Assembly: GCA_003221615.1 (NCBI GenBank)
Contig: QHSQ01000144.1
Coordinates: forward strand, 1-64,000
Origin: Candidatus Rokuibacteriota bacterium
Lineage (GTDB): Bacteria; Methylomirabilota; Methylomirabilia; Rokubacteriales; CSP1-6
Direction of reading: 5' to 3'
Length of the DNA: 64,000 bases
The notes under the pieces were generated by a model. The model worked only from the letters and a program-made list of their open reading frames with translations, did no database searches and was not told where the DNA came from. Shown here one piece after another: positions 1 to 64,000 of the stretch. The stretch's first letter is position 1. Each line of letters starts with the position of its first letter. The position numbers were made by a program, and so were the translations under genes.

Positions 1-16
1 TCCTCGAAAAAGCTGG

Positions 17-88
17 CGCTGGCGGGAGGATTTGAACCCCCGACCCACTGCTTACAAGGCAGTTGCTCTGCCCCTGAGCTACGCCAGC
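17..88 (-). tRNA. tRNA-Thr (anticodon TGT)
   Basis: Reverse complement GCTGGCGTAGCTCAGGGGCAGAGC-ACTGC-CTTGTAA-GCAGT-GGGTC-GGGGG-TTCAAAT-CCTCC-CGCCAGC folds as a cloverleaf with a 7-bp acceptor stem; loop CTTGTAA gives anticodon TGT. Confidence 0.93.
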
Positions 89-105
89 ACAGACAAAAGG
101 TCACA

Positions 106-879
106 TTAGGCTTGACTTTTAGATAAGTCAAGCTCTTTGCCCCGGGCGCCTCGCTGACGCGCGATTTCATAGCAAAGAACCGCGCCGGCGGCCGCGACGT
201 TCAGCGAGCCGACCTTTCCCCGCATCGGGATCGTCAGGACCACGTCGCACGCCTGCGCGACGAGTGGTCTGAGCCCCGCCCCCTCGCTCCCGAGCACCAG
301 ACAGAGCGGGCCGGTCAGGTCCGCGCCCCACGCGGGCACGCCTGAGCCCGCGACCGCGCCGTAGACCCAGACGCCTGCTTTCTTCACGATTTCCAGCGCG
401 CTCACGAGATTGGTCTCCCGGGCGACGGGCAGGTATTCGACCGCCCCCATCGCGGCGCGCGCGGCGGCGTCGGTGAGACCGACCTGATGGTGCTTCGTGA
501 CGATCACGCCGTGAGCACCGAAGACCTCGGCGGTCCTCAGCACCGCGCCGAAGTTCCTCGGATCCTGCACCTGATCGAGCGCCACGAAGAAGGCCGGCTC
601 CCGACGCGTTGCCGGGATTTCGAGGAGCGCGCCGAGGTCGACGTATTCCGCCGACGCGACGCGCGCCACGACACCCTGGTGTCGGTCGGAATCGGCCATC
701 GCCGTGAGCTGCTCGCGCGTGCGATACGAGACCTTCACGCCCGCGCGCCGCGCGAGGGCCACGATCTCGGCCAGTGGGCCGCGTGCACCGGCGAGCACCG
801 CGATCTCGTCCGCTCGCCGCCCGTGCGTGCGCAGCAGCTCGAGCACGGGGTTGCGGCCGTAGATGCGGCCTTCGGCCAC
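106..879 (-). CDS. rlmB: 23S rRNA (guanosine-2'-O-)-methyltransferase RlmB / TrmH family
   Basis: SpoU motifs: ALDQVQDPRNFGAVLRTAEVFGAHGVI, LVLGSEGAGLRPLV, IPMRGKVGSLNVAAAGAVLCYE. Confidence 0.93.
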   Translation of the reverse strand: MAEGRIYGRNPVLELLRTHGRRADEIAVLAGARGPLAEIVALARRAGVKVSYRTREQLTAMADSDRHQGVVARVASAEYVDLGALLEIPATRREPAFFVALDQVQDPRNFGAVLRTAEVFGAHGVIVTKHHQVGLTDAAARAAMGAVEYLPVARETNLVSALEIVKKAGVWVYGAVAGSGVPAWGADLTGPLCLVLGSEGAGLRPLVAQACDVVLTIPMRGKVGSLNVAAAGAVLCYEIARQRGARGKELDLSKSQA

Positions 880-2270
880 TAGCGGCCCTTCGGCGTGAGC
901 CGCGGGCCGGCCGGCGTGTCCTCGACGAGCCAGCCGAGCCGCGCGATCTCGTCGCGGATCTCGTCTCCGCGCTTCCAGTCGCGACGCGCCCGCGCCTGGC
1001 CGCGCGCGGTCAGGAGCTCCTGGACCTCCGGCGGCGGCCCGTCCGTCGCGGCCTCGCGGCCGAAGAGCCCGAGCACTCGCCCGAGCCCCACGAGCTCGTC
1101 GACGCCGGCGACGAACGCGCCGGGGGGGCCCGCGCCCCGGTCCCGCGCCTCCGCCAGTGCGCGCCCGAAATCGAAGAGCGCGCCGAGCGCCTGCGGCGTG
1201 TTGAAGTCGTCGTCCATCGCCTTCTCGAAGCGCGGACGGAACTCGGCGAAGGCCGGCGGCAGCGGCGCGCCGGCGCCGCCGTCGCGCACCGCGGCGGCGT
1301 CATGGAGCAGACGGGCCAGACGCTCGAAGGCGCGCTTGCTCTCGTCGATGCGCTCCTCCGACCACTCGATCATGTTCCGGTAGTGGGTCCCGAGCATCCA
1401 GAGCCGGAGCGTGTCGGGGGAGTGGCGCTTGACGATCTCGCGGATGCTCAGCGTGTTGCCGAGTGACTTCGACATCTTTTCCTTGCCCATGTTGACCATG
1501 CCGTTGTGCACCCAGTAGCGTGCGAACGGCTTGCCCGTGCAGGCTTCGGCCTGGGCGATCTCGCACTCGTGATGCGGGAAGATCAGGTCTTCGCCGCCTC
1601 CGTGCAGATCGAACGATGTGCCGAGATATTTCATGGCCATCGCGGAGCACTCGATGTGCCATCCGGGCCGGCCCGGTCCCCACGGACTCTCCCAGGCGGG
1701 CTCGCCGGGCTTCGAGGCCTTCCAGAGCGCGAAATCACGGGGGTCGCGCTTGCGCTCGTCCACCTCGACGCGCGCGCCCGCCAGCAGCTCGTCGAGATTC
1801 TTGCCCGACAGCCGCCCGTACGGAGGGAAGCTGCGGATCGCGAAGTAGACGTCGCCCTCGACCGGGTAGGCGTGGTCGGTGGCCACCAGGCGCTCGATGA
1901 GCTCGATCATCTCCGGCACGTGCTCGGTCGCCTTCGGGTCGACGTCGGGGGCCAGGACTCCGAGCGAGGCCATGTCCTCGCGCTCGGCGGCGATGAAGCG
2001 CTCGGCGAATTCCCGCGCGGTCACCCCGCCGTCGTTGGCGCGCTTGATGATCCGGTCGTCGACGTCGGTGTAGTTCTTCACGAACGTGACCCGATAGCCC
2101 TTGAAGGTGAGGTAACGGCGGATCACGTCGAAGACGATCGCGCTCCGGGCGTGTCCGATGTGCGAGTAATCGTACACCGTCACTCCGCACACGTACATGC
2201 GGACTTCGCCCGGTGTGAGCGGAACGAATTCCTCCTTCGTTCGCGTCATCGTGTTGAAGATCCGGATCAT
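879..2270 (-). CDS. cysS: Cysteinyl-tRNA synthetase
   Basis: MYVCGVTVYDYSHIGHARSAIVFDVIRRYL; GWHIECSAMAMKYLG; KMSKSLGN motif. Confidence 0.97.
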   Translation of the reverse strand: MIRIFNTMTRTKEEFVPLTPGEVRMYVCGVTVYDYSHIGHARSAIVFDVIRRYLTFKGYRVTFVKNYTDVDDRIIKRANDGGVTAREFAERFIAAEREDMASLGVLAPDVDPKATEHVPEMIELIERLVATDHAYPVEGDVYFAIRSFPPYGRLSGKNLDELLAGARVEVDERKRDPRDFALWKASKPGEPAWESPWGPGRPGWHIECSAMAMKYLGTSFDLHGGGEDLIFPHHECEIAQAEACTGKPFARYWVHNGMVNMGKEKMSKSLGNTLSIREIVKRHSPDTLRLWMLGTHYRNMIEWSEERIDESKRAFERLARLLHDAAAVRDGGAGAPLPPAFAEFRPRFEKAMDDDFNTPQALGALFDFGRALAEARDRGAGPPGAFVAGVDELVGLGRVLGLFGREAATDGPPPEVQELLTARGQARARRDWKRGDEIRDEIARLGWLVEDTPAGPRLTPKGR

Positions 2271-2755
2271 GCCGTCACCTCGACGCTGACCACCGCCATC
2301 GCCGCCATCCCTTCCTGCCTGCCCACCAGGCCGAGTCCTTCGGGGCTCTTCGCCTTCACGCTCACGCGGTCGGTCTCGAGCCCGAGCGCGTCGGCCAGCC
2401 GCTTGGCCATCTCCGGCAGCAAGGGCGCCAGGCGCGGAGCCTGAGCGAGCACGGTCGCGTCCACGTTGACGAGCCGGCCCCCGCGCGCGGTGACCAGGTC
2501 GACCACGCTCCGGAGGAGCCGCAGGCTTGAGATACCTCGATAGCGCGGATCGGTGTCGGGAAAATGTCGACCCAGGTCGCCCAGCGCCAGGGCCCCGAGC
2601 AGGGCCTCGCCGACCGCGTGCGACAGCACGTCGGCATCCGAATGCCCGGCGAGCCCGCGATCGGACTCTACGGTGACTCCGCCCAACACGAGCGGCCGGC
2701 CGGCCGCAAGCGGATGGAGGTCGAATCCGAAGCCGACGCGCGTCACCGGGCCCAC
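2267..2755 (-). CDS. ispF: 2-C-methyl-D-erythritol 2,4-cyclodiphosphate synthase
   Basis: RVGFGFDLHPL...LAGHSDADVLSHAVGEALLGALALGDLGRHFPDTDP; KAKSPEGLG. Confidence 0.96.
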   Translation of the reverse strand: MGPVTRVGFGFDLHPLAAGRPLVLGGVTVESDRGLAGHSDADVLSHAVGEALLGALALGDLGRHFPDTDPRYRGISSLRLLRSVVDLVTARGGRLVNVDATVLAQAPRLAPLLPEMAKRLADALGLETDRVSVKAKSPEGLGLVGRQEGMAAMAVVSVEVTA

Positions 2756-3441
2756 GCTCGACGCGCCCGGCGAAGATCCTCCGGTGTGGTGATCTTCACA
2801 TTTTCGACGAGCCCCCGCACCACACGCACCTGATGACCGAGCCGCTCGACGAGCATCGCGTCGTCGGTGCCGACGACCCCGTCACGCCGAGCCTTTTCGT
2901 GGGCCTCGCGTAGTAGAGCGGCCCGGAACGCCTGGGGCGTCTGAACCGCCCACAGCTCCGAGCGGTCCAGCGTCGCTTCGACCATATCCTGCCGCACGCG
3001 CTTGATGGTCTCGGTGATCGGCAAGGCGCAGATGGCCGCGCCCGACTCGGCCGCCGCGCCCACGACGGCATCGATGAGCCCGCGCGTGATCAGCGGTCGG
3101 ACGGCGTCGTGGACGACGATGATGTCGGTGTTGCCGGGGACCGCCTGCAGGGCGAGCCACACCGAGTCCTGTCGCATCCCACCGCCCCGGACGACCATCA
3201 CTGGCGCGCGGCGCGTGATCGGCGCCAGAGCGCGGCGCGTGCGCTCCACGTGAATCTCGGGTGCGGCGACGACGATCGCGATCACGGCGGGATGGCGCGT
3301 GAAGTGAGCGACCGTCTCCGTCAAGATGGAAACGCGCCCGAGCCTGATGAACTGCTTCGGAAGACGACCGCCGAAGCGCGTGCCCACGCCACCAGCCGGG
3401 ATGACGACCGCCAACTTCTGTGCCTTCGGCCCTTCGGGCAT
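2743..3441 (-). CDS. ispD: 2-C-methyl-D-erythritol 4-phosphate cytidylyltransferase
   Basis: VVIPAGGVGTRFGGRLPKQF; VVHDAVRPLI; AVQTPQAFR; adjacent to ispF. Confidence 0.95.
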   Translation of the reverse strand: MPEGPKAQKLAVVIPAGGVGTRFGGRLPKQFIRLGRVSILTETVAHFTRHPAVIAIVVAAPEIHVERTRRALAPITRRAPVMVVRGGGMRQDSVWLALQAVPGNTDIIVVHDAVRPLITRGLIDAVVGAAAESGAAICALPITETIKRVRQDMVEATLDRSELWAVQTPQAFRAALLREAHEKARRDGVVGTDDAMLVERLGHQVRVVRGLVENVKITTPEDLRRARRAWAR

Positions 3442-3460
3442 TACCTTCCCTTATTCACAG

Positions 3461-3512
3461 GCGCGCTTCGGCCGGGCGGGGCCCCAGCCCCGCGACGGCC
3501 TGCAGCGCGCAC
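3461..3512 (-). repeat. REP-like hairpin repeat, copy A
   Basis: GCGCGCTTCGGCCGGGCGGGGCCCCAGCCCCGCGACGGCCTGCAGCGCGCAC: imperfect palindrome sharing sequence with the four other copies in this window; fills the radA-ispD gap. Confidence 0.85.
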
Positions 3513-3516
3513 CGCG

Positions 3517-4884
3517 TCAGCTGAGGAGCGCGGTCAGGGCGTCGCTGACCGTGGCGACGCCGCGGATGTCGAGCGACGCCTTCATCGGCTCGAGGACGTT
3601 GCTCTGAGGCACGATCGCCCGGCGAAAGCCAAGCGCGGCGGCCTCGCGCAGGCGCAGCTCGAGCCCGGCCACCGCGCGGACCTCGCCGGTGAGCCCGACC
3701 TCGCCGACCACGAGCACGTCCGGCGGCACGACGCGATCCATGTAGCTCGACGCCGCCGCGACGACGATCCCGAGATCGGCCGCCGGCTCGGTGACGCGGC
3801 CGCCTCCGGCGACGTTGACGTACACGTCCTGGCTTCCCAGCGGAACGCCGGCGCGCTTCTCCAGCACCGCCAGCAAGAGACACACGCGATTGTAGTCGGC
3901 GCCGAGCACCGTGCGCCGCGGAGTGCCGATGGACGCCTGCGAGACGAGCGCCTGGAGCTCGAGCAGCACCGGTCGCGTGCCCTCGAGACTCGAGACGACG
4001 ACCGAGCCCGGCGCCTCCCGAGGCCGCTCGGCGAGGAAGAATCCCGACGGGTTCTTCACCTCGACCAGCCCGCCCTCCACCATCTCGAAGACGCCGATCT
4101 CGTTCGTCGAGCCGAATCGGTTCTTCACGGCCCGGAGCACGCGGTACGAGTGATGGCGCTCTCCTTCGAAGTAGAGGACCGTGTCGACCAGGTGCTCGAG
4201 CACGCGCGGTCCGGCGAGCGCACCTTCCTTCGTGACGTGGCCGACGAGGAAGGTGGCGATACCGAGCCCCTTGGCGAGCGTCATGAGGCGCGCGCCGCAC
4301 TCGCGCACCTGAGCGACGCTGCCCGGCGCCGATTCCAGATCGGGCAGGAACACCGTCTGGATCGAATCGATGACGAGCGCGCGAGGCTTCACGTCGTCCA
4401 GGTGGCCTTGGACCACCGACAGGTCGTTCTCCGGCCACAGGAGGAGCCCATCGGTGGCGATACCGAGCCGATCGGCGCGCATCTTCACCTGCGCGGCCGA
4501 CTCCTCGGCGGTGACGTACAGCACCGGCGGGGCGGCCTGCGCCAGCGCTCGGGCCGCCTGCAGCAGGAGGGTGCTCTTGCCGACGCCCGGATCTCCGCCG
4601 ATCAGCACCAGCGAGCCGCGGACCACGCCGCCGCCCAGCACGCGATCCAGCTCGCCGATGCCCGTGCGCACGCGGTCGTCTCGCTCCATCGAGATGTCCT
4701 TCAACGGACGCGGCCGGCCGGAGGCCACGCTGGACCGCCGCGACGTGCGCGGCGAGACCTGCCGTTCTTCGACGAGCTGGACCCAGCTGTTACCGGAGCG
4801 TCGGCAGTCGGGACACGTGCCGGGCTTCGGGCTCGTGAAGCCGCACTCCTGGCAGCGATAGACGCTAGCGTCGCGTGTCGTCAT
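3517..4884 (-). CDS. radA: DNA repair protein RadA
   Basis: N-terminal zinc finger YRCQECGFTSPKPGTCPDC; Walker A GGDPGVGKST; KNRFGSTNEIGVFEM motif. Confidence 0.96.
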   Translation of the reverse strand: MTTRDASVYRCQECGFTSPKPGTCPDCRRSGNSWVQLVEERQVSPRTSRRSSVASGRPRPLKDISMERDDRVRTGIGELDRVLGGGVVRGSLVLIGGDPGVGKSTLLLQAARALAQAAPPVLYVTAEESAAQVKMRADRLGIATDGLLLWPENDLSVVQGHLDDVKPRALVIDSIQTVFLPDLESAPGSVAQVRECGARLMTLAKGLGIATFLVGHVTKEGALAGPRVLEHLVDTVLYFEGERHHSYRVLRAVKNRFGSTNEIGVFEMVEGGLVEVKNPSGFFLAERPREAPGSVVVSSLEGTRPVLLELQALVSQASIGTPRRTVLGADYNRVCLLLAVLEKRAGVPLGSQDVYVNVAGGGRVTEPAADLGIVVAAASSYMDRVVPPDVLVVGEVGLTGEVRAVAGLELRLREAAALGFRRAIVPQSNVLEPMKASLDIRGVATVSDALTALLS

Positions 4885-6055
4885 CCTTGGACTTGGTCCC
4901 CTTGTCCCCGAGACTGCGAATCATCGTTCTCAGGAGGAAGCTCCGCTGGGCGCCGTCGAGAATCGTGGCGAGACGCTCGTAGATCGTCGGGTCCGCGATG
5001 AGCAGGCCCATGGTTCCCTCGCCGTCATTGATCTTCTCGCTGATCGATTTCAGGTTGGCGACGGCGGTTCTCAAATCTTGCATGGTGAGCGACAGCGAGC
5101 CGTCGTCGCCGGAGTCGGCCACCAGGCTCCCGAGTGTTCCCTTGCCGCCGGCCACCCGATCCGAGACCAGGCGCAGGTTGTGCGCGACGGCCCGGAGGTC
5201 GTCGAGGACCGCCTTGTACTTCGGATCGAAGAGGAGGCCGGGCAAGAGTCCCGGCTCGCGCTCGGGCTGCTCCACCATCGCGCTGATCCGGTCCATCGCC
5301 GCGACGAACCGCTTCGCCGACGCGGTGCTCTCGGGCGAGACCAGCACGCCGGCCGCGCCCTGCCCCTTCTCGACTCGCTCGAGCAAGGTCTGCGTCGTCG
5401 CGATCAGCTCGTTGACCCGGCGCAGGGCGACCGGCTCCTCGTAGACGAGCGCGTGCGCCCATCCGCGGCCGTGCTCCACCTGATCGACCACGCGTCCGAG
5501 CTTGTTCACCGTCGTCGCGGCATCTTCGATCATCTTCGACTTGTTGACCTGCTCCGCCGTCTCGCGTAGCGCGTCGGCGAGCGCCGCGACGTTCTTGGCC
5601 GTCTCGGCGCCGGCGGCGATCACGCGGCCGAAGTCGGCCGGGTCGCGCGAAGCCAGCACCTCGCCCGCGGCCACCGCCGGCGCGCTCGCATCTCCGACGG
5701 TGATCTCCACGATCCGGTCGCCGAGCAATCCCTGGGTCTCGATGCGCGCGACCGAGTTCTTCCGAATCCGATCGGAGAAGCGTCGGGCGATCGTGAGGTC
5801 GACCCGCACTTTGCCGCCCGGCTGCGGAGGAAGATTCACGGCCGAGACGCGCCCGATCTGCACCCCGGCGAGCCGGACCGTCGCGCCCTCGACGAGCCCG
5901 CCCACTTCGGTGAAGTCGGCGTGGATCGTATATCGCGCCTCGAACAGCCGCGCCCGGGCCCCGAGCGCGTAGACCAGACCGAGAAAGGTCGCGAGGGCCA
6001 CCAAGACGAAGATGCCGACCCGGAACTTCACCGCGGTCTCGCGCTTCTCGCTCAC
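4865..6055 (-). CDS. mlaD: MlaD/MCE-family lipid transport substrate-binding protein
   Basis: Start GTG giving VSEKRETAVKFRVGIFVLVALATFLGL; MCE domain GLVEGATVRLAGVQIGRVSAV; 4-bp overlap with the upstream mlaF-like gene. Confidence 0.88.
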   Translation of the reverse strand: MSEKRETAVKFRVGIFVLVALATFLGLVYALGARARLFEARYTIHADFTEVGGLVEGATVRLAGVQIGRVSAVNLPPQPGGKVRVDLTIARRFSDRIRKNSVARIETQGLLGDRIVEITVGDASAPAVAAGEVLASRDPADFGRVIAAGAETAKNVAALADALRETAEQVNKSKMIEDAATTVNKLGRVVDQVEHGRGWAHALVYEEPVALRRVNELIATTQTLLERVEKGQGAAGVLVSPESTASAKRFVAAMDRISAMVEQPEREPGLLPGLLFDPKYKAVLDDLRAVAHNLRLVSDRVAGGKGTLGSLVADSGDDGSLSLTMQDLRTAVANLKSISEKINDGEGTMGLLIADPTIYERLATILDGAQRSFLLRTMIRSLGDKGTKSKDDDTRR

Positions 6056-6807
6056 GAGGCGCCTCCTGCCGTGCCGCCGGCCAGGAATGCCTGGACCGCC
6101 GGATTGCTCCCCTCGAGCACCTCGTCGACCGGCCCGAGCGCCGCGAACTGCCCCGCGATCAGGACGGCCACGCGGTCGGCGACCGTCCGGGCCAGCTCCA
6201 CGTCGTGGGTGACGACCATCGCCGTGTCGCACACCCCGCCGCGCAGGTGCAGCATCAGGTCGGCGACCAGCTTGGAGTTCGTCGGATCGAGCCCGGCCGT
6301 GGGCTCGTCGAATAGCAGCATCTCCGGCTCGACCGAGAGGGCGCGGGCGATCCCGACGCGCTTGCGCATGCCGCCGGACAGCTCCGAAGGCAGCAGCGGC
6401 AGTACCTCGCTCGAGAGACCCACGACCGACAGGTTGTGAACGACACGCTCGTCGATCTCCGCCTCCCCGAGGCTCGTGTGCTCGCGAAGAGGATACGCGA
6501 CGTTGTCGTGAACGGACAGCGAATCGAAGAGCGCCGCGCTCTGGAACACGTAGCCCATCCGGCGGCGCAAGGGCAGCAACGACTCCTCCGAGAGGTGCTC
6601 GATGCTGCGCCCGAAGACCCGAAGCCGACCGCCGTCCGGTTGGATCAGGCCCGCGACCAGACGGAGGAGGACCGTCTTGCCGGCGCCGCTCCCGCCCATC
6701 ACGACCAGGGTCTCGCCCTTGGCGAGCTCGAACGAGACCCCACGCAGCACCGCGTTGGCGTCGAAGCTCTTCCGCAGATCGGTCGCCTCGACGATCGGCT
6801 CCGGCAT
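6052..6807 (-). CDS. mlaF: ABC transporter ATP-binding protein, MlaF family
   Basis: MPEPIVEATDLRKSFDANAVLRGVSFEL; Walker A GGSGAGKT; signature LSGGMRKRVGIARAL; LLFDEPTAGLDP. Confidence 0.92.
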   Translation of the reverse strand: MPEPIVEATDLRKSFDANAVLRGVSFELAKGETLVVMGGSGAGKTVLLRLVAGLIQPDGGRLRVFGRSIEHLSEESLLPLRRRMGYVFQSAALFDSLSVHDNVAYPLREHTSLGEAEIDERVVHNLSVVGLSSEVLPLLPSELSGGMRKRVGIARALSVEPEMLLFDEPTAGLDPTNSKLVADLMLHLRGGVCDTAMVVTHDVELARTVADRVAVLIAGQFAALGPVDEVLEGSNPAVQAFLAGGTAGGAS

Positions 6808-6812
6808 GCCCG

Positions 6813-7574
6813 TCAATAGAAGAGCGTCAAGAAGAGCTTGGTGATGAAGAAGTCCGACACGATGACCCCCATGGTCACGTGCACGACGGTCGACGTCGTC
6901 GCCCGTCCGAGCCCCTCGGTCCCGCCCTCGGTGCTGAGACCGTTGTAGCATCCGATGAGCGTCACGATGATCCCGAAGAACACCGATTTGCCGACACCGG
7001 TCAGGAAGTCCTTCGGCACGACCCAATAGGTCGTGATGTTCCAGTACGCGTACACGTCCGCACCGCGTTCCAGGTACATGATCAGCATACCGCCGAGCAC
7101 GCCGACCGCGTCCGCCAGCACCGTCAGGAGCGGGAACACGATGAGCGCCGCCAGCACACGAGGCACGACGAGGCGCTTGATGTAGTTCACGCCGAGGGTG
7201 CGCAGCGCGTCGATCTGCTCGGTCACCTTCATCGAACCGAGCTCGGCGGTGATGCCCGAGGCGACCTTTCCGCCGACGAGAATCGCCGTCAGGACCGGTC
7301 CGAGCTCCCTCAAGATCGCGAGGGCGGCGATCGGGCCGACGTAGCTCTCCGCGCCGAAGCGGGCCATGTTGACCGCGCTCTGGATCGTGAACACCATGCC
7401 GGTGAAGATGGCGGCCGTCAGCGCGACGCCGAGCGACCGCACGCCCATCACCTCGATCTCCTGCACGACGAGACGGAAGTACTTCGGCGGCAGGGCGAGG
7501 CTCCGGAAGACCTGGCTGGTGAGAAGGCCAACCCCGCCGTACCACACGACGGTTCGTCTCAGATAGGCTTCCAT
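6813..7574 (-). CDS. mlaE: MlaE-family ABC permease
   Basis: MEAYLRRTVVWYGGVG...ELGPVLTAILVGGKVASGITAELGSMKVTEQIDAL, the conserved MlaE core. Confidence 0.93.
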   Translation of the reverse strand: MEAYLRRTVVWYGGVGLLTSQVFRSLALPPKYFRLVVQEIEVMGVRSLGVALTAAIFTGMVFTIQSAVNMARFGAESYVGPIAALAILRELGPVLTAILVGGKVASGITAELGSMKVTEQIDALRTLGVNYIKRLVVPRVLAALIVFPLLTVLADAVGVLGGMLIMYLERGADVYAYWNITTYWVVPKDFLTGVGKSVFFGIIVTLIGCYNGLSTEGGTEGLGRATTSTVVHVTMGVIVSDFFITKLFLTLFY

Positions 7575-7578
7575 CCCC

Positions 7579-8097
7579 TCAGTCCCCGCGCTCCTTCGCG
7601 AAGCTCTCCACGAAACGCCGAAAGTCGGCGCGCCACGCGTCGAACGCCGCCGGCGGCGCCGCATAGGCGAAATCGTAGACGCAGCCGTCTTCCTTCAGCA
7701 CGTACGCCTCGACTCGCGTCGGCGAGCCGTCGGCGGCCACCCGACCGTCGAGCACCCGGTGCATGGCAACCCGCCCGTTCACCGAGATCTCGTTCCGCTC
7801 GATGGTCGCGCGGTCATGAAGCCCGATCAACAGCTGATCGAGCAGGAGACCGGCGCTTCGCGACCTCGCGCGATCGTCGCACTCCGCGTTCGCCAACATC
7901 GCCGCCATCCCGTCCTGATGCCTGAGCTCGAGATCGGCCTTGCTCTCGGTGGCCACCGACCAGTCGGCGCCCGGCAGCGTGAGGCGATATCCCTTGGTCG
8001 AGTGATAGACGCCGTTCTCGATCCGCCGGCCGGCGGCGGCGCACCCGGTGAATACAAGCACGGCCCCCAGCGCGAGCGCCAGCGGCGCCTGGCACAC
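7579..8097 (-). CDS. Hypothetical lipoprotein next to the Mla genes
   Basis: Signal peptide with lipobox VFTGC; no family recognised. Confidence 0.65.
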   Translation of the reverse strand: MCQAPLALALGAVLVFTGCAAAGRRIENGVYHSTKGYRLTLPGADWSVATESKADLELRHQDGMAAMLANAECDDRARSRSAGLLLDQLLIGLHDRATIERNEISVNGRVAMHRVLDGRVAADGSPTRVEAYVLKEDGCVYDFAYAAPPAAFDAWRADFRRFVESFAKERGD

Positions 8098-8104
8098 GCG
8101 CCGG

Positions 8105-8755
8105 CTACCGATCCGGCGTGGGCCGTGCCGCGTGGCGTCGCGCCAGCTCTTTCAGGACCTCGCGGAGCGGTATCCCACGCGCGCCGAGCAGCACGAGGGT
8201 GTGGAACCACAGGTCGGCGACCTCCTCGGTGACGCGCCGGTCGCCCTCGCCGCCGAGCGCCGCGGTGATCACCTCGGTCGCCTCTTCACCGATCTTCCGG
8301 CACATCTCGGGCTCGCCGGCCGCCAGCAGGCCGGCAACGTACGATCCCGAGGGCCGGTCCCTCTTTCTGTCCTCGATCGTGCGCTCGAGCCTTTCGAGCA
8401 TGGTCGAGGGGGCTGGGCACGGATCGGGTCCGGCGCCCCCCTTGAGCGCCGTGAAGAAGCACGTGCGCTGCCCGGTGTGGCAGGCCACGCCTTCCTGATG
8501 GACCTGAACGAGGAGCGTGTCGCCGTCGCAGTCGGCGTAGACGGACTGGACGTGCTGAACGTGCCCGGAGCTCTCGCCCTTTCTCCACGGCTTGCCGCGC
8601 GAGCGCGACCAGAAGTGGGTCACGCCGCTCGACAGGGTCGCTTCGACGGCGGCGCGGTCCATCCATGCGACCATGAGAAGCTCGCCGGTGTCGGCCTCCT
8701 GAACGACCGCCGGGAGCAGGCCCTGAGCGTCGAACCGAAGCTCGTCGAGCGTCAC
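8105..8755 (-). CDS. hisIE: Bifunctional phosphoribosyl-AMP cyclohydrolase / phosphoribosyl-ATP pyrophosphatase
   Basis: [16 protein letters not shown]...[35 protein letters not shown] plus HisE domain [13 protein letters not shown]. Confidence 0.95.
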
Positions 8756-9531
8756 GGCTCGGTTCGCACCTCGACGCCTCGTCCACGCAGATACGCCTTG
8801 GCCTCGGCGATGGTGTGGGTTCCGAAGTGGAAGATCGAGGCGGCGAGCGCCGCGTCGGCGCAGCCGTCGACGAGACCCTCATAGAGATGCTCGAGCGAGC
8901 CGGCGCCGCCCGAGGCGATCACGGGGACCGAGACGCTCTGCGACACCGCGCGCGTGAGCTCGAGGTCGTAGCCGTCCTTGGTTCCGTCGCGGTCCATGCT
9001 CGTCAGGAGGATCTCACCGGCGCCGAGCGCGACGGCCTCGCGCGCCCAGTCGATCGCGTCGCGCCCGGCCGGGCGACGTCCGCCGTGGGTGGAGACGCCC
9101 CAGCGAGGCGGCTCGTCGGGCCGAGCAGGCTCGCGCCGGGCGTCGATCGCCACGACGATGCACTGGCTGCCGAAGCGCTCGACGGCTTCGCGGATCACCG
9201 CCGGGCGCTCGAGGGCGGCGGTGTTCAGCGAGATCTTGTCGGCTCCGGCGCGGAGCAAGCGCCGCACGTCGTCGACCGAGCGGATGCCGCCACCGACGGT
9301 CAGCGGCATGTAGATGCCTTCGGCCGTCCGGCGAACGACGTCGAGCATCGTGTCGCGCGCCTCGTGCGAGGCGGTGATGTCCAGGAACACGAGCTCGTCG
9401 GCCCCCTGCGCGTCGTAGGCGAGCGCCGCCTCGACCGGATCGCCGGCGTCGCGCAGATCGACGAACCGCACGCCTTTGACGACGCGGCCGTCCTTCACGT
9501 CGAGGCATGGGACGACGCGCTTGGCCAGCAC
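8752..9531 (-). CDS. hisF: Imidazole glycerol phosphate synthase subunit HisF
   Basis: [50 protein letters not shown] start inferred from the short spacing to the hisA stop. Confidence 0.95.
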
Positions 9532-9533
9532 GC

Positions 9534-10286
9534 TCAGCCTCGAGACGAGCCGGCCGGCCCGGTGCCCGCCGCCGCGACTTCCTTCGCCCGTGGCAAGTCG
9601 ATCGCTCCGGTGTAGAGCGCGCGGCCGACGACCGCTCCGACGACTCCGGCGATCGTCGCCAGCCGCCCCAGATCCTCGACGCGTCCGACACCGCCCGACG
9701 CGAGAATGGGCATGGCGACCTCGCGCGCGAGGGTGGCGGTGACCTCGACGTTGGGTCCGGTCTCCGTGCCGTCGCGACTCACGTCGGTGTAGAGCAGCGC
9801 CGCCGCCCCGGCGTCGCGCGCCCGCGCGCCGACCTGCGCGAGCGTCTCGTCCACGACCTCGGTCCAGCCCTTGACCGCCACGCGCTGCCCCTTGGCGTCG
9901 ACGGCGACGATGACCCGGCCGGCATGCCGCTGACAGACCTCGAGCAGAAACGCACGGTCGAGCGCCGCGCGGGTCCCGACCACGACCCACCGGGCGCCGG
10001 TCTCGAGCGCGGTTTCGACGGCGCGAAGATCACGTAGTCCGCCGCCGACCTCGACCGGTACCGGCGCCATGGCCGCGACGATCTTCGTGACGAGCGCGGT
10101 CTGCCGGGGCTCACCGGCGAACGCGCCGTCGAGATCGACCACGTGGACCCGCTCGGCGCCGAGCTCTTTCCACTGGTGCGCCACCGCGACCGGGTCCTCG
10201 GAGAACACGGTCTCGCGGTCGCTGCGGCCCTGGTGCAGGCGGACGCACCGCCCGCCGCGGAGGTCGATCGCCGGGATGACGATCAC
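9534..10286 (-). CDS. hisA: HisA phosphoribosylformimino-AICAR isomerase
   Basis: [45 protein letters not shown]. Confidence 0.95.
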
Positions 10287-10900
10287 CGGCCGCTCTTCAC
10301 CACGGCGGCGAAGTTCTCGAGCATCCGGAGCCCCCACCGCTGGCTCTTCTCGGGATGGAACTGCGTCGCATAGGTCCGCCCGACCTCGATGGCCGCGGCG
10401 AACCTGACGCCGTATTCACACCAGGCCACGCGAAGATCCTGCTTCGACCGCGCGTCCGGATAATACGAGTGCACGAAATAGAAGTGGGTGCCCGAGGGAA
10501 TACCCTCGAAGAGCCTGAGCTCTCCCGCGTGCTCCACGCGATTCCATCCCATGTGCGGAATCTTGGGGCCGGCCGGCAGCCGCCGTACGGCGCCCGGCAC
10601 GACGTCGAGCCCGCGCCCTTCGCCGAACTCCTCACTCGTCGAGAACAGCAGCTGATAGCCGAGGCAGATGCCGAGAAACGGCCGGCTGCCGTCGAGCGCC
10701 CGGCGGAGCGCTGGGACGAGGCCCAGGCGATCGAGGTTCGACATCGCGTCGTGGAACGCGCCGTCGCCGGGCAGCACCACGGCCTCCGCGTCGTCGACGG
10801 TCCGAGGATCCTGGGTGATCGACGCCGGAATCCCCACTCGGCGGAACGCCTTTTCGACGGAGCCGAGGTTCCCGCGCCCGTAGTCGACGATGGCAATCAC
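10283..10900 (-). CDS. hisH: Imidazole glycerol phosphate synthase subunit HisH
   Basis: MIAIVDYGRGNLGSVEKAFRR; PFLGICLGYQLLF; HMGWNRVE. Confidence 0.95.
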   Translation of the reverse strand: MIAIVDYGRGNLGSVEKAFRRVGIPASITQDPRTVDDAEAVVLPGDGAFHDAMSNLDRLGLVPALRRALDGSRPFLGICLGYQLLFSTSEEFGEGRGLDVVPGAVRRLPAGPKIPHMGWNRVEHAGELRLFEGIPSGTHFYFVHSYYPDARSKQDLRVAWCEYGVRFAAAIEVGRTYATQFHPEKSQRWGLRMLENFAAVVKSGR

Positions 10901-10940
10901 AGGCTCGCCTCGCCTGCGGCTGCGGCTCGCACTGCGGCGA

Positions 10941-11546
10941 TCACATTGTGCCCTTCGTCGACGGCAAGATCCCGGTGATTCGGGGATTCAGACGCGTCGC
11001 GTCGGCCAGCGCCCGCCCGACGGCCTTGAACACGGCCTCGGTGACGTGGTGCAGATTGTGACCGTAGTGCATGGTCACGTGCAGCGTGATCTCGGCGTTG
11101 AACGCGAAGGCGCGGAAGAACTCCTGCAGCAGATCGAGGTCGAAGTTCGACACCCGGGCGCGCGCGACCGGCACGCTGAAAACCAGGAAGGGGCGCCCGG
11201 ACAGATCGACCGCTGAGGAGACCAGCGCCTCGTCCATCGGGATGTACGCGGTCCCGTAGCGGACGATCCCCCGCTTGTCGCCGAGCGCCTGACGGAGCGC
11301 CTGGCCCAGGACGATCCCCACGTCTTCCACGGTGTGGTGCTGGTCGACCTCGACGTCGCCCTGCGCGTCGACCGCGAGATCCATCAGTCCGTGCTTCGAC
11401 CACGCCTCCAGCATGTGGCTGAAGAACGGGATCGGCGTCTGCACCTTGGAGGCGCCGGTGCCGTCGAGGTTCAGCTGGAGTGCGATCTCGGTCTCCTTCG
11501 TCTTGCGCTCGACGCGCGCCTGTCGGCCCGTCGTGTCGGCACTCAT
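10941..11546 (-). CDS. hisB: Imidazoleglycerol-phosphate dehydratase
   Basis: MSADTTGRQARVERKTKETEIALQLNLDG; FFSHMLEAWSKHGLMDL; DQHHTVEDVGI. Confidence 0.95.
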   Translation of the reverse strand: MSADTTGRQARVERKTKETEIALQLNLDGTGASKVQTPIPFFSHMLEAWSKHGLMDLAVDAQGDVEVDQHHTVEDVGIVLGQALRQALGDKRGIVRYGTAYIPMDEALVSSAVDLSGRPFLVFSVPVARARVSNFDLDLLQEFFRAFAFNAEITLHVTMHYGHNLHHVTEAVFKAVGRALADATRLNPRITGILPSTKGTM

Positions 11547-12856
11547 GAGCTCTTTCCTCCGTCGGTGTCGAGTCGCAAGGCGGCCGCGTTCCCGTGCCCG
11601 TCCAGCCCCTCGATGCGCGTCAAGGTCTTCAGATGCGGCGCGGCGGCACGCAATCCGCTGTGCGAGTATTCGATGACGCTCGAGCGCTTGACGAAATCTT
11701 CCGTCGAGAGCGGCGACGCGAACCGCGCCGTGCCCGCCGTCGGGAGCACGTGATTGGGCCCGGCGACATAGTCGCCGACCACCTCGGGCGTGTGCCCGCC
11801 CAGAAAAACCGCGCCGGCGTGCCTCACGCGCGGCAGCAGCGCCGTGGGCGCGGCCACCAGCAGCTCCAGATGCTCGGGCGCCAGCAGGTTGGCGAGCGTG
11901 ATCGCGTCGTCGAGATTGCCCACGCGGATCAGCGCGCCGTTGGCCTGCAGCGACTGCACGGCGATCGCCCGGCGCGGCAACGTCTCGAGCTGTCGCGCGA
12001 GCGCACTCTCGACGCGCGGGATCAGCTCGTTGGCGTCGGTGACGAGGAGCGCGCGCGCCATCGGGTCGTGCTCGGCCTGGGCAAGCATGTCGCCGGCGAT
12101 CCAGTCCGGGTCCGCGGTCGCGTCCGCGACCACGACGACCTCGCTGGGCCCGGCCACCATGTCGATCCCGACCTCGCCGAACACCCGAGCCTTGGCGAGC
12201 GCGACGTAGATGTTGCCCGGGCCGACGATCTTGTCGACCTTGCGGATCAGCGACGTGCCATAGGCGAGCGCCGCGACCGCCTGCGCCCCGCCGATTCGGT
12301 ACCCCTCGGTGACACCGGCGATCCGCGCGGCGGCCAGCACCACGGGTTCGATCCGGCCGCCGGCCCCGGCGGGCGTGACGAGGACGATCTCCTTCACGCC
12401 GGCGACGCGAGCCGGGATGACCGTCATCAGTACCGTCGACGGATACGCCGCCCGCCCACCCGGAACGTACACCCCGACGCGGTCCAGCGCGCGGACCTCT
12501 TGACCCAGGATCGAGCCGTGCTCGTCGGTGATGCGCCACGACTTCGGCATCGCCGCCGCGTGGTAGCGCTCGATGCGCTCGGCGGCGTATTCCAGCGCGG
12601 CGCGGACGTCGGGGGCGACGGCGCGCCCGGCGGTCTCGAAGTCGACGGGCGCCAGCGCGAGGTCCCCGGGCCGCGCGGGGGTCCAGCCGTCGAGACGGGC
12701 CGTGTGCTCGCAGACCGCCGCGTCGCCCCGCGCGCGGACCGCCGCGAGGATCGCGTCGACCGTCCGGTGGATCTCGGGCGCGACCGTCTCGGGCGAGCGC
12801 TCCAGCGCCGCCACGACCGCGTCGATCCCGGCCCGCGCGTCGAACGTACGGATCAT
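11543..12856 (-). CDS. hisD: Histidinol dehydrogenase
   Basis: VYVPGGRAAYPSTVLMTVIPARVAGV; KIVGPGNIYVALAK; AGPSEVVVVAD; PEHLEL. Confidence 0.96.
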   Translation of the reverse strand: MIRTFDARAGIDAVVAALERSPETVAPEIHRTVDAILAAVRARGDAAVCEHTARLDGWTPARPGDLALAPVDFETAGRAVAPDVRAALEYAAERIERYHAAAMPKSWRITDEHGSILGQEVRALDRVGVYVPGGRAAYPSTVLMTVIPARVAGVKEIVLVTPAGAGGRIEPVVLAAARIAGVTEGYRIGGAQAVAALAYGTSLIRKVDKIVGPGNIYVALAKARVFGEVGIDMVAGPSEVVVVADATADPDWIAGDMLAQAEHDPMARALLVTDANELIPRVESALARQLETLPRRAIAVQSLQANGALIRVGNLDDAITLANLLAPEHLELLVAAPTALLPRVRHAGAVFLGGHTPEVVGDYVAGPNHVLPTAGTARFASPLSTEDFVKRSSVIEYSHSGLRAAAPHLKTLTRIEGLDGHGNAAALRLDTDGGKSS

Positions 12857-13497
12857 GACCGGAGCACCTTCTTCATCTCGTCGACGAGCTCGTTGACCGC
12901 CGCGTGCTCGGTCTTCATCGACGCGCGGTTCACGATGAGGCGCGCGGTCGACCGGGTGATCTCGGCGACCTCGACCAGCCCGTTCGCGCGCAGGGTCTCG
13001 CCCGACTGGACCAGATCGACGATACGCTCGGCCAGCCCGACGAGCGGGGCGAGCTCGACCGAGCCATCGAGACGGACGAGCTCCACCTGAATACCGCGGT
13101 CGGTGAAGTACTGCTCGGCCAGTCGCGGATACTTCGTCGCGACGCGCACCCAGGACCACTTCGCCGGATCGTCGCGCTCCTGGAGTTCGCGCGGCTCGGC
13201 CACCACCAGTCGGCAGAACCCGAACCCGAGATCGAGCGGCTCGTAGACGTCCGGCTCCTGCTCGAGCAGGATGTCCTTGCCGACGATGCCGACGTCGGCC
13301 GCGCCGTACAGCACGTAGGCCGGGATGTCGACCGGCTTCAGGAAGAGCATGCGCAGCCCGCTGCGGTCGTCGGTGAAGATCAGCCGTCGCGAGCCCTGGT
13401 CGATTCCCTCCACGCCGAGCTCGCGCAGGAGCTCGAGCGCACCGTCGAGCAGGCGTCCTTTCGGGAGCGCGAGCGTGAGCCGCTCTTTCGCGTGCAT
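12853..13497 (-). CDS. hisG: ATP phosphoribosyltransferase (short form)
   Basis: MHAKERLTLALPKGRLLDGALELLRELG; GAADVGIVGKDILLE; LDGSVELAPLVGLAERIVDLVQSGETL. Confidence 0.95.
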   Translation of the reverse strand: MHAKERLTLALPKGRLLDGALELLRELGVEGIDQGSRRLIFTDDRSGLRMLFLKPVDIPAYVLYGAADVGIVGKDILLEQEPDVYEPLDLGFGFCRLVVAEPRELQERDDPAKWSWVRVATKYPRLAEQYFTDRGIQVELVRLDGSVELAPLVGLAERIVDLVQSGETLRANGLVEVAEITRSTARLIVNRASMKTEHAAVNELVDEMKKVLRS

Positions 13498-14357
13498 CAG
13501 GCTCTCCCGGCGACGAACCGATCGATACCGACGAGGTCGGCGCGCACGGCCACCCGGTCCCAGCCGGCCGCCCGCAGGAGCGCCGCGGCGGCCTCCGTCT
13601 GGTCTCCGCCGGCGGTCTCGACCGCGAGCGCGCCCGACGGACGCAAGTACCGCCGCGCGGTGGTCGCGATCCTCCGGATCAGCGCGAGCCCGTCGGCCCC
13701 GCCGTCCAGGGCGAGCCTCGGCTCGTGGATTCGCACCTCCGGCGGAAGCTCCGGCACGAGCGCGCTCGGCAAATACGGCGGGTTGCTCACGATCAGATCG
13801 GCGCCGAGATCGCGAATGCCGTCGAGCAGATCGGCCGCGACGACCCCGACTCGCGAGGCCAGGCCGAGGGCCCGCGTGTTGTCGCGAGCGACCGCCGCGG
13901 CGGCGGGCGAGACGTCGACCGCGATCACGTCGAGATCGGGCCGTTCGGAGGCCAGTGCGCACGCGATACATCCCGACCCGGTGCCGAGGTCGATCGCCAG
14001 GAGCCGCCGAGCGCCGGGCGGCGGCAGAAGCGCCAGCGCCCACTCGACGAGTGTCTCGGTCTCCGGCCTGGGCACGAGCACCGCATCGGTCAGACGGACA
14101 CGCACGCCGCGGAACTCCTCCCAGCCCAGGATGCGCTGGAGCGGCTCGCGCCGTGCCCGCCGGCTCACGGCGTGGGCGTAACGCTCCGCGATCGGCGCGG
14201 GAACCGTTTCGGCGAGATCCATCCGGACGGAGACGCGGCCGACCCCGAGCAGGCCGGCCAGGAGCCACTCGGCGTCGACCCTGGCGCTCGAGAGCCCCGC
14301 GGCCTCCAGCACCGTCGTGGCGGCGTCGAGCTCGGCGGCGAACGTCGCGGCGGTCAT
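13497..14357 (-). CDS. prmC: Peptide chain release factor N5-glutamine methyltransferase
   Basis: LLAIDLGTGSGCIACALA; LIVSNPPYLPSALVPELPPEVRIHEPRLALDGGADGL (NPPY motif); adjacent to prfA. Confidence 0.94.
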   Translation of the reverse strand: MTAATFAAELDAATTVLEAAGLSSARVDAEWLLAGLLGVGRVSVRMDLAETVPAPIAERYAHAVSRRARREPLQRILGWEEFRGVRVRLTDAVLVPRPETETLVEWALALLPPPGARRLLAIDLGTGSGCIACALASERPDLDVIAVDVSPAAAAVARDNTRALGLASRVGVVAADLLDGIRDLGADLIVSNPPYLPSALVPELPPEVRIHEPRLALDGGADGLALIRRIATTARRYLRPSGALAVETAGGDQTEAAAALLRAAGWDRVAVRADLVGIDRFVAGRA

Positions 14358-15430
14358 CAGCTCTCCACTCGCTGGAGCCGCTCGGCTTCTTCGGCGGCGA
14401 CGAGGGCGTCGACCAGCTCGTCGAGGTCGCCCTCGAGCACGGTCGGCAGCCGATGGAGCGTGAGCCCGATGCGGTGATCGGTGACGCGCGTCTGCGGGAA
14501 GTTGTAGGTGCGGATCCGCTCGCTGCGCTCGCCGGTGCCGACCTGGCTCTTGCGATCCGCCGCGATCGCCGCCTGCCGCTCTTCCTGCGCGCGCTCGAGG
14601 AGCCGGGCCTTGAGGACGCGCATCGCCTTCGCCCGGTTCTTGATCTGCGAGCGCTCGTCCTGGCACGTCACGACGAGACCCGTCGGCAGGTGCGTGATCC
14701 GCACCGCGGAGTCGGTCGTGTTGACCCCCTGCCCGCCCGGGCCGGACGATCGGTACACATCGACCCTGAGATCCTTTTCCTCGACCTTGACGTCGACGTC
14801 CTCGGCTTCCGGAAGGACCGCGACGGTGACGGTCGAGGTGTGGATCCGGCCGCTCGACTCGGTGACGGGCACGCGCTGCACGCGGTGCACGCCGCGCTCG
14901 AACTTCAGCCGGCTCCAGGCACCTTTGCCGTGGATGAACAGGATCACGTCCTTGAATCCACCGACGCCGGTGGGGCTGGCGTCCATCGTCTCGACCCGCC
15001 ACCGCTGGCGTTCCGCGTATTTCGTGTACATCCGGGCGAGATCGGCGGCGAAGAGCGCCGCCTCGTCGCCGCCGGCGCCGGCGCGGATCTCGACGAAGAC
15101 GTTCTTGTCGTCGTTGGGATCGCGTGGCAGGAGGAGCCGCTTCAGCTCCTCCTCGAGCGCGGTTTGCTTGGCGGTGAGATCGTCGATCTCCGCCTGCGCG
15201 AGCTCGGCCAGCTCGCGGTCGCCGCCCTCGGCGAGGATGTGACGCGCCTCGCCGATGCGCCGCAGGATGTCGCGGTAGGTGGTGAAGCGCTCGACGATCT
15301 CGACGGTCTCGGCGTGCTCCTTCCGGAGCCGGGCGTACTCGGTGGGCTGGCTGAAGATGGCGGGATCGGACAGCGCCCGCGCGATCTCGTTGGATCGCTC
15401 TTCGATCTGGCGGAGCTTGTCAAACAGCAT
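14357..15430 (-). CDS. prfA: Peptide chain release factor 1
   Basis: GGQ motif [43 protein letters not shown]. Confidence 0.96.
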
Positions 15431-15470
15431 CGTGGCTCAACGCGCCCGTTCGCGGACGCCGTTCGATGGG

Positions 15471-15507
15471 CAAAGAAAAGGCCGGCAGGAACTCGATCCC
15501 ACCGGCC
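15471..15507 (-). terminator. Rho-independent terminator downstream of rpmE
   Basis: Minus strand reads GGCCGG-TGGGATCGAGTTCCTG-CCGGCC-TTTTCTTTG: GC-rich stem followed by a T-rich tract, just after the rpmE stop. Confidence 0.78.
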
Positions 15508-15519
15508 TCGGAGCGCGTG

Positions 15520-15735
15520 TTACGAAGTCGCCAGCGGCTGGCGCTTGTACTTCTTCTGGAATCGCTCGACCCGACCTGCGGTGTCCATGAGCTTGTGCTT
15601 TCCGGTGTAGAACGGATGGCACTTCGAGCACACTTCCACGCGGATGTCGGGTCTGGTGGAACGGGTATGAACCACCTCGCCGCACGCGCAGGTGATGGTC
15701 GTGTCCACATAGTCCGGATGAATACCCACCTTCAT
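15520..15735 (-). CDS. rpmE: 50S ribosomal protein L31
   Basis: [27 protein letters not shown]...[30 protein letters not shown]; zinc-binding cysteines present. Confidence 0.96.
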
Positions 15736-15760
15736 TGCTGCCACCCCCTCAGGGCTACAA

Positions 15761-15789
15761 AGGATACCAGCCCCGGCCGGAACACGCAA
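15761..15789 (-). promoter_or_regulatory. Possible sigma70-type promoter for rpmE
   Basis: Minus strand TTGCGT-17 nt-TATCCT between the rho stop and rpmE start. Confidence 0.35.
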
Positions 15790-15811
15790 AACCCAGGAGT
15801 ATCGGCCTCGC

Positions 15812-17065
15812 CTACCCCATCGAGTGCATCGAGGCCAGGAACTCCTTGTTGGTCTTGGTGAGCTTGAGCTTGTCCAGCAGGAGCTCCATGCCCTCGACGG
15901 GGTTGAGCTGAGAGAGCGCCTTGCGAAGGAGCCAGACTTTCTGGAGCTCGTCCTTCTCGAGGAGCAGCTCTTCCTTCCGGGTGCCCGACTGCTCGATGTT
16001 GATGGTCGGGAAGATCCGCTTGTCCATCAGCCGGCGGTCGAGGTGGACCTCCATGTTGCCGGTCCCCTTGAACTCCTCGAAGATGACGTCGTCCATCCGG
16101 CTGCCGGTGTCGACGATGGCCGTCGCCATGATCGTGAGCGAGCCGCCTTCCTCGATGTTGCGCGCGGTCGCGAAGAACCGGCGCGGCCGCTGGAGCGCGT
16201 TGGCGTCGAGACCACCCGACAGGACCTTGCCCGAGGACGGGATGACGGCGTTGTGAGCGCGCGCGAAGCGGGTGAGCGAGTCGAGCAAGATCACGACGTC
16301 CCGCTTGTGCTCGACCAGCCGCTTGGCCTTCTCGATCACCATGTCGGCGACCTGGATGTGGCGCTGCGGCGGCTCGTCGAACGTGGACGAGATCACCTCG
16401 CCCTTGACCGACCGCTGCATGTCGGTGACTTCCTCGGGCCGCTCGTCGATCAGCAGCACGATCAGGTAGACTTCGGGATGGTTCGTCGCGATCGCGTGGG
16501 CGATCGACTGGAGCATCATCGTCTTACCGGTCCGCGGGGCGGCCACGATCATCCCGCGCTGGCCCTTGCCGATCGGACACAAGAGATCCATCACCCGGGT
16601 CGTCAAGTTCTCGGAGTCGTGCTCGAGACGCAGCCGCTCCATCGGGTAGAGCGGCGTGAGGTTGTCGAAGAAGATCTTCTCGCGCGCCTGCTCGGGCGTC
16701 TCGAAGTTGATCGCCTCGACCTTCAGCAGCGCGAAGTACCGTTCGGTGTCCTTGGGCGGGCGCACCTGACCGGAGATCGTGTCACCCGTTCGAAGGTCGA
16801 AGCGCCGGATCTGGGACGGAGAGACATAGATGTCGTCCGGTCCCGGGAGATAGTTGTAATCCGGGGCTCTCAAGAACCCGAACCCATCGGGAAGGACCTC
16901 GAGAACGCCCTCGGCGAAGATCAGACCGTCCTTCTCCGCCTGCGACTGGAGGATTTTGAAAATGAGCTCCTGCTTGCGCAGGCCGCCCATGTTCTGGACG
17001 TTCAGGTCGCGCGCGATGACGTTGAGATCCGAGATGCTCTTTTCTTTCAGCTCGGAAAGATTCAT
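15812..17065 (-). CDS. rho: Transcription termination factor Rho
   Basis: [80 protein letters not shown]. Confidence 0.97.
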
Positions 17066-17235
17066 CCCGTTCACTTCGGGGTTCTGCGGCGGACTTCCTT
17101 GGCCTTGACCTTGACTTCTTTCTCGGCGGGCGCTCATCAAAGGGCTCCGGACGCGGCGGCTTGGCGCCGCATGCAAGTGAGTAGGTTAGCCTGTTTCCCT
17201 AGGTTTTCTGCGGGGTTGGAAAGCTAACGCCGTGA

Positions 17236-17267
17236 ATTATCCTGCCATTTTGCGGCGGCAATGTCAA
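17236..17267 (-). promoter_or_regulatory. Possible rho promoter
   Basis: Minus strand TTGACA then TTGCCGCCGCAAAATGGCAGGATAAT in the rho/surA gap; consensus -35, but the -10 assignment is ambiguous (CAGGAT at 17-nt or GATAAT at 20-nt spacing). Confidence 0.4.
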
Positions 17268-17273
17268 TGCTTT

Positions 17274-18356
17274 TCAGAGCTGGCCATCCAGGCGCACGTC
17301 GATGACGGCGCGCTGCTTGATCTCCTTGAGCCATGCGTCGAGCCGCGTGTCGAACTTCTCGCGGAAGAGGATCTCGCGGATCTGCGCCTTCACGCGGCCG
17401 AGCCCCTCGCCCTCGAGCGTCTCCTTGGACTCGAGTCGGAAGACGTGATAGCCGAGCGCGGAGCGATACGGAACCGAGATCTGCCCGGGGGACAGGCTGA
17501 GGATCTGCGTCTCGATGTCTTGCGCGAGCTCACCGCGCTTGAGCGTTCCGAGATCTCCGCCGTCCCTCGCGCTGGCGTCGCGCGAGTACTGCTTGGCCAG
17601 CTCGGCGAAATTCCCACCCTGCTGCAGCTCGGTCCGGAGCAGATCGGCCCGGATGCGTGCGTTCTCCCAGGCCGCGTCCTCCGGCCCCGTCTCGGGCACG
17701 ATCAGGATATGGGCCGCGTGATAGGAGAGACCGGTCTCGAGCTTCGCGCGGTTGGCCTCGAGGTACTGGGAGACTTCCTCCTCCGTCACCGAGATGCGCA
17801 GCCGCACCTTGCGGCTCACGATCCGGCCTCGGCGCAATTCGTCGGCCACTCGCTTGCGGACCGCCGCCATCGGGATGCCCTGCGCCTTCAGGGCCGCCTC
17901 GAACTCCTCGCGGTTCTTCAAGTTCATCTTCTTGATGCGATCGGCGAGCTCCTCGTCGATTTCCGTCTCTTCGATGACGATCTTTTCCCGCTCGGCCTCC
18001 TGCACCTGGAGCCGGCTGTCGATCATCCGCGTGAGGAACTGCTGGATGAGCTGGTCGGAGTTCTCGTTGGCCCGATCCCGGTTCTCGTACCGGTAGACCG
18101 CGATCGCTTCCTGAAGCTCGGAGAGCGTGATCGCGTCGTTGTTGACGATGGCCAGCACGCGGTCGGTCACCCGGTCGTCCGGGGTCGGCGTGTTGCTCAC
18201 GGTGTTGAGCCTGACCGGCACGGCCGACGTCGCCGGGGCCGCCTTCGGCGGCTCGTCCTTCGTCGGCTTCTCGCCGATGAGCGGCATCCATTGAGGCACC
18301 GAACAGCCGGCGAGGGCCAGCATCAGGAGGGCCGGGCGGGCGAGTCGCCCGATCAC
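17274..18356 (-). CDS. SurA/PpiC-type peptidyl-prolyl cis-trans isomerase, predicted lipoprotein
   Basis: Lipobox LALAGC; SurA-like N-terminus RVLAIVNNDAITLSELQEAI; parvulin domain AAHILIVPETG...QYSRDASARDGGDLGTLKRGEL. Confidence 0.88.
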   Translation of the reverse strand: MIGRLARPALLMLALAGCSVPQWMPLIGEKPTKDEPPKAAPATSAVPVRLNTVSNTPTPDDRVTDRVLAIVNNDAITLSELQEAIAVYRYENRDRANENSDQLIQQFLTRMIDSRLQVQEAEREKIVIEETEIDEELADRIKKMNLKNREEFEAALKAQGIPMAAVRKRVADELRRGRIVSRKVRLRISVTEEEVSQYLEANRAKLETGLSYHAAHILIVPETGPEDAAWENARIRADLLRTELQQGGNFAELAKQYSRDASARDGGDLGTLKRGELAQDIETQILSLSPGQISVPYRSALGYHVFRLESKETLEGEGLGRVKAQIREILFREKFDTRLDAWLKEIKQRAVIDVRLDGQL

Positions 18357-21300
18357 GCGCGCCCCAGATCGGCGAGCACGGCGAGGAGCGAGTCGCGAAC
18401 CCGCGGCCACTCGCCGCGCAAGATCGCGGCCTCGAGCGTGAACTCGCGCTTCATCTTGAAGCGGCCTCGGCTCCGCTGGATGACGCGGACAAGACGCTCG
18501 GGGTCCAGTGTGGTCCCCGGGGAGAACGTGACGAGCGCCTTGCCGTCGCCCGCCTCGATCTTCTCGATGCCCACGGCGCGGGCAGCCACGCGGATGCGCA
18601 CGATGTCCAGGAGCTGCTCGGCCGCGGCGGGCGGGGGACCGAAGCGGTCGGCCAGCTCCGCGCGGAGATCGGCGACCTCCGCGTCGCTGGCGGCGCCGGC
18701 GAGGCGTTTGTACAGAGCGAGGCGCTGATTGACCTCGGGCACATATTCATCGGACAAAAACCCTTCCACGGCCACGCTGATGACCGGATCAACCGGAGCG
18801 GCAGTCGAATGGCCGGCCAATTCTCGCACGGCTTCGGCCAGGAGCTTCGAATAAAGATCGTAGCCGACCGCGGCGATGTGGCCGTGCTGCTGGGCCCCCA
18901 GGAGGTTCCCGGCGCCCCGGATCTCGAGGTCCCGCATCGCGAGCTTGAACCCCGAGCCGAGCTCGGTCAGCTCTTGCAAGGCTCGCAGGCGCCGCTGTGC
19001 CTGCTCGTCGACCCGGCCGTCGGCCGGAACCAGCAGATAGGCGTAGGCCTGCTGGCGCTCGCGCCCAACGCGGCCCCGCAGCTGATAGAGCTGCGCGAGG
19101 CCGAAACGGTCCGCGCGGTTGATGATGATCGTGTTGGACGCCGGGATGTCGAGCCCGGATTCGACGATGGCGGTGGAGACGAGCACGTCGGCCTGACCGG
19201 TGACGAACTTCACCATGGTCGCCTCGAGCTCGCGCTCCTTCATCTGGCCATGGCCCATGATGACGCGCGCCTCGGGAACCAGCTCCTGGACGAGCTTCGC
19301 CATTGACGGCAGCGACTGGACCCGGTTGTGGACGAAGAAAACCTGGCCGCCCCGCTCGAGCTCGCGCTCGAGCGCCTCCTTGATGACGCCGCGGCTGAAG
19401 CGGCGGATGACCGTCTCGACCGGCAGCCGATCCAGCGGCGCGGTCTCGATCACCGACATGTCCCGGACGCCCGAGAGCGACATGTAGAGCGTCCGGGGAA
19501 TCGGGGTGGCGGTGAGCGCGAGCACGTCCACGGAGGCTCGCAGCTGCTTCATCCGCTCCTTGTGGGCGACGCCGAACCGGTGCTCCTCGTCGATGACCAT
19601 GAGGCCCAGATTCTTGAACGCGACGTCCTTCGACAGGAGCCGGTGCGTACCGATCACGACGTCCACGGTGCCCTGTCGCAGCCCCTCGACCACCGTTTTC
19701 TGCTCCTTGGGGGAGCGGAAGCGCGACAGCAGCTCGACTTTGGCAGGGAACGGCGCGAACCGATCGGCGAACGTGGCCCAGTGCTGTTGAGCCAGCACGG
19801 TCGTCGGCACCAGCACCGCGACCTGCATGCCGTCGCCGACCGCCTTGAAGGCGGCGCGGAGCGCGACCTCGGTCTTGCCGTACCCGACGTCGCCGGCGAC
19901 GAGGCGATCCATCGGACGGCCGGCCTCCATGTCGTGCTTGGCGTCCTCGATCGCCTTGAGCTGGTCCGCCGTCTCCTCGAACCGGAAGGCCGCCTCGAAC
20001 TCACGCTGCCACGGCGTATCCGCGGCGAACGCGTGGCCGTCGGCCACCGCGCGCTGCGCGTAGAGGCGCAGCAGTCCCTCGGCCATCTCGCGCAGCGCGG
20101 CGCGCACCGACTCCTTCACGCGCTGCCAGGACGCGCCGCCGAGCCGGTCGAGCCGCGCGGCGCCGGCGTCGCCGCCGAGGTATTTCGAGATCAGCTCGAG
20201 ACGCTCGACCGGCAAGTACAGCCGGTTGCCCTCGGAGTACTCGAGCAGGAGAAAGTCACTCTCGCGATCGCCGACCTTCATCGTCTGCAGACCCAGATAG
20301 CGGCCGAGCCCGTGGTCTTCGTGGACGATGATGTCGCCGGGCGCCAGGTCGGTGAACGCCGTGAGCGCGGCGCCGCGCTGATACTTGGGTCGCCGTAGCG
20401 ACCGGCGCCGCGAGCCGAAGACTTCTCCCTCGGTGAGCACGATGACGCCGAGGGCGGGGATCGCGAAGCCGGTGGAGCACTCGCCGACGACGATCGCCAG
20501 GGTCTGGGAGCCCTCGAACGATGTCGCGATCTCGGCTTCGACCTGGTGCTCGCGGAGGATCTGGCGCACGTGCTCTGCCTGGCGCTCATCGGCCGCCGTC
20601 AAGCGGACGCGAAAGCCCTCCACGCGCCAGCGCGCGATCTCGGCCGTCAGCTGGTTGAAGCGGCCGGTAAAGCGCGGGACTTCCTGCGTCTCCAGCGTGA
20701 TCTCGGTCGCCGCGGAAGCGCCCGCCGCGGCGCTGGATGTGCCGGCAACCAGGCTCAGCTCGACGATCTGGCGGCCGGCGAGACGCTCGCGAAGGGGCGG
20801 CTCGTTCACGGTCTCATCGGTCGGCTCATCGAGGAGCTTCGGAAGGTCGACCAGAACGGGCGCGGCCGCCGGCAGATAGTCGAGGAGGCGCGCCGCGGGC
20901 TCGGGCGCGCTGTCCTCGGGCGTCAGCGGCAGGACGAGCAGCTCGTCGAGGGTTCCCACCGAGCGCTGAGAGGTCGGGTCGAAGAGCCGGATCGACTCGA
21001 TGTCGTCGCCGAGGAACTCGAGCCGGGCCGGGCCCGCCTGGCTCGGCGAGAAGACGTCGACGATACCGCCGCGCAAGCTCCACTGCCCTACCGTCACGAC
21101 CGTCTCGACCTTCTCGTAGCCGCAGCGCTCGAGCGCCTCGAGCAGGAGCTCGCGGTCCAGGCTATCGCCGGTCGAGAGCCGCAAGGTGCGCGCCGCGAAC
21201 TCCTCTCGACTCCACAGCGGGACGACCAGGGCCGCGGGCGTCGCAACCACGGTGACAGGCTCGGCGACGGTGAGCCGTCGCGCGATCACCGCGCGCTCGG

Positions 21301-21586
21301 CGTCAGCTTCCCGGTGGTGGCCGCCGCGCCAGAGCCGTGGCTCCGGCGGGGGAAACTCGAGCGCGGTAGCGCCGAAGAGCTTCAGGTCCTGGGTCCAGCG
21401 GTGAGCGTCGGCAAGGCCCCCGACCACGACGAGGGCGGGGCGCGGATGGGCCTGGAGGAGCTCGGCCACCGCGAGGGCGCGCGCGGAGCCGGTGAGGCCG
21501 GCGACGCGCAGGTAGACTCCTCCCTCGGCAAAGGATTTTGCCAGCGCTTCGAATGCCGGCCATTCTCTCAACATCTCCGCGAGCAC
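18353..21586 (-). CDS. mfd: Transcription-repair coupling factor Mfd
   Basis: 1077 aa; [77 protein letters not shown]. Confidence 0.97.
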
Positions 21587-21610
21587 ACTACGGTATCACG
21601 GCCGTTGAGG

Positions 21611-21794
21611 CGGGCTGGAGGGTGGGGCGGTGGGTGTGGGTGCGGGAGGGGGTCCCGGCTACCACGCGGCACGCGTGCGCTACCCCGCTGCGGCTGGGCT
21701 CCATCCGGGCGCTCGACTCCCGCCGCCCGCTCGGCGGGAACGGGTCCCGGGACCCCCTCCCGCACCCGCACCCACCGCCCCACCCTCCAGCCCG
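21611..21794. repeat. Structured intergenic element 1: 48-nt inverted arms around an 88-nt interior containing the conserved core
   Basis: Arms 21611-21658 and 21747-21794 match at 47/48 as reverse complements; the single difference is G-U compatible. Core shared with element 2. Confidence 0.93.
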
Positions 21795-22004
21795 TCTCCC
21801 GTGCCTTGGCCCGGTCACCCTTGGCTTAGGGCAGCGAAATCGACGACGGTCGGCGCCGACCGGTCAAAGCGCCCCGTTCTCGGATCAGCTCGACCTCGGC
21901 TTGGCTCGTTCCAGGCGCGCCTCGCTCCAGGCTCGACGCCGCCGGGCGAGCTCGATCGCGTGCGGGTTCTGAGTCGAAGCGCTCGGTGTCGGGCGGAGAG
22001 GGAA

Positions 22005-22176
22005 GGGCCGGCGGGTGGGGGCTGGGGGTGGGGGAAGGGGTCGACGGACCCGTTCCCTTCAAGCGAGCGGCGGGAGTCAAGCGCGCGGATGGAGCCCAGC
22101 CGCAGAGGGGCAGCGCACGCGTGCCGCGTGGTCGCGGCGACCCCTTCCCCCACCCCCAGCCCCCACCCGCCGGCCC
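22005..22176. repeat. Structured intergenic element 2: 39-nt inverted arms around the conserved core, core in inverted orientation relative to element 1
   Basis: Arms 22005-22043 and 22138-22176 match 39/39; the 86-nt core is 78/86 identical to the reverse complement of element 1's core. Confidence 0.93.
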
Positions 22177-22193
22177 GTTACGCGCGCGCTCGA

Positions 22194-22844
22194 CTAGCGA
22201 GAGGTTTTAGCGAGATAGAACGAAAGAGTTTCGAGCTCGATCGAGAGGTCGACGTTCTTGAGGCGAACGTCGCGCGGAACTTTGATACGGGCGGGTGCGA
22301 AGTTCAAAATGGCCTTGATCCCCGCCGCGGCCAGCTGGTCGGCGACCGCCTGCGCCGCCTCCGTGGGCACCGCGACGATCGCGATCTGGATCCCGCGCGC
22401 CTTCACCTCACGCCCGAGGTCGCGGCTGGCGAAGATCGGCGTCGATTCGACCTCGTGCACGACCTTCGACGGATCCTCGTCGAAGATGGCCGCGATGCGA
22501 AATCCCTGACGGGCGAACCCGCGATAGTGGAACAGCGCCGAGCCGAGGTTGCCGTAGCCGATGAGCGCCACGGGCCACTCGCGATCGAGACCGAGGATGC
22601 GCTGGAGCTCGGCCTTCAGCCCCGAGACGTAGTACCCGATGCCGCGTACGCCGAACTCGCCGAAGTAGGCGAGGTCTTTTCGGACCTGCGCCGAGTTGAG
22701 ATTGAACCGATCCGCCAGCTCCTGCGAGGACACGGTCTTCACGCCGTCCTCTTCGAGCTGCAGCAGACATCGGGTGTAGACCGAGAGACGACGGATCGTC
22801 ATCTCGGGGATCTTCGGGAGGCGAGCGTTCGACCGTGGCATCAT
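22194..22844 (-). CDS. rex: Redox-sensing transcriptional repressor Rex
   Basis: TIRRLSVYTRCLLQLEEDGVKTVSSQELADRFNLNSAQVRKDLAYFGEFGVRGIGYYV; VALIGYGNLGSALF. Confidence 0.95.
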   Translation of the reverse strand: MMPRSNARLPKIPEMTIRRLSVYTRCLLQLEEDGVKTVSSQELADRFNLNSAQVRKDLAYFGEFGVRGIGYYVSGLKAELQRILGLDREWPVALIGYGNLGSALFHYRGFARQGFRIAAIFDEDPSKVVHEVESTPIFASRDLGREVKARGIQIAIVAVPTEAAQAVADQLAAAGIKAILNFAPARIKVPRDVRLKNVDLSIELETLSFYLAKTSR

Positions 22845-22905
22845 CGTGCGGCGCGCCGCGCGCGAGGCGCGTGCGGCGCGCCGGCCCTCCGCTATACGGT
22901 GGACG

Positions 22906-23232
22906 TCATGCGAAATTGATGCCCTTCACGAACAAGAGGATCAACGCGATGACGAGCGTGTAGATCGCGAGGGACTCGATCAACGCCAGACCGATGATCA
23001 TCGCGGTCTGAATCCGCGCAGCGGCGCCCGGCTGCCGGGCCATCGCGTCGACGGCCGACGCGACCGCTCTGCCCTGTCCGAGCCCGCACAACCCCGCCGC
23101 GATCGCCATGCCGATGCCGGCCGCGATGACCGCGAACGGAGCGATCCAGCCGCCCGTGCCGCCCTCGGCCGCCAGCGCCGCGGTCGGAAACGCCAGAACC
23201 GCCACACCCACCAGAATCAGTGAACGTCGCAC
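22906..23232 (-). CDS. atpE: ATP synthase F0 subunit c
   Basis: Signal-like N-terminus then AGIGMAIAAGLCGLGQGRAVASAVDAMARQPGAAARIQTAMIIGLALIESLAIYTLVIALILLF. Confidence 0.93.
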   Translation of the reverse strand: MRRSLILVGVAVLAFPTAALAAEGGTGGWIAPFAVIAAGIGMAIAAGLCGLGQGRAVASAVDAMARQPGAAARIQTAMIIGLALIESLAIYTLVIALILLFVKGINFA

Positions 23233-23259
23233 GACTCCCTCCTCTATACGTGTGATCTG

Positions 23260-24027
23260 CTAGTGGTGCTCGGAATGGTGCTCGGCCTCTTCGATCGCTC
23301 CGGAGATGTAGAGCATCGTCAGCATCACGAAGATGAACGCCTGCAGAAAGGCCACCAGGATCTTCAGCGGGTAGAGAAATCCCACGGTGAAGACGATCGT
23401 GACGATGCCGCCGATCCCGCCGACGACCGCCCCCGCCACGCTGCCCGACAGCGCCCAGCCGATCAGGCCGTTCAGGCCCATCAGGAGAAAGATCACCGCG
23501 AGCAGGATGTGGCCGCCGACCATGTTGCCGAAGAGCCTGAGCGTGAGCGAGAGCGGTCGCGCGAGGTGGCTGATCACCTCGATCACGAACATGAGGGGCT
23601 TGAGCGGGAGCGGAACCGGCCCGGCGAAATGCGCCAGATACGGCATCAGCCCCTGCTTGCGCACGCCGATCCAGTGGTAGGCCAGGAACACGATGAGCGC
23701 GCACGCGCCGTTGGTGTTGAGATTGCTCGTCGGCCCGGCCAGTCCCGGCACCAGGCTCATGAGGTTGGCGGTGAGGATGAAGAGCCCGAGGGTCGCGATG
23801 AGCGGAAGATATTTCCGGCCCTCGTGGCCCATCACGTCGTCGATCATCTGCTGAAACTGCTCGAGCACGACCTCGAAGAAGTTCTGCAGGCCGCGCGGGA
23901 CGAGCTGCAAGTTGCGCGAGGCGACGAACGTCAACGCCGCCAGGATCACCATCACGAGCCACGTGTACGTCACGTGGTCGGGGATACCCGGCAGGCGGAA
24001 GATCGGGGGGTGCTCGATCGCTTCCAT
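23260..24027 (-). CDS. atpB: ATP synthase F0 subunit a
   Basis: LPLKPLMFVIEVISHLARPLSLTLRLFGNMVGGHILLAVI; FLQAFIFVMLTMLYIS. Confidence 0.95.
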   Translation of the reverse strand: MEAIEHPPIFRLPGIPDHVTYTWLVMVILAALTFVASRNLQLVPRGLQNFFEVVLEQFQQMIDDVMGHEGRKYLPLIATLGLFILTANLMSLVPGLAGPTSNLNTNGACALIVFLAYHWIGVRKQGLMPYLAHFAGPVPLPLKPLMFVIEVISHLARPLSLTLRLFGNMVGGHILLAVIFLLMGLNGLIGWALSGSVAGAVVGGIGGIVTIVFTVGFLYPLKILVAFLQAFIFVMLTMLYISGAIEEAEHHSEHH

Positions 24028-24030
24028 CGC

Positions 24031-24396
24031 TCAGCGCTCCCGACGCGCCGACGCGAGGCCGCGCGCGATCAAATCGCAGGGCAATACGGTGAATCCGGCC
24101 ACCAGCGCGATCGGATGCGCCCAGCCGGTGGCCAGAAGAATCCCGCACGCGACGGTGCATGCGACGAACCGCAGCCCGGCGCCCACGATCCACGCCGCGG
24201 CCGACGCGCTGCCGGTCGAGGTCGCCACAAATGCGCGCGCCACGAGCCACCGGAAGTTCACCACCGCGAGAACACCGCCCACCAGCACGCCCAGGCCGGC
24301 CGATTCGCCCGCGAGCCACCACACGAGCGCGGCGAGCGCCGCCACGGCGGCGCACGTGTCGAGCGTCACCCTCGTCGTCAGCTCATTTGGTGTCAT
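24031..24396 (-). CDS. atpI: ATP synthase subunit I-like membrane protein
   Basis: Small 4-TM-like protein upstream of atpB; identification rests on position and hydrophobicity. Confidence 0.6.
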   Translation of the reverse strand: MTPNELTTRVTLDTCAAVAALAALVWWLAGESAGLGVLVGGVLAVVNFRWLVARAFVATSTGSASAAAWIVGAGLRFVACTVACGILLATGWAHPIALVAGFTVLPCDLIARGLASARRER

Positions 24397-24619
24397 CGAG
24401 CTCCCGGTCGGCGCGGTTCACCGATCGAAAGAGGTTGACGAATCCCGCCACGATCCCGAGTCCCAGCCCGATCAGCAAGAGCCAGGGCGAGGTTCCCAGC
24501 ACGCGATCCGCGTAGTAACCCCCGACGAGCCCGATGACGGTCGCCACCACCAGCACGAGCCCGATCGAGGAGAGTTCCCCGAGCGCTTTCCAGGTTCCCT
24601 GATCCCCGGGCGGCGCCAT
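24383..24619 (-). CDS. AtpZ/AtpI-type F0F1 ATPase assembly membrane protein
   Basis: MAPPGDQGTWKALGELSSIGLVLVVATVIGLVGGYYADRVLGTSPWLLLIGLGLGIVAGFVNLFR, typical AtpZ pattern. Confidence 0.7.
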   Translation of the reverse strand: MAPPGDQGTWKALGELSSIGLVLVVATVIGLVGGYYADRVLGTSPWLLLIGLGLGIVAGFVNLFRSVNRADRELDDTK

Positions 24620-24723
24620 GTGAAGAAGGACACTAGCACAATGATCCCGAGCGAACAAGCGATCGGAAGTGGCTGATTTCGCTGTGAGGAAGGCAACCAT
24701 CGCCCAGTCGGTTCGGCACAACC

Positions 24724-26439
24724 TCAGCCGAACATCCCGCCCATGCGCGCGCCCGCGACGCGGTTGATCACGGCGACGCTGATCGCCGCGACGACGATCA
24801 GAATGACGCCGAGCGCGGCGGCCTCGTTGGCGCTACCGGCGATGTAGAAGGAGAAGATGCCCACCGTGATCGTCTCCCAGCCTCCGAGCGACAGGAAGAG
24901 GACCGCCGAGGCCTCCTGGAGCGACGTCATGAACGAGAAGAGCGCGCCCACCAGGACGCCGCGCCAGATCAGCGGCAAGGTCACGTCGGTGAACGAGCGC
25001 AGTCCGCGAGCGCCCACGCTGGCGGCGGCTTCCTCCATGGATCGGTGGACAAGCAGGAGCGAGGCGTAGGAGCCGCGCACCGTGTACGGCAGCCGCCGGA
25101 TCGCTAGGACGAGCGGCAGGATGATCCAGAAGCTCGTGAGCCCCCGGTCGAACCCGGGCAGGTCGAAGTGGAACGCGCGGATGTAGGCGATGCCGATCGC
25201 GGTGCCCGGGATCGCCAGGATCAGCGTGTTCAATCCGTCGAGCGTGTCGCGTGCGGGCAGCCGCGTGCGCGCCAGGATCCACGCGATCGGCACGCCGATC
25301 GCGATACACAGCACGACCGCGAGCGCCGAGTAGAGGAAGCTGTTGACGATGTACTTCGGCGTCTCGACGATGACCCGCTCGAAGTAGGCGAGCGTGTAGC
25401 GGACCGGAAACGGCGTCAGCGACCATCCCTTGCCCACCGACGCGAACAACACGCCGAGGTAGGGGATGAAGGACACGAGCATCAGCAACGAGAGGAACGC
25501 GACGGCCCCGGTCTGCCGGAGCGGCGAGAGGCGCCGGCGCGCCACCTTCGAGTAGGAGAGCGACGAGTAGTCCTTGATCGCGACGTAGCGGCGCGCCGCC
25601 ACCAGGAACAGGACGGCGAGGACCACCATGAGCGCCGAGATCACGATCCCCATCCGGAACAGGCGCCGGTCGACGAACTGGACGATGTTCAGGTACGCCT
25701 GCGAGGCGAGGAGATCGTGGACGCCGAGCACCAGCGGCGTGGCGAAATCCGAGAAGGTCCAGATGAAGACCAGGAGCGCGCCGGCCACGTAGCCCGGCGT
25801 CGTCAGCGGCAGCGTGATCCGGACGAGCTTGGTGAAGCCGCGCGCGCCCACGCTCTCGGCCGCCTCCTCGAGCGCCGGGTCGATCTTCGCCAGCGCGTCG
25901 ACGACGTTCAGGGTGATCATCGGGAACAGGTGAAGCGTCTCCACCAGCAGCACGCCGTGCAGCCCGTACACGAAGTTGATCGGCCGGGTCAGCCCGAACC
26001 AGTCCTCGAGCAGCACGTTCACGGTGCCGGCGCGCCCCATGATGAAGGTGAACCCGAGCACGCCGACCAGCGGCGGCGAGATGATCGGGATCAGGGTCAG
26101 ATAGCCGAAGAGGTTGCGGCCGACGAAGTCGTAGCGCACGAGCAGGAACGCCACCGCGAAGCCCACCACCGAGGTCGCCGCGACGGTGCCGAGACCGAGC
26201 AGCAGCGAGTTCACGAGCGAGCGCAGGTAGAACCGATCGCGGGCGAACTCGACGAAGTTCGCCAGGGTCAACCGGCCCGCCTCGTCGCTGAAGGCGTCGT
26301 AGAGAATCCGCAAGACCGGATAGACGAGGAAGAGCAACAGGAAGAACCAGACGGCGCCGACACCGAGCGCGGGGAGAAGACGCCCCGCGCGGGACAGGGC
26401 ATGACTCCGGGAGGCGGACGTGGTGGCGGCGCCGGTCAT
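24724..26439 (-). CDS. ABC transporter permease, fused FbpB-type with two permease domains
   Basis: MTGAATTSASRSHALSRAGRLLPALGVGAVWFF; two repeated permease motifs with EEAAESVGARGFTKLVRITLPLTTPG and EEAAASVGARGLRSFTDVTLPLIWRG. Confidence 0.88.
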   Translation of the reverse strand: MTGAATTSASRSHALSRAGRLLPALGVGAVWFFLLLFLVYPVLRILYDAFSDEAGRLTLANFVEFARDRFYLRSLVNSLLLGLGTVAATSVVGFAVAFLLVRYDFVGRNLFGYLTLIPIISPPLVGVLGFTFIMGRAGTVNVLLEDWFGLTRPINFVYGLHGVLLVETLHLFPMITLNVVDALAKIDPALEEAAESVGARGFTKLVRITLPLTTPGYVAGALLVFIWTFSDFATPLVLGVHDLLASQAYLNIVQFVDRRLFRMGIVISALMVVLAVLFLVAARRYVAIKDYSSLSYSKVARRRLSPLRQTGAVAFLSLLMLVSFIPYLGVLFASVGKGWSLTPFPVRYTLAYFERVIVETPKYIVNSFLYSALAVVLCIAIGVPIAWILARTRLPARDTLDGLNTLILAIPGTAIGIAYIRAFHFDLPGFDRGLTSFWIILPLVLAIRRLPYTVRGSYASLLLVHRSMEEAAASVGARGLRSFTDVTLPLIWRGVLVGALFSFMTSLQEASAVLFLSLGGWETITVGIFSFYIAGSANEAAALGVILIVVAAISVAVINRVAGARMGGMFG

Positions 26440-27497
26440 TCGTCGGGAAGCGTCAGCGCCGCCGACGCCGGAAAGCTGACGCGCACTGCGGCGCCCATCG
26501 GCAGCACCTCGTGGTGCCAGGGATCGCCGATGTCGACCTTGAGCACCACGCCGTCGCGCACCTGGACATCGTAGCGGAGCGTGCTCCCCAGATACGAGGC
26601 CAGGACGACCCGGCCCGCGAACGTATTTTCGTGGGCGGCGCCGAGCGCGATGTTCTCGGGACGGACCGCGAGCACGCACCGGTCGCCGACGCCGATTCGC
26701 GACGTCGGCGAGCCCCGGACGGTCCCGATGGTGGTCTCGGCGGCGACCCGCCCGGCCGCGATCTCGCGGCAGGTGCCGGGCAAGAAGTTATTGGTCCCGA
26801 CGAAGTCGGCGACGAAGCGCCCGGCGGGCCGCTCGTAGAGCTCCTTGGGGGAGGCCACCTGGAGCACCCGGCCATCGCGCATGACCGCGACGCGGTCGGA
26901 CATCGACAGCGCCTCCTCCTGATCGTGCGTGACGTACACCGTCGTGATCCCGAGATCCTTCTGCAGCTTGCGAATCTCGGCCCGCACCTGGACGCGGATC
27001 TTCGCGTCGAGGTTCGACAGCGGCTCGTCGAGGAGCAGGATGTCCGGGTTCAGCACGAGCGCGCGCGCGAGCGCGACCCGCTGCTGCTGGCCCCCCGAGA
27101 GCTGGCCGGGATAGCGGAGCTCGAGGCCGGCCAGGTTCACCTTGTCGAGGCCGGCCGCCACGCGCTCGGTGATGGCGGCGCCGCCGAGCTTTCGCAGCTT
27201 GAGCCCGTAGGCGATGTTCGCGCGCACCGTCATGTGCGGCCAGAGCGCGTAATTCTGGAACACCATGCCGATGTTGCGTTCATAGGGCCGGAGCCCGTCG
27301 ACGCGGCGCTCGCCGAACCAGATCTCGCCGCCGTCCGGCGCGTAGAAGCCGGCCATCAGCCGGAGCAAGGTGGTCTTGCCGCATCCGGACGGCCCGAGCA
27401 GGGTGAACAGCTCGCCGTCGCCGATCTCCAGGCGGGCGCCGTCGACGGCGGTCACGGTCCCGAACCGCTTCACGACATGGTCGAGCCGGATCTTCAT
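26436..27497 (-). CDS. ABC transporter ATP-binding protein, FbpC/PotA/UgpC type
   Basis: LLGPSGCGKTTLLRLMAGF; LSGGQQQRVALARAL; LLLDEPLSNLDAKIR; TOBE-like C-terminus. Confidence 0.93.
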   Translation of the reverse strand: MKIRLDHVVKRFGTVTAVDGARLEIGDGELFTLLGPSGCGKTTLLRLMAGFYAPDGGEIWFGERRVDGLRPYERNIGMVFQNYALWPHMTVRANIAYGLKLRKLGGAAITERVAAGLDKVNLAGLELRYPGQLSGGQQQRVALARALVLNPDILLLDEPLSNLDAKIRVQVRAEIRKLQKDLGITTVYVTHDQEEALSMSDRVAVMRDGRVLQVASPKELYERPAGRFVADFVGTNNFLPGTCREIAAGRVAAETTIGTVRGSPTSRIGVGDRCVLAVRPENIALGAAHENTFAGRVVLASYLGSTLRYDVQVRDGVVLKVDIGDPWHHEVLPMGAAVRVSFPASAALTLPDE

Positions 27498-27539
27498 CTC
27501 AGCGCTCGCGGCGGGCGCCGGGCTCGGTCCGCGCGAACC

Positions 27540-28655
27540 TCAGGGCTTTTTCCAGGTCGCTTCGATGTCGGTCCGGAACTTCTGCTTGAGCGCATCCGAC
27601 CGCTTCTGCGCGACCGTCTCGTCGTACACGTTGGACACGTCGCGCTCGAAGTACGACCGCACGCCGCCGGTGAACTCGACGGCCATCTCGGCGGTCGAGC
27701 CCGCGGGCCCCTGCACCTTGTATTTCGGCGTGATCGGGAACAGGCCGCGCTCCATGAACACGCGCTGGCCGCGCTCGCTCAGGAGAAACTCGATGAAGGC
27801 CCGCGCCGCCCTGGGATTGCGGGCGCCGGCGAGGATCGCCATGGGCTCGGGCGTGACGAAGGCGTTCTTCGGCGCCACGAACTTGAGATCGAAGCCCGCC
27901 AGCTTCTCCTCGAACGCCATGTACGACGGCACGGCGAAGCCCGCGCTGAACTCGCCCTTGGCCACGACGGTCGGCACGTCGCGGCTGCGCGCGGTGAAGA
28001 GCCCGGTGTTGCCGGCGAGCTTGCGGAGCCAGTCCCAGCCCTTGTCCTCCCCGTGCATCGACAGGATCACCTCGTACGTCGCGTTGGACGACGACGAGCG
28101 CGTGGGCGCGCACTGGGCGACCTCGCCCTTGAGCTTCGGGTTCAAGAGATCGTCCCACTCCCGCGGCTCGGGGATGCCGAGACGCTGGATCTTCTTCGGG
28201 TGATAGACGAGCCCGTACGGCTCGAGCGCGGTGCCGATCCAGTAGCCGTCCTTGTCCTTGAGCGGAATGGGCTTCGGCGTCCCGATCGACGCCGGGATCG
28301 AGTCCCACACCTCGCGGGCGATCTCGACCTTCTGCAGGAGCTTCTGCTCGGCGAGCTTTTCGAAGAGCGCCGACTCCCCGCCCCAGAAGATGTCGACCTC
28401 GGGTCGCCCCTTCCACTCGACGACGCGGCCGTACGCGACCGGCGTGCCCGCCGGGATCGCGTTGACCCTCACGATGACGTTCCACTTCTCCTTCGCGTAG
28501 TCGGCGAACGCCTTGAGCGCCGCGTCGTGGATGAACTTGGAGACCGGCGTGATCATCGCCAGCTCGCTCTCGATCGGCGGCGCCTGGGCCCCGGCCGCGC
28601 CGAACGAGCCCGCGACCAGCAGGGCCGCCAAGGTCAAGATCGTGAATCGTCTCAT
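27540..28655 (-). CDS. Extracellular solute-binding protein family 1, Fbp-type
   Basis: Signal peptide MRRFTILTLAALLVAGSFGAAGAQA; VEWKGRPEVDIFWGGESALFEKL; adjacent to the cognate permease and ATPase. Confidence 0.85.
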   Translation of the reverse strand: MRRFTILTLAALLVAGSFGAAGAQAPPIESELAMITPVSKFIHDAALKAFADYAKEKWNVIVRVNAIPAGTPVAYGRVVEWKGRPEVDIFWGGESALFEKLAEQKLLQKVEIAREVWDSIPASIGTPKPIPLKDKDGYWIGTALEPYGLVYHPKKIQRLGIPEPREWDDLLNPKLKGEVAQCAPTRSSSSNATYEVILSMHGEDKGWDWLRKLAGNTGLFTARSRDVPTVVAKGEFSAGFAVPSYMAFEEKLAGFDLKFVAPKNAFVTPEPMAILAGARNPRAARAFIEFLLSERGQRVFMERGLFPITPKYKVQGPAGSTAEMAVEFTGGVRSYFERDVSNVYDETVAQKRSDALKQKFRTDIEATWKKP

Positions 28656-28669
28656 CGCTTCGTCTCCTC

Positions 28670-30172
28670 TCAGGGGACCACCCACGCCCTGGCTCTCTCC
28701 ACCGCCCGCCGCCAGCCATCGTATCGCGCCGCTCGCGTCGCTTCGTCCACTCTCGGCTCGAACCGCCGCTCGAGGACCCAGCGCCGCTCGATATCGTCCA
28801 GCGAGCGCCAGAGCCCCGCGCCGAGCCCCGCCAGGTAGGCGGCGCCGAGCGCCGTCGTCTCGATGATCCGCGGCCGCAGCACGGCGACCTCGAGGACGTC
28901 CGCCTGGAACTGGCACAGGAAGTCGTTGGCGGCGGCGCCGCCGTCCACGCGCAGCTCGCGCACGGCGATCCCGGCATCGGCTGCCATCGCCTCCAGGACG
29001 TCGCGGCTCTGGAAGGCGATCGCCTCGAGCGCCGCCCGCGCCAGGTGGGCGCCGGTCGTCCCGCGCGTGAGTCCCACGATCGTCCCTCGCGCGTACATGT
29101 CCCAGTAGGGAGCACCCAGGCCGACGAAGGCGGGGACGAAGTGGACACCGCCGGTGTCCTGGACCGACTCGGCCAGCGCCTGGCTCTCGGCGGCGCTCCG
29201 GATCAGCCCGAGCCCGTCGCGCAGCCACTGGATGGCGGCGCCCGCGATGAACACGCTGCCCTCCAGGGCGTACGTCGTCACGCCGCCGATCCGCCAGGCG
29301 ATCGTCGTCAGAAGCCCGTGCGATGAGGCGACGGGCTCGGTCCCGGTGTTGAGCAGCACGAAGCACCCGGTCCCGTAGGTGTTCTTCGCGGAACCCGGCG
29401 CGAGGCACGCCTGGCCGAACAGCGCTGCCTGTTGATCGCCCGCGATCCCCGCGATCGGCACGCCGCGCGGAAGCCAGCCGAGGTCCGCCGTCTCGCCGAC
29501 GATGCCGGAGGAGGGCGCCACGGTCGGCAGCACCGGGCGCGGGATGCCGAGGATCTTCAGCATCTCGTCGCTCCAGTCGCCGGTCCTGAGGTCGAGGCAG
29601 AGCGTGCGCGAGGCGTTCGTCGCATCGGTGGCGTGGACGCGTGCGCCCGTGAGCTTCCACACGAGCCACGAGTCGACGGTGCCGAAGGCGAGCTCGCCGC
29701 GCTCGGCCCGCCGGCGTGCCCCGGGAACTTCGTCGAGGAGCCAGCGGATCTTGGTGCCCGAGAAGTAGGCGTCGAGGACCAGCCCCGTGGTCCCGCGCAC
29801 TCGCCCTTCGACGCCCTCGGCGCGGAGCCGGTCGCAGAGCGGGGCCGTGCGACGGCACTGCCAGACGATCGCGCGGTGGATCGGCTCACCCGTCGCCCGC
29901 TCCCACACGATGGTCGTCTCGCGCTGGTTCGTGATACCGATCGCGGCGACCTCGCCCCCGGTCAGGCGGGCCTCGGACAGGGCCGCGCGCGCCGAGCGCT
30001 CCACGGTGGACCAGATCTCCTCCGGCTCGTGCTCGACCCAGCCGGGCTGAGGATAGTACTGCGGCAGCTCCGCGTAGCCGCGCGCGAGCACCCGGCCGTC
30101 GGGATCGACGACGAGCGTGGTCGATCCGGTCGTGCCCTGATCGAGGGCGAGGACGTAACGGCCGGCGCTCAT
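28670..30172 (-). CDS. glpK: Glycerol kinase
   Basis: [86 protein letters not shown]. Confidence 0.95.
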
Positions 30173-31008
30173 CGTCCCATGAGTCGCTTCGCCAGATCGG
30201 GTCGGTCGCTCATCACCATGTCGACGCCGAGGTCGACCATCCGGCGGATGTCGGCCTCCTCGTTGACGGTCCACGCGGCGACGCGGATCCCCGCGGCTCG
30301 CGCCGCATTCATCACGTCGGTGTCGATCAGCCGATGGTTCATGCCGAGGTCCGTCGCACCGAGCTCGCGGGCGCGTCGCACCGCCTCGGCCGGTCGCGCG
30401 CGATCGCGCTCGACGTCGCCTCGCGCCACCAGGAGCATCGTGCGCGCCGTCGGCTCGAGCTCGCGCAGGCGGCGGATCGTCTCGACCTGGAACGCCTGAA
30501 TGATGGTCCGCGGCAGGAGGCCGCGCGCGCGGATCAGGGCCAGCACTTTCTCTTCGATGCGGTCGTAACGCTGGCGATTCGTGTCGACCTTGATCTCCGG
30601 CAGGAGCTCGACCGACGTCGGCGCCACGAGGTCGAGCACCTGGGCGAAGGTCGGGACTCGCTCGGCCGTCACCGCCCCCTCGCGGGTCTTGAGCCTCATC
30701 GCGGCGAGCTCGGCGAGCTTCAGGTCGCGGACGGCTCCAGTACCAGTGCTCGTGCGGTCGAGGCTCGGATCGTGAAGCACGACGACCTCGCCGTCCGCGG
30801 TCAGGTGCAGATCGGGCTCGAGCGCGTCGACACCGAGCGCCAGGGCCGAACGGAAGGCCAGCAGGCTGTTTTCGGGCCAGAGCGCCGCGCCGCCCCGGTG
30901 GGCGGCGACGAGAGTCGCCGGGCGGGCGGCCATCACCGTCGCGAACGTAATCCATGCCACCAACAGGGCGCCGGTGACGTCGACGACGACGCGGAGGCGC
31001 CGCGTCAC
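30169..31008 (-). CDS. Glycerophosphodiester phosphodiesterase with N-terminal membrane helix
   Basis: [58 protein letters not shown]; preceded by [20 protein letters not shown]. Confidence 0.92.
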
Positions 31009-31766
31009 GCGTCCCCCCGCTGCACGCGCTTGGCCAGGTCGGGTCGGTCGCTCGTGACGATGTCGACGCCGAGCGCCAGCATCGTTCGAATGCTCGTCGC
31101 GTCGTTCACCGTCCACACCCCGAGCGCGAGACTCGCCGCGTGGGCCGCCGCGACCACCCGCTCGTCGGCCAGCGTGTACTGGAGGCCGAGATCGGTGGCA
31201 CGAGCGGCCACCGCCCAGTCGACGGTCTGCTCGGGCCGCGCCCCGGTCCTCTCGACCGCGGCCCGTTCGACGAGAAGGCTCGTGCGCGCGCGCGGCGCCA
31301 GCGCACGGACCCGCGCGATCACGTCGGGGTTGAACGCCATGACGGTCGCGTGCGCCTGGAGGCCCGCGCGCGCGAGCGCGGCGAGGATCAGCTCCTCCAG
31401 CCCCTCGTAGCGGGCGCCGGTGGCGGATTCCTTCACTTCGACCAGGAGTCCGACGGGTCGCGGCGCCGCGGCGACAGCGGCGAGCACGTCGTCGAGCATG
31501 GGCACGGGCTCGGCCGTCAGGTCCGCACCGGGACCTCGGAGCCTCAGACGTCGAAGATCGGCGGCCGTCAGCGACGAGACGGCCCCCGTGCCGTTCGTGG
31601 TGCGCTCGAGCGTGGCGTCGTGGATCACCGCGACCGTCCGATCGTGGGTCAGGTGTACGTCGAACTCCAGAAGGTCGCTGCCGAGCGCGATCGCGCTCTG
31701 GAACGCGAGGAGGCTGTTCTCGGGCCAGAGAGCCGCGCCGCCGCGATGCGCCGCGATCCGCGTCAC
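31005..31766 (-). CDS. Glycerophosphodiester phosphodiesterase, tandem paralogue without N-terminal helix
   Basis: [61 protein letters not shown]. Confidence 0.92.
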
Positions 31767-32659
31767 TTCTCGGTCTCGATGAGGCCTTTCACGAACCACC
31801 GCTGCATCACGACGATCACGACGACGGGCGGGAGCAGCACCATCATCGCCGCCGCCATGGCCACGTTCCATTCCGGCAGTTGCGAGGTGCGCGGGATCAG
31901 CGAATCGATCCCGATCACGGCGGTGCGCATCTCCGGGCTGTTCGTCACGATCAGCGGCCACAGGTAGTCGTTCCAGCCGTATACGAAGAGGATGACGAAG
32001 AGCGCGGCGATGTTGGCCTTCGACAGCGGCAGCAGGAACGACCACAGGAAGCGCAGCGGGCCGGCGCCGTCGAGCTGCGCCGCCTCGGCGAGCGAGTCCG
32101 GGATGGTCTGGTAGTACTGGCGGAACAGGAACGTGCCGGTGGCCGACGCCAGCAGCGGGACCGTGAGCCCCCAGTAGGTGTCGACCCAGCCAAGGACGCT
32201 GACGACCTGATACGTGGAGACGATCCGCACCGGCACCGGCAGCATCAGGGTGATGAAGATCATCCAGAAGACGACCTGCTTGCCACGGAAGTTGAAGTAG
32301 ACGATCGCGAACGCGGACAGGAGCGAGATCGCGATCTTCCCGAACGCGACCGCGAGCGCGACGATCGCGCTGTTCAGGAGAAGCCGGCCCATCTTCGCCC
32401 GCACCCAGGCATCCGCGTAGTTCTGCAGCATGTGGGTCGAGGGCACGAGCTTCGGCGGAAGGCTCGTCACCTCGTCGAGCGTCTGGGTGCTGATCACGAA
32501 CGCGTAGTAGAGCGGAAAGGCCAGCACGACCACCGAGGCGACGAGGATCGCGTGGGCGATCACGCCGCTCATGTCCCGGCGCCGGGCGGCGGGCAGGTGC
32601 CCCGCCAGCTCGGCGGTCGCGACGGCGCCGGCGGAGGCGACGCGAGTGGTCGCGGCCAT
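31763..32659 (-). CDS. ugpE: Carbohydrate/glycerol-3-phosphate ABC permease UgpE type
   Basis: EAAQLDGAGPLRFLWSFLLPLSKANIAALFVILFVYGWNDYLWPL; glp/GDPD context. Confidence 0.85.
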   Translation of the reverse strand: MAATTRVASAGAVATAELAGHLPAARRRDMSGVIAHAILVASVVVLAFPLYYAFVISTQTLDEVTSLPPKLVPSTHMLQNYADAWVRAKMGRLLLNSAIVALAVAFGKIAISLLSAFAIVYFNFRGKQVVFWMIFITLMLPVPVRIVSTYQVVSVLGWVDTYWGLTVPLLASATGTFLFRQYYQTIPDSLAEAAQLDGAGPLRFLWSFLLPLSKANIAALFVILFVYGWNDYLWPLIVTNSPEMRTAVIGIDSLIPRTSQLPEWNVAMAAAMMVLLPPVVVIVVMQRWFVKGLIETEK

Positions 32660-33540
32660 CAGTAGGTGACCTTCTTCTCCGCGAAGCGGAACTGGGCCGC
32701 GGTCAGCGCGACCACCAGCAGCATCAGGATCACCGACTGCGCGGCGGAGTAGCCGAGCTGGAGACCTTCGAAGCCGTCCTTCCACGCCCGGAAGACCAGG
32801 ATCGACGTCGCGTCGCCCGGCCCTCCCTGCGTCACCGCGTGGACGAGGCCGAAGGTGTCGAAGAACGAGAACGTCATGTTGAGCGTGAACAGGAAGAAGG
32901 TGACCGGCGACAGCAGCGGAAACGTGATCGCGAAGAATCGCCGGATGGGCCCGGCGCCGTCCACGCTCGCCGCCTCGAGCACCGAGCCGGGAATGGCCTG
33001 GAGCCCGGCCAGGTAGAAGGCCAGGTTGTAGCCGAACTGCTTCCAGATCGCCGCGACCACGATGAGCACCAGCGCCACCCAGCCCTTCAAGAACCAGTTG
33101 AACTGGTAGGCCGTCACGAACGACAGGAGGTACGGCAGCACGCCGAACGAGGGGTGGAAGACGAACATCCAGATGACTCCGGCTACCGCCGGCGCGATCC
33201 CGTACGGCCACAGGAGCAGCGTCCGATAGATCGCGAGCCCCCGGATCTTCGCGTTGGCGAGCGAGGCTAGCAGGAGCGCGACCGCCAGGCCGACGAAGGT
33301 GACGAGGGCCGAGAAGACGAAGCTCGTCGCGACGCTGCGGAAATACGCCGGATCGGCGAGGAGCCGCTGAAAGTTGGCGAGGCCGATGAAGATCAGCCGG
33401 TCACCGAACGGCGAGGCCCGGTAGAGCGACAACCGCAGCGAGTCGAAGGCCGGCCAGAAGAAGAAGGCGATGGTGACGGCCAGCTGCGGAGCGATGAGTG
33501 CATACGGGAGCCAGCGATTGCGGAAGACCGTGCGTTTCAT
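32659..33540 (-). CDS. ugpA: Carbohydrate/glycerol-3-phosphate ABC permease UgpA type
   Basis: EAASVDGAGPIRRFFAITFPLLSPVTFFLFTLNMTFSFFDTFGLVHAVTQGGPGDATSILVF. Confidence 0.86.
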   Translation of the reverse strand: MKRTVFRNRWLPYALIAPQLAVTIAFFFWPAFDSLRLSLYRASPFGDRLIFIGLANFQRLLADPAYFRSVATSFVFSALVTFVGLAVALLLASLANAKIRGLAIYRTLLLWPYGIAPAVAGVIWMFVFHPSFGVLPYLLSFVTAYQFNWFLKGWVALVLIVVAAIWKQFGYNLAFYLAGLQAIPGSVLEAASVDGAGPIRRFFAITFPLLSPVTFFLFTLNMTFSFFDTFGLVHAVTQGGPGDATSILVFRAWKDGFEGLQLGYSAAQSVILMLLVVALTAAQFRFAEKKVTY

Positions 33541-33556
33541 CCGCGCGAGCCGCCGC

Positions 33557-34864
33557 CTACTTGTAGAGCGCGGCGAACTCCTTCAGGATCTCGCTGGACT
33601 TCGCCACCGCGTCGTCGAGGCCCTGCTTGGGCGTCTTGGCGCCGCTGAAGATGTTCTCCATCTGCTCCTCGATTGCGTCGCGGATGGAGGTGAAGTTCCC
33701 GAGCCGGATCCCCTGGCTGTTCGGCGTGGTCTTGCCGGTGTTCATCTGGCTCACCGCGGTCTTCTGGTTCGGATTCTTCGCGTAGTGGCCGGAGGCCTCG
33801 AGCGCCTTGGCGGCGGCGTTCGTGAGCGGCAGATAGCCCGTCACGCCCGCCCACCACGCCTGGTTCTCGGTGGAGGCGACGTACTTGAAGAACTGCGCGA
33901 CGCCCTTGTACTCCTCGGGCTTGGCGCCCTTCATCACCCAGAGCGTGGCGCCGCCGATGATCGAGTTCCCCTGCGGAAAGCCGGAGAGCCGCGGCAGCGA
34001 GCCCGTGCCCCACGTGAACTTGCCCTCGGAGGCGCGGGTGAGGTTGCCGATGTAGGCCGATGAGGTCGTGAAGATCCCGCACTCCCCGGCGGTCATGAGC
34101 GCCTCGGCCTTGTTCAGCCGTCCACCATAGGTGAACCAGCCCTCCTTCGCGCCGCGCGCGAGGATCTCCATCATCTTCACGCCGAAGGGGCCGTTGATCT
34201 TGAGCGTAGTGGCCAGACCGTCGAAGCCGTTCGCGTGGTCGGCGAAGGGCTGATCGTGATAGCCGTGCATGTTCTCGACCAGCACCCACGACGGCCATCC
34301 CGAGCTGAACGCGCACTTCACCCCGGCCCCGTGCAGTTTCTTCGCCATCGACTCGACCTCGTCCCACGTCGTCGGCGCCTTGTCGGGAAGGCCCGCCTTC
34401 TTAAAGAGGTCCTTGTTGTAGAAGAGGATCGGCGTCGACGAGTTGAACGCCATCGAGTAGAGGTTGCCGCCGGTCGAGTAGTAGCTCTTCACCGGCCCGA
34501 TCAGATCGTTCCAGTCCATCGCGACCCCGTGGTCCTTCATGAGCTGGTAGACGGGGTACACGGCGCCGGACGACAGCATCGTCTGCGTGCCAACCTCGTA
34601 GACCTGGACGATATGCGGGGGCTGCTTGGCTCGATAGGCGGCGACCGCCGCGGTGAGGGTCTCCGGGTAGGAGCCCTTGTGGACGGCCTTCACGACGTAG
34701 TCGCTCTGCGAGGCGTTGAACTTCGCCGCCATCTCGCCGACCCGCTCACCGAGTACCGATGTCATCGCGTGCCAGAACTGGATCTCGGTCGCGGCGCGCG
34801 ACGTCGCCGGCAACGCGGCGAGGAGCACGACTGCGACGAGAACGCTCACGGTCGAGCGCTTCAT
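33557..34864 (-). CDS. ugpB: Glycerol-3-phosphate-type ABC substrate-binding protein UgpB
   Basis: MKRSTVSVLVAVVLLAALPATSRAATEIQFWHAMTSVLGERVGEMAAKFNASQSDYVVKAVHKGSYPETLTAAVAAYRAKQPPHIVQVYEVGTQTM. Confidence 0.9.
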   Translation of the reverse strand: MKRSTVSVLVAVVLLAALPATSRAATEIQFWHAMTSVLGERVGEMAAKFNASQSDYVVKAVHKGSYPETLTAAVAAYRAKQPPHIVQVYEVGTQTMLSSGAVYPVYQLMKDHGVAMDWNDLIGPVKSYYSTGGNLYSMAFNSSTPILFYNKDLFKKAGLPDKAPTTWDEVESMAKKLHGAGVKCAFSSGWPSWVLVENMHGYHDQPFADHANGFDGLATTLKINGPFGVKMMEILARGAKEGWFTYGGRLNKAEALMTAGECGIFTTSSAYIGNLTRASEGKFTWGTGSLPRLSGFPQGNSIIGGATLWVMKGAKPEEYKGVAQFFKYVASTENQAWWAGVTGYLPLTNAAAKALEASGHYAKNPNQKTAVSQMNTGKTTPNSQGIRLGNFTSIRDAIEEQMENIFSGAKTPKQGLDDAVAKSSEILKEFAALYK

Positions 34865-34970
34865 GAGGGCCTCCATGGCGGAATTCGTCCGAGGGATCAT
34901 CCGTGCCCGGTGCGCCGCACTATAGCACACGCGTACGACGGCTCGGTGACGGCGCGGCGACAAATTGGAA

Positions 34971-35021
34971 GCGCGCCTCGGCCGGCGGGGCCCCAGCCCC
35001 GCGACGGCCTGCGGCGCGCAC
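34971..35021 (-). repeat. REP-like hairpin repeat, copy B
   Basis: GCGCGCCTCGGCCGGCGGGGCCCCAGCCCCGCGACGGCCTGCGGCGCGCAC, immediately after the glpD stop. Confidence 0.85.
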
Positions 35022-35029
35022 GACGGGGA

Positions 35030-36655
35030 CTACGTCCGGAAGCGGTGCGAGCGCGCGACGTGCGCGTGATAGGCCTCGAGCTCGGCGTCGAGCCGGCGCG
35101 GCGTCCAACCGGAGAGCTGCGCCATGCGTTGCCCGATCGACTCGGCGCAGTCCTGCCCCTGGCAGCGGCTGGTCCCGATGCCCGTTCGTCGGAGCAGCAC
35201 GTCCTGCAGCGAGACGGCCATCTCGTCCTGTACGGCGTGGTGCAGCTCGGCGACGACGTCGGGGTTGGAGGGGCACAGCCGCTCGGTCCCGCCCGCCACC
35301 TTGCCGGCGAGATCGAGCACCCGCGTCCAGCCGCGGCCGTACGCCGATACCAGGGTCTCGAGCGTGTCGCGGCCGAGCCCGGTGGCCGCCGCCTCGCCCG
35401 AGACGTCGAGCCACGCGTGCGCCTCCCTCCGTGGCGCCTCGTCGTCGGTGCCGTCGAGGGCGATCCGCTCGCTCCGGCTCTCGCCGCGACGGCCGAGCGT
35501 GCCCATGACCTGGTCACCCAGGTCCTCGGCCAGGCTCCGGAAGCACGTGAGCTTGGTGCCGGTGATCGACAGGAAGCGCCCGCGCTCCTCGGCGACGACC
35601 TTGTGCGCGCGCGACACGTCGGACTCGCGCTTGCCCTGCTCGTACGAAAGCGGACGTACGCCGGCGTACGTGTACACGACCTCGTCCAGCGCGACGCGCG
35701 AGTCGGGCAGGACCTTGCGCACCTCGCCCAGGAGATACGCGACCTCGTCGCCGGTCGCGTGCAGGCGATCGAGATCGCCGTTGAAATCGGTGTCGGTCGC
35801 GCCGATCAGCGAGAACTCACGCCACGGGATGACGAAGATCATCCGGTCGTCGCGAGTCGAGTGATAGATGGCGCGGTCGGTGAGCCGCGGCAGCAGGCAG
35901 TGGATGCCCTTTGTCCGTCTGAGAATCTGCGGGCCGCGCTCGGACACGCCGGCGGCCGCGCGGAGCTCGTCCACCCAGGGGCCGGTCGCGTTGACGACGA
36001 TTCGCGCGCCCAGGGTGGCGACGCGCCCGGTCAGGAGATCGCGCACGCGCACGCCGGTGATCACGCCTCGCCGATCGCGCGTGACCTCGGCGACCTGCGC
36101 GTAGTTGAACGCCCGCGCCCCCAGCCGGCAGGCCGACAGGATGTTCTCGAGGCAGAGTCGCTCGGGGAAGATCAGCAGATCGTCGAAGTAGTAGCCGGCC
36201 CCGCGGAGATCGCCCGCCCGCAGCGCCGGCTCAAGGGAGAGCGCGTCGACCGCGGGAAGCACCCGATAGCGCTCGCGCTTGCGTCCGGGCGTGAGCCAGT
36301 CGTAGAGCTTCAGGCCGATGCGAACCTTGATCAGGCTCCGCGAGGAATCGCGGTAGATCGGCACCAGGAACGGCAGTGGCCGCACCAGATGCGGGGCCAG
36401 GTGCCGGAGCGTCTCGCGCTCGCGGAGCGATTCGCGCACCAGCCCGAAGTCGAACAGCTCCAGGTAGCGCAGGCCGCCGTGGATCAGCTTCGAAGACTGG
36501 GAGGTCGTCGCCGAGGCGAAGTCGCCCTTCTCGACCAGCGCGACCGACACCCCGCGCAGCGCCAGCTCGCGCGCGACGCCGGCGCCGGCTATCCCGCCGC
36601 CGACGATGACGACGTCGTACTCGGCGTCCTCCAGCGGCCACGGACGCCCGTGCAT
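35030..36655 (-). CDS. glpD: Aerobic glycerol-3-phosphate dehydrogenase
   Basis: YDVVIVGGGIAGAGVARELALRGVSVALVEKGDFASATTSQSSKLIHGGLRYLE; IYHSTRDDRMIFVIPWREFSLIGATDTDF. Confidence 0.95.
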   Translation of the reverse strand: MHGRPWPLEDAEYDVVIVGGGIAGAGVARELALRGVSVALVEKGDFASATTSQSSKLIHGGLRYLELFDFGLVRESLRERETLRHLAPHLVRPLPFLVPIYRDSSRSLIKVRIGLKLYDWLTPGRKRERYRVLPAVDALSLEPALRAGDLRGAGYYFDDLLIFPERLCLENILSACRLGARAFNYAQVAEVTRDRRGVITGVRVRDLLTGRVATLGARIVVNATGPWVDELRAAAGVSERGPQILRRTKGIHCLLPRLTDRAIYHSTRDDRMIFVIPWREFSLIGATDTDFNGDLDRLHATGDEVAYLLGEVRKVLPDSRVALDEVVYTYAGVRPLSYEQGKRESDVSRAHKVVAEERGRFLSITGTKLTCFRSLAEDLGDQVMGTLGRRGESRSERIALDGTDDEAPRREAHAWLDVSGEAAATGLGRDTLETLVSAYGRGWTRVLDLAGKVAGGTERLCPSNPDVVAELHHAVQDEMAVSLQDVLLRRTGIGTSRCQGQDCAESIGQRMAQLSGWTPRRLDAELEAYHAHVARSHRFRT

Positions 36656-36773
36656 CGGTCAGACGCTCCCGCGCCGAGTCGCGATCTTGGTCATTCGTTC
36701 ATTCCCTCGGGCGCCGGCGAGCGGCACCAGCCATCACCGTACTGCCCGGCCACGACGGCCGTCAACTTAAGTG

Positions 36774-36826
36774 GTGCGCGCTGCAGGCCCGTCGCGGGGC
36801 TGGGGCCCCCGCCGGCCGAGGCGCGC
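36774..36826 (+). repeat. REP-like hairpin repeat, copy C
   Basis: GTGCGCGCTGCAGGCCCGTCGCGGGGCTGGGGCCCCCGCCGGCCGAGGCGCGC. Confidence 0.85.
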
Positions 36827-36840
36827 CTATTAAACGGATC

Positions 36841-36889
36841 GCGCGCTGCAGGCCGTCGCGGGGCTGGGGCCCCCGCCCGGTGAGGCGCA
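36841..36889 (+). repeat. REP-like hairpin repeat, copy D
   Basis: GCGCGCTGCAGGCCGTCGCGGGGCTGGGGCCCCCGCCCGGTGAGGCGCA; direct tandem with copy C after a 14-bp spacer. Confidence 0.85.
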
Positions 36890-36890
36890 A

Positions 36891-37679
36891 TTATGGATAG
36901 ACGAGGTCCCGGATCGACGGGACGACGAGGTCGGGCGCCGTGTCGGCGATGCGCGCGTCGCCGGCGGGGGTGATACCCGTCAGCACCAGCACCGTCGCCA
37001 GCCCGAGTCGCTTTCCCATGAGGATGTCCGTCTCGAGACGGTCGCCGACGATCACGCACTCGCGCGCCTCGATCCCCAGACGCTCGAGGGCGACCTGGAG
37101 GATGATCGACGAGGGCTTGCCGACGACGACCTCGACCGTGCGTCCCGTCACCGCCTCCACCGCGGCCGTCATCCCCGCGCAGTCGGGGATCTCCCCGTCC
37201 TCGGTCGGACACGTGCGGTCCGGATTCGTCGCGATCAGCCGGGCGCCCTGTCGGACCGCCTGGAGCGCGGTGTTCAGCTTCGCGTAGTCGAAGGTGCGAT
37301 CGAACGCGATCACCACCCAGCGGACCCGCTGATCGCCGCGCACCTCGAGCCCGTGGGCGCGGAGCTCGGCGATCAGCGGCGGCTCGCCGATGACGAAGAC
37401 CGGAGCGCCCGGGTCGAGCCCCGCCAGGTGGCGGGCCAGCACGAGCGACGAGTTGATGACGTCGTCCTCCCGTGTCGGGATGCCCAGGCGCGTGAGCTTC
37501 TGCGCGTAGTCGGCCCGGGTCTGGAGCGGCTTGTTGGAGAGAAACGCGACGCGCCGCCCCGCTCCCCGGAGGGCCGCGATCGCGTCGTCGGCGCCGGGGA
37601 TCAGCGACTCGCCGCGATAGACCGTGCCGTCGAGGTCGAAGAGCCAGCCGCGATGCGGCAGGACGAAGCCGGCGGGCAC
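36891..37679 (-). CDS. HAD-IIA family hydrolase (NagD/phosphoglycolate or glycerol-3-phosphate phosphatase-like)
   Basis: GWLFDLDGTVYRGESLIPGADDAIAALRGAGRRVAFLSNKP; VVGKPSSIILQVALERLG; VGDRLETDILMGKRLGLATVLVLTG. Confidence 0.92.
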   Translation of the reverse strand: MPAGFVLPHRGWLFDLDGTVYRGESLIPGADDAIAALRGAGRRVAFLSNKPLQTRADYAQKLTRLGIPTREDDVINSSLVLARHLAGLDPGAPVFVIGEPPLIAELRAHGLEVRGDQRVRWVVIAFDRTFDYAKLNTALQAVRQGARLIATNPDRTCPTEDGEIPDCAGMTAAVEAVTGRTVEVVVGKPSSIILQVALERLGIEARECVIVGDRLETDILMGKRLGLATVLVLTGITPAGDARIADTAPDLVVPSIRDLVYP

Positions 37680-37706
37680 CGGGCTCAGCTCGCCGCGCCC
37701 ATCCGG

Positions 37707-39161
37707 CTAGCGGAGCAACGGCGCGACGGCGGCCTGGGCGAGATCGACGAAGGGCGCCGGCATGACGCCGAGCAGCACGATCGCGAGCAGCGCGATCGCC
37801 AGCGCGAGGCCGCCGGCGAACGACGAGGCGTACGTGGTGGCGGCGCCCTCGGGCTCGCGCATGTACATGTAGACGATGATCCTCAGATAGTAGTAGGCGG
37901 CCGCCGCGGAGTTCAGCACGCCGATGACCGCGAGCCAGAAATAGCCCGCGCGCACGGCGGCGCCGAACACGTAGAACTTGCCGACGAACCCGGCCAGCGG
38001 CGGAATGCCGACCAGCGAGAGCAGAAACAGGCCGAGCGCCGCGGCCAGGACCGGGTGCTGCCGCGCGAGCCCGGCGTAGTCGGCGACCTCGACCGCCTCG
38101 CCGCGCGCGCGCTCGCACAGCGTGATCACTCCGAAGGCGCCGGCCGTGGTGAAGGTATAGGTCAGAAGATAGAAGAGGACCGAGCTGGCCCCGCCCACCC
38201 CGCCGGCGACCAGGCCGACCAGCATGTAGCCGACGTGGGCGATCGACGAGTAGGCGAGCATCCGCTTCAGGTTCGACTGCGCGAGCGCGACGACGTTCCC
38301 GACCGTCATCGTGACCGCCGCGATCACCCAGAGCAGCGCCGCCCAGTCGGGCGGCACCCCGCGCAGGGTCACCGTGAGCACGCGGATCAGGGCCGCGAAG
38401 GCGCCGGCCTTGGACCCGGTCGCGATCAGCGCCGTCACGCTCGTCGGCGCGCCCTGATACACGTCGGGCACCCACATGTGAAACGGCACCGAGGAGATCT
38501 TGAAGCCGAACCCGACCATCAGGAGCCCGAGGCCGGCGACGAACAGCGGGTCACGTGGTCTGGAAGCGATCGCCGCCGCGATCCGGTCCAGGTTCGTCGT
38601 GCCGGCGGCGCCGTAGATGAGCGCGATGCCGTAGAGCAGGAACGACGAGGCGAACGCGCCGAGGAGGAAATATTTCATCGCCGCCTCGCCCGAGGCGAGC
38701 TCCCGCTTGAACACGCCCGCCAGGACGTAGAGCGAGAGCGACATCAGCTCGAGGGCCAGGAACACGACGATCAGGTCGCCGGCGGCGGCCAGCAGCATCA
38801 TGCCGGCCGTCGAGAAGAGCACCAGCGCCCAGTACTCGCCCGACTCGGCGCCGGTGCGGCGCAGGTAGTCCATCGAGAGCAACACGATGAGGGCGCCGGC
38901 GTAGCAGATGACCACGTTGAAGAACAGCGCGAAGTTGTCGAGCACGACCATGTCGCGGAACGCGCGCCCCGGCGCGCTCCACCGCGTGAGCGTCGCCAGG
39001 AGCGCCCCGACCATGCCGGCGAGCGCGACCATCGCCGGCAGCTCGCGCGGCAACGAGCGCGGAACGATGTCGAGCACCAGCACGATTGCGGCGGCGGTCA
39101 GCACGACCAGGGTCGGCATCAGCGGACCGAGGAGGACGGGCGGGAAGACGATGGCGTCCAT
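37707..39161 (-). CDS. nuoN: NADH-quinone oxidoreductase subunit N
   Basis: SGEAAMKYFLLGAFASSFLLYGIALIYGAAGTTNL; KISSVPFHMWVPDVYQGAPTSVTALIATGSKAG. Confidence 0.94.
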   Translation of the reverse strand: MDAIVFPPVLLGPLMPTLVVLTAAAIVLVLDIVPRSLPRELPAMVALAGMVGALLATLTRWSAPGRAFRDMVVLDNFALFFNVVICYAGALIVLLSMDYLRRTGAESGEYWALVLFSTAGMMLLAAAGDLIVVFLALELMSLSLYVLAGVFKRELASGEAAMKYFLLGAFASSFLLYGIALIYGAAGTTNLDRIAAAIASRPRDPLFVAGLGLLMVGFGFKISSVPFHMWVPDVYQGAPTSVTALIATGSKAGAFAALIRVLTVTLRGVPPDWAALLWVIAAVTMTVGNVVALAQSNLKRMLAYSSIAHVGYMLVGLVAGGVGGASSVLFYLLTYTFTTAGAFGVITLCERARGEAVEVADYAGLARQHPVLAAALGLFLLSLVGIPPLAGFVGKFYVFGAAVRAGYFWLAVIGVLNSAAAAYYYLRIIVYMYMREPEGAATTYASSFAGGLALAIALLAIVLLGVMPAPFVDLAQAAVAPLLR

Positions 39162-39163
39162 GG

Positions 39164-40663
39164 CTAGCGGTTCGCGCTGGTCTTGCTCTGGACCTGAGCG
39201 ATCAGCGCCTCGATGGTCGTCTCGGTCTTCCCGGTGAACGCCGCCGGATAGACGCCGATCCACACGATCAGCGTCAGGACCGGGACCAGCACCGCCCATT
39301 CACGGGTCGTGAGGTCCGTGAGACGCCGATTCGCGTCCAGCGTGACCTCGCCGAACACGACGCGCTGGTACATCCAGAGCATGTACACCGCCGCGAAGAC
39401 GATCCCGGTCGTCGCCAGCGCGGCCATCCACGGGTTCTTCTGGAAGGCGCCCACCAGGATCAGGAACTCGCCGACGAACCCGTTCAGTCCGGGTAGCCCG
39501 AGGGAGGACAGCGCCACCACCAGGAAGAGCGCCGAGAAGGCCGGCACGACCTGCCAGAGGCCGCCGAAGTCGGCGATGAGTCGCGAGTGGCGACGCTCGT
39601 AGATCATCCCGACCATCAGGAAGAGCGCGCCTGTGGAGAGCCCGTGGTTCACCATCTGGATGAGGCCGCCCACGAGCCCTTGCTGGTTGAGCGTGAAGAT
39701 CCCGAGCATCACGAACCCGAGATGGCTGACGCTCGAGTAGGCCACGAGCTTCTTCATGTCGCGCTGCACCGTCGACACCCACGCGCCGTAGATCACGCCG
39801 ATCACCGCGAGCGTGAAGACCAGGGGGCCGAAGGCCAGGCTCGCGTCGGGGAAGAGCGGTAGGCAGAAGCGCAGGAACCCGTAGGTCCCCATCTTGAGGA
39901 GCACGCCGGCCAGGATGACGCTGCCCGCCGTCGGCGCCTCGACGTGGGCGTCGGGCAACCAGGTGTGGAACGGGAACAGCGGTACCTTGATCGCGAAGGC
40001 CAGCGCGAAGGCCAGGAACATGAGGTTCTGGGCGCGGCCCGGTGCCATCACGTACTGCGCCAGCACCGGCAGGTCGAACGTGTAGCGTCCCGTCGCGGCG
40101 CCGTACTGATAGTAGAGGGCGAGGATCGCGACCAGCATGAGGAGGGAGCCGACCATCGTGTACAGGACGAACTTCACCGCGGCGTAGATCCGGTTCGGTC
40201 CGCCCCACACCCCGATGACGAAATACATCGGGATCAGCATCGCCTCCCAGAAGACGTAGAACAGGAACAGGTCGAGGCTGACGAAGACGCCGAGCATCCC
40301 CGTCTCGAGGATCAGCATCGTCGCCACGAACTCCTTGACCCGGTCCTCGATGGCGCCCCAGGCCGACGCGAGCGCCAGCGGCATCAAAAACGTCGTCAGC
40401 AGCACGAGCAGGAGGCTGATGCCGTCGACGCCCACGTGGTAGCTCACGCCGAGCGTCGGCATCCAGCGCCAGTGCTCCTCGAACTGATAGCCGACGATCT
40501 CGGCGTCGAACCCGAAGTAGAGCGGCAGCGAGAGCAGGAACGTGACGACGGCCACGATGAGCGAGACGGGGCGCAGCACGCCGTCGGCGCGCCGCGGCAC
40601 CAGCAGGAGCGCGAGCCCGGCGGCGCCCGGGAGAAACGTGACCACCGAGACCAGCGGGATCAC
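39164..40663 (-). CDS. nuoM: NADH-quinone oxidoreductase subunit M
   Basis: KVPLFPFHTWLPDAHVEAPTAGSVILAGVLLKMGTYGFLRFCLPLFP; SLGLPGLNGFVGEFLIL. Confidence 0.95.
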   Translation of the reverse strand: MIPLVSVVTFLPGAAGLALLLVPRRADGVLRPVSLIVAVVTFLLSLPLYFGFDAEIVGYQFEEHWRWMPTLGVSYHVGVDGISLLLVLLTTFLMPLALASAWGAIEDRVKEFVATMLILETGMLGVFVSLDLFLFYVFWEAMLIPMYFVIGVWGGPNRIYAAVKFVLYTMVGSLLMLVAILALYYQYGAATGRYTFDLPVLAQYVMAPGRAQNLMFLAFALAFAIKVPLFPFHTWLPDAHVEAPTAGSVILAGVLLKMGTYGFLRFCLPLFPDASLAFGPLVFTLAVIGVIYGAWVSTVQRDMKKLVAYSSVSHLGFVMLGIFTLNQQGLVGGLIQMVNHGLSTGALFLMVGMIYERRHSRLIADFGGLWQVVPAFSALFLVVALSSLGLPGLNGFVGEFLILVGAFQKNPWMAALATTGIVFAAVYMLWMYQRVVFGEVTLDANRRLTDLTTREWAVLVPVLTLIVWIGVYPAAFTGKTETTIEALIAQVQSKTSANR

Positions 40664-40676
40664 GGATCGCGTCGGG

Positions 40677-42317
40677 TCATCGACTCAGCAGGAACGCGAC
40701 GATGGCGACGGCGCCGGCCAGCATCGTGAGCGCGTAGTTGACGGTGTAGCCGGTCTGAATCCGTCGCAGGCCCGCCGCGCACGCCACGACGGTGCGGCCC
40801 ACCGCGTTGACGAGCCCGTCGATCAGCGAGAGGTCGAAGACGCCGGCCAGGAACCGGAAGAGCGCGAGGAGCGGGCGCACGATCGCGCGATCATACAGCG
40901 CGTCGACGTAGTAGGCGTTGAGCAGGAGCGCGTGGATCGGGTTACGGGGCCGCCCGATCTCCCCGGCGCGCACGCCCGTGGCCATGTACATGGACCACGC
41001 GACCACGACGCCCGCGACGAACACCGTGACCGCCGAGAGCAGCAGCAACAGCGCGACGACGCCGCTGTAGCCGCTCTCGTGCACGGGGAACACGGGCGCC
41101 AGGAAGCGCTCGAACCGCGTGCCGTGCTCGGAGGGGATTCCGAACGCGATGCCGGTGATCACGGTCAGCAGCGTCAGGATCCAGAGCGGCAGGGTCATCA
41201 CTCCGGGCGACTCGTGGACGTGGTGGGCGGCTTCCTTCGTCATGCGCGGGCCGCTGTAGAAGGCCAGGAACAGCATCCGGGAGGTATAGAACGACGTCAG
41301 AAACGCGCCCAGCAACAGGAGCGCCCACATCCCCTTGTGACCGCTTCCGTAGGCGGCCGCCAGGATCTCGTCCTTCGAGAAGAACCCGGAGAGCCCCGGG
41401 AGCCCCGCGAGGCCGAGCCCCCCGATCGTCGTCGTGATCGTGGTCGCCACCATCCGCGAGGACAGCCCGCCCATCTTCCGAAGATCTTGCTCGCCGCCGA
41501 GGCCGTGGATGACGCTGCCGGCGCCGAGGAAGAGGAGCGCCTTGAAGAAGGCGTGCGTGACCAGATGGAAGATGCCGGCGGCGTACGCGCCCACGCCGAC
41601 CGCCGCGAACATGTAGCCGAGCTGGCTCACGGTGGAATAGGCGAGCACGCGCTTGATGTCCGTCTGCACGAGGCCGATCGTGCCGGTCGCGGTGCTCGGC
41701 TCGACCCCACTGATCGCCGCGAAGGCCGCGTCGTAGTCGAGCGTGCCGACCGCGCTCCACAGCCACATGATGCCGAGACCGAAGCCGAAGTCGCCGACAC
41801 GGTTGACGATGAACGCCTTCTTGCCCGCCTGCGACGCCGCCGGCCGCGTGTACCAGAAGCCGATCAGGAGGTACGAGCAGAGGCCCACCGCTTCCCAGAA
41901 CACGTAGAGCAGGAGGAAGTTGCCGGCGAGCACGAGCATCGTCATCGAGAACACGAAGAGATTCAGGTACGCGAAGTAGCGCGGATATCCCGGGTCGTCA
42001 TGCATGTAGCCGACGGAGTAGAGATGGATCAAGGCACCCACGCCCGTGACGACCAGCAGCATGATGCCGGTGAGCGGGTCGACGTACGCGGCCACCGACG
42101 TCTCGAAGTCTCCGGCGCTGACCCAGGGGAAGAGCGTCGCGGTGAACGTCTCGCCGGACGCGACGCGCGAGAACAGCACGCACGAGGCGACGAACGATCC
42201 AGCCAGGGCCGGCAGCGCGATCCAGTGCGCGTATCGGCCGATCACCCGGCCGAAGATCATGTTGAGCAGCGCGCCGACGAGTGGGAAGAGGGGGATCAGC
42301 CAGACCGAGGTCGACAC
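40677..42317 (-). CDS. nuoL: NADH-quinone oxidoreductase subunit L with apparent internal in-frame deletion
   Basis: GLVQTDIKRVLAYSTVSQLGYMFAAVGVGAYAAGIFHLVTHAFFKALLFLGAGSVIHGLGGEQDLRKMGG is clearly NuoL, but the expected KSAQ..PL..WLPDAM..TPVSALIHAATMVTAG segment is absent. Confidence 0.92.
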   Translation of the reverse strand: MSTSVWLIPLFPLVGALLNMIFGRVIGRYAHWIALPALAGSFVASCVLFSRVASGETFTATLFPWVSAGDFETSVAAYVDPLTGIMLLVVTGVGALIHLYSVGYMHDDPGYPRYFAYLNLFVFSMTMLVLAGNFLLLYVFWEAVGLCSYLLIGFWYTRPAASQAGKKAFIVNRVGDFGFGLGIMWLWSAVGTLDYDAAFAAISGVEPSTATGTIGLVQTDIKRVLAYSTVSQLGYMFAAVGVGAYAAGIFHLVTHAFFKALLFLGAGSVIHGLGGEQDLRKMGGLSSRMVATTITTTIGGLGLAGLPGLSGFFSKDEILAAAYGSGHKGMWALLLLGAFLTSFYTSRMLFLAFYSGPRMTKEAAHHVHESPGVMTLPLWILTLLTVITGIAFGIPSEHGTRFERFLAPVFPVHESGYSGVVALLLLLSAVTVFVAGVVVAWSMYMATGVRAGEIGRPRNPIHALLLNAYYVDALYDRAIVRPLLALFRFLAGVFDLSLIDGLVNAVGRTVVACAAGLRRIQTGYTVNYALTMLAGAVAIVAFLLSR

Positions 42318-42370
42318 CGGGTCATGCTAACGACCGGCCACCGGGAGTGTCAAGGACAGTGGTCGCGGCG

Positions 42371-42709
42371 TCAGCCGCGCGGCGCGTACATCATCACCGA
42401 GACGCCCGCGAGACACAGCAGGCCGCCCGCCACGTCGAACCGATCGGGGAGCTCGCGGACGACGATGGCGCCCCACAGCAGCGAGAGCACGACGAACACG
42501 CCGCCGTACGCCGCGTAGACGCGGCCGAACGGGGCCGGCTGGAGCGTCGGCACGATCCCGTAGACGAACAGGATGGCTCCGCCGAGGACGGCCAGGAGCG
42601 CGCCGCGCCCCTCACGAAGCCAGAGCCACACGAGATAGCCGCCGCCGATCTCGCACAGTCCCGCCAGCACGAACAGCGCGAGCGACGTGAGGACGAGGAG
42701 AGGGCTCAT
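42371..42709 (-). CDS. YnfA family (UPF0060) membrane protein
   Basis: [66 protein letters not shown]. Confidence 0.93.
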
Positions 42710-42744
42710 GACGCGATCACCTCCGAGGTTCGTGACGGGTCGGC

Positions 42745-44178
42745 ATGGTATCATCCGTTGTGCCCAAGCGGTCTCGTGCGAAGGCCTGGGTGCTCCTCGT
42801 CCTGATCCTGCTCGTGGCCGTCGTCGGCTCCGTGGCATATCTGGTATGGCGGCAGACGGTCCCCGGTGTGCAGTCCCTGACGACTCCACCGCGCTTCGTC
42901 GGGCAGAAGACGTCGTTCACCGTGGTCGTCGAGGCGCGACGCGGCAACGTGGCGCGGGTCGAGGTCCGCATCGAGCAATCCGGCAAGTCGACACCGGTGG
43001 CCACGAAAGACAGCGGCCTCGGCCGCCGGGTGGAGATTCCCGTCGTGGTGGACAGCGCGGCGCTCGGGCTCCGCGAGGGCAGCGCGACCATCGAGGTGTG
43101 GGCGCGCGACACCTTCTGGCGTCCGATCCGGCGCGACGACCGCGCGATCGCCGGCTATCCCGTCACCGTCGACCTCACGCCGCCGAAGGTCGAGCTGCTC
43201 GCTTCCACGCGCTACCTCTCGCCGGGCGGGAGCGGGCTCGTCGTGTTCAGGGTCTCCGGCGCGGCGCGGACCGACGTCCTGGCCGGCGCGACGCCGTTCC
43301 CGTCGTTCGCCTTCGGCCCGGCCGACAAAGGCGCCCGCATCGCGCTGATCGCGCTGCCGTGGGACTACGACCCGGCCACGCCGATCCAGATCCGCGCCAG
43401 CGACGAGGCGGGCAACACCGCCTCGCGCGGGATCCCGGCCGAGATTCGCCCGCGCAAGTTCCCGAAGGACACGATCGACATCAAGGACGCGTTCCTCCAG
43501 GCCAAGGTGCCCGAGCTCCTGCCGCAGCGGCCCGCCACCGAGTCGCTGGTCGACGGATTCCTCGTGATCAACCGCGATCTGCGCAAGCAAGCCGAGGAGA
43601 CCAAGCGGAAGATCGGCGCCACCACCGCCGACAAGCCGCTCTGGCACGGGCCGTTCACGCAGGCGCGCAACACGAAGGTGTTCGCCAACTTCGCCGAGAC
43701 GCGCACCTACATGCACGGCGGCCGCGAGATCGACCGCCAGATCCACTTCGGATACGACCTCGCGTCGACGCGTCAGTCGCCGGTGCCCGCCTCCAACAAG
43801 GGCGTGGTCGTCTTCGCCGAGCCGCTCACGATTTACGGCAACACCGTGGTCATCGACCACGGCCTCGGCCTGCAGACGCTCTACGCCCACCTCTCGAGCA
43901 CCACCGTGAAGGTGGGCGACGCCGTCGAGAAGGGCCAGGAAATCGCCCGGACCGGCTCGACCGGCCTGGCGATCGGCGATCACCTCCACTACGAGGTGCT
44001 GGTCAACGGCACCTCGGTCACGCCGCTCGAGTGGTGGGACGCGAAGTGGATCCGCGATCACGTCGGCAAGCCGCTCAAGGAAGCGGGGCTGCCCGAGATC
44101 GCCGGCGCCGAGGCGCGCGACGAGCCCGACGACGCGGCGCGTTCGGCGACGCCCCGCTCCGCTCGCCGCCGCCGCTAG
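42745..44178 (+). CDS. M23 family metallopeptidase, membrane-anchored
   Basis: N-terminal TM helix; [53 protein letters not shown]...[12 protein letters not shown]. Confidence 0.92.
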
Positions 44179-44197
44179 CCAGGTCGCAGGCCTGGCG

Positions 44198-44845
44198 GTG
44201 TTTCAGTGGAAGAACTCGTGGGGCTGGCATAGGCTGAAGCGCGTGGACCAGTGCTGCGAGGCTCGAGAGATCCCGCGCGAGCAGCGGTGGGTGCTCCACG
44301 TCGTCCTGTGGATCAACGCCGCCATGTTCCTCACGGAGTCCGCGGCGGGCATCCTGGCTCACTCGACCGCGCTGTTCGCCGACTCCATCGACATGCTGGG
44401 CGACGCCATCGTGTACGGATTCAGCCTCTACGTCATCGGCCGGGGCCTCGTCTGGCAGGCCCGCGCGGCACTGCTCAAGGGGATCATCATGGCGGCGTTC
44501 GGCGTCGGCGTGCTGGTCCAGGTGGCGCTGAAGATCGCGCAGGGCCTCACGCCGACCGTCGAGGTGATGGGCGCCGTCGGCACGCTGGCATTCGTCGCGA
44601 ACCTCGCGTGCCTGGCGCTTCTCTGGCGGCGGCGCGGCGACGACATCAATATGCGATCGGCCTGGATCTGCTCGCGGAACGACGTGATCGGCAACGCGGC
44701 CGTGCTCGTCGCTGCCGGCGCGGTGGCGGTGACCGGCTCGCCGTGGCCGGACATCGTCATCGGCCTGCTCGTGGCCACGGTGTTCGGTCGCTCGGCCGTG
44801 CAGGTCCTCCGCGACGCCTCGCGCGCGGTGACGGCCTCGGGCTGA
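44198..44845 (+). CDS. CDF-family cation transporter without an obvious cytoplasmic C-terminal domain
   Basis: HSTALFADSIDMLGDAIVYGFSLYVIGRG...MRSAWICSRNDVIGNAAVLVAAG (two HxxxD/NxxxD-type motifs). Start codon uncertain. Confidence 0.8.
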   Translation: MFQWKNSWGWHRLKRVDQCCEAREIPREQRWVLHVVLWINAAMFLTESAAGILAHSTALFADSIDMLGDAIVYGFSLYVIGRGLVWQARAALLKGIIMAAFGVGVLVQVALKIAQGLTPTVEVMGAVGTLAFVANLACLALLWRRRGDDINMRSAWICSRNDVIGNAAVLVAAGAVAVTGSPWPDIVIGLLVATVFGRSAVQVLRDASRAVTASG

Positions 44846-44852
44846 GCGCGCG

Positions 44853-45515
44853 TCAGAAACTGCCGAACTTCTGATAGGCCGCCAGCGGCGTCATCCCGCG
44901 CCGCACCGCTGAGCGAACCCGGCTCTCCGTCCCCACGAGCCTCTCGCAGCGCCGGAGCACCTCGTGGGCGGCCCGCCGTGGGATGATCACCACGCCGTCG
45001 AGGTCGCCCACGACGACGTCACCGAGGCTCACCCGCACGCTGCCGATCGTCACCGGCTGGCCCCAGTCTGAGACCCGCCACCGCGGCACCGAATCTTGCG
45101 GCGTCCGGTAGCGCACGAACGTTGGAAACGCCATGCGCATGATCGCGGCGGCGTCGCGGGTCGCGCCGTCGATCACGGCGCCCCGCACCTTGCGGGCGCG
45201 GAACCACGCCGCGCTGAGCTCGCCGAAGTGCGCCGCGACGTTGTCGTGCGCGGCGAGCACCAGCACGGACTCCGCCGGCACCGCGCCCAGCATCCCCAGA
45301 AAGCGCCGCAGCGTCTGATCGCGCTCGCGCGGTGATCCGCTGTGCGCCCGGCCCCGCACGGTGAACGCGTAGCCGGCCGTCCGCATCCCCGCGGACAGCG
45401 GCTGGATCGTCGCCGGCAGGGTCTGGCGGCGAAGCCCCATCTCGTCCATGACGTCGGTGATCGCCGCCGTGTAGATACGCGCGAAGCGGCGCGGCAGATT
45501 GTCGCTCGGGCTCAT
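44853..45515 (-). CDS. RraA family protein
   Basis: ITDVMDEMG...GELSAAWFRARKVRGAVIDGATRD...GDVVVGDLDGVVIIPR. Confidence 0.88.
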   Translation of the reverse strand: MSPSDNLPRRFARIYTAAITDVMDEMGLRRQTLPATIQPLSAGMRTAGYAFTVRGRAHSGSPRERDQTLRRFLGMLGAVPAESVLVLAAHDNVAAHFGELSAAWFRARKVRGAVIDGATRDAAAIMRMAFPTFVRYRTPQDSVPRWRVSDWGQPVTIGSVRVSLGDVVVGDLDGVVIIPRRAAHEVLRRCERLVGTESRVRSAVRRGMTPLAAYQKFGSF

Positions 45516-45559
45516 CGAGGGTCTCCTTGGTTGAGAGGCGCGCCCCGGACGGCGGATCG

Positions 45560-46762
45560 TCAGAGCCGTGAGCGCTCGAGGATGCCGGTCACGAGCGCGC
45601 GGGGCGGCACGAAGTCGCCGAGGACGCCGAGCAGGAGGTCGAGCAGGCGCGGGCGGCGCGCGAGAAATCTCGCGGCCAGGTTGGCGAGACGACGGTGGCT
45701 GACGACGATCTGGAGCGCGTGCGTGACGCGCTCCTTGTCGCGCGTCGCCAGGCGCCGCGCGCGCTCGTAGCCGGCCAGGGCGCGCGCCGACACGTCGCCG
45801 CGGCCGAGCGCCTGCACGGCAGTTTCGGTGGCCATCTCGGCGCTCCGGAGACCGTTGAAGATCCCCTCACCCGAGAAGGGATCGAAGAAGCCGGTGGCGT
45901 CACCCACCATGAGCACGCCGCCGGTCCGCGGAGGGTCGACACGATACGCGAGGGGACCCATCGCCCGGACCGGCGCGACGCGCCGGCCGCCGGCGATTCG
46001 CCGCGCGAGGTGCGGCACATGCTTCACGCGCGCATCGAAGAAGGTATCGAGGCGTCCGCTCCACGGCGCCGCGTGGGCCAAGGGGACCACGAGGCTGAGG
46101 TTCGCACGACCGGGCGCGACGGGATTGAGGATCGCGTAGTCAGGCGGATCGACGAAGATCTCGCCGACGCGCCCGAGCCCGCTCACGTCCTCGACGTAGG
46201 TGACCATCGCCATCCGCTGCAGGCGATGCGCCCGACGCAGCCCGAGCCGCTGGACGACGACGGACGCGCGGCCGTCGGCCGCGATCGTGAGCGGGGCGCG
46301 GAGAACCTGGCGACGCGAGTCCCCGTCGATCGCCTCGACGCCGAGCACCCGATCGCCCGAGACGACGAGATCCGTGACGCGTGTCTGCTCGCGGAAGTCG
46401 ACCGGCAACGAGCGGACGCGGTCCACGAGGATCGCGTCGAGCGCCTCGCGCGTGATGGCCATCGCGTGCTCGCGATAGGGGCGCCACGCGCCGATCGAGC
46501 GGTACGTCCCGACGAGCGTCGTGCCGTTGGGCGCGGTGATCCGCATGCCTTTCAACGTGCTCGCGACGGCGTCGACGGCCTTGAGCGCGCCGAGCCGGTC
46601 CAGCAACCGCGGGGCCTCGGGGCTCAGATACTCGCCGCAGATCTTGGGCCGCGGAAACCGCGCGCGATCGAGGAGGCGCACCGAGAGCCCGCGCTCGGCC
46701 AGGAGAATGGCCGTCGCCGCGCCCGCGGGGCCCGCGCCGACGATGATGACGTCGCTCGTCAC
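45560..46762 (-). CDS. FAD-dependent oxidoreductase, geranylgeranyl reductase/SrsC-like
   Basis: VTSDVIIVGAGPAGAATAILLAERGLSVRLLDRARFPRPKICGEYLSPEA; VGDATGFFDPFSGEGIFNGLRSAE. Confidence 0.88.
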   Translation of the reverse strand: MTSDVIIVGAGPAGAATAILLAERGLSVRLLDRARFPRPKICGEYLSPEAPRLLDRLGALKAVDAVASTLKGMRITAPNGTTLVGTYRSIGAWRPYREHAMAITREALDAILVDRVRSLPVDFREQTRVTDLVVSGDRVLGVEAIDGDSRRQVLRAPLTIAADGRASVVVQRLGLRRAHRLQRMAMVTYVEDVSGLGRVGEIFVDPPDYAILNPVAPGRANLSLVVPLAHAAPWSGRLDTFFDARVKHVPHLARRIAGGRRVAPVRAMGPLAYRVDPPRTGGVLMVGDATGFFDPFSGEGIFNGLRSAEMATETAVQALGRGDVSARALAGYERARRLATRDKERVTHALQIVVSHRRLANLAARFLARRPRLLDLLLGVLGDFVPPRALVTGILERSRL

Positions 46763-47454
46763 GACATCACCGCCAGCAGGCGTCCCAACACCGGATACTC
46801 GCGGATCGTGAGCCGCCGCGCGCCCGCCTTGGCCGCGAGTGCCTGCAGCTCCTGCCGCGAGTACGAGCGGCGCACCGAGAGCGGCCCGTCGTGGCGCGAG
46901 ATCGGATGGCATCCCAGCAGACGCGTGGCGAGCCAGACCAGGCCGAGCGAGAGACGACGGCGAAGCAGGTCGTTCACGACCACGGCGATCCGCGCCGCCG
47001 CCGCCATCTCACGAAGACCCTCGGCGGCCTGAGCCGGCTCGAGGTGATGCAGCGTGAGGGCGCTGGTGACGATGTCGACCGCCCGCTCGCGGCAGGGCAA
47101 CGCGGCCGCGTCACCTCGGACCAGCAGGACCTCCGGATACGCTGCGGCGACCGCGCGCGCGAGCTCGAGGGTCGTCGGGTCACGCTCCACCACCACCACG
47201 CGGACGTCACGACCGTTGCGGCGCGCCCACTCGACGACGCGCACCGCGAAGGCGGCGGTGCCGCCTCCGACGTCGATGACGCGGAGCGGGCGATCGCGCG
47301 GCACGTCGGCCGCCAGGCGGCGGATCGCGGAGAGCGAGAGCGCGTAGCCGCCGAACCAGCTGTTGAGGCGGTCGATATCCGCCAGCGACGCCGCGAGCTC
47401 CGCCGCCGCGACCGATCCGTCGAGCACTTCCCGCGCGCCCTCGGCCCGTTTCAC
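46759..47454 (-). CDS. Class I SAM-dependent methyltransferase
   Basis: LRVIDVGGGTAAFAVRVVEWARRNGRDVRVVVVERD; VTSALTLHHLEPAQAAEGLREM. Confidence 0.88.
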   Translation of the reverse strand: MKRAEGAREVLDGSVAAAELAASLADIDRLNSWFGGYALSLSAIRRLAADVPRDRPLRVIDVGGGTAAFAVRVVEWARRNGRDVRVVVVERDPTTLELARAVAAAYPEVLLVRGDAAALPCRERAVDIVTSALTLHHLEPAQAAEGLREMAAAARIAVVVNDLLRRRLSLGLVWLATRLLGCHPISRHDGPLSVRRSYSRQELQALAAKAGARRLTIREYPVLGRLLAVMS

Positions 47455-47458
47455 GCGG

Positions 47459-48484
47459 CTACCATCGTAGAAGCGCGCCTTCGGCGGCGAAGCCGGGACC
47501 CAGGCCGATCATCAGACCCCAATCGCCGGGAACCGGAGACTCCGCTCGCAGTGTTTCATCCAGTACGAAGAGGATCGTGGCCGATGACATGTTGCCGAAG
47601 CGGCGCAGCACGGAGCGGGAGTGGCCGACCTGTTCCTCGCTCAGCTCGAGCAAGGTGCGGGCGCGATCGATCACGCGTCGGCCCGCGGAATGGAGGACCC
47701 AGTATCCGATGTCCTCGCGCTTGAGCCCCTGCGTCGACATCAGGATCGCCGCCATCTCGCCCATCATGACCGCGCCGATGCGGCGCACGTCCTTGGAGAG
47801 GATCACGCGCGGCCGCCCGCCCGGATACTCGAACCCCATCGCGTCGAGATGCTCGGACCGGAAGAGCGTGCGCTGAGCGACGATCGACGGCCCCGGCCCA
47901 TCGGTCGTGATGGCGAGGGCGCCGGCGCCGTCGGCGAAGATCGCATGCGCCACCGCGCTCTCGAGCCGGTCGTCCAGGAAGTACGCGGCCGAGCAGATCT
48001 CGACCGCGATCACGAGCGCCCGCCGTCCCGGCAACGCGGTGACGTAGTTCGACGCCTGCTGGAGCGCGACCATCGCGGAGGCGCACCCGGTGTCGCCGAC
48101 GTGAACGCGCTGGATGTCGGCGCGGCAGCCGAGCCGGCCGATCAAGCGCGCGTCGAGGCTGGGTGTGAGACGTCCGGTGCACGTCGTCGTCGCGATGAAG
48201 TCGACGTCGACCGCGTCCCACCCGGCCCCAGCGAGCGCGCGGCGCGCCGCCGACTCGCCGAGCTCGAGCGCGCCTTCGCGAAAGCGAGCGCTCAGCTGGT
48301 CGACCGACTCGTTGGGCCGGAACGTCGCCGGATCGATCCACAGATAGCGCCCCTCGATGTCGCTGCGCCGAAAAAATCCGCTCCGCTCCTCGTCTCGATA
48401 TCCCGCGAGCGCCAGCAGCTGCGCCTGCGTGAAGCGGTGGGGCGGCGTCGCGGTGGCGACGGCCGCGATCTTCGGGAACGGCAT
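47459..48484 (-). CDS. Type III polyketide synthase
   Basis: Cys motif VGDTGCASAMVAL; LHSAGRRVIDRARTLLELSEEQVGHSRSVLRRFGNMSSATILFVLDE (His and Asn motifs); GLGPGFAAEGALLRW. Confidence 0.9.
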   Translation of the reverse strand: MPFPKIAAVATATPPHRFTQAQLLALAGYRDEERSGFFRRSDIEGRYLWIDPATFRPNESVDQLSARFREGALELGESAARRALAGAGWDAVDVDFIATTTCTGRLTPSLDARLIGRLGCRADIQRVHVGDTGCASAMVALQQASNYVTALPGRRALVIAVEICSAAYFLDDRLESAVAHAIFADGAGALAITTDGPGPSIVAQRTLFRSEHLDAMGFEYPGGRPRVILSKDVRRIGAVMMGEMAAILMSTQGLKREDIGYWVLHSAGRRVIDRARTLLELSEEQVGHSRSVLRRFGNMSSATILFVLDETLRAESPVPGDWGLMIGLGPGFAAEGALLRW

Positions 48485-48553
48485 TCCCTCCTCCTGTCGC
48501 GGCGTGTGGGAGTAAGATGTGGGCACTCCGAGCATACTGCGAGGGTCCAGCCC

Positions 48554-49078
48554 ATGCCACTGTTCAGCTTCGAGGGCAAGAGCCCGAAGATTCATCCCAC
48601 CGCATTCGTCGCGCCGACCGCCGTGATCATCGGCGACGTGACGATCGAGGAGCGCGCCTCGGTCTGGTACAACGCGGTGCTCCGCGGCGACTTCAATCCG
48701 ATCGTCGTCCATCGCGGCGCCAACGTGCAGGACTGTGCGGTCGTCCACGTCACGCCGCGTGGCGGGACCGAGATTGGCGCCGGCTCGACCGTCGGCCACA
48801 ACTGCACGATCCACGCCGCGTCGCTCGGCGAGGAATGCTTGATCGGCAACGGCGCGACCGTCCTCGACGGCGCCCGCATCGGCGCCCGCGCCATGGTGGC
48901 GGCGGGCGCGCTCGTGACGCCCGAGACCGAGATCCCCGAGGGCACCCTCGCGCTCGGGGCGCCGGCGAAGGTGCGCGGTCCGCTCGCCGGCACGCCGGCC
49001 GAGCGCTGGGTGCGCGCCAATCCCGAGGGCTATCAGGCGCTCGCCCAGCGGCACAAAGCCTCCGTCCAGCCCTGCTGA
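48554..49078 (+). CDS. Gamma carbonic anhydrase family protein
   Basis: Left-handed beta-helix repeats with VWYNAVLRGDFNPIVVHRGANVQDCAVVHV..GSTVGHNCTIHAASLGEECLIGNGATVLDGA. Confidence 0.93.
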   Translation: MPLFSFEGKSPKIHPTAFVAPTAVIIGDVTIEERASVWYNAVLRGDFNPIVVHRGANVQDCAVVHVTPRGGTEIGAGSTVGHNCTIHAASLGEECLIGNGATVLDGARIGARAMVAAGALVTPETEIPEGTLALGAPAKVRGPLAGTPAERWVRANPEGYQALAQRHKASVQPC

Positions 49079-49082
49079 CGCC

Positions 49083-49664
49083 ATGGCGCCGAAGCGGCTC
49101 GCGTTCCTCGTCTTCCCTCGCCTGACGCTTCTCGATCTGATCGGCGCCTACGACGCCCTCCGCCGGATCGCCTCGATGGCGATCGACTCGGGCGTGACCC
49201 ATCGGATCATCGGTACCGACGCCGAGATCGCCGACGAGGCCGGTCTGACGCTCAAGCCCGACTCGGTCTACGAAGACCTCTCGGGCTTCGATTTCCTCTA
49301 CGTGTCGGGCGGCCTCGGGACCGTCGCGCTCATGGACAACAAACGGGCCATCGATTACCTGAAGACCTGGGGAGACGAGCGGCCGCTGGCCTCCGTCTGC
49401 TCTGGCGCGCTGTTCCTCGGCCGCGCCGGCTACCTCAAGGACAAGCGCGCGGCCACCCATCACCTGACGGCGGACCTGCTCCGTCCGTTCTGCCGCGAGG
49501 TGGTCACGAATCGGCGCGTCGTCGACGAAGGGCGCGTCGTGACGGCCAGCGGCGTCTCATCGTCGCTCGATCTCGGCCTCTATCTCGTCGAGAAATACTG
49601 GGGCGCCGACGCGCGGGTCCGGATCGCCGCGCAGATGGAGTACCGCGGCTACTCGCCCGCCTGA
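49083..49664 (+). CDS. DJ-1/PfpI family protein
   Basis: AFLVFPRLTLLDLIGAYDAL; LASVCSGALFLGRAGYLKDKRAATHH. Confidence 0.9.
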   Translation: MAPKRLAFLVFPRLTLLDLIGAYDALRRIASMAIDSGVTHRIIGTDAEIADEAGLTLKPDSVYEDLSGFDFLYVSGGLGTVALMDNKRAIDYLKTWGDERPLASVCSGALFLGRAGYLKDKRAATHHLTADLLRPFCREVVTNRRVVDEGRVVTASGVSSSLDLGLYLVEKYWGADARVRIAAQMEYRGYSPA

Positions 49665-49700
49665 GCTCGAATCCGGCGCCCGTAGTCCAAGGAGAACGTC

Positions 49701-50108
49701 GTGACGATCGATCTCGACGCGCTGATGGACCTCCAACAGGCGTATCTGCCTGGGTTGATCGGGATGCGCTACACCGAGGCCTCGAAGGACCGCCTGGTGG
49801 CGGAGCTGACGATCCGCGACGACCTGAGGACGGTCGGCGGCGCGCTCCACGGCGGCGCGATCATGGCGCTCGCCGACACCGTCGGCGCGACCGCGACGTT
49901 CCTCAACCTGCCGCCGGGCGCCTCGACCACGACGCTCGAGTCCAAGACCAACTTCTTCGCCGCCGGGCGCGACGGCGTGGTACGCGCCGAAGCCATCCCG
50001 CTCCACCGCGGCCGAACCACCATGGTGTGGCAGACGCGCGTGACGGACTCGTCGGGCCGACTGCTGGCGCAGACGATCCAGACCCAGATGGTGCTCGCGG
50101 CCCGCTGA
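49701..50108 (+). CDS. PaaI-family (hotdog) thioesterase
   Basis: LRTVGGALHGGAIMALADTVGATATFLNLPPGASTTTLESKTNFFAAGRDG. Confidence 0.92.
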   Translation: MTIDLDALMDLQQAYLPGLIGMRYTEASKDRLVAELTIRDDLRTVGGALHGGAIMALADTVGATATFLNLPPGASTTTLESKTNFFAAGRDGVVRAEAIPLHRGRTTMVWQTRVTDSSGRLLAQTIQTQMVLAAR

Positions 50109-50128
50109 CCGCGAGCGCCGCGCATCGG

Positions 50129-50158
50129 TTGACAGTCGCGCCCGTCCCCTGGTAGCGT
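50129..50158 (+). promoter_or_regulatory. Predicted sigma70-type promoter upstream of binding protein 1
   Basis: TTGACA-18 nt-TAGCGT with a downstream context resembling the promoter of binding protein 3. Confidence 0.5.
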
Positions 50159-50274
50159 CCCCGCGTCGGGCTCGGTTCCGGCGACCTGCACGACTTCGCG
50201 AAGCGAGCTCGACGTCCCGTCCGTCCCTGTTCGGTTCAGTCCCGGCAAACGCCCATAGTCTCGGGAGGTGCCCG

Positions 50275-51888
50275 ATGGCGACAGGGATTCGGCGTCACCA
50301 AACCTTCGTGACCGTCGTCGCCCTCGCCGCCGTGGTCGGCGGTCTGGCCGTCCTCGCCGCCGCGCAGTCGCCGGACACCCCGCGTCGCGGCGGAATACTG
50401 CTGGCGGCCATCGGCGCCGATGCGCCGAGCCTCGACCCCCACCAGGAGCAGACCTTCGCCACCATTCAGCCGGTCGCGCCGCTCTACAGCACCTTGCTCC
50501 AGATCGACCCCTACAGCTACCCGAACGTCGTCGGCGACGTGGCGAGCGAATGGAAGATCTCGCCGGACGGGCTCACCTACACGTTCAAGATCCGTCAGGA
50601 CATCCGGTTCCACGACGGCTCGCCGTTGACGGCCGCCGACGTCAAGGCCAGCTACGACAAGATCCTCAATCCTCCCGAAGGGGTCCGCAGCATCCGGAAG
50701 CAGCACTACTCGGCGGTGGCGAGCGTAGAGGCCCCGGATGCGGCCACCGTCGTGTTCAGGCTGAAGTTCCCGTCGGCGTCGCTCCTGGCGAACCTCGCCT
50801 CGCCGTCGAACGTCATCTTCCCGAAGAAGTACCTCGACAAGGATCCGAACTACTTCAAGACCAACGTCATGGGCTCAGGCCCCTTCCGATTCAAGAGCTA
50901 CACGCGCGGATCGACGTTCGAGGGCGAGCGGAACCCCGACTATTTCATCAAGGACCGACCCTACCTCAACGGCTACAAATTCTTCATCAGCACGGAGACG
51001 TCGGTGCGCGCGGCCGCGATCCGGTCCGGCCGCGCCCACATCGAGTTCCGCGACCTGCCCCAGGCGGAGGTGGACGCGATCCGCAAGCAGCTCGGCGACA
51101 AGATCGTCATCCAGCAGACGCCCTTCGTCATCCACTTCGACATCACGATCAACAACACGGTGAAACCGTTCACCGACGCGCGAGTGCGCAAGGCCCTCAC
51201 CCTGGCCATCGATCGCTACACGGCCGGCAAGGTGCTCCACGGGTTGACGGGTCTGCGGGACGTCGGAGCGCTCACGCGTCCGGGCACGGAGTGGGCGATG
51301 GCGCAGTCCGATCTCGAGAGGTTCCCGGGCTTCGCGCGTGACGCCGAGAAGAACCGGGCCGAGGCCAGGCGGCTCCTCGCCGAAGCGGGCTACCCGAACG
51401 GGTTCAAGGTGGTGCTGAAAAACCGCAACGTCAAGCTCCCCTACCAGGATTTCGCCGTGTACGTGATCCAGGAATGGCGCAAGATCGGCGTCGAGGCCGA
51501 GCATCGCCCGCTCGAGACGGCCGCCTGGTACGCCGAGGGACGAGACCAGGGGAACTTCGAGGTGATCGTGACGCCGATCGGCGCCTTCGTCGACGATCCC
51601 GACCAGCTGCTTGCGCCGTACATCACGGGGTCCTCGCAGAACTGGGCGCGCTTCTCCAATCCCGCGATCGACGATCTGTACGCGCGGCAGGCGCGGACGC
51701 TCGACCCGGCCGAGCGCCGGAAGCTCGTCATCGAGCTCCAGAAGATCGTGCTCGAGAACGCCTACCACATCCCCGGTCTCTGGTGGTCACGCAACGTCGC
51801 GCACTGGGCCAAGGTCAAGAACTGGGTGGCTCCGCCGAGCCACTTCACCAATCAGAAGCTCCAGGATGTGTGGCTTTCGGAGGACTGA
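50275..51888 (+). CDS. ABC transporter substrate-binding protein, family 5 (dipeptide type), paralogue 1
   Basis: TPRRGGILLAAIGADAPSLDPHQEQTFATIQPVAPLYSTLLQIDPYSYPNVVGDVASEWKISPDGLTYTFKIRQDIRFHDGSPLTAADV. Confidence 0.95.
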   Translation: MATGIRRHQTFVTVVALAAVVGGLAVLAAAQSPDTPRRGGILLAAIGADAPSLDPHQEQTFATIQPVAPLYSTLLQIDPYSYPNVVGDVASEWKISPDGLTYTFKIRQDIRFHDGSPLTAADVKASYDKILNPPEGVRSIRKQHYSAVASVEAPDAATVVFRLKFPSASLLANLASPSNVIFPKKYLDKDPNYFKTNVMGSGPFRFKSYTRGSTFEGERNPDYFIKDRPYLNGYKFFISTETSVRAAAIRSGRAHIEFRDLPQAEVDAIRKQLGDKIVIQQTPFVIHFDITINNTVKPFTDARVRKALTLAIDRYTAGKVLHGLTGLRDVGALTRPGTEWAMAQSDLERFPGFARDAEKNRAEARRLLAEAGYPNGFKVVLKNRNVKLPYQDFAVYVIQEWRKIGVEAEHRPLETAAWYAEGRDQGNFEVIVTPIGAFVDDPDQLLAPYITGSSQNWARFSNPAIDDLYARQARTLDPAERRKLVIELQKIVLENAYHIPGLWWSRNVAHWAKVKNWVAPPSHFTNQKLQDVWLSED

Positions 51889-51889
51889 T

Positions 51890-53494
51890 ATGCGACGTCA
51901 TCGGGCGATCTTCGTCGTCTTCGGGCTCTCTGTCCTGATCGGCTCCGTGGTCGTGGCGATCCCGAACGCAGTCCAGGCGGAGACGCCGCGCCGCGGCGGT
52001 ATCCTGCTCGCGGCCATCGCTGCCGACGCGCCGAGCCTTGATCCGCACCAGGAGCAGACCTTCGCCACCATCGAGCTGGTGGCGCCGCTCTACAGCACCT
52101 TGATCCAGATCGACCCGCTCAGCTACCCGAAGATCATCGGCGACGCGGCCAGCGAGTGGAAGATCGCGTCCGACGGGCTCACCTACACGTTCAAGCTCCG
52201 GCAGGGAATCCGGTTCCACGACGGGTCGACCTTGACGGCGGCCGACGTCAAGGCCACCTATGACAAGATCGTCTTCCCGCCCGCGGGGGTCCGGAGCATC
52301 CGGAAAAACGCCTACAGCGCAATCGCGAGCGTCGAGGCGCCGGACCCGACCACCGTGGTGTTCAAGCTCAAGTTCCCGTCCGCCTCGCTGCTCGGGAACC
52401 TGGCCTCGCCGTGGAACGTCATTTATCCGAAGAAGTACCTGGACCGGGATCCCAACTACTTCAAGGCGAACGTCGTCGGCTCGGGACCGTTCAAGCTCAA
52501 GAGCTACACCCGCGGCTCGACGTTCGAGGGCGAGCGGAACCCCGACTATTTCGTCAAGGACCGACCGTACCTCGACGGCTATAAGTTCTTCATCAGCACG
52601 GAAACGTCCGTACGGGCGGCGGCTCTTCGCTCCGGGCGCGCCTGGATCGAGTTCCGCACCATGCCCCTGGCGGAGGTGGAGGCGATCCGGAAACAGCTTG
52701 GGGACAAGGTCGTCGTGCAGGACACGGCCGCGACCGGCCAGTTCGGGATCGCGATGAACCAGACCGCGAAACCGTTCACGGACATTCGCGTGCGCAAGGC
52801 CCTCACCCTGGGCCTCGACCGGTACACGGCGAGCAGGGTGCTCTACCCGATCGCGAGCCTGAAGGACGTCGGCGGACTGATGCGTCCGGGTACGGAGTTC
52901 GCGATATCGGAGTCCGAGCTACAAAAACTGCCGGGGTTCGGACGGGATCCCGAGAAGAACCGGGCCGAGGCCAAGCGCCTGCTGGCCGAGGCAGGCTACC
53001 CCAACGGCTTCAAGGCCGTCTTGAAGAACCGCAACGTGCGGGTTCCGTACATCGACTTCGGGGTGTTCGTGGTCCAGGAGTGGCGCAAGATCGGCGTCGA
53101 GGCCGAGCACCGGCCGCTCGAGACGGCGGCCTGGTTCGCGGACGGACGGGACACGGGGAGCTTCGAGGTGATCATCAACGGCGTGTTCAACTACATGGAC
53201 GACCCCGACTTGTTTCTCGAGCGATACACCACCGGGGACACGAACAACTGGGGTCGTTTCTCCGATCCTCGGATCGACGATCTCTTCGCGCGCCAGACGC
53301 GGGCCCTCGATCCTGCCGAGCGCAAGCGGCTCGTGAACGAGATCGAGAAGATCGTCCTCGAGAACGCGTATCACATCCCCGGGCTCTGGTGGGCCCGCAG
53401 CGTCGTGCACTGGGCCAGGGTGAAGAACTACGTGGCGCCGCCCAATCACTATTCGAACCAGAAGCTCCAGGACGTCTGGCTCGCCGAGGACTGA
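51890..53494 (+). CDS. ABC transporter substrate-binding protein, family 5, paralogue 2
   Basis: MRRHRAIFVVFGLSVLIGSVVVAIPNAVQAETPRRGGILLAAIAADAPSLDPHQEQTFATIELVAPLYSTLIQID. Confidence 0.95.
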   Translation: MRRHRAIFVVFGLSVLIGSVVVAIPNAVQAETPRRGGILLAAIAADAPSLDPHQEQTFATIELVAPLYSTLIQIDPLSYPKIIGDAASEWKIASDGLTYTFKLRQGIRFHDGSTLTAADVKATYDKIVFPPAGVRSIRKNAYSAIASVEAPDPTTVVFKLKFPSASLLGNLASPWNVIYPKKYLDRDPNYFKANVVGSGPFKLKSYTRGSTFEGERNPDYFVKDRPYLDGYKFFISTETSVRAAALRSGRAWIEFRTMPLAEVEAIRKQLGDKVVVQDTAATGQFGIAMNQTAKPFTDIRVRKALTLGLDRYTASRVLYPIASLKDVGGLMRPGTEFAISESELQKLPGFGRDPEKNRAEAKRLLAEAGYPNGFKAVLKNRNVRVPYIDFGVFVVQEWRKIGVEAEHRPLETAAWFADGRDTGSFEVIINGVFNYMDDPDLFLERYTTGDTNNWGRFSDPRIDDLFARQTRALDPAERKRLVNEIEKIVLENAYHIPGLWWARSVVHWARVKNYVAPPNHYSNQKLQDVWLAED

Positions 53495-53539
53495 CTCGCG
53501 GCCTGACCACCTGACAAGTACCCTTACAAGCGGCACTAG

Positions 53540-53568
53540 TTGACAGGTGCTGCGCCCCCTTGTACCGT
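53540..53568 (+). promoter_or_regulatory. Predicted sigma70-type promoter upstream of binding protein 3
   Basis: TTGACA-17 nt-TACCGT, similar to 50129-50158. Confidence 0.5.
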
Positions 53569-53628
53569 CTCCGCCACTAATCGGTAGCAGAAATCAATCG
53601 AGCGTCCCGGACGCTCGGGAGGTCACTG

Positions 53629-55236
53629 ATGGCGGCCGGTTCCAGGCGGTACCATGTCCGGCTTATCGTCCTCGCTCTCGCGGTCCTGGTTGCATCAGCT
53701 GTCACTGCAGTCAATGCCGCCGAGACGCCGCGTCGTGGCGGCATCCTTTTGGCCGTTATCGGCGCAGATCCGCCGAGCCTCGATCCGCATCAGGAAAGCA
53801 CGTTCGCCACGCTCCAGCTCGTGGCGCCGCTCTACAGCACGCTCTTGCAGACGGACCCCTTCGACTATCCGAAGATCATCGGGGATGCGGCCAGCGAGTG
53901 GAAGATCTCGCCCGACGGGCTGACCTACACGTTCAAAATCCGCCCGGGCATCAAGTTCCACGACGGCTCGCCGCTGACCGCCGTCGACGTCAAGGCCACC
54001 TACGACAAGCTGCTCTCCCCGCCCGCCGGGACGCGCAGCGTCCGGAAGAACAGCTACTCGGCGGTCACGACCGTCGAGGCCCCCGACGCGAGCACCGTCG
54101 TGTTCAAGCTCAAGTTCCCGTCGGCGTCGCTGCTCCTGAATCTGGCCTCGCCCTGGAACGTGATCTATCCGAAGAAGTACCTCGACAAGGATCCCAACTA
54201 CTTCATGAAGAACGTGATGGGCTCCGGCCCATTCAAGTTCAAGAGCTACACACCGGGGGCGAGCTTCGAGGGCGAACGCAACCCCGACTACCTCGTGAAG
54301 GACCGGCCGTACCTCAACGGCTACAAGTTCTTCATCAGCACGGAGACGTCGGTGCGGGCGGCGGCGATCCGCTCCGGGCGCGCGTACATCGAGTTCCGTG
54401 ATCTGCCCAACGCCGAGGTCGAGGCGATCAAGAAGCAGCTCGGCGACAAGGTGGCCATCCAGCACACGCCGATGACCGGCCAGTGGGGGATCGCCATCAA
54501 CAACAACGTGAAGCCGTTCAACGACGAGCGCGTACGCAAGGCGCTCACGCTCGGACTCGATCGCTACACCGGCGGCAAGGTGCTGTTCAATCTCACCGGG
54601 CTCAAGGACGTCGGCGGCCTCCTGCGTCCGAGCACCGAGTTCGCACTGTCGGAGGCAGATCTCCACAAGCTGCCGGGGTTCAGCCCCGACATCGAGAAGA
54701 ATCGCGCGGAGGCCAAGAAGCTCCTGGCCGAAGCGGGCTATCCCAACGGCTTCAAGCTCATCCTCAAGAACCGCAACGTGAAGCTCCCGTACCAGGACTT
54801 CGCCGTGTTCGCGGTGCAGGAATGGCGGAAGATCGGGATTCAGGCCGAGCAGCGGCCGGAGGAGACCGCGGCGTGGTTCGCCGACGGCCGGGACACCGGA
54901 AACTTCGAGCTGATCGTCGCGCCGACCGTCGAGGCCAGTGACGACCCCGACATCTTCCTGCGGCGCTACACCACCGGGGATCCGCAGAACTGGGGCCGCT
55001 TCAGCGACCCGAGCGTCGACGATCTGTTCTCGCGCCAGGCGCGCTCGCTCGATCCGGCCGAGCGACGCAAGATCATCCTCCAGCTCCAGAAGACGGTGCT
55101 CGAGCACGCCTACTACATGCCGGGCCTCTGGTGGTCACGCAACGTCGTGCACTGGACCAAGGTGAAGAACTACGTGGCGCCGCCCAACCACTACGCGAAT
55201 CAGAAGCTCCAGGACGTCTGGCTGTCCGAAGACTAG
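53629..55236 (+). CDS. ABC transporter substrate-binding protein, family 5, paralogue 3
   Basis: ETPRRGGILLAVIGADPPSLDPHQESTFATLQLVAPLYSTLLQTDPFDYPKIIGDAASEWKISPDGLTYTFKIRPGIKFHDGSPLTAVDV. Confidence 0.95.
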   Translation: MAAGSRRYHVRLIVLALAVLVASAVTAVNAAETPRRGGILLAVIGADPPSLDPHQESTFATLQLVAPLYSTLLQTDPFDYPKIIGDAASEWKISPDGLTYTFKIRPGIKFHDGSPLTAVDVKATYDKLLSPPAGTRSVRKNSYSAVTTVEAPDASTVVFKLKFPSASLLLNLASPWNVIYPKKYLDKDPNYFMKNVMGSGPFKFKSYTPGASFEGERNPDYLVKDRPYLNGYKFFISTETSVRAAAIRSGRAYIEFRDLPNAEVEAIKKQLGDKVAIQHTPMTGQWGIAINNNVKPFNDERVRKALTLGLDRYTGGKVLFNLTGLKDVGGLLRPSTEFALSEADLHKLPGFSPDIEKNRAEAKKLLAEAGYPNGFKLILKNRNVKLPYQDFAVFAVQEWRKIGIQAEQRPEETAAWFADGRDTGNFELIVAPTVEASDDPDIFLRRYTTGDPQNWGRFSDPSVDDLFSRQARSLDPAERRKIILQLQKTVLEHAYYMPGLWWSRNVVHWTKVKNYVAPPNHYANQKLQDVWLSED

Positions 55237-55257
55237 TCCAGAGCGGCGGGGCGAGAC

Positions 55258-56214
55258 ATGGGCACCTACCTCGCGAAGCGGCTTCTGCTGATCGTTCCGA
55301 CTCTGCTCGGGGCCGCGGCCCTGGTGTTCGTGATCATGCGGGTCATTCCCGGCGACGTAGCCCTGTTGATCTTCGGCGGTGAAGCGGGCGGCCAGATCGA
55401 CGCCAAGCAGTTGGCCGACATGCGCCATCGCCTGGGCCTCGACCAGCCGCTGGTCGTCCAGTTCGGGACGTGGCTCTGGGGCGTCCTGCGGTTCGATTTC
55501 GGCAACTCGCTCTGGACGGGCCGGCCGGTCATCGAGGAGCTCTTGATCCGGCTGCCGCTGTCACTCGAGCTGGCCATCGCCGCGACGTTCGTCTCGGTCC
55601 TCATCGCGATTCCCCTGGGCATGCTGGCGGCGATCCGTCAGGACACCTGGGTGGACTACCTCGTGCGCATCGTGAGCATCGGCGGGCTCGCGATCCCCTC
55701 GTTCTGGGTCGGGATCCTTTGCATTCTGATGCTTGTGATCTTCTTCGGCTGGGGGCCGCCGCTCGAGTTCACGCCGCCGTGGATCGACCCCTGGGCGAAC
55801 TTCCAGATGATGGTCTGGCCGGTGGTCACGGTGGGCTATCGCTACGCCGCCGTCACCACGCGGATGACGCGCTCGACCCTGCTCGAGGTGCTGCGCGAGG
55901 ACTACATCCGCACGGCCTGGGCGAAGGGGCTGCACGAGCGCGCGGTCGTCATCCGCCACGCGCTCAAGAACTCGATGCTCCCGGTGATCACGCTCGTCGG
56001 GACGGAGTTCGCATTCCTGATCGGTGGGCTCGTCGTCACCGAGACCGTGTTCACCCTGAACGGCGTCGGGCGGTTCGTGGTCGACGCGGTCGCCCACCGC
56101 GACTATCCGGTGGTGCAGGCGCTGATCTTCCTCATCGCGTTCGGCTTCGTCGTCATCAACCTGCTCGTCGACCTGACCTACGCGTGGTTCGATCCACGCA
56201 TCCGCTACCGGTGA
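55258..56214 (+). CDS. Dipeptide-type ABC permease DppB/OppB
   Basis: MGTYLAKRLLLIVPTLLGAAALVFVIMRVIPGDVA; DYIRTAWAKGLHERAVVIRHALKNSMLPVITLVG. Confidence 0.95.
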   Translation: MGTYLAKRLLLIVPTLLGAAALVFVIMRVIPGDVALLIFGGEAGGQIDAKQLADMRHRLGLDQPLVVQFGTWLWGVLRFDFGNSLWTGRPVIEELLIRLPLSLELAIAATFVSVLIAIPLGMLAAIRQDTWVDYLVRIVSIGGLAIPSFWVGILCILMLVIFFGWGPPLEFTPPWIDPWANFQMMVWPVVTVGYRYAAVTTRMTRSTLLEVLREDYIRTAWAKGLHERAVVIRHALKNSMLPVITLVGTEFAFLIGGLVVTETVFTLNGVGRFVVDAVAHRDYPVVQALIFLIAFGFVVINLLVDLTYAWFDPRIRYR

Positions 56215-56219
56215 CGGCG

Positions 56220-57122
56220 ATGGCGACCAACGTCGAGCTGGCCCATGCGAGCGCGTCGGCGACCCTGGCGCCGAAGCTCACCTTCGCCGGAGTGGTGGCG
56301 CGGTTCGTCCGCACGAAACCGATCGGCGCCGCCGGGGCGGTGATCATCCTGGGCATGCTGTTCCTGGCGGTGTTCGCGCGGATCCTGGCGCCGTACGATC
56401 CGTACGTCGGCGACTACGGGGCGCAGTTCCAGCGGCCGAGTGCGGAGCACTGGTTCGGGACCGACGAGTTCGGCCGCGACGTCCTGAGCCGGATCATGTA
56501 CGGTGCGCGCATCGCGCTGTTCGTGGGATTCTTCGCGTCGTTCATCGGCTGCACGATCGGGGCCTTGCTCGGCGTCGTGAGCGCGTACTGGGGCGGTCGG
56601 GTCGATCTCCTGCTCGAGCGGCTGATGGATATCCTGCTGGCGTTCCCGCAGCTGATCCTGGCCCTGGCCATCGCGTCGATCCTGGGCCCGGCGGTCCAGA
56701 ACGTGGTGATCGCGATCTCGATCCCGGTCATCCCGCGCGTCGCGCGCGTCGTCCGGTCCGCCGCGCTGTCGGTGAAGGAGAACCCCTACGTCGAGGCGGT
56801 GCAGGCGCTCGGCGCGACCCGGCGTCGCGTGATCCTGCAGCACATCATCCCCAACGTCGCCGCCCCATACATCATCATGCTCACCGCGCAGCTCGGCGCC
56901 GCGATCCTGGCCGAGGCCGCGCTGTCCTACCTGGGGCTCGGGGCGGCGGAGCCGACGCCGTCGTGGGGGCTCATGCTCTCGGGCTCCGCCCCGTCGTACG
57001 CCGAGAAGGCGCCGTGGATCGCGCTGTTCCCGGGGATCGCGATCAGCCTCGGCGTCTTCGGCTTCAACCTCTTCGGCGACTCGCTCCGCGACGCGCTCGA
57101 CCCGAAGCTCCGGAAGGGCTGA
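56220..57122 (+). CDS. Dipeptide-type ABC permease DppC/OppC
   Basis: HWFGTDEFGRDVLSRIMYGARIALFVGF; EAVQALGATRRRVILQHIIPNVAAPYIIMLTAQLGAAILAEAALSYLGLG. Confidence 0.95.
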   Translation: MATNVELAHASASATLAPKLTFAGVVARFVRTKPIGAAGAVIILGMLFLAVFARILAPYDPYVGDYGAQFQRPSAEHWFGTDEFGRDVLSRIMYGARIALFVGFFASFIGCTIGALLGVVSAYWGGRVDLLLERLMDILLAFPQLILALAIASILGPAVQNVVIAISIPVIPRVARVVRSAALSVKENPYVEAVQALGATRRRVILQHIIPNVAAPYIIMLTAQLGAAILAEAALSYLGLGAAEPTPSWGLMLSGSAPSYAEKAPWIALFPGIAISLGVFGFNLFGDSLRDALDPKLRKG

Positions 57123-57128
57123 GGCCGA

Positions 57129-57911
57129 TCAGCGGCCCTCGAACCGCGGGGGCCGCTTCTCCTTGAACGCCGCCACGCCCTCTTTGTGGTCTGCCGTCTG
57201 CCGCACGATCGACATGTGCGACGAGACCAGGTCGAGGTGCGTCCGGAGATCCAGCTTGAGGCTCTGGTAGACGAGCCGCTTGATCATCCGGATCGGGATC
57301 TGCGGTCCGTCGGCGATCTGGCGCGCGAGCGCGTAGGTCGTCTCCTTCAGCTGAGCGTCGGGCACGACCCGCTGCACGATGCCGAGCCGGTGCGCTTCCG
57401 GCGCCTCGATGAAGTCGGCGGTCCACAGGAGCTCGAGCGCTTTGGCCGCGCCGACGAGCCGCGGCAGAAAGTACGTGTCGCCGTCGCCTGGGACCAGGCC
57501 CACGCGAACGTAGCCCGTGGAGAAGCGAGCGGATTCGGCGGCGACCCGCATGTCGCACATAACGCACATGCCCATGCCGGCACCCACGGCAAGCCCGTTC
57601 ACCATGGCGATGACCGGCTTGTCGACGGTCTCCAGCGTCTTGGGCACGCGGTGCACGCCCTCCCACAGACTGTTCTTGCCGTCGAGCGCGGTCGGCTCGC
57701 CCTCGCGCATCCGCCCCACGTCGCCACCCGAGCAGAACGCGCGGCCGGAGCCCGTCACGATGATCACGTTGACGCTCTCGTCGGCCTGCGCCGTGCTGAG
57801 CGCCTTCGCCCACGCGTCGATCATGTCGCGGGTGAACGCGTTCAGCTTGTCCGGCCGGTTCAAGGTGATCGTCGCGATCTTGTCCTTCACCTCGTAGAGC
57901 AGGTCACTCAT
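57129..57911 (-). CDS. Enoyl-CoA hydratase/isomerase family protein
   Basis: IATITLNRPDKLNAFTRDM; GSGRAFCSGGDVGRM; KPVIAMVNGLAVGAGMGMCVMCDMRVAAESARFSTGYVRVGLVPGDGDTYFLPRLVG. Confidence 0.94.
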   Translation of the reverse strand: MSDLLYEVKDKIATITLNRPDKLNAFTRDMIDAWAKALSTAQADESVNVIIVTGSGRAFCSGGDVGRMREGEPTALDGKNSLWEGVHRVPKTLETVDKPVIAMVNGLAVGAGMGMCVMCDMRVAAESARFSTGYVRVGLVPGDGDTYFLPRLVGAAKALELLWTADFIEAPEAHRLGIVQRVVPDAQLKETTYALARQIADGPQIPIRMIKRLVYQSLKLDLRTHLDLVSSHMSIVRQTADHKEGVAAFKEKRPPRFEGR

Positions 57912-57931
57912 GGGTCATGCTCCTCGTGGTA

Positions 57932-57979
57932 GTGCGCGCTGCAGGCCGTCGCGGGCTGGGTCCCGCCGGCCGAGGCGCA
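57932..57979 (+). repeat. REP-like hairpin repeat, copy E (contracted variant)
   Basis: GTGCGCGCTGCAGGCCGTCGCGGGCTGGGTCCCGCCGGCCGAGGCGCA; shorter central stem but still self-complementary. Confidence 0.8.
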
Positions 57980-58008
57980 TCTATGAATAGAATACGGATA
58001 AACGAAGG

Positions 58009-59187
58009 CTAGTCCTTCGGCAGCCCGAGGACGCGCTCGGCGAGGATATTGCGCAGGATCTCCGACGTGCCGGCGCGGATTCCGCTGCCGCGCGCCAGCA
58101 GCTCGTAGAATTCCCACTGGCCGTCGTCCGGCGCCCAGGCCGAGCCGTGGGCGATCTGCGAGTACGGGCCGATGACCTCGGTCGCGACGTGCGCCAGCTC
58201 CTGGTCGAGCTGGCTCCAGAAGAGCTTCGAGGTCGAGCCTTCGGGCCCGGGCGAGCCGCCGCGCAGGATCTTCGTGAGGCTGCGGTAGCCGTTGAGCTGG
58301 AGCGCCTGCTCGCCTATCCAGAGAGCCGCCAGCTTTTGCCTGAGGATCGGATCGGCGCCCTTCCTCTGCTCTTGCACGAGCCGAACGAGGCGGTGCAGCG
58401 CGTTGCGCAACGATATATGACGGATGAAGGTCAGGAGATCACGCTCGTAGGCCAGCGTGGTGATGGCGACCGACCAGCCCTCGTTGAGCTTGCCGACGAG
58501 ATTCTCGGCCGGCACCCGCACGTTGTCGAAGAACACCTCGTTGAACTCGGCCTCGCCGGTGAGCTGGCGCAGCGGCCGCACCGTGATCCCCGGCGTCCTC
58601 ATGTCGACCAGCAGGAAGCTGATGCCCTTGTGCTTGGCGGCGGTGGGGTCGGTGCGCACGAGCAGGAAACACCAGTCGGCGACGTGGGCCATGCTGGTCC
58701 AGACCTTCTGGCCGTTCACGACGAAGTGATCGCCGTCGCGCACGCCGCGAGTCTGGAGATTCGCGAGATCGGAGCCCGCGTTGGGCTCGGAGAATCCTTG
58801 GCACCAGAGCTCGTCGGCCGTGAGGATCTTCGACAGGTGACGCTGCTGCTGCGCCGGGGTCCCGTATTTCATGAGCGTGGGCCCGAGCATCGACACGCCG
58901 CCACGATTGACCAGCTGCGGCGACTCGGCGCGCGCCATCTCCTGATAGAGGATGACCATCTCGACGATCGTCGCGCCGCGCCCACCGAACTCGCGCGGCC
59001 AGTCGAGGCCGACGTAGCCCGCCTCGCACATCTGCTTCTGCCAGGCGCGGAGCTTCCGGACCTCGTCGCGGTCGGCGCGCGAGGCGGCGAACGTGCGACC
59101 GCGCAGATCGTCCGGCAGGTTGGCCTCGAGCCAGCCGCGGACCTCCTTGCGAAACGCTTCTTCGCGGTCGCTGAAGTCGAAGTTCAT
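58009..59187 (-). CDS. Acyl-CoA dehydrogenase family protein
   Basis: MNFDFSDREEAFRKEVRGWLEANLP; CQGFSEPNAGSDLANLQTRGVRDGDHFVVNGQKVWTSMAHVADWCFLLVRTD; GTSEILRNILAERVLGLPKD. Confidence 0.95.
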   Translation of the reverse strand: MNFDFSDREEAFRKEVRGWLEANLPDDLRGRTFAASRADRDEVRKLRAWQKQMCEAGYVGLDWPREFGGRGATIVEMVILYQEMARAESPQLVNRGGVSMLGPTLMKYGTPAQQQRHLSKILTADELWCQGFSEPNAGSDLANLQTRGVRDGDHFVVNGQKVWTSMAHVADWCFLLVRTDPTAAKHKGISFLLVDMRTPGITVRPLRQLTGEAEFNEVFFDNVRVPAENLVGKLNEGWSVAITTLAYERDLLTFIRHISLRNALHRLVRLVQEQRKGADPILRQKLAALWIGEQALQLNGYRSLTKILRGGSPGPEGSTSKLFWSQLDQELAHVATEVIGPYSQIAHGSAWAPDDGQWEFYELLARGSGIRAGTSEILRNILAERVLGLPKD

Positions 59188-59245
59188 TGGAAGAAGGGGG
59201 CTCCGCCCCCCTCTCGACTCCCCTGCGAACACGCGCGGAGGTGGC

Positions 59246-60043
59246 TCATTGCATCACGACGCCGCCGTCGACGTTCAGCGCCTGGCCGGTGATGTTGCGC
59301 GCCTCGTCCGAGGCGAGGAACACTGCGGCCCAGCCGATGTCCTCGGGGGTCTGCTCGCGCTTCATCGGCGTGATGTCGCCAACGCGCTTGTCGAACACCT
59401 GGCGCGCCGTCATGCCCTTGAAGGCGGGGTTCGTCTCCGCCAGGTGAGCGGCGAGCTTCTGCCAGAAGTCGGTCCAGAGCACACCCGGACAGATCGCGTT
59501 CGCGGTCACGCCGTGGGGCGCCAGCTCCTTGGCGATGATGCGCGTGAGCGTGATCACGCCCATCTTCGCCACGCTGTACGGCGGCATCGTCGGCGCCGCG
59601 ATGGGGCCGGCGATCGAGGCGATGTTGACGATGCGGCCGGCCTTGCGCTCGATGAAGTGCGGCGTGATCGCCTTGCACGTGAGAAAGACCGACTTCGTGT
59701 TGACGGCGAAGGTGCGGTCCCAGTCTTCCTCGGTGTTATTCGTGAATGGCATCCCCGGCGGCCCTGCGGCGCCCGCGTTGTTGACGAGGATGTCGATCTT
59801 GCCGAACGTCTCGCGCGTGCGGTCGACCATCGTCTTGACGTCGGCGGCGCTGGTGACGTCGGTCTTCATCGCGAGGACCTTGCGGCCCAGTCCCTTGACC
59901 TCGCCGGCGACCTTCTCGGCGTTCAGCACCTGGATGTCGGGAATCGCGATGTCGGCGCCCTCACGCGCCATCGCCAGCACGATGCCACGGCCGATCCCGC
60001 TCCCTCCGCCCGTCACGACCGCGACCTTGCCGGCGAGCCGCAT
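59246..60043 (-). CDS. SDR family oxidoreductase
   Basis: GKVAVVTGGGSGIGRGIVLAMAREGADIAI; ILVNNAGAAGPPGM; PYSVAKMGVITLTRIIAKELAPHGVTANAICPG. Confidence 0.95.
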   Translation of the reverse strand: MRLAGKVAVVTGGGSGIGRGIVLAMAREGADIAIPDIQVLNAEKVAGEVKGLGRKVLAMKTDVTSAADVKTMVDRTRETFGKIDILVNNAGAAGPPGMPFTNNTEEDWDRTFAVNTKSVFLTCKAITPHFIERKAGRIVNIASIAGPIAAPTMPPYSVAKMGVITLTRIIAKELAPHGVTANAICPGVLWTDFWQKLAAHLAETNPAFKGMTARQVFDKRVGDITPMKREQTPEDIGWAAVFLASDEARNITGQALNVDGGVVMQ

Positions 60044-60084
60044 GGAGACCCCCTCGATCTATAATCGGTGCCCCGGAGGAACCC

Positions 60085-60480
60085 ATGACAGCACACCCGC
60101 TCAGAAGCCGCAACTGGTTCGGGCGCAACGACCTCGACGGCTTCGTCCATCGCTCGTGGCTCAAAGCCGAAGGATTCAGCGACGCGCTCTTCGACTGACG
60201 TCCGGTCGTCGGCATCGCCAACTCGTGGTCCGAGCTCACGAACTGCAACGCCCACCTGCGCCAGGTCGCCGATGCCGTCAAGCGCGGCGTGTGGAGCGCC
60301 GGCGGGTTCCCGGTCGAGTTCCCGACGATCTCGCTGGGTGAAGTGCTGATGAAGCCACGACGATGCTCTTCAGAAATTTGATGGCGATGGACGTCGAGGA
60401 GTGTCTGCGCGCCTATCCGCTCGACGCCACCGTGCTCCTGTCCGGGTGCGACAAGACGACGCCGGCGATGCTGATGGGCG
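60085..60480 (+). pseudogene. Dihydroxy-acid dehydratase (IlvD/Edd) family remnant
   Basis: MTAHPLRSRNWFGRNDLDGFVHRSWLKAEGFSDALFD*RPVVGIANSWSELTNCNAHLRQVADAVKRGVWSAGGFPVEFPTISLGEVLMKP[frameshift]TMLFRNLMAMDVEECLRAYPLDATVLLSGCDKTTPAMLMG; TGA at 60196-60198, frameshift near 60356, truncated near 60480. Confidence 0.9.
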
Positions 60481-60481
60481 T

Positions 60482-60735
60482 AGAAGTGCCGTACAGCGCC
60501 TTCAGCCACGGAGGCGCGGCGAACGTCGTGAGCATCACCGTGACGATGAGCGCAGCGTACGCGCTGGTAGACGCCTAGACCAGTCACAAGCTTCGACACC
60601 ACGGCTATGGCGGTAAGCAGCAGGGCGAGCCACAAGTGACCCTCCGGAGAGAAGGGGCTCAACATGGCTGGCTGAACTTTCGTGCCAATGGTCACGAAGA
60701 AGATAGGAACGAACAGGTCGGCGACGGGCTTAATC
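60482..60735 (-). pseudogene. CPA2/KefB-type cation:proton antiporter C-terminal remnant
   Basis: Minus strand IKPVADLFVPIFFVTIGTKVQPAMLSPFSPEGHLWLALLLTAIAVVSKLVTGLG, then in another frame STSAYAALIVTVMLTTFAAPPWLKALYG; no N-terminus, frame disrupted. Confidence 0.78.
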
Positions 60736-63700
60736 TCAGTCGCCGGACCTGCGTAGCAGGCGTTCCACGTCCTCGCGGACGGTGTTGACGCGGCGCCAGG
60801 CCAGAAACGTGCGCCGCTGGGCGGCATCAGGCAGGCGGCCGGCGATTTGATCCAATGTGTCGGCAGCGAGGCGGGCTGCGGTCACCGCCTGTTCCCCGTC
60901 TCCCTCGGCCGCCTGGGCGAGAGCAAGGAGGTGCGCGGCCTGCCAGGTGAGCGTCGGATACCCGATGCGCCGGGTCAAGGTCAGTGCTTCGGCGAGCTCA
61001 CGCCGGGCGTCGGCTAGTCGACCGGTTTCGAGGAAGATCTGGCCGCGCAGGGCCAGGGCCTTGGCCTGATACTTGAGCGACCCCGTGTTGCGGGCTTGCC
61101 GAAGCGCCTTGTCGGCCTGCTCGAGCGCACGTTCACGCTCGTCGATCGCGAGCAGAGCCTCACTCAAGTACGCGCTCAGGTGGTTTGACCACCGCCACCG
61201 ATGAGCGCCGAACGCGGACTTCTCCACCCGCTCCTGCGTCTCCTCCATGAGGGCCAACGCCCTCCGAGGGTCGCCCAGGTTGAGCTCGTCCAGGCTCAGG
61301 TTGATCAGTGAGCTGACCTCCACGTTGGCGTTCTTGGCCCGACGGCCGATCTCCGCCGCTTCGCGGTTGTACTCGGTCGCCCGGCGAAAGTCGCCCAGCT
61401 CCTGATAGAGCCAGCCCAGCGTGTTGGTGAGCCGGCCCACGATGAACGAATTGTTGCGGTCCCGCGCCTTCGCCAACCCATCGTCGATGGTGGCGAGTGC
61501 CTCTGGGTATTGCCCGAGACCGATCTGGCTCAGGCAGGTGAACGCGCTCGAGATCATCTCGGAGAGGCCGTCGTTGATCTCGCGCGCCGCCGCGGCTGCC
61601 TGCTGGCTCGTCTCGATGGCCCGGGTGAACTCGCCGCGCCAGTTAGCGTGGGCCCCGAGCCAGGTGAGGCTCACGGCCACTGTGTCCGCGAAGCCGCCGG
61701 CCCTCGCAATGCCCAGGGACTCCTCGAAGAGACGGTCTCCCTCCGCCACGTCGCCGTCCGCCTGCGCGGCGAGGCCGAGGTAACAGAGGCTCCGTGCCAC
61801 GACATGTTGACTGCCGGTCCCCCGGCCGATGGCCAGGGCGTCCTGGGCGAAACGGCGGCAATGCCCGATGGCTTCGCTGCTAAAGGTGAGGAACTGGCTG
61901 TAGGAGGTCTCGACCAGCGCCTCGCCCTCACGCACGCGGTCGCCGCTGCTCCGCGCCACCTCGCGCATGCGCTCGAACTCGGCAATGGAGTCCGGATATC
62001 GGGCGAGCAGGCGCAGCACCTCGCCCCGGTGATGATGGATCTCCACGATCCGCGTGGGGGCAAGGGCGGGAACCACTTGCACGCTCGCCTCGAGTGCGCG
62101 CGCGTAGAAGTCGAGCGCGCTCTGGTTGGCGTAGGCCGCCTTCGCGCGGTCCCCGGACCGAACGAGGTAGGTGAAGGCCTTCTGCCAATCACCCCCGTTC
62201 TGGAAGTGGTGGGCCAGCTCCTCGGCGTGCTCGGCCAGCCGGTCGGCATAGATCTCTTCGATCGCGGTGCCGACCGCCCGATGGAGCTCGCGCCGGCGTT
62301 CTTTGAGCAGGCTCTGATACGCCACGTCCTGGATGAGTGCGTGCTTGAAGATGTAAGCGGGCTCGGGCGCCAGCCCCAGCTCGTAGATGATCTCGAGGTC
62401 CTTCAGCTCTTCCAGCAGCTCCGTGAGCCGCTCCGCCAGCCCCGCGACCCGCTGGAGCAGCCGCCCGAGGAACTGGCGCCCGATGACGGAGGCAAGCTGC
62501 ACTGTGCGCTTGCCATCCTCGCCCAGTCGGTCGAGGCGGGCCATGATGATGCCCTGGATGGTGTCGGGGACGTTGAGGGCGCCTACGCCTTCCACCACGC
62601 GATAGCCGTCGCCTTCTCGTCGGAGCAGTCCGAGATCGAGCAGGGTCTTGATCACCTCCTCGATGAAGAGGGGCACGCCTTCGGCCTTTTCCAGGAGCGC
62701 CTGGCGCAGCGCTGACGGTAGGTCGGCCGCGCCGAGCACGTGACCGGCCATGGCCACTGCGTCAGCCTCGGAAAGCGGGTGCAGCGTGAGTGCGGTGTGA
62801 AAACTGCGGGCGGGGACCGGCGGGGAATAGCCCACCCGGTAGGTGAGGATCAGCATGAGGGGTACGCTCGCCACCGCGTCGGCCATCGACGCGAGGTATT
62901 CCTCGGTGCCGGCGTCGATCCAGTGCAGGTCCTCGAAGACCAAGACGAGGGGACGCAGGCGCGCCCCGCGGAGGGATAGAGCGCGGATCGCCTCGAAGCC
63001 CTTCCGCCGTCGCGCGCCCGCCTCCATCTCGAGGATGCTGCGGTCGCCCGGATCGACCGACAGCAAGTAGCGAATGTATGGGATATGCGTCTCCAGCTCT
63101 CCCATGCGGCGCATGCCGTGCTCGACCTTGGCGATGATCTCGGGCTCGCCATCGAATTCCTCGATGTGAAAGTTCAACCGGAGCTGCTCGATGAGCGGCA
63201 GAAAGGGGATGGACTGACCGAAGGAGACTGACTGTCCCTCCAGCCACGTGGGATGCTCGTCGGCTTCCATCACGGCCCGGCGGAATTCGAGGAGCAGGCG
63301 TGATTTGCCGATGCCCGCGTCCCCGGCTAAGGACACGACCTGGCCGTGGCCGCGCTTGACCTCCGCGAAGCGCTCGAGCAGGATGTCCACCTCGCGGGAC
63401 CGGCCCACGAGCGGGGTGAGCCCTCGCTCCACGGCGGCGGCGAGTCGTGAGCGGCGGGCGCGGGCGCGCAGCACCTCGAACGCGCGCGCCGGCGCACGCC
63501 CCTTCACCGCGACCTCGCCCAGGTCGAGCGTCTCGAAGAAGCCGCCGATGGCGGTCTGGGTGGCCTCGCTCACTACCACACTGCCCGGCCGGGCAGTCTG
63601 CTGAAGGCGCGCGGCCAGGTTGGTGGTATCTCCAACCGCCGTGTAGTCCATCCGCAGGTCGTCCCCGATCTTCCCCACGACGACGGGCCCCGTATGGAGA

Positions 63701-64000
63701 CCGATCCGCATCCGCAGAGGAAGCCCGCCCTGGGCCTGCACCTCCCGGTCGTAGCCTCGGAGTGCCCGCTGGATGGCTAGCGCGGCGTGAGCCGCGCGCC
63801 GCGGGCTGTCCTCGTGAGCGATGGGCGCGCCGAAGAGCGCCATCACACCGTCGCCGGTGTACTGGTTGATCGTGCCCTCGAACCGGTGGACCTCGGCCGT
63901 GATCAGCTCGAAGCATCGGTCCACGATGCGGTGCACGTCCTCGGGGTCCAGCTTCTCGGCGAGAGTGGTGAAGCCCGCGATGTCGGCGAAAAGGACGGTA
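60736..64000 (-). CDS. Class III adenylate/guanylate cyclase domain + AAA ATPase + TPR regulator (5' end beyond window)
   Basis: Edge translates as TVLFADIAGFTTLAEKLDPEDVHRIVDRCFELITAEVHRFEGTINQYTGDGVMALFGAP; Walker A VVSLAGDAGIGKSRLLLEF; LVLVFEDLHWID; C-terminal TPR-like repeats. Confidence 0.92.
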   Translation of the reverse strand, partial: TVLFADIAGFTTLAEKLDPEDVHRIVDRCFELITAEVHRFEGTINQYTGDGVMALFGAPIAHEDSPRRAAHAALAIQRALRGYDREVQAQGGLPLRMRIGLHTGPVVVGKIGDDLRMDYTAVGDTTNLAARLQQTARPGSVVVSEATQTAIGGFFETLDLGEVAVKGRAPARAFEVLRARARRSRLAAAVERGLTPLVGRSREVDILLERFAEVKRGHGQVVSLAGDAGIGKSRLLLEFRRAVMEADEHPTWLEGQSVSFGQSIPFLPLIEQLRLNFHIEEFDGEPEIIAKVEHGMRRMGELETHIPYIRYLLSVDPGDRSILEMEAGARRRKGFEAIRALSLRGARLRPLVLVFEDLHWIDAGTEEYLASMADAVASVPLMLILTYRVGYSPPVPARSFHTALTLHPLSEADAVAMAGHVLGAADLPSALRQALLEKAEGVPLFIEEVIKTLLDLGLLRREGDGYRVVEGVGALNVPDTIQGIIMARLDRLGEDGKRTVQLASVIGRQFLGRLLQRVAGLAERLTELLEELKDLEIIYELGLAPEPAYIFKHALIQDVAYQSLLKERRRELHRAVGTAIEEIYADRLAEHAEELAHHFQNGGDWQKAFTYLVRSGDRAKAAYANQSALDFYARALEASVQVVPALAPTRIVEIHHHRGEVLRLLARYPDSIAEFERMREVARSSGDRVREGEALVETSYSQFLTFSSEAIGHCRRFAQDALAIGRGTGSQHVVARSLCYLGLAAQADGDVAEGDRLFEESLGIARAGGFADTVAVSLTWLGAHANWRGEFTRAIETSQQAAAAAREINDGLSEMISSAFTCLSQIGLGQYPEALATIDDGLAKARDRNNSFIVGRLTNTLGWLYQELGDFRRATEYNREAAEIGRRAKNANVEVSSLINLSLDELNLGDPRRALALMEETQERVEKSAFGAHRWRWSNHLSAYLSEALLAIDERERALEQADKALRQARNTGSLKYQAKALALRGQIFLETGRLADARRELAEALTLTRRIGYPTLTWQAAHLLALAQAAEGDGEQAVTAARLAADTLDQIAGRLPDAAQRRTFLAWRRVNTVREDVERLLRRSGD

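Follow-up and report, generated by a model that had tools for sequence, protein, structure and literature searches.

A dispersed family of extragenic palindromic repeats with copy-specific, co-evolving arms in Rokubacteria

Two hairpin elements between mfd and rex

The region between mfd and rex in this Rokubacteria genome contains two long inverted repeats, and these were the only intergenic ones found in the window (the whole 64-kb stretch of DNA analysed). The genes bear the names given to them in an earlier note made from the sequence, with which their translations are consistent. The features of the locus are as follows.

18353 to 21586, minus strand: mfd, downstream gene; start 20 nt from element 1
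21607 to 21798, plus strand: element 1, whole hairpin unit; core read on the plus strand
21607 to 21658, plus strand: element 1 left arm (G-rich); 50/52 complementary to 21747-21798
21661 to 21675, plus strand: element 1 conserved block 1, ACCACGCGGCACGCG
21692 to 21705, plus strand: element 1 conserved block 2, GGCTGGGCTCCATC
21736 to 21746, plus strand: element 1 conserved block 3, GGGAACGGGTC
21747 to 21798, plus strand: element 1 right arm (C-rich); partner of 21607-21658
21799 to 22004, no strand: spacer separating the two convergent elements
22005 to 22176, minus strand: element 2, whole hairpin unit; core read on the minus strand
22005 to 22043, minus strand: element 2 arm; 39/39 complementary to 22138-22176
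22047 to 22057, minus strand: element 2 conserved block 3, GGGAACGGGTC on the minus strand
22088 to 22101, minus strand: element 2 conserved block 2, GGCTGGGCTCCATC on the minus strand
22118 to 22132, minus strand: element 2 conserved block 1, ACCACGCGGCACGCG on the minus strand
22138 to 22176, minus strand: element 2 arm; partner of 22005-22043
22194 to 22844, minus strand: rex, upstream gene; stop codon 17 nt from element 2

The earlier note had described 48-nt arms matching at 47 positions in element 1 and perfectly complementary 39-nt arms in element 2, and recomputed complementarity bore out both; the odd pair of element 1 is T.G on the plus strand, and its stem can be extended to 50 of 52 positions. 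The near-identical interiors it reported were also recovered, the cores being 91% alike over 86 nt once one of them is reversed. Folding z-scores were -12.4 for element 1 (as RNA) and -11.5 for element 2 (as DNA), with none of 200 shuffles equally stable in either case. The two elements form a convergent pair, and both belong to a multicopy family with approximately 30 copies in the source genome. An assembly artefact is very unlikely as the origin of the hairpins because the identical architecture recurs in other genome assemblies.

Distribution, anatomy and genomic placement of the family

Further copies of the core, which the earlier note had proposed to seek in related genomes, were found. 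The core recurs 27 to 30 times in the source genome, with 30 strong matches to a covariance model built from 34 copies. Of 95 genomes of the phylum scored with this model, 27 had matches, every one of them within a single Rokubacteria family that also has about 30 non-carrier genomes. Every genome of the genus (nine genomes) carries from 10 to more than 30 copies, scoring having been capped at 33, and the other genera of the family are patchy, one of them (g13) having genomes with 32, 32, 22 and 0. Exact 20-mer matches in GTDB genomes all fell in Rokubacteria except for one Planctomycetia record, which was rejected as a carrier; it holds the 20-mer alone, with no element around it. At a G051 locus (L201) orthologous to L003, an assembly gap (N run) lies exactly inside the hairpin element and, therefore, short-read assemblies probably undercount copies. 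Three head-to-tail tandem copies occupy positions 2001-2491 of locus L148 in G050, with the full distal left arm in the first only; this triplet is a recent tandem duplication. Searches of Rfam returned nothing above the gathering score (two miRNA models lay far below threshold), those of phage, plasmid and viral contigs gave no relevant match, and no description of Rokubacteria repeats was found in the open-licence literature. The elements constitute a real and apparently undescribed family of dispersed extragenic palindromic repeats.

Each element is composed of a stem of 27-55 bp (median 38), with arms 95% complementary, that is capped by a core of approximately 86 nt. The 5' arm is G-rich and its core-proximal end is semi-conserved (GGGAGGGGTCg); in most copies, the GACC that opens block 1 is paired with the GGTC end of block 3. 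Within single elements, the two arms are 0.91-0.96 identical as far as approximately 30 nt from the GGGGTC block, past which identity falls sharply to background, vs 0.62 for arms of different elements (anchored comparison, beyond the first 10 nt). The three blocks of the core are constrained and the spacers between them evolve rapidly: between orthologs, identity is 95.2% in the blocks, 58.8% in the variable columns of the core and 87% in flanks 300-600 nt away. Such constraint on the core implies its putative recognition by a protein or RNA partner, and gene conversion between copies could contribute to conservation of the blocks. RNAalifold applied to both strands of the core gave no consistent internal helix with clear covariation and, therefore, the strand is not decidable from core folding. 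G-quadruplex motifs occur in fewer than half of the copies, on either strand.

With genes called by a simple codon-usage gene finder, the elements were almost always intergenic, mostly just past stop codons (10-40 nt after). Compared with a small, local sample of other intergenes (57 of at least 100 bp), convergent intergenes are enriched (27% of elements vs 5% of background, p=3e-4) and divergent ones avoided (6% vs 37%, p=8e-7). In convergent contexts, the 5' side of the core lies nearer to the gene (median 22 vs 60 nt). Elements occur in both orientations relative to genes, the flanking genes belong to unrelated families, and adjacent pairs of elements are predominantly convergent (14 +-, two ++, one -- and no -+). 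Promoter-like sites in the flanks mostly point outward to the neighbouring genes (for TTGAC in the left flank, 37 outward and 8 inward), and none was found among them that would drive the element.

Concerted change of the paired arms

The earlier note had proposed that the arms are either selected for pairing or homogenised by copying, and had suggested that aligned copies be examined for covariation; that covariation proved overwhelming. In 111 copies, nearly all of them absent from the model-building set, 96.7% of stem cells pair (shuffled, 69.5%; slid, 36-51%), although fitting of these alignments to the model structure makes the percentages lean upward. Among the same copies, 786 cells had changed on both sides vs 24 on one side, with double changes in 27 of the 31 stem pairs. 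The model-building set, aligned without structure, was 90% paired, with 190 both-side and 19 one-side changes. Swaps between GC and CG are common in the stems. A stem evolving stepwise would be expected to leave more wobble intermediates.

Comparison of orthologous loci revealed that many are vertically inherited, with elements at the same place in several species. Of the nine genus genomes, eight have either one or two elements in the mfd-rex intergene itself, and what appears to be a decayed remnant is present there in G051. Drift of orthologs without conserved pairing, raised in the earlier note as the contrary outcome, was not what was seen; the arms change together. In 16 ungapped ortholog pairs, 61 arm changes were symmetric with pairing kept and 40 asymmetric. 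Among 52 pairs with arm indels, the counts matched in both arms in 16 and differed between arms in the remaining 36, a number that alignment error and rapid divergence inflate. Joint arm change is exemplified by L105/L123 and by L015/L176, the latter with matching indels. By eye, the left outer arm of the rex-mfd element of G049 is like element 2 and the right one like element 1, yet the two match; at another locus of this genome, the core has been lost and the arms are still complementary.

Orthologous sites without an element, another check proposed earlier, also exist. At the L014 locus, an element is present in G000 and G049, that of G055 is oppositely oriented and differs in its arms, and the element is missing from five genomes; at this one locus, no core-free hairpin was found where the element is absent. 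In the G000 copy (L211), the predicted stop of the right gene appears by eye to lie inside an element arm, as though the C-terminus came from the element. Across single-element orthologous loci, 32 comparisons showed like orientation and 18 opposite orientation, the comparisons not being independent of one another. With L140/L162, the core is, by eye, reversed between similar arms and flanks, suggesting that it may have been inverted inside conserved arms, as template switching predicts (PMC8604942). Other opposite-orientation orthologs could reflect differential loss within ancestral doublets.

The residual mismatches of the arms are biased by strand. Over the first 30 nt, A.C outnumbers G.U on the core strand by 115 to 43 (p=9e-9), and a per-element sign test gave p=3e-5, with orthologous copies not fully independent. 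The excess was seen in all well-sampled gene contexts and in most genomes, and local gene context does not set it. This bias is notable because the arms are palindromic and hence strand-symmetric, so that its origin must lie in the core or in the wider context. Mutational strand asymmetry was rejected as its cause; substitutions in the core are near symmetric, with no matching asymmetry. A mismatch that is A.C on the core strand is wobble-compatible on the opposite one, where wobble-compatible mismatches are 2.7 times more frequent; this points to a role for pairing on the opposite strand as well. The bias may reflect an RNA of that strand, or strand-specific processing of the hairpin.

Proposed mechanism and its alternatives

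In other systems, template switching is known to homogenise the arms of inverted repeats and to invert the spacer between them (PMC8604942, PMC8794818), and it introduces multi-base compensatory changes in one step (PMC8794818, PMC8604942). The Rokubacteria family is judged, with somewhat better than even confidence, to be a REP-like extragenic repeat in which polymerase template switching between the arms keeps the stem close to perfect (quasipalindrome correction). The stem would provoke template switching during replication, one arm would serve as the template to rewrite the other, and stems would thereby come to differ between loci yet stay near perfect; the core would occasionally be inverted between similar arms. 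That the arms are near-complementary yet copy-specific would probably follow from each having been recopied repeatedly from its partner. Template-switch homogenisation fits the arm data better than does stepwise compensation alone, and of the two possibilities raised in the earlier note, the symmetric changes and occasional symmetric indels of orthologs favour copying; pairing itself may be under selection as well. The strand bias of A.C and G.U mismatches is not predicted by homogenisation alone, and the unequal arm indels in 36 of the 52 ortholog pairs also count against it. Less securely, units or doublets may spread as non-autonomous elements, like REP/REPIN, by a putative factor, against which count the lack of target-site duplications and the failure to find a mobilising enzyme. 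They might persist at gene 3' ends because insertions do little harm there and because such a strong, bidirectional hairpin may contribute to the separation of transcription units.

Arms that change together with pairing kept, and their probable homogenisation, recall quasipalindromes, in which inversion of the spacer is also known (PMC8604942, PMC8794818) and may have an instance in L140/L162. Quasipalindrome correction is described as a mutation process at single sites, whereas a multicopy family with stems of about 38 bp and a spacer of about 86 nt would here be subject to it. REP, BIME and REPIN sequences (GTAG- and CGTC-tagged REPs) are intergenic, near 3' ends, present in tens of copies and patchy between relatives, and are situated between unidirectional or convergent genes as inverted doublets with a spacer or as head-to-head dimers (PMC3116915, PMC3733652). 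Their unit is a 5-13 bp stem with a 2-20 nt loop and a GTAG or CGTC tag at the foot (PMC3733652). The Rokubacteria elements likewise form inverted doublets (14 +-, no -+) and prefer gene 3' ends, but their stems of 27-55 bp surround a core of approximately 86 nt, no common foot sequence is apparent among the flank/arm junctions listed, and the RAYT transposase that accompanies the GTAG type is absent from the genus. Extragenic palindromic repeats in doublets are thus already known; the novelty here lies in a large conserved core, in long arms that co-evolve and in the absence of the usual transposase.

That the elements are instead non-autonomous transposons of the REPIN or MITE kind, with a dedicated enzyme moving single-stranded hairpin DNA and the arms newly formed or recopied at each transposition, is considered somewhat unlikely. 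It would accommodate the multiple copies, their patchiness in sister genomes (32, 32, 22 and 0 in g13), the empty sites and opposite-orientation copies at orthologous loci, and the convergent doublets, as in REPINs (PMC3116915). However, orthologous arms evolve together without movement, many loci are vertically inherited, and no transposition event was caught. Nor was there an excess of direct repeats at element borders that would represent target-site duplications, for which the earlier note had advised looking. Y1 transposase (RAYT; PF01797) gave no match in the nine genus genomes, each with 10 to more than 30 copies, and reverse transcriptase (PF00078, RVT_1) is absent from most carrier genomes, that of the source included; mobilisation by REP/RAYT and by a retroelement or retron were rejected on these respective grounds.

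MITEs and similar small palindromic elements of bacteria include ERIC, Correia, bcr1 and RPE. As with these, the Rokubacteria elements are short, dispersed, palindromic units free of genes. Unlike MITEs, they are conserved at the centre with variable arms, and, in contrast to the DDE type, arms of different elements are 62% alike past the core-proximal end and the boundaries vary; the view of the earlier note that this is not a MITE with conserved termini stands, given termini that are not conserved and no detectable target-site duplications. The attC sites of integrons have paired hairpin arms that vary in sequence by copy, conservation at the ends, and an arrangement in cassette arrays. The Rokubacteria arms similarly pair while varying between copies, but conservation is apical and the copies are dispersed.

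A structured RNA, either a 3'-UTR or a small RNA, with a stem under ordinary pairing selection and stepwise compensation, is unlikely. The strand opposite the core would be the RNA (5' GACCCGTTCCC..GATGGAGCCCAGCC..CGCGTGCCGCGTGGTC), consistent with the 2.7-fold commoner wobble-compatible mismatches there in the face of no matching core asymmetry, and the strong arm covariation, constrained core blocks and avoidance of divergent intergenes agree with such a role. Single-side wobble cells are nevertheless rare (24 vs 786 double changes), GC and CG are commonly swapped, and some indels are matched in both arms; neither strand of the core has a consistent covarying helix, both orientations relative to genes occur, orthologous copies differ in orientation, and the flanking genes are unrelated. 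Covariation is the standard proof of a selected RNA structure. Much of the very strong covariation of these arms appears to be due to copying, and since each genome has dozens of copies and many orthologs can be compared, template switching could be measured against selection on natural bacterial stems. The family, apparently undescribed and from an uncultured phylum, also presents REPIN-like doublets without the REPIN transposase.

The strand bias would find a further explanation in a self-templating hairpin element, the core of which dictates that one strand is transcribed or exposed, with its hairpin as its own template, so that the stem would be rewritten by the element itself, and a putative enzyme recognising the core, but this is regarded as distinctly unlikely. 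Of similarly low probability are bidirectional intrinsic terminators or stabilisers of mRNA 3' ends. Such functions would be in keeping with very stable stems located 10-40 nt past stop codons and enriched in convergent intergenes, but stems of about 38 bp are far longer than those of terminators, the flanks listed had no noticeable T-run after the stem, and their base-composition profile shows no apparent T-rich tract, in agreement with the earlier note's exclusion of a Rho-independent terminator. Moreover, this would leave the conserved core of approximately 86 nt unexplained, and most genomes of the phylum, including those of sister genera, do without the elements. Pre-existing host 3'-end hairpins, with loops invaded by a mobile core and arms of host sequence, would account for unrelated arms around one core, but this scarcely credible origin was rejected with the essential absence of core-free long hairpins from 0.54 Mb of related loci (the core was present in 162 of 174 long repeats, and the rest lie mostly between paired elements or are unrelated), the lack of such a hairpin at the orthologous empty sites of one locus, and the GGGAGGGGTC end shared by the arms.

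Some features of the flanks and spacers were also recorded. Good sigma-70-like promoters (TTGACA-N18-TAGGCT and similar) are positioned just outside the elements at L107, L106, L125 and L164, facing away. Short tandem motifs of the type GCGCGCTTGAT / GCGCGATTGACGTGATGCT occur near the elements in the spacer or flank of L125 and L186, and the rex-mfd spacer of G052 (L103) contains long direct repeats around GCGTGAGGCTAAGCAAG.ATC.CCGTGACAATCGCG between its two elements.
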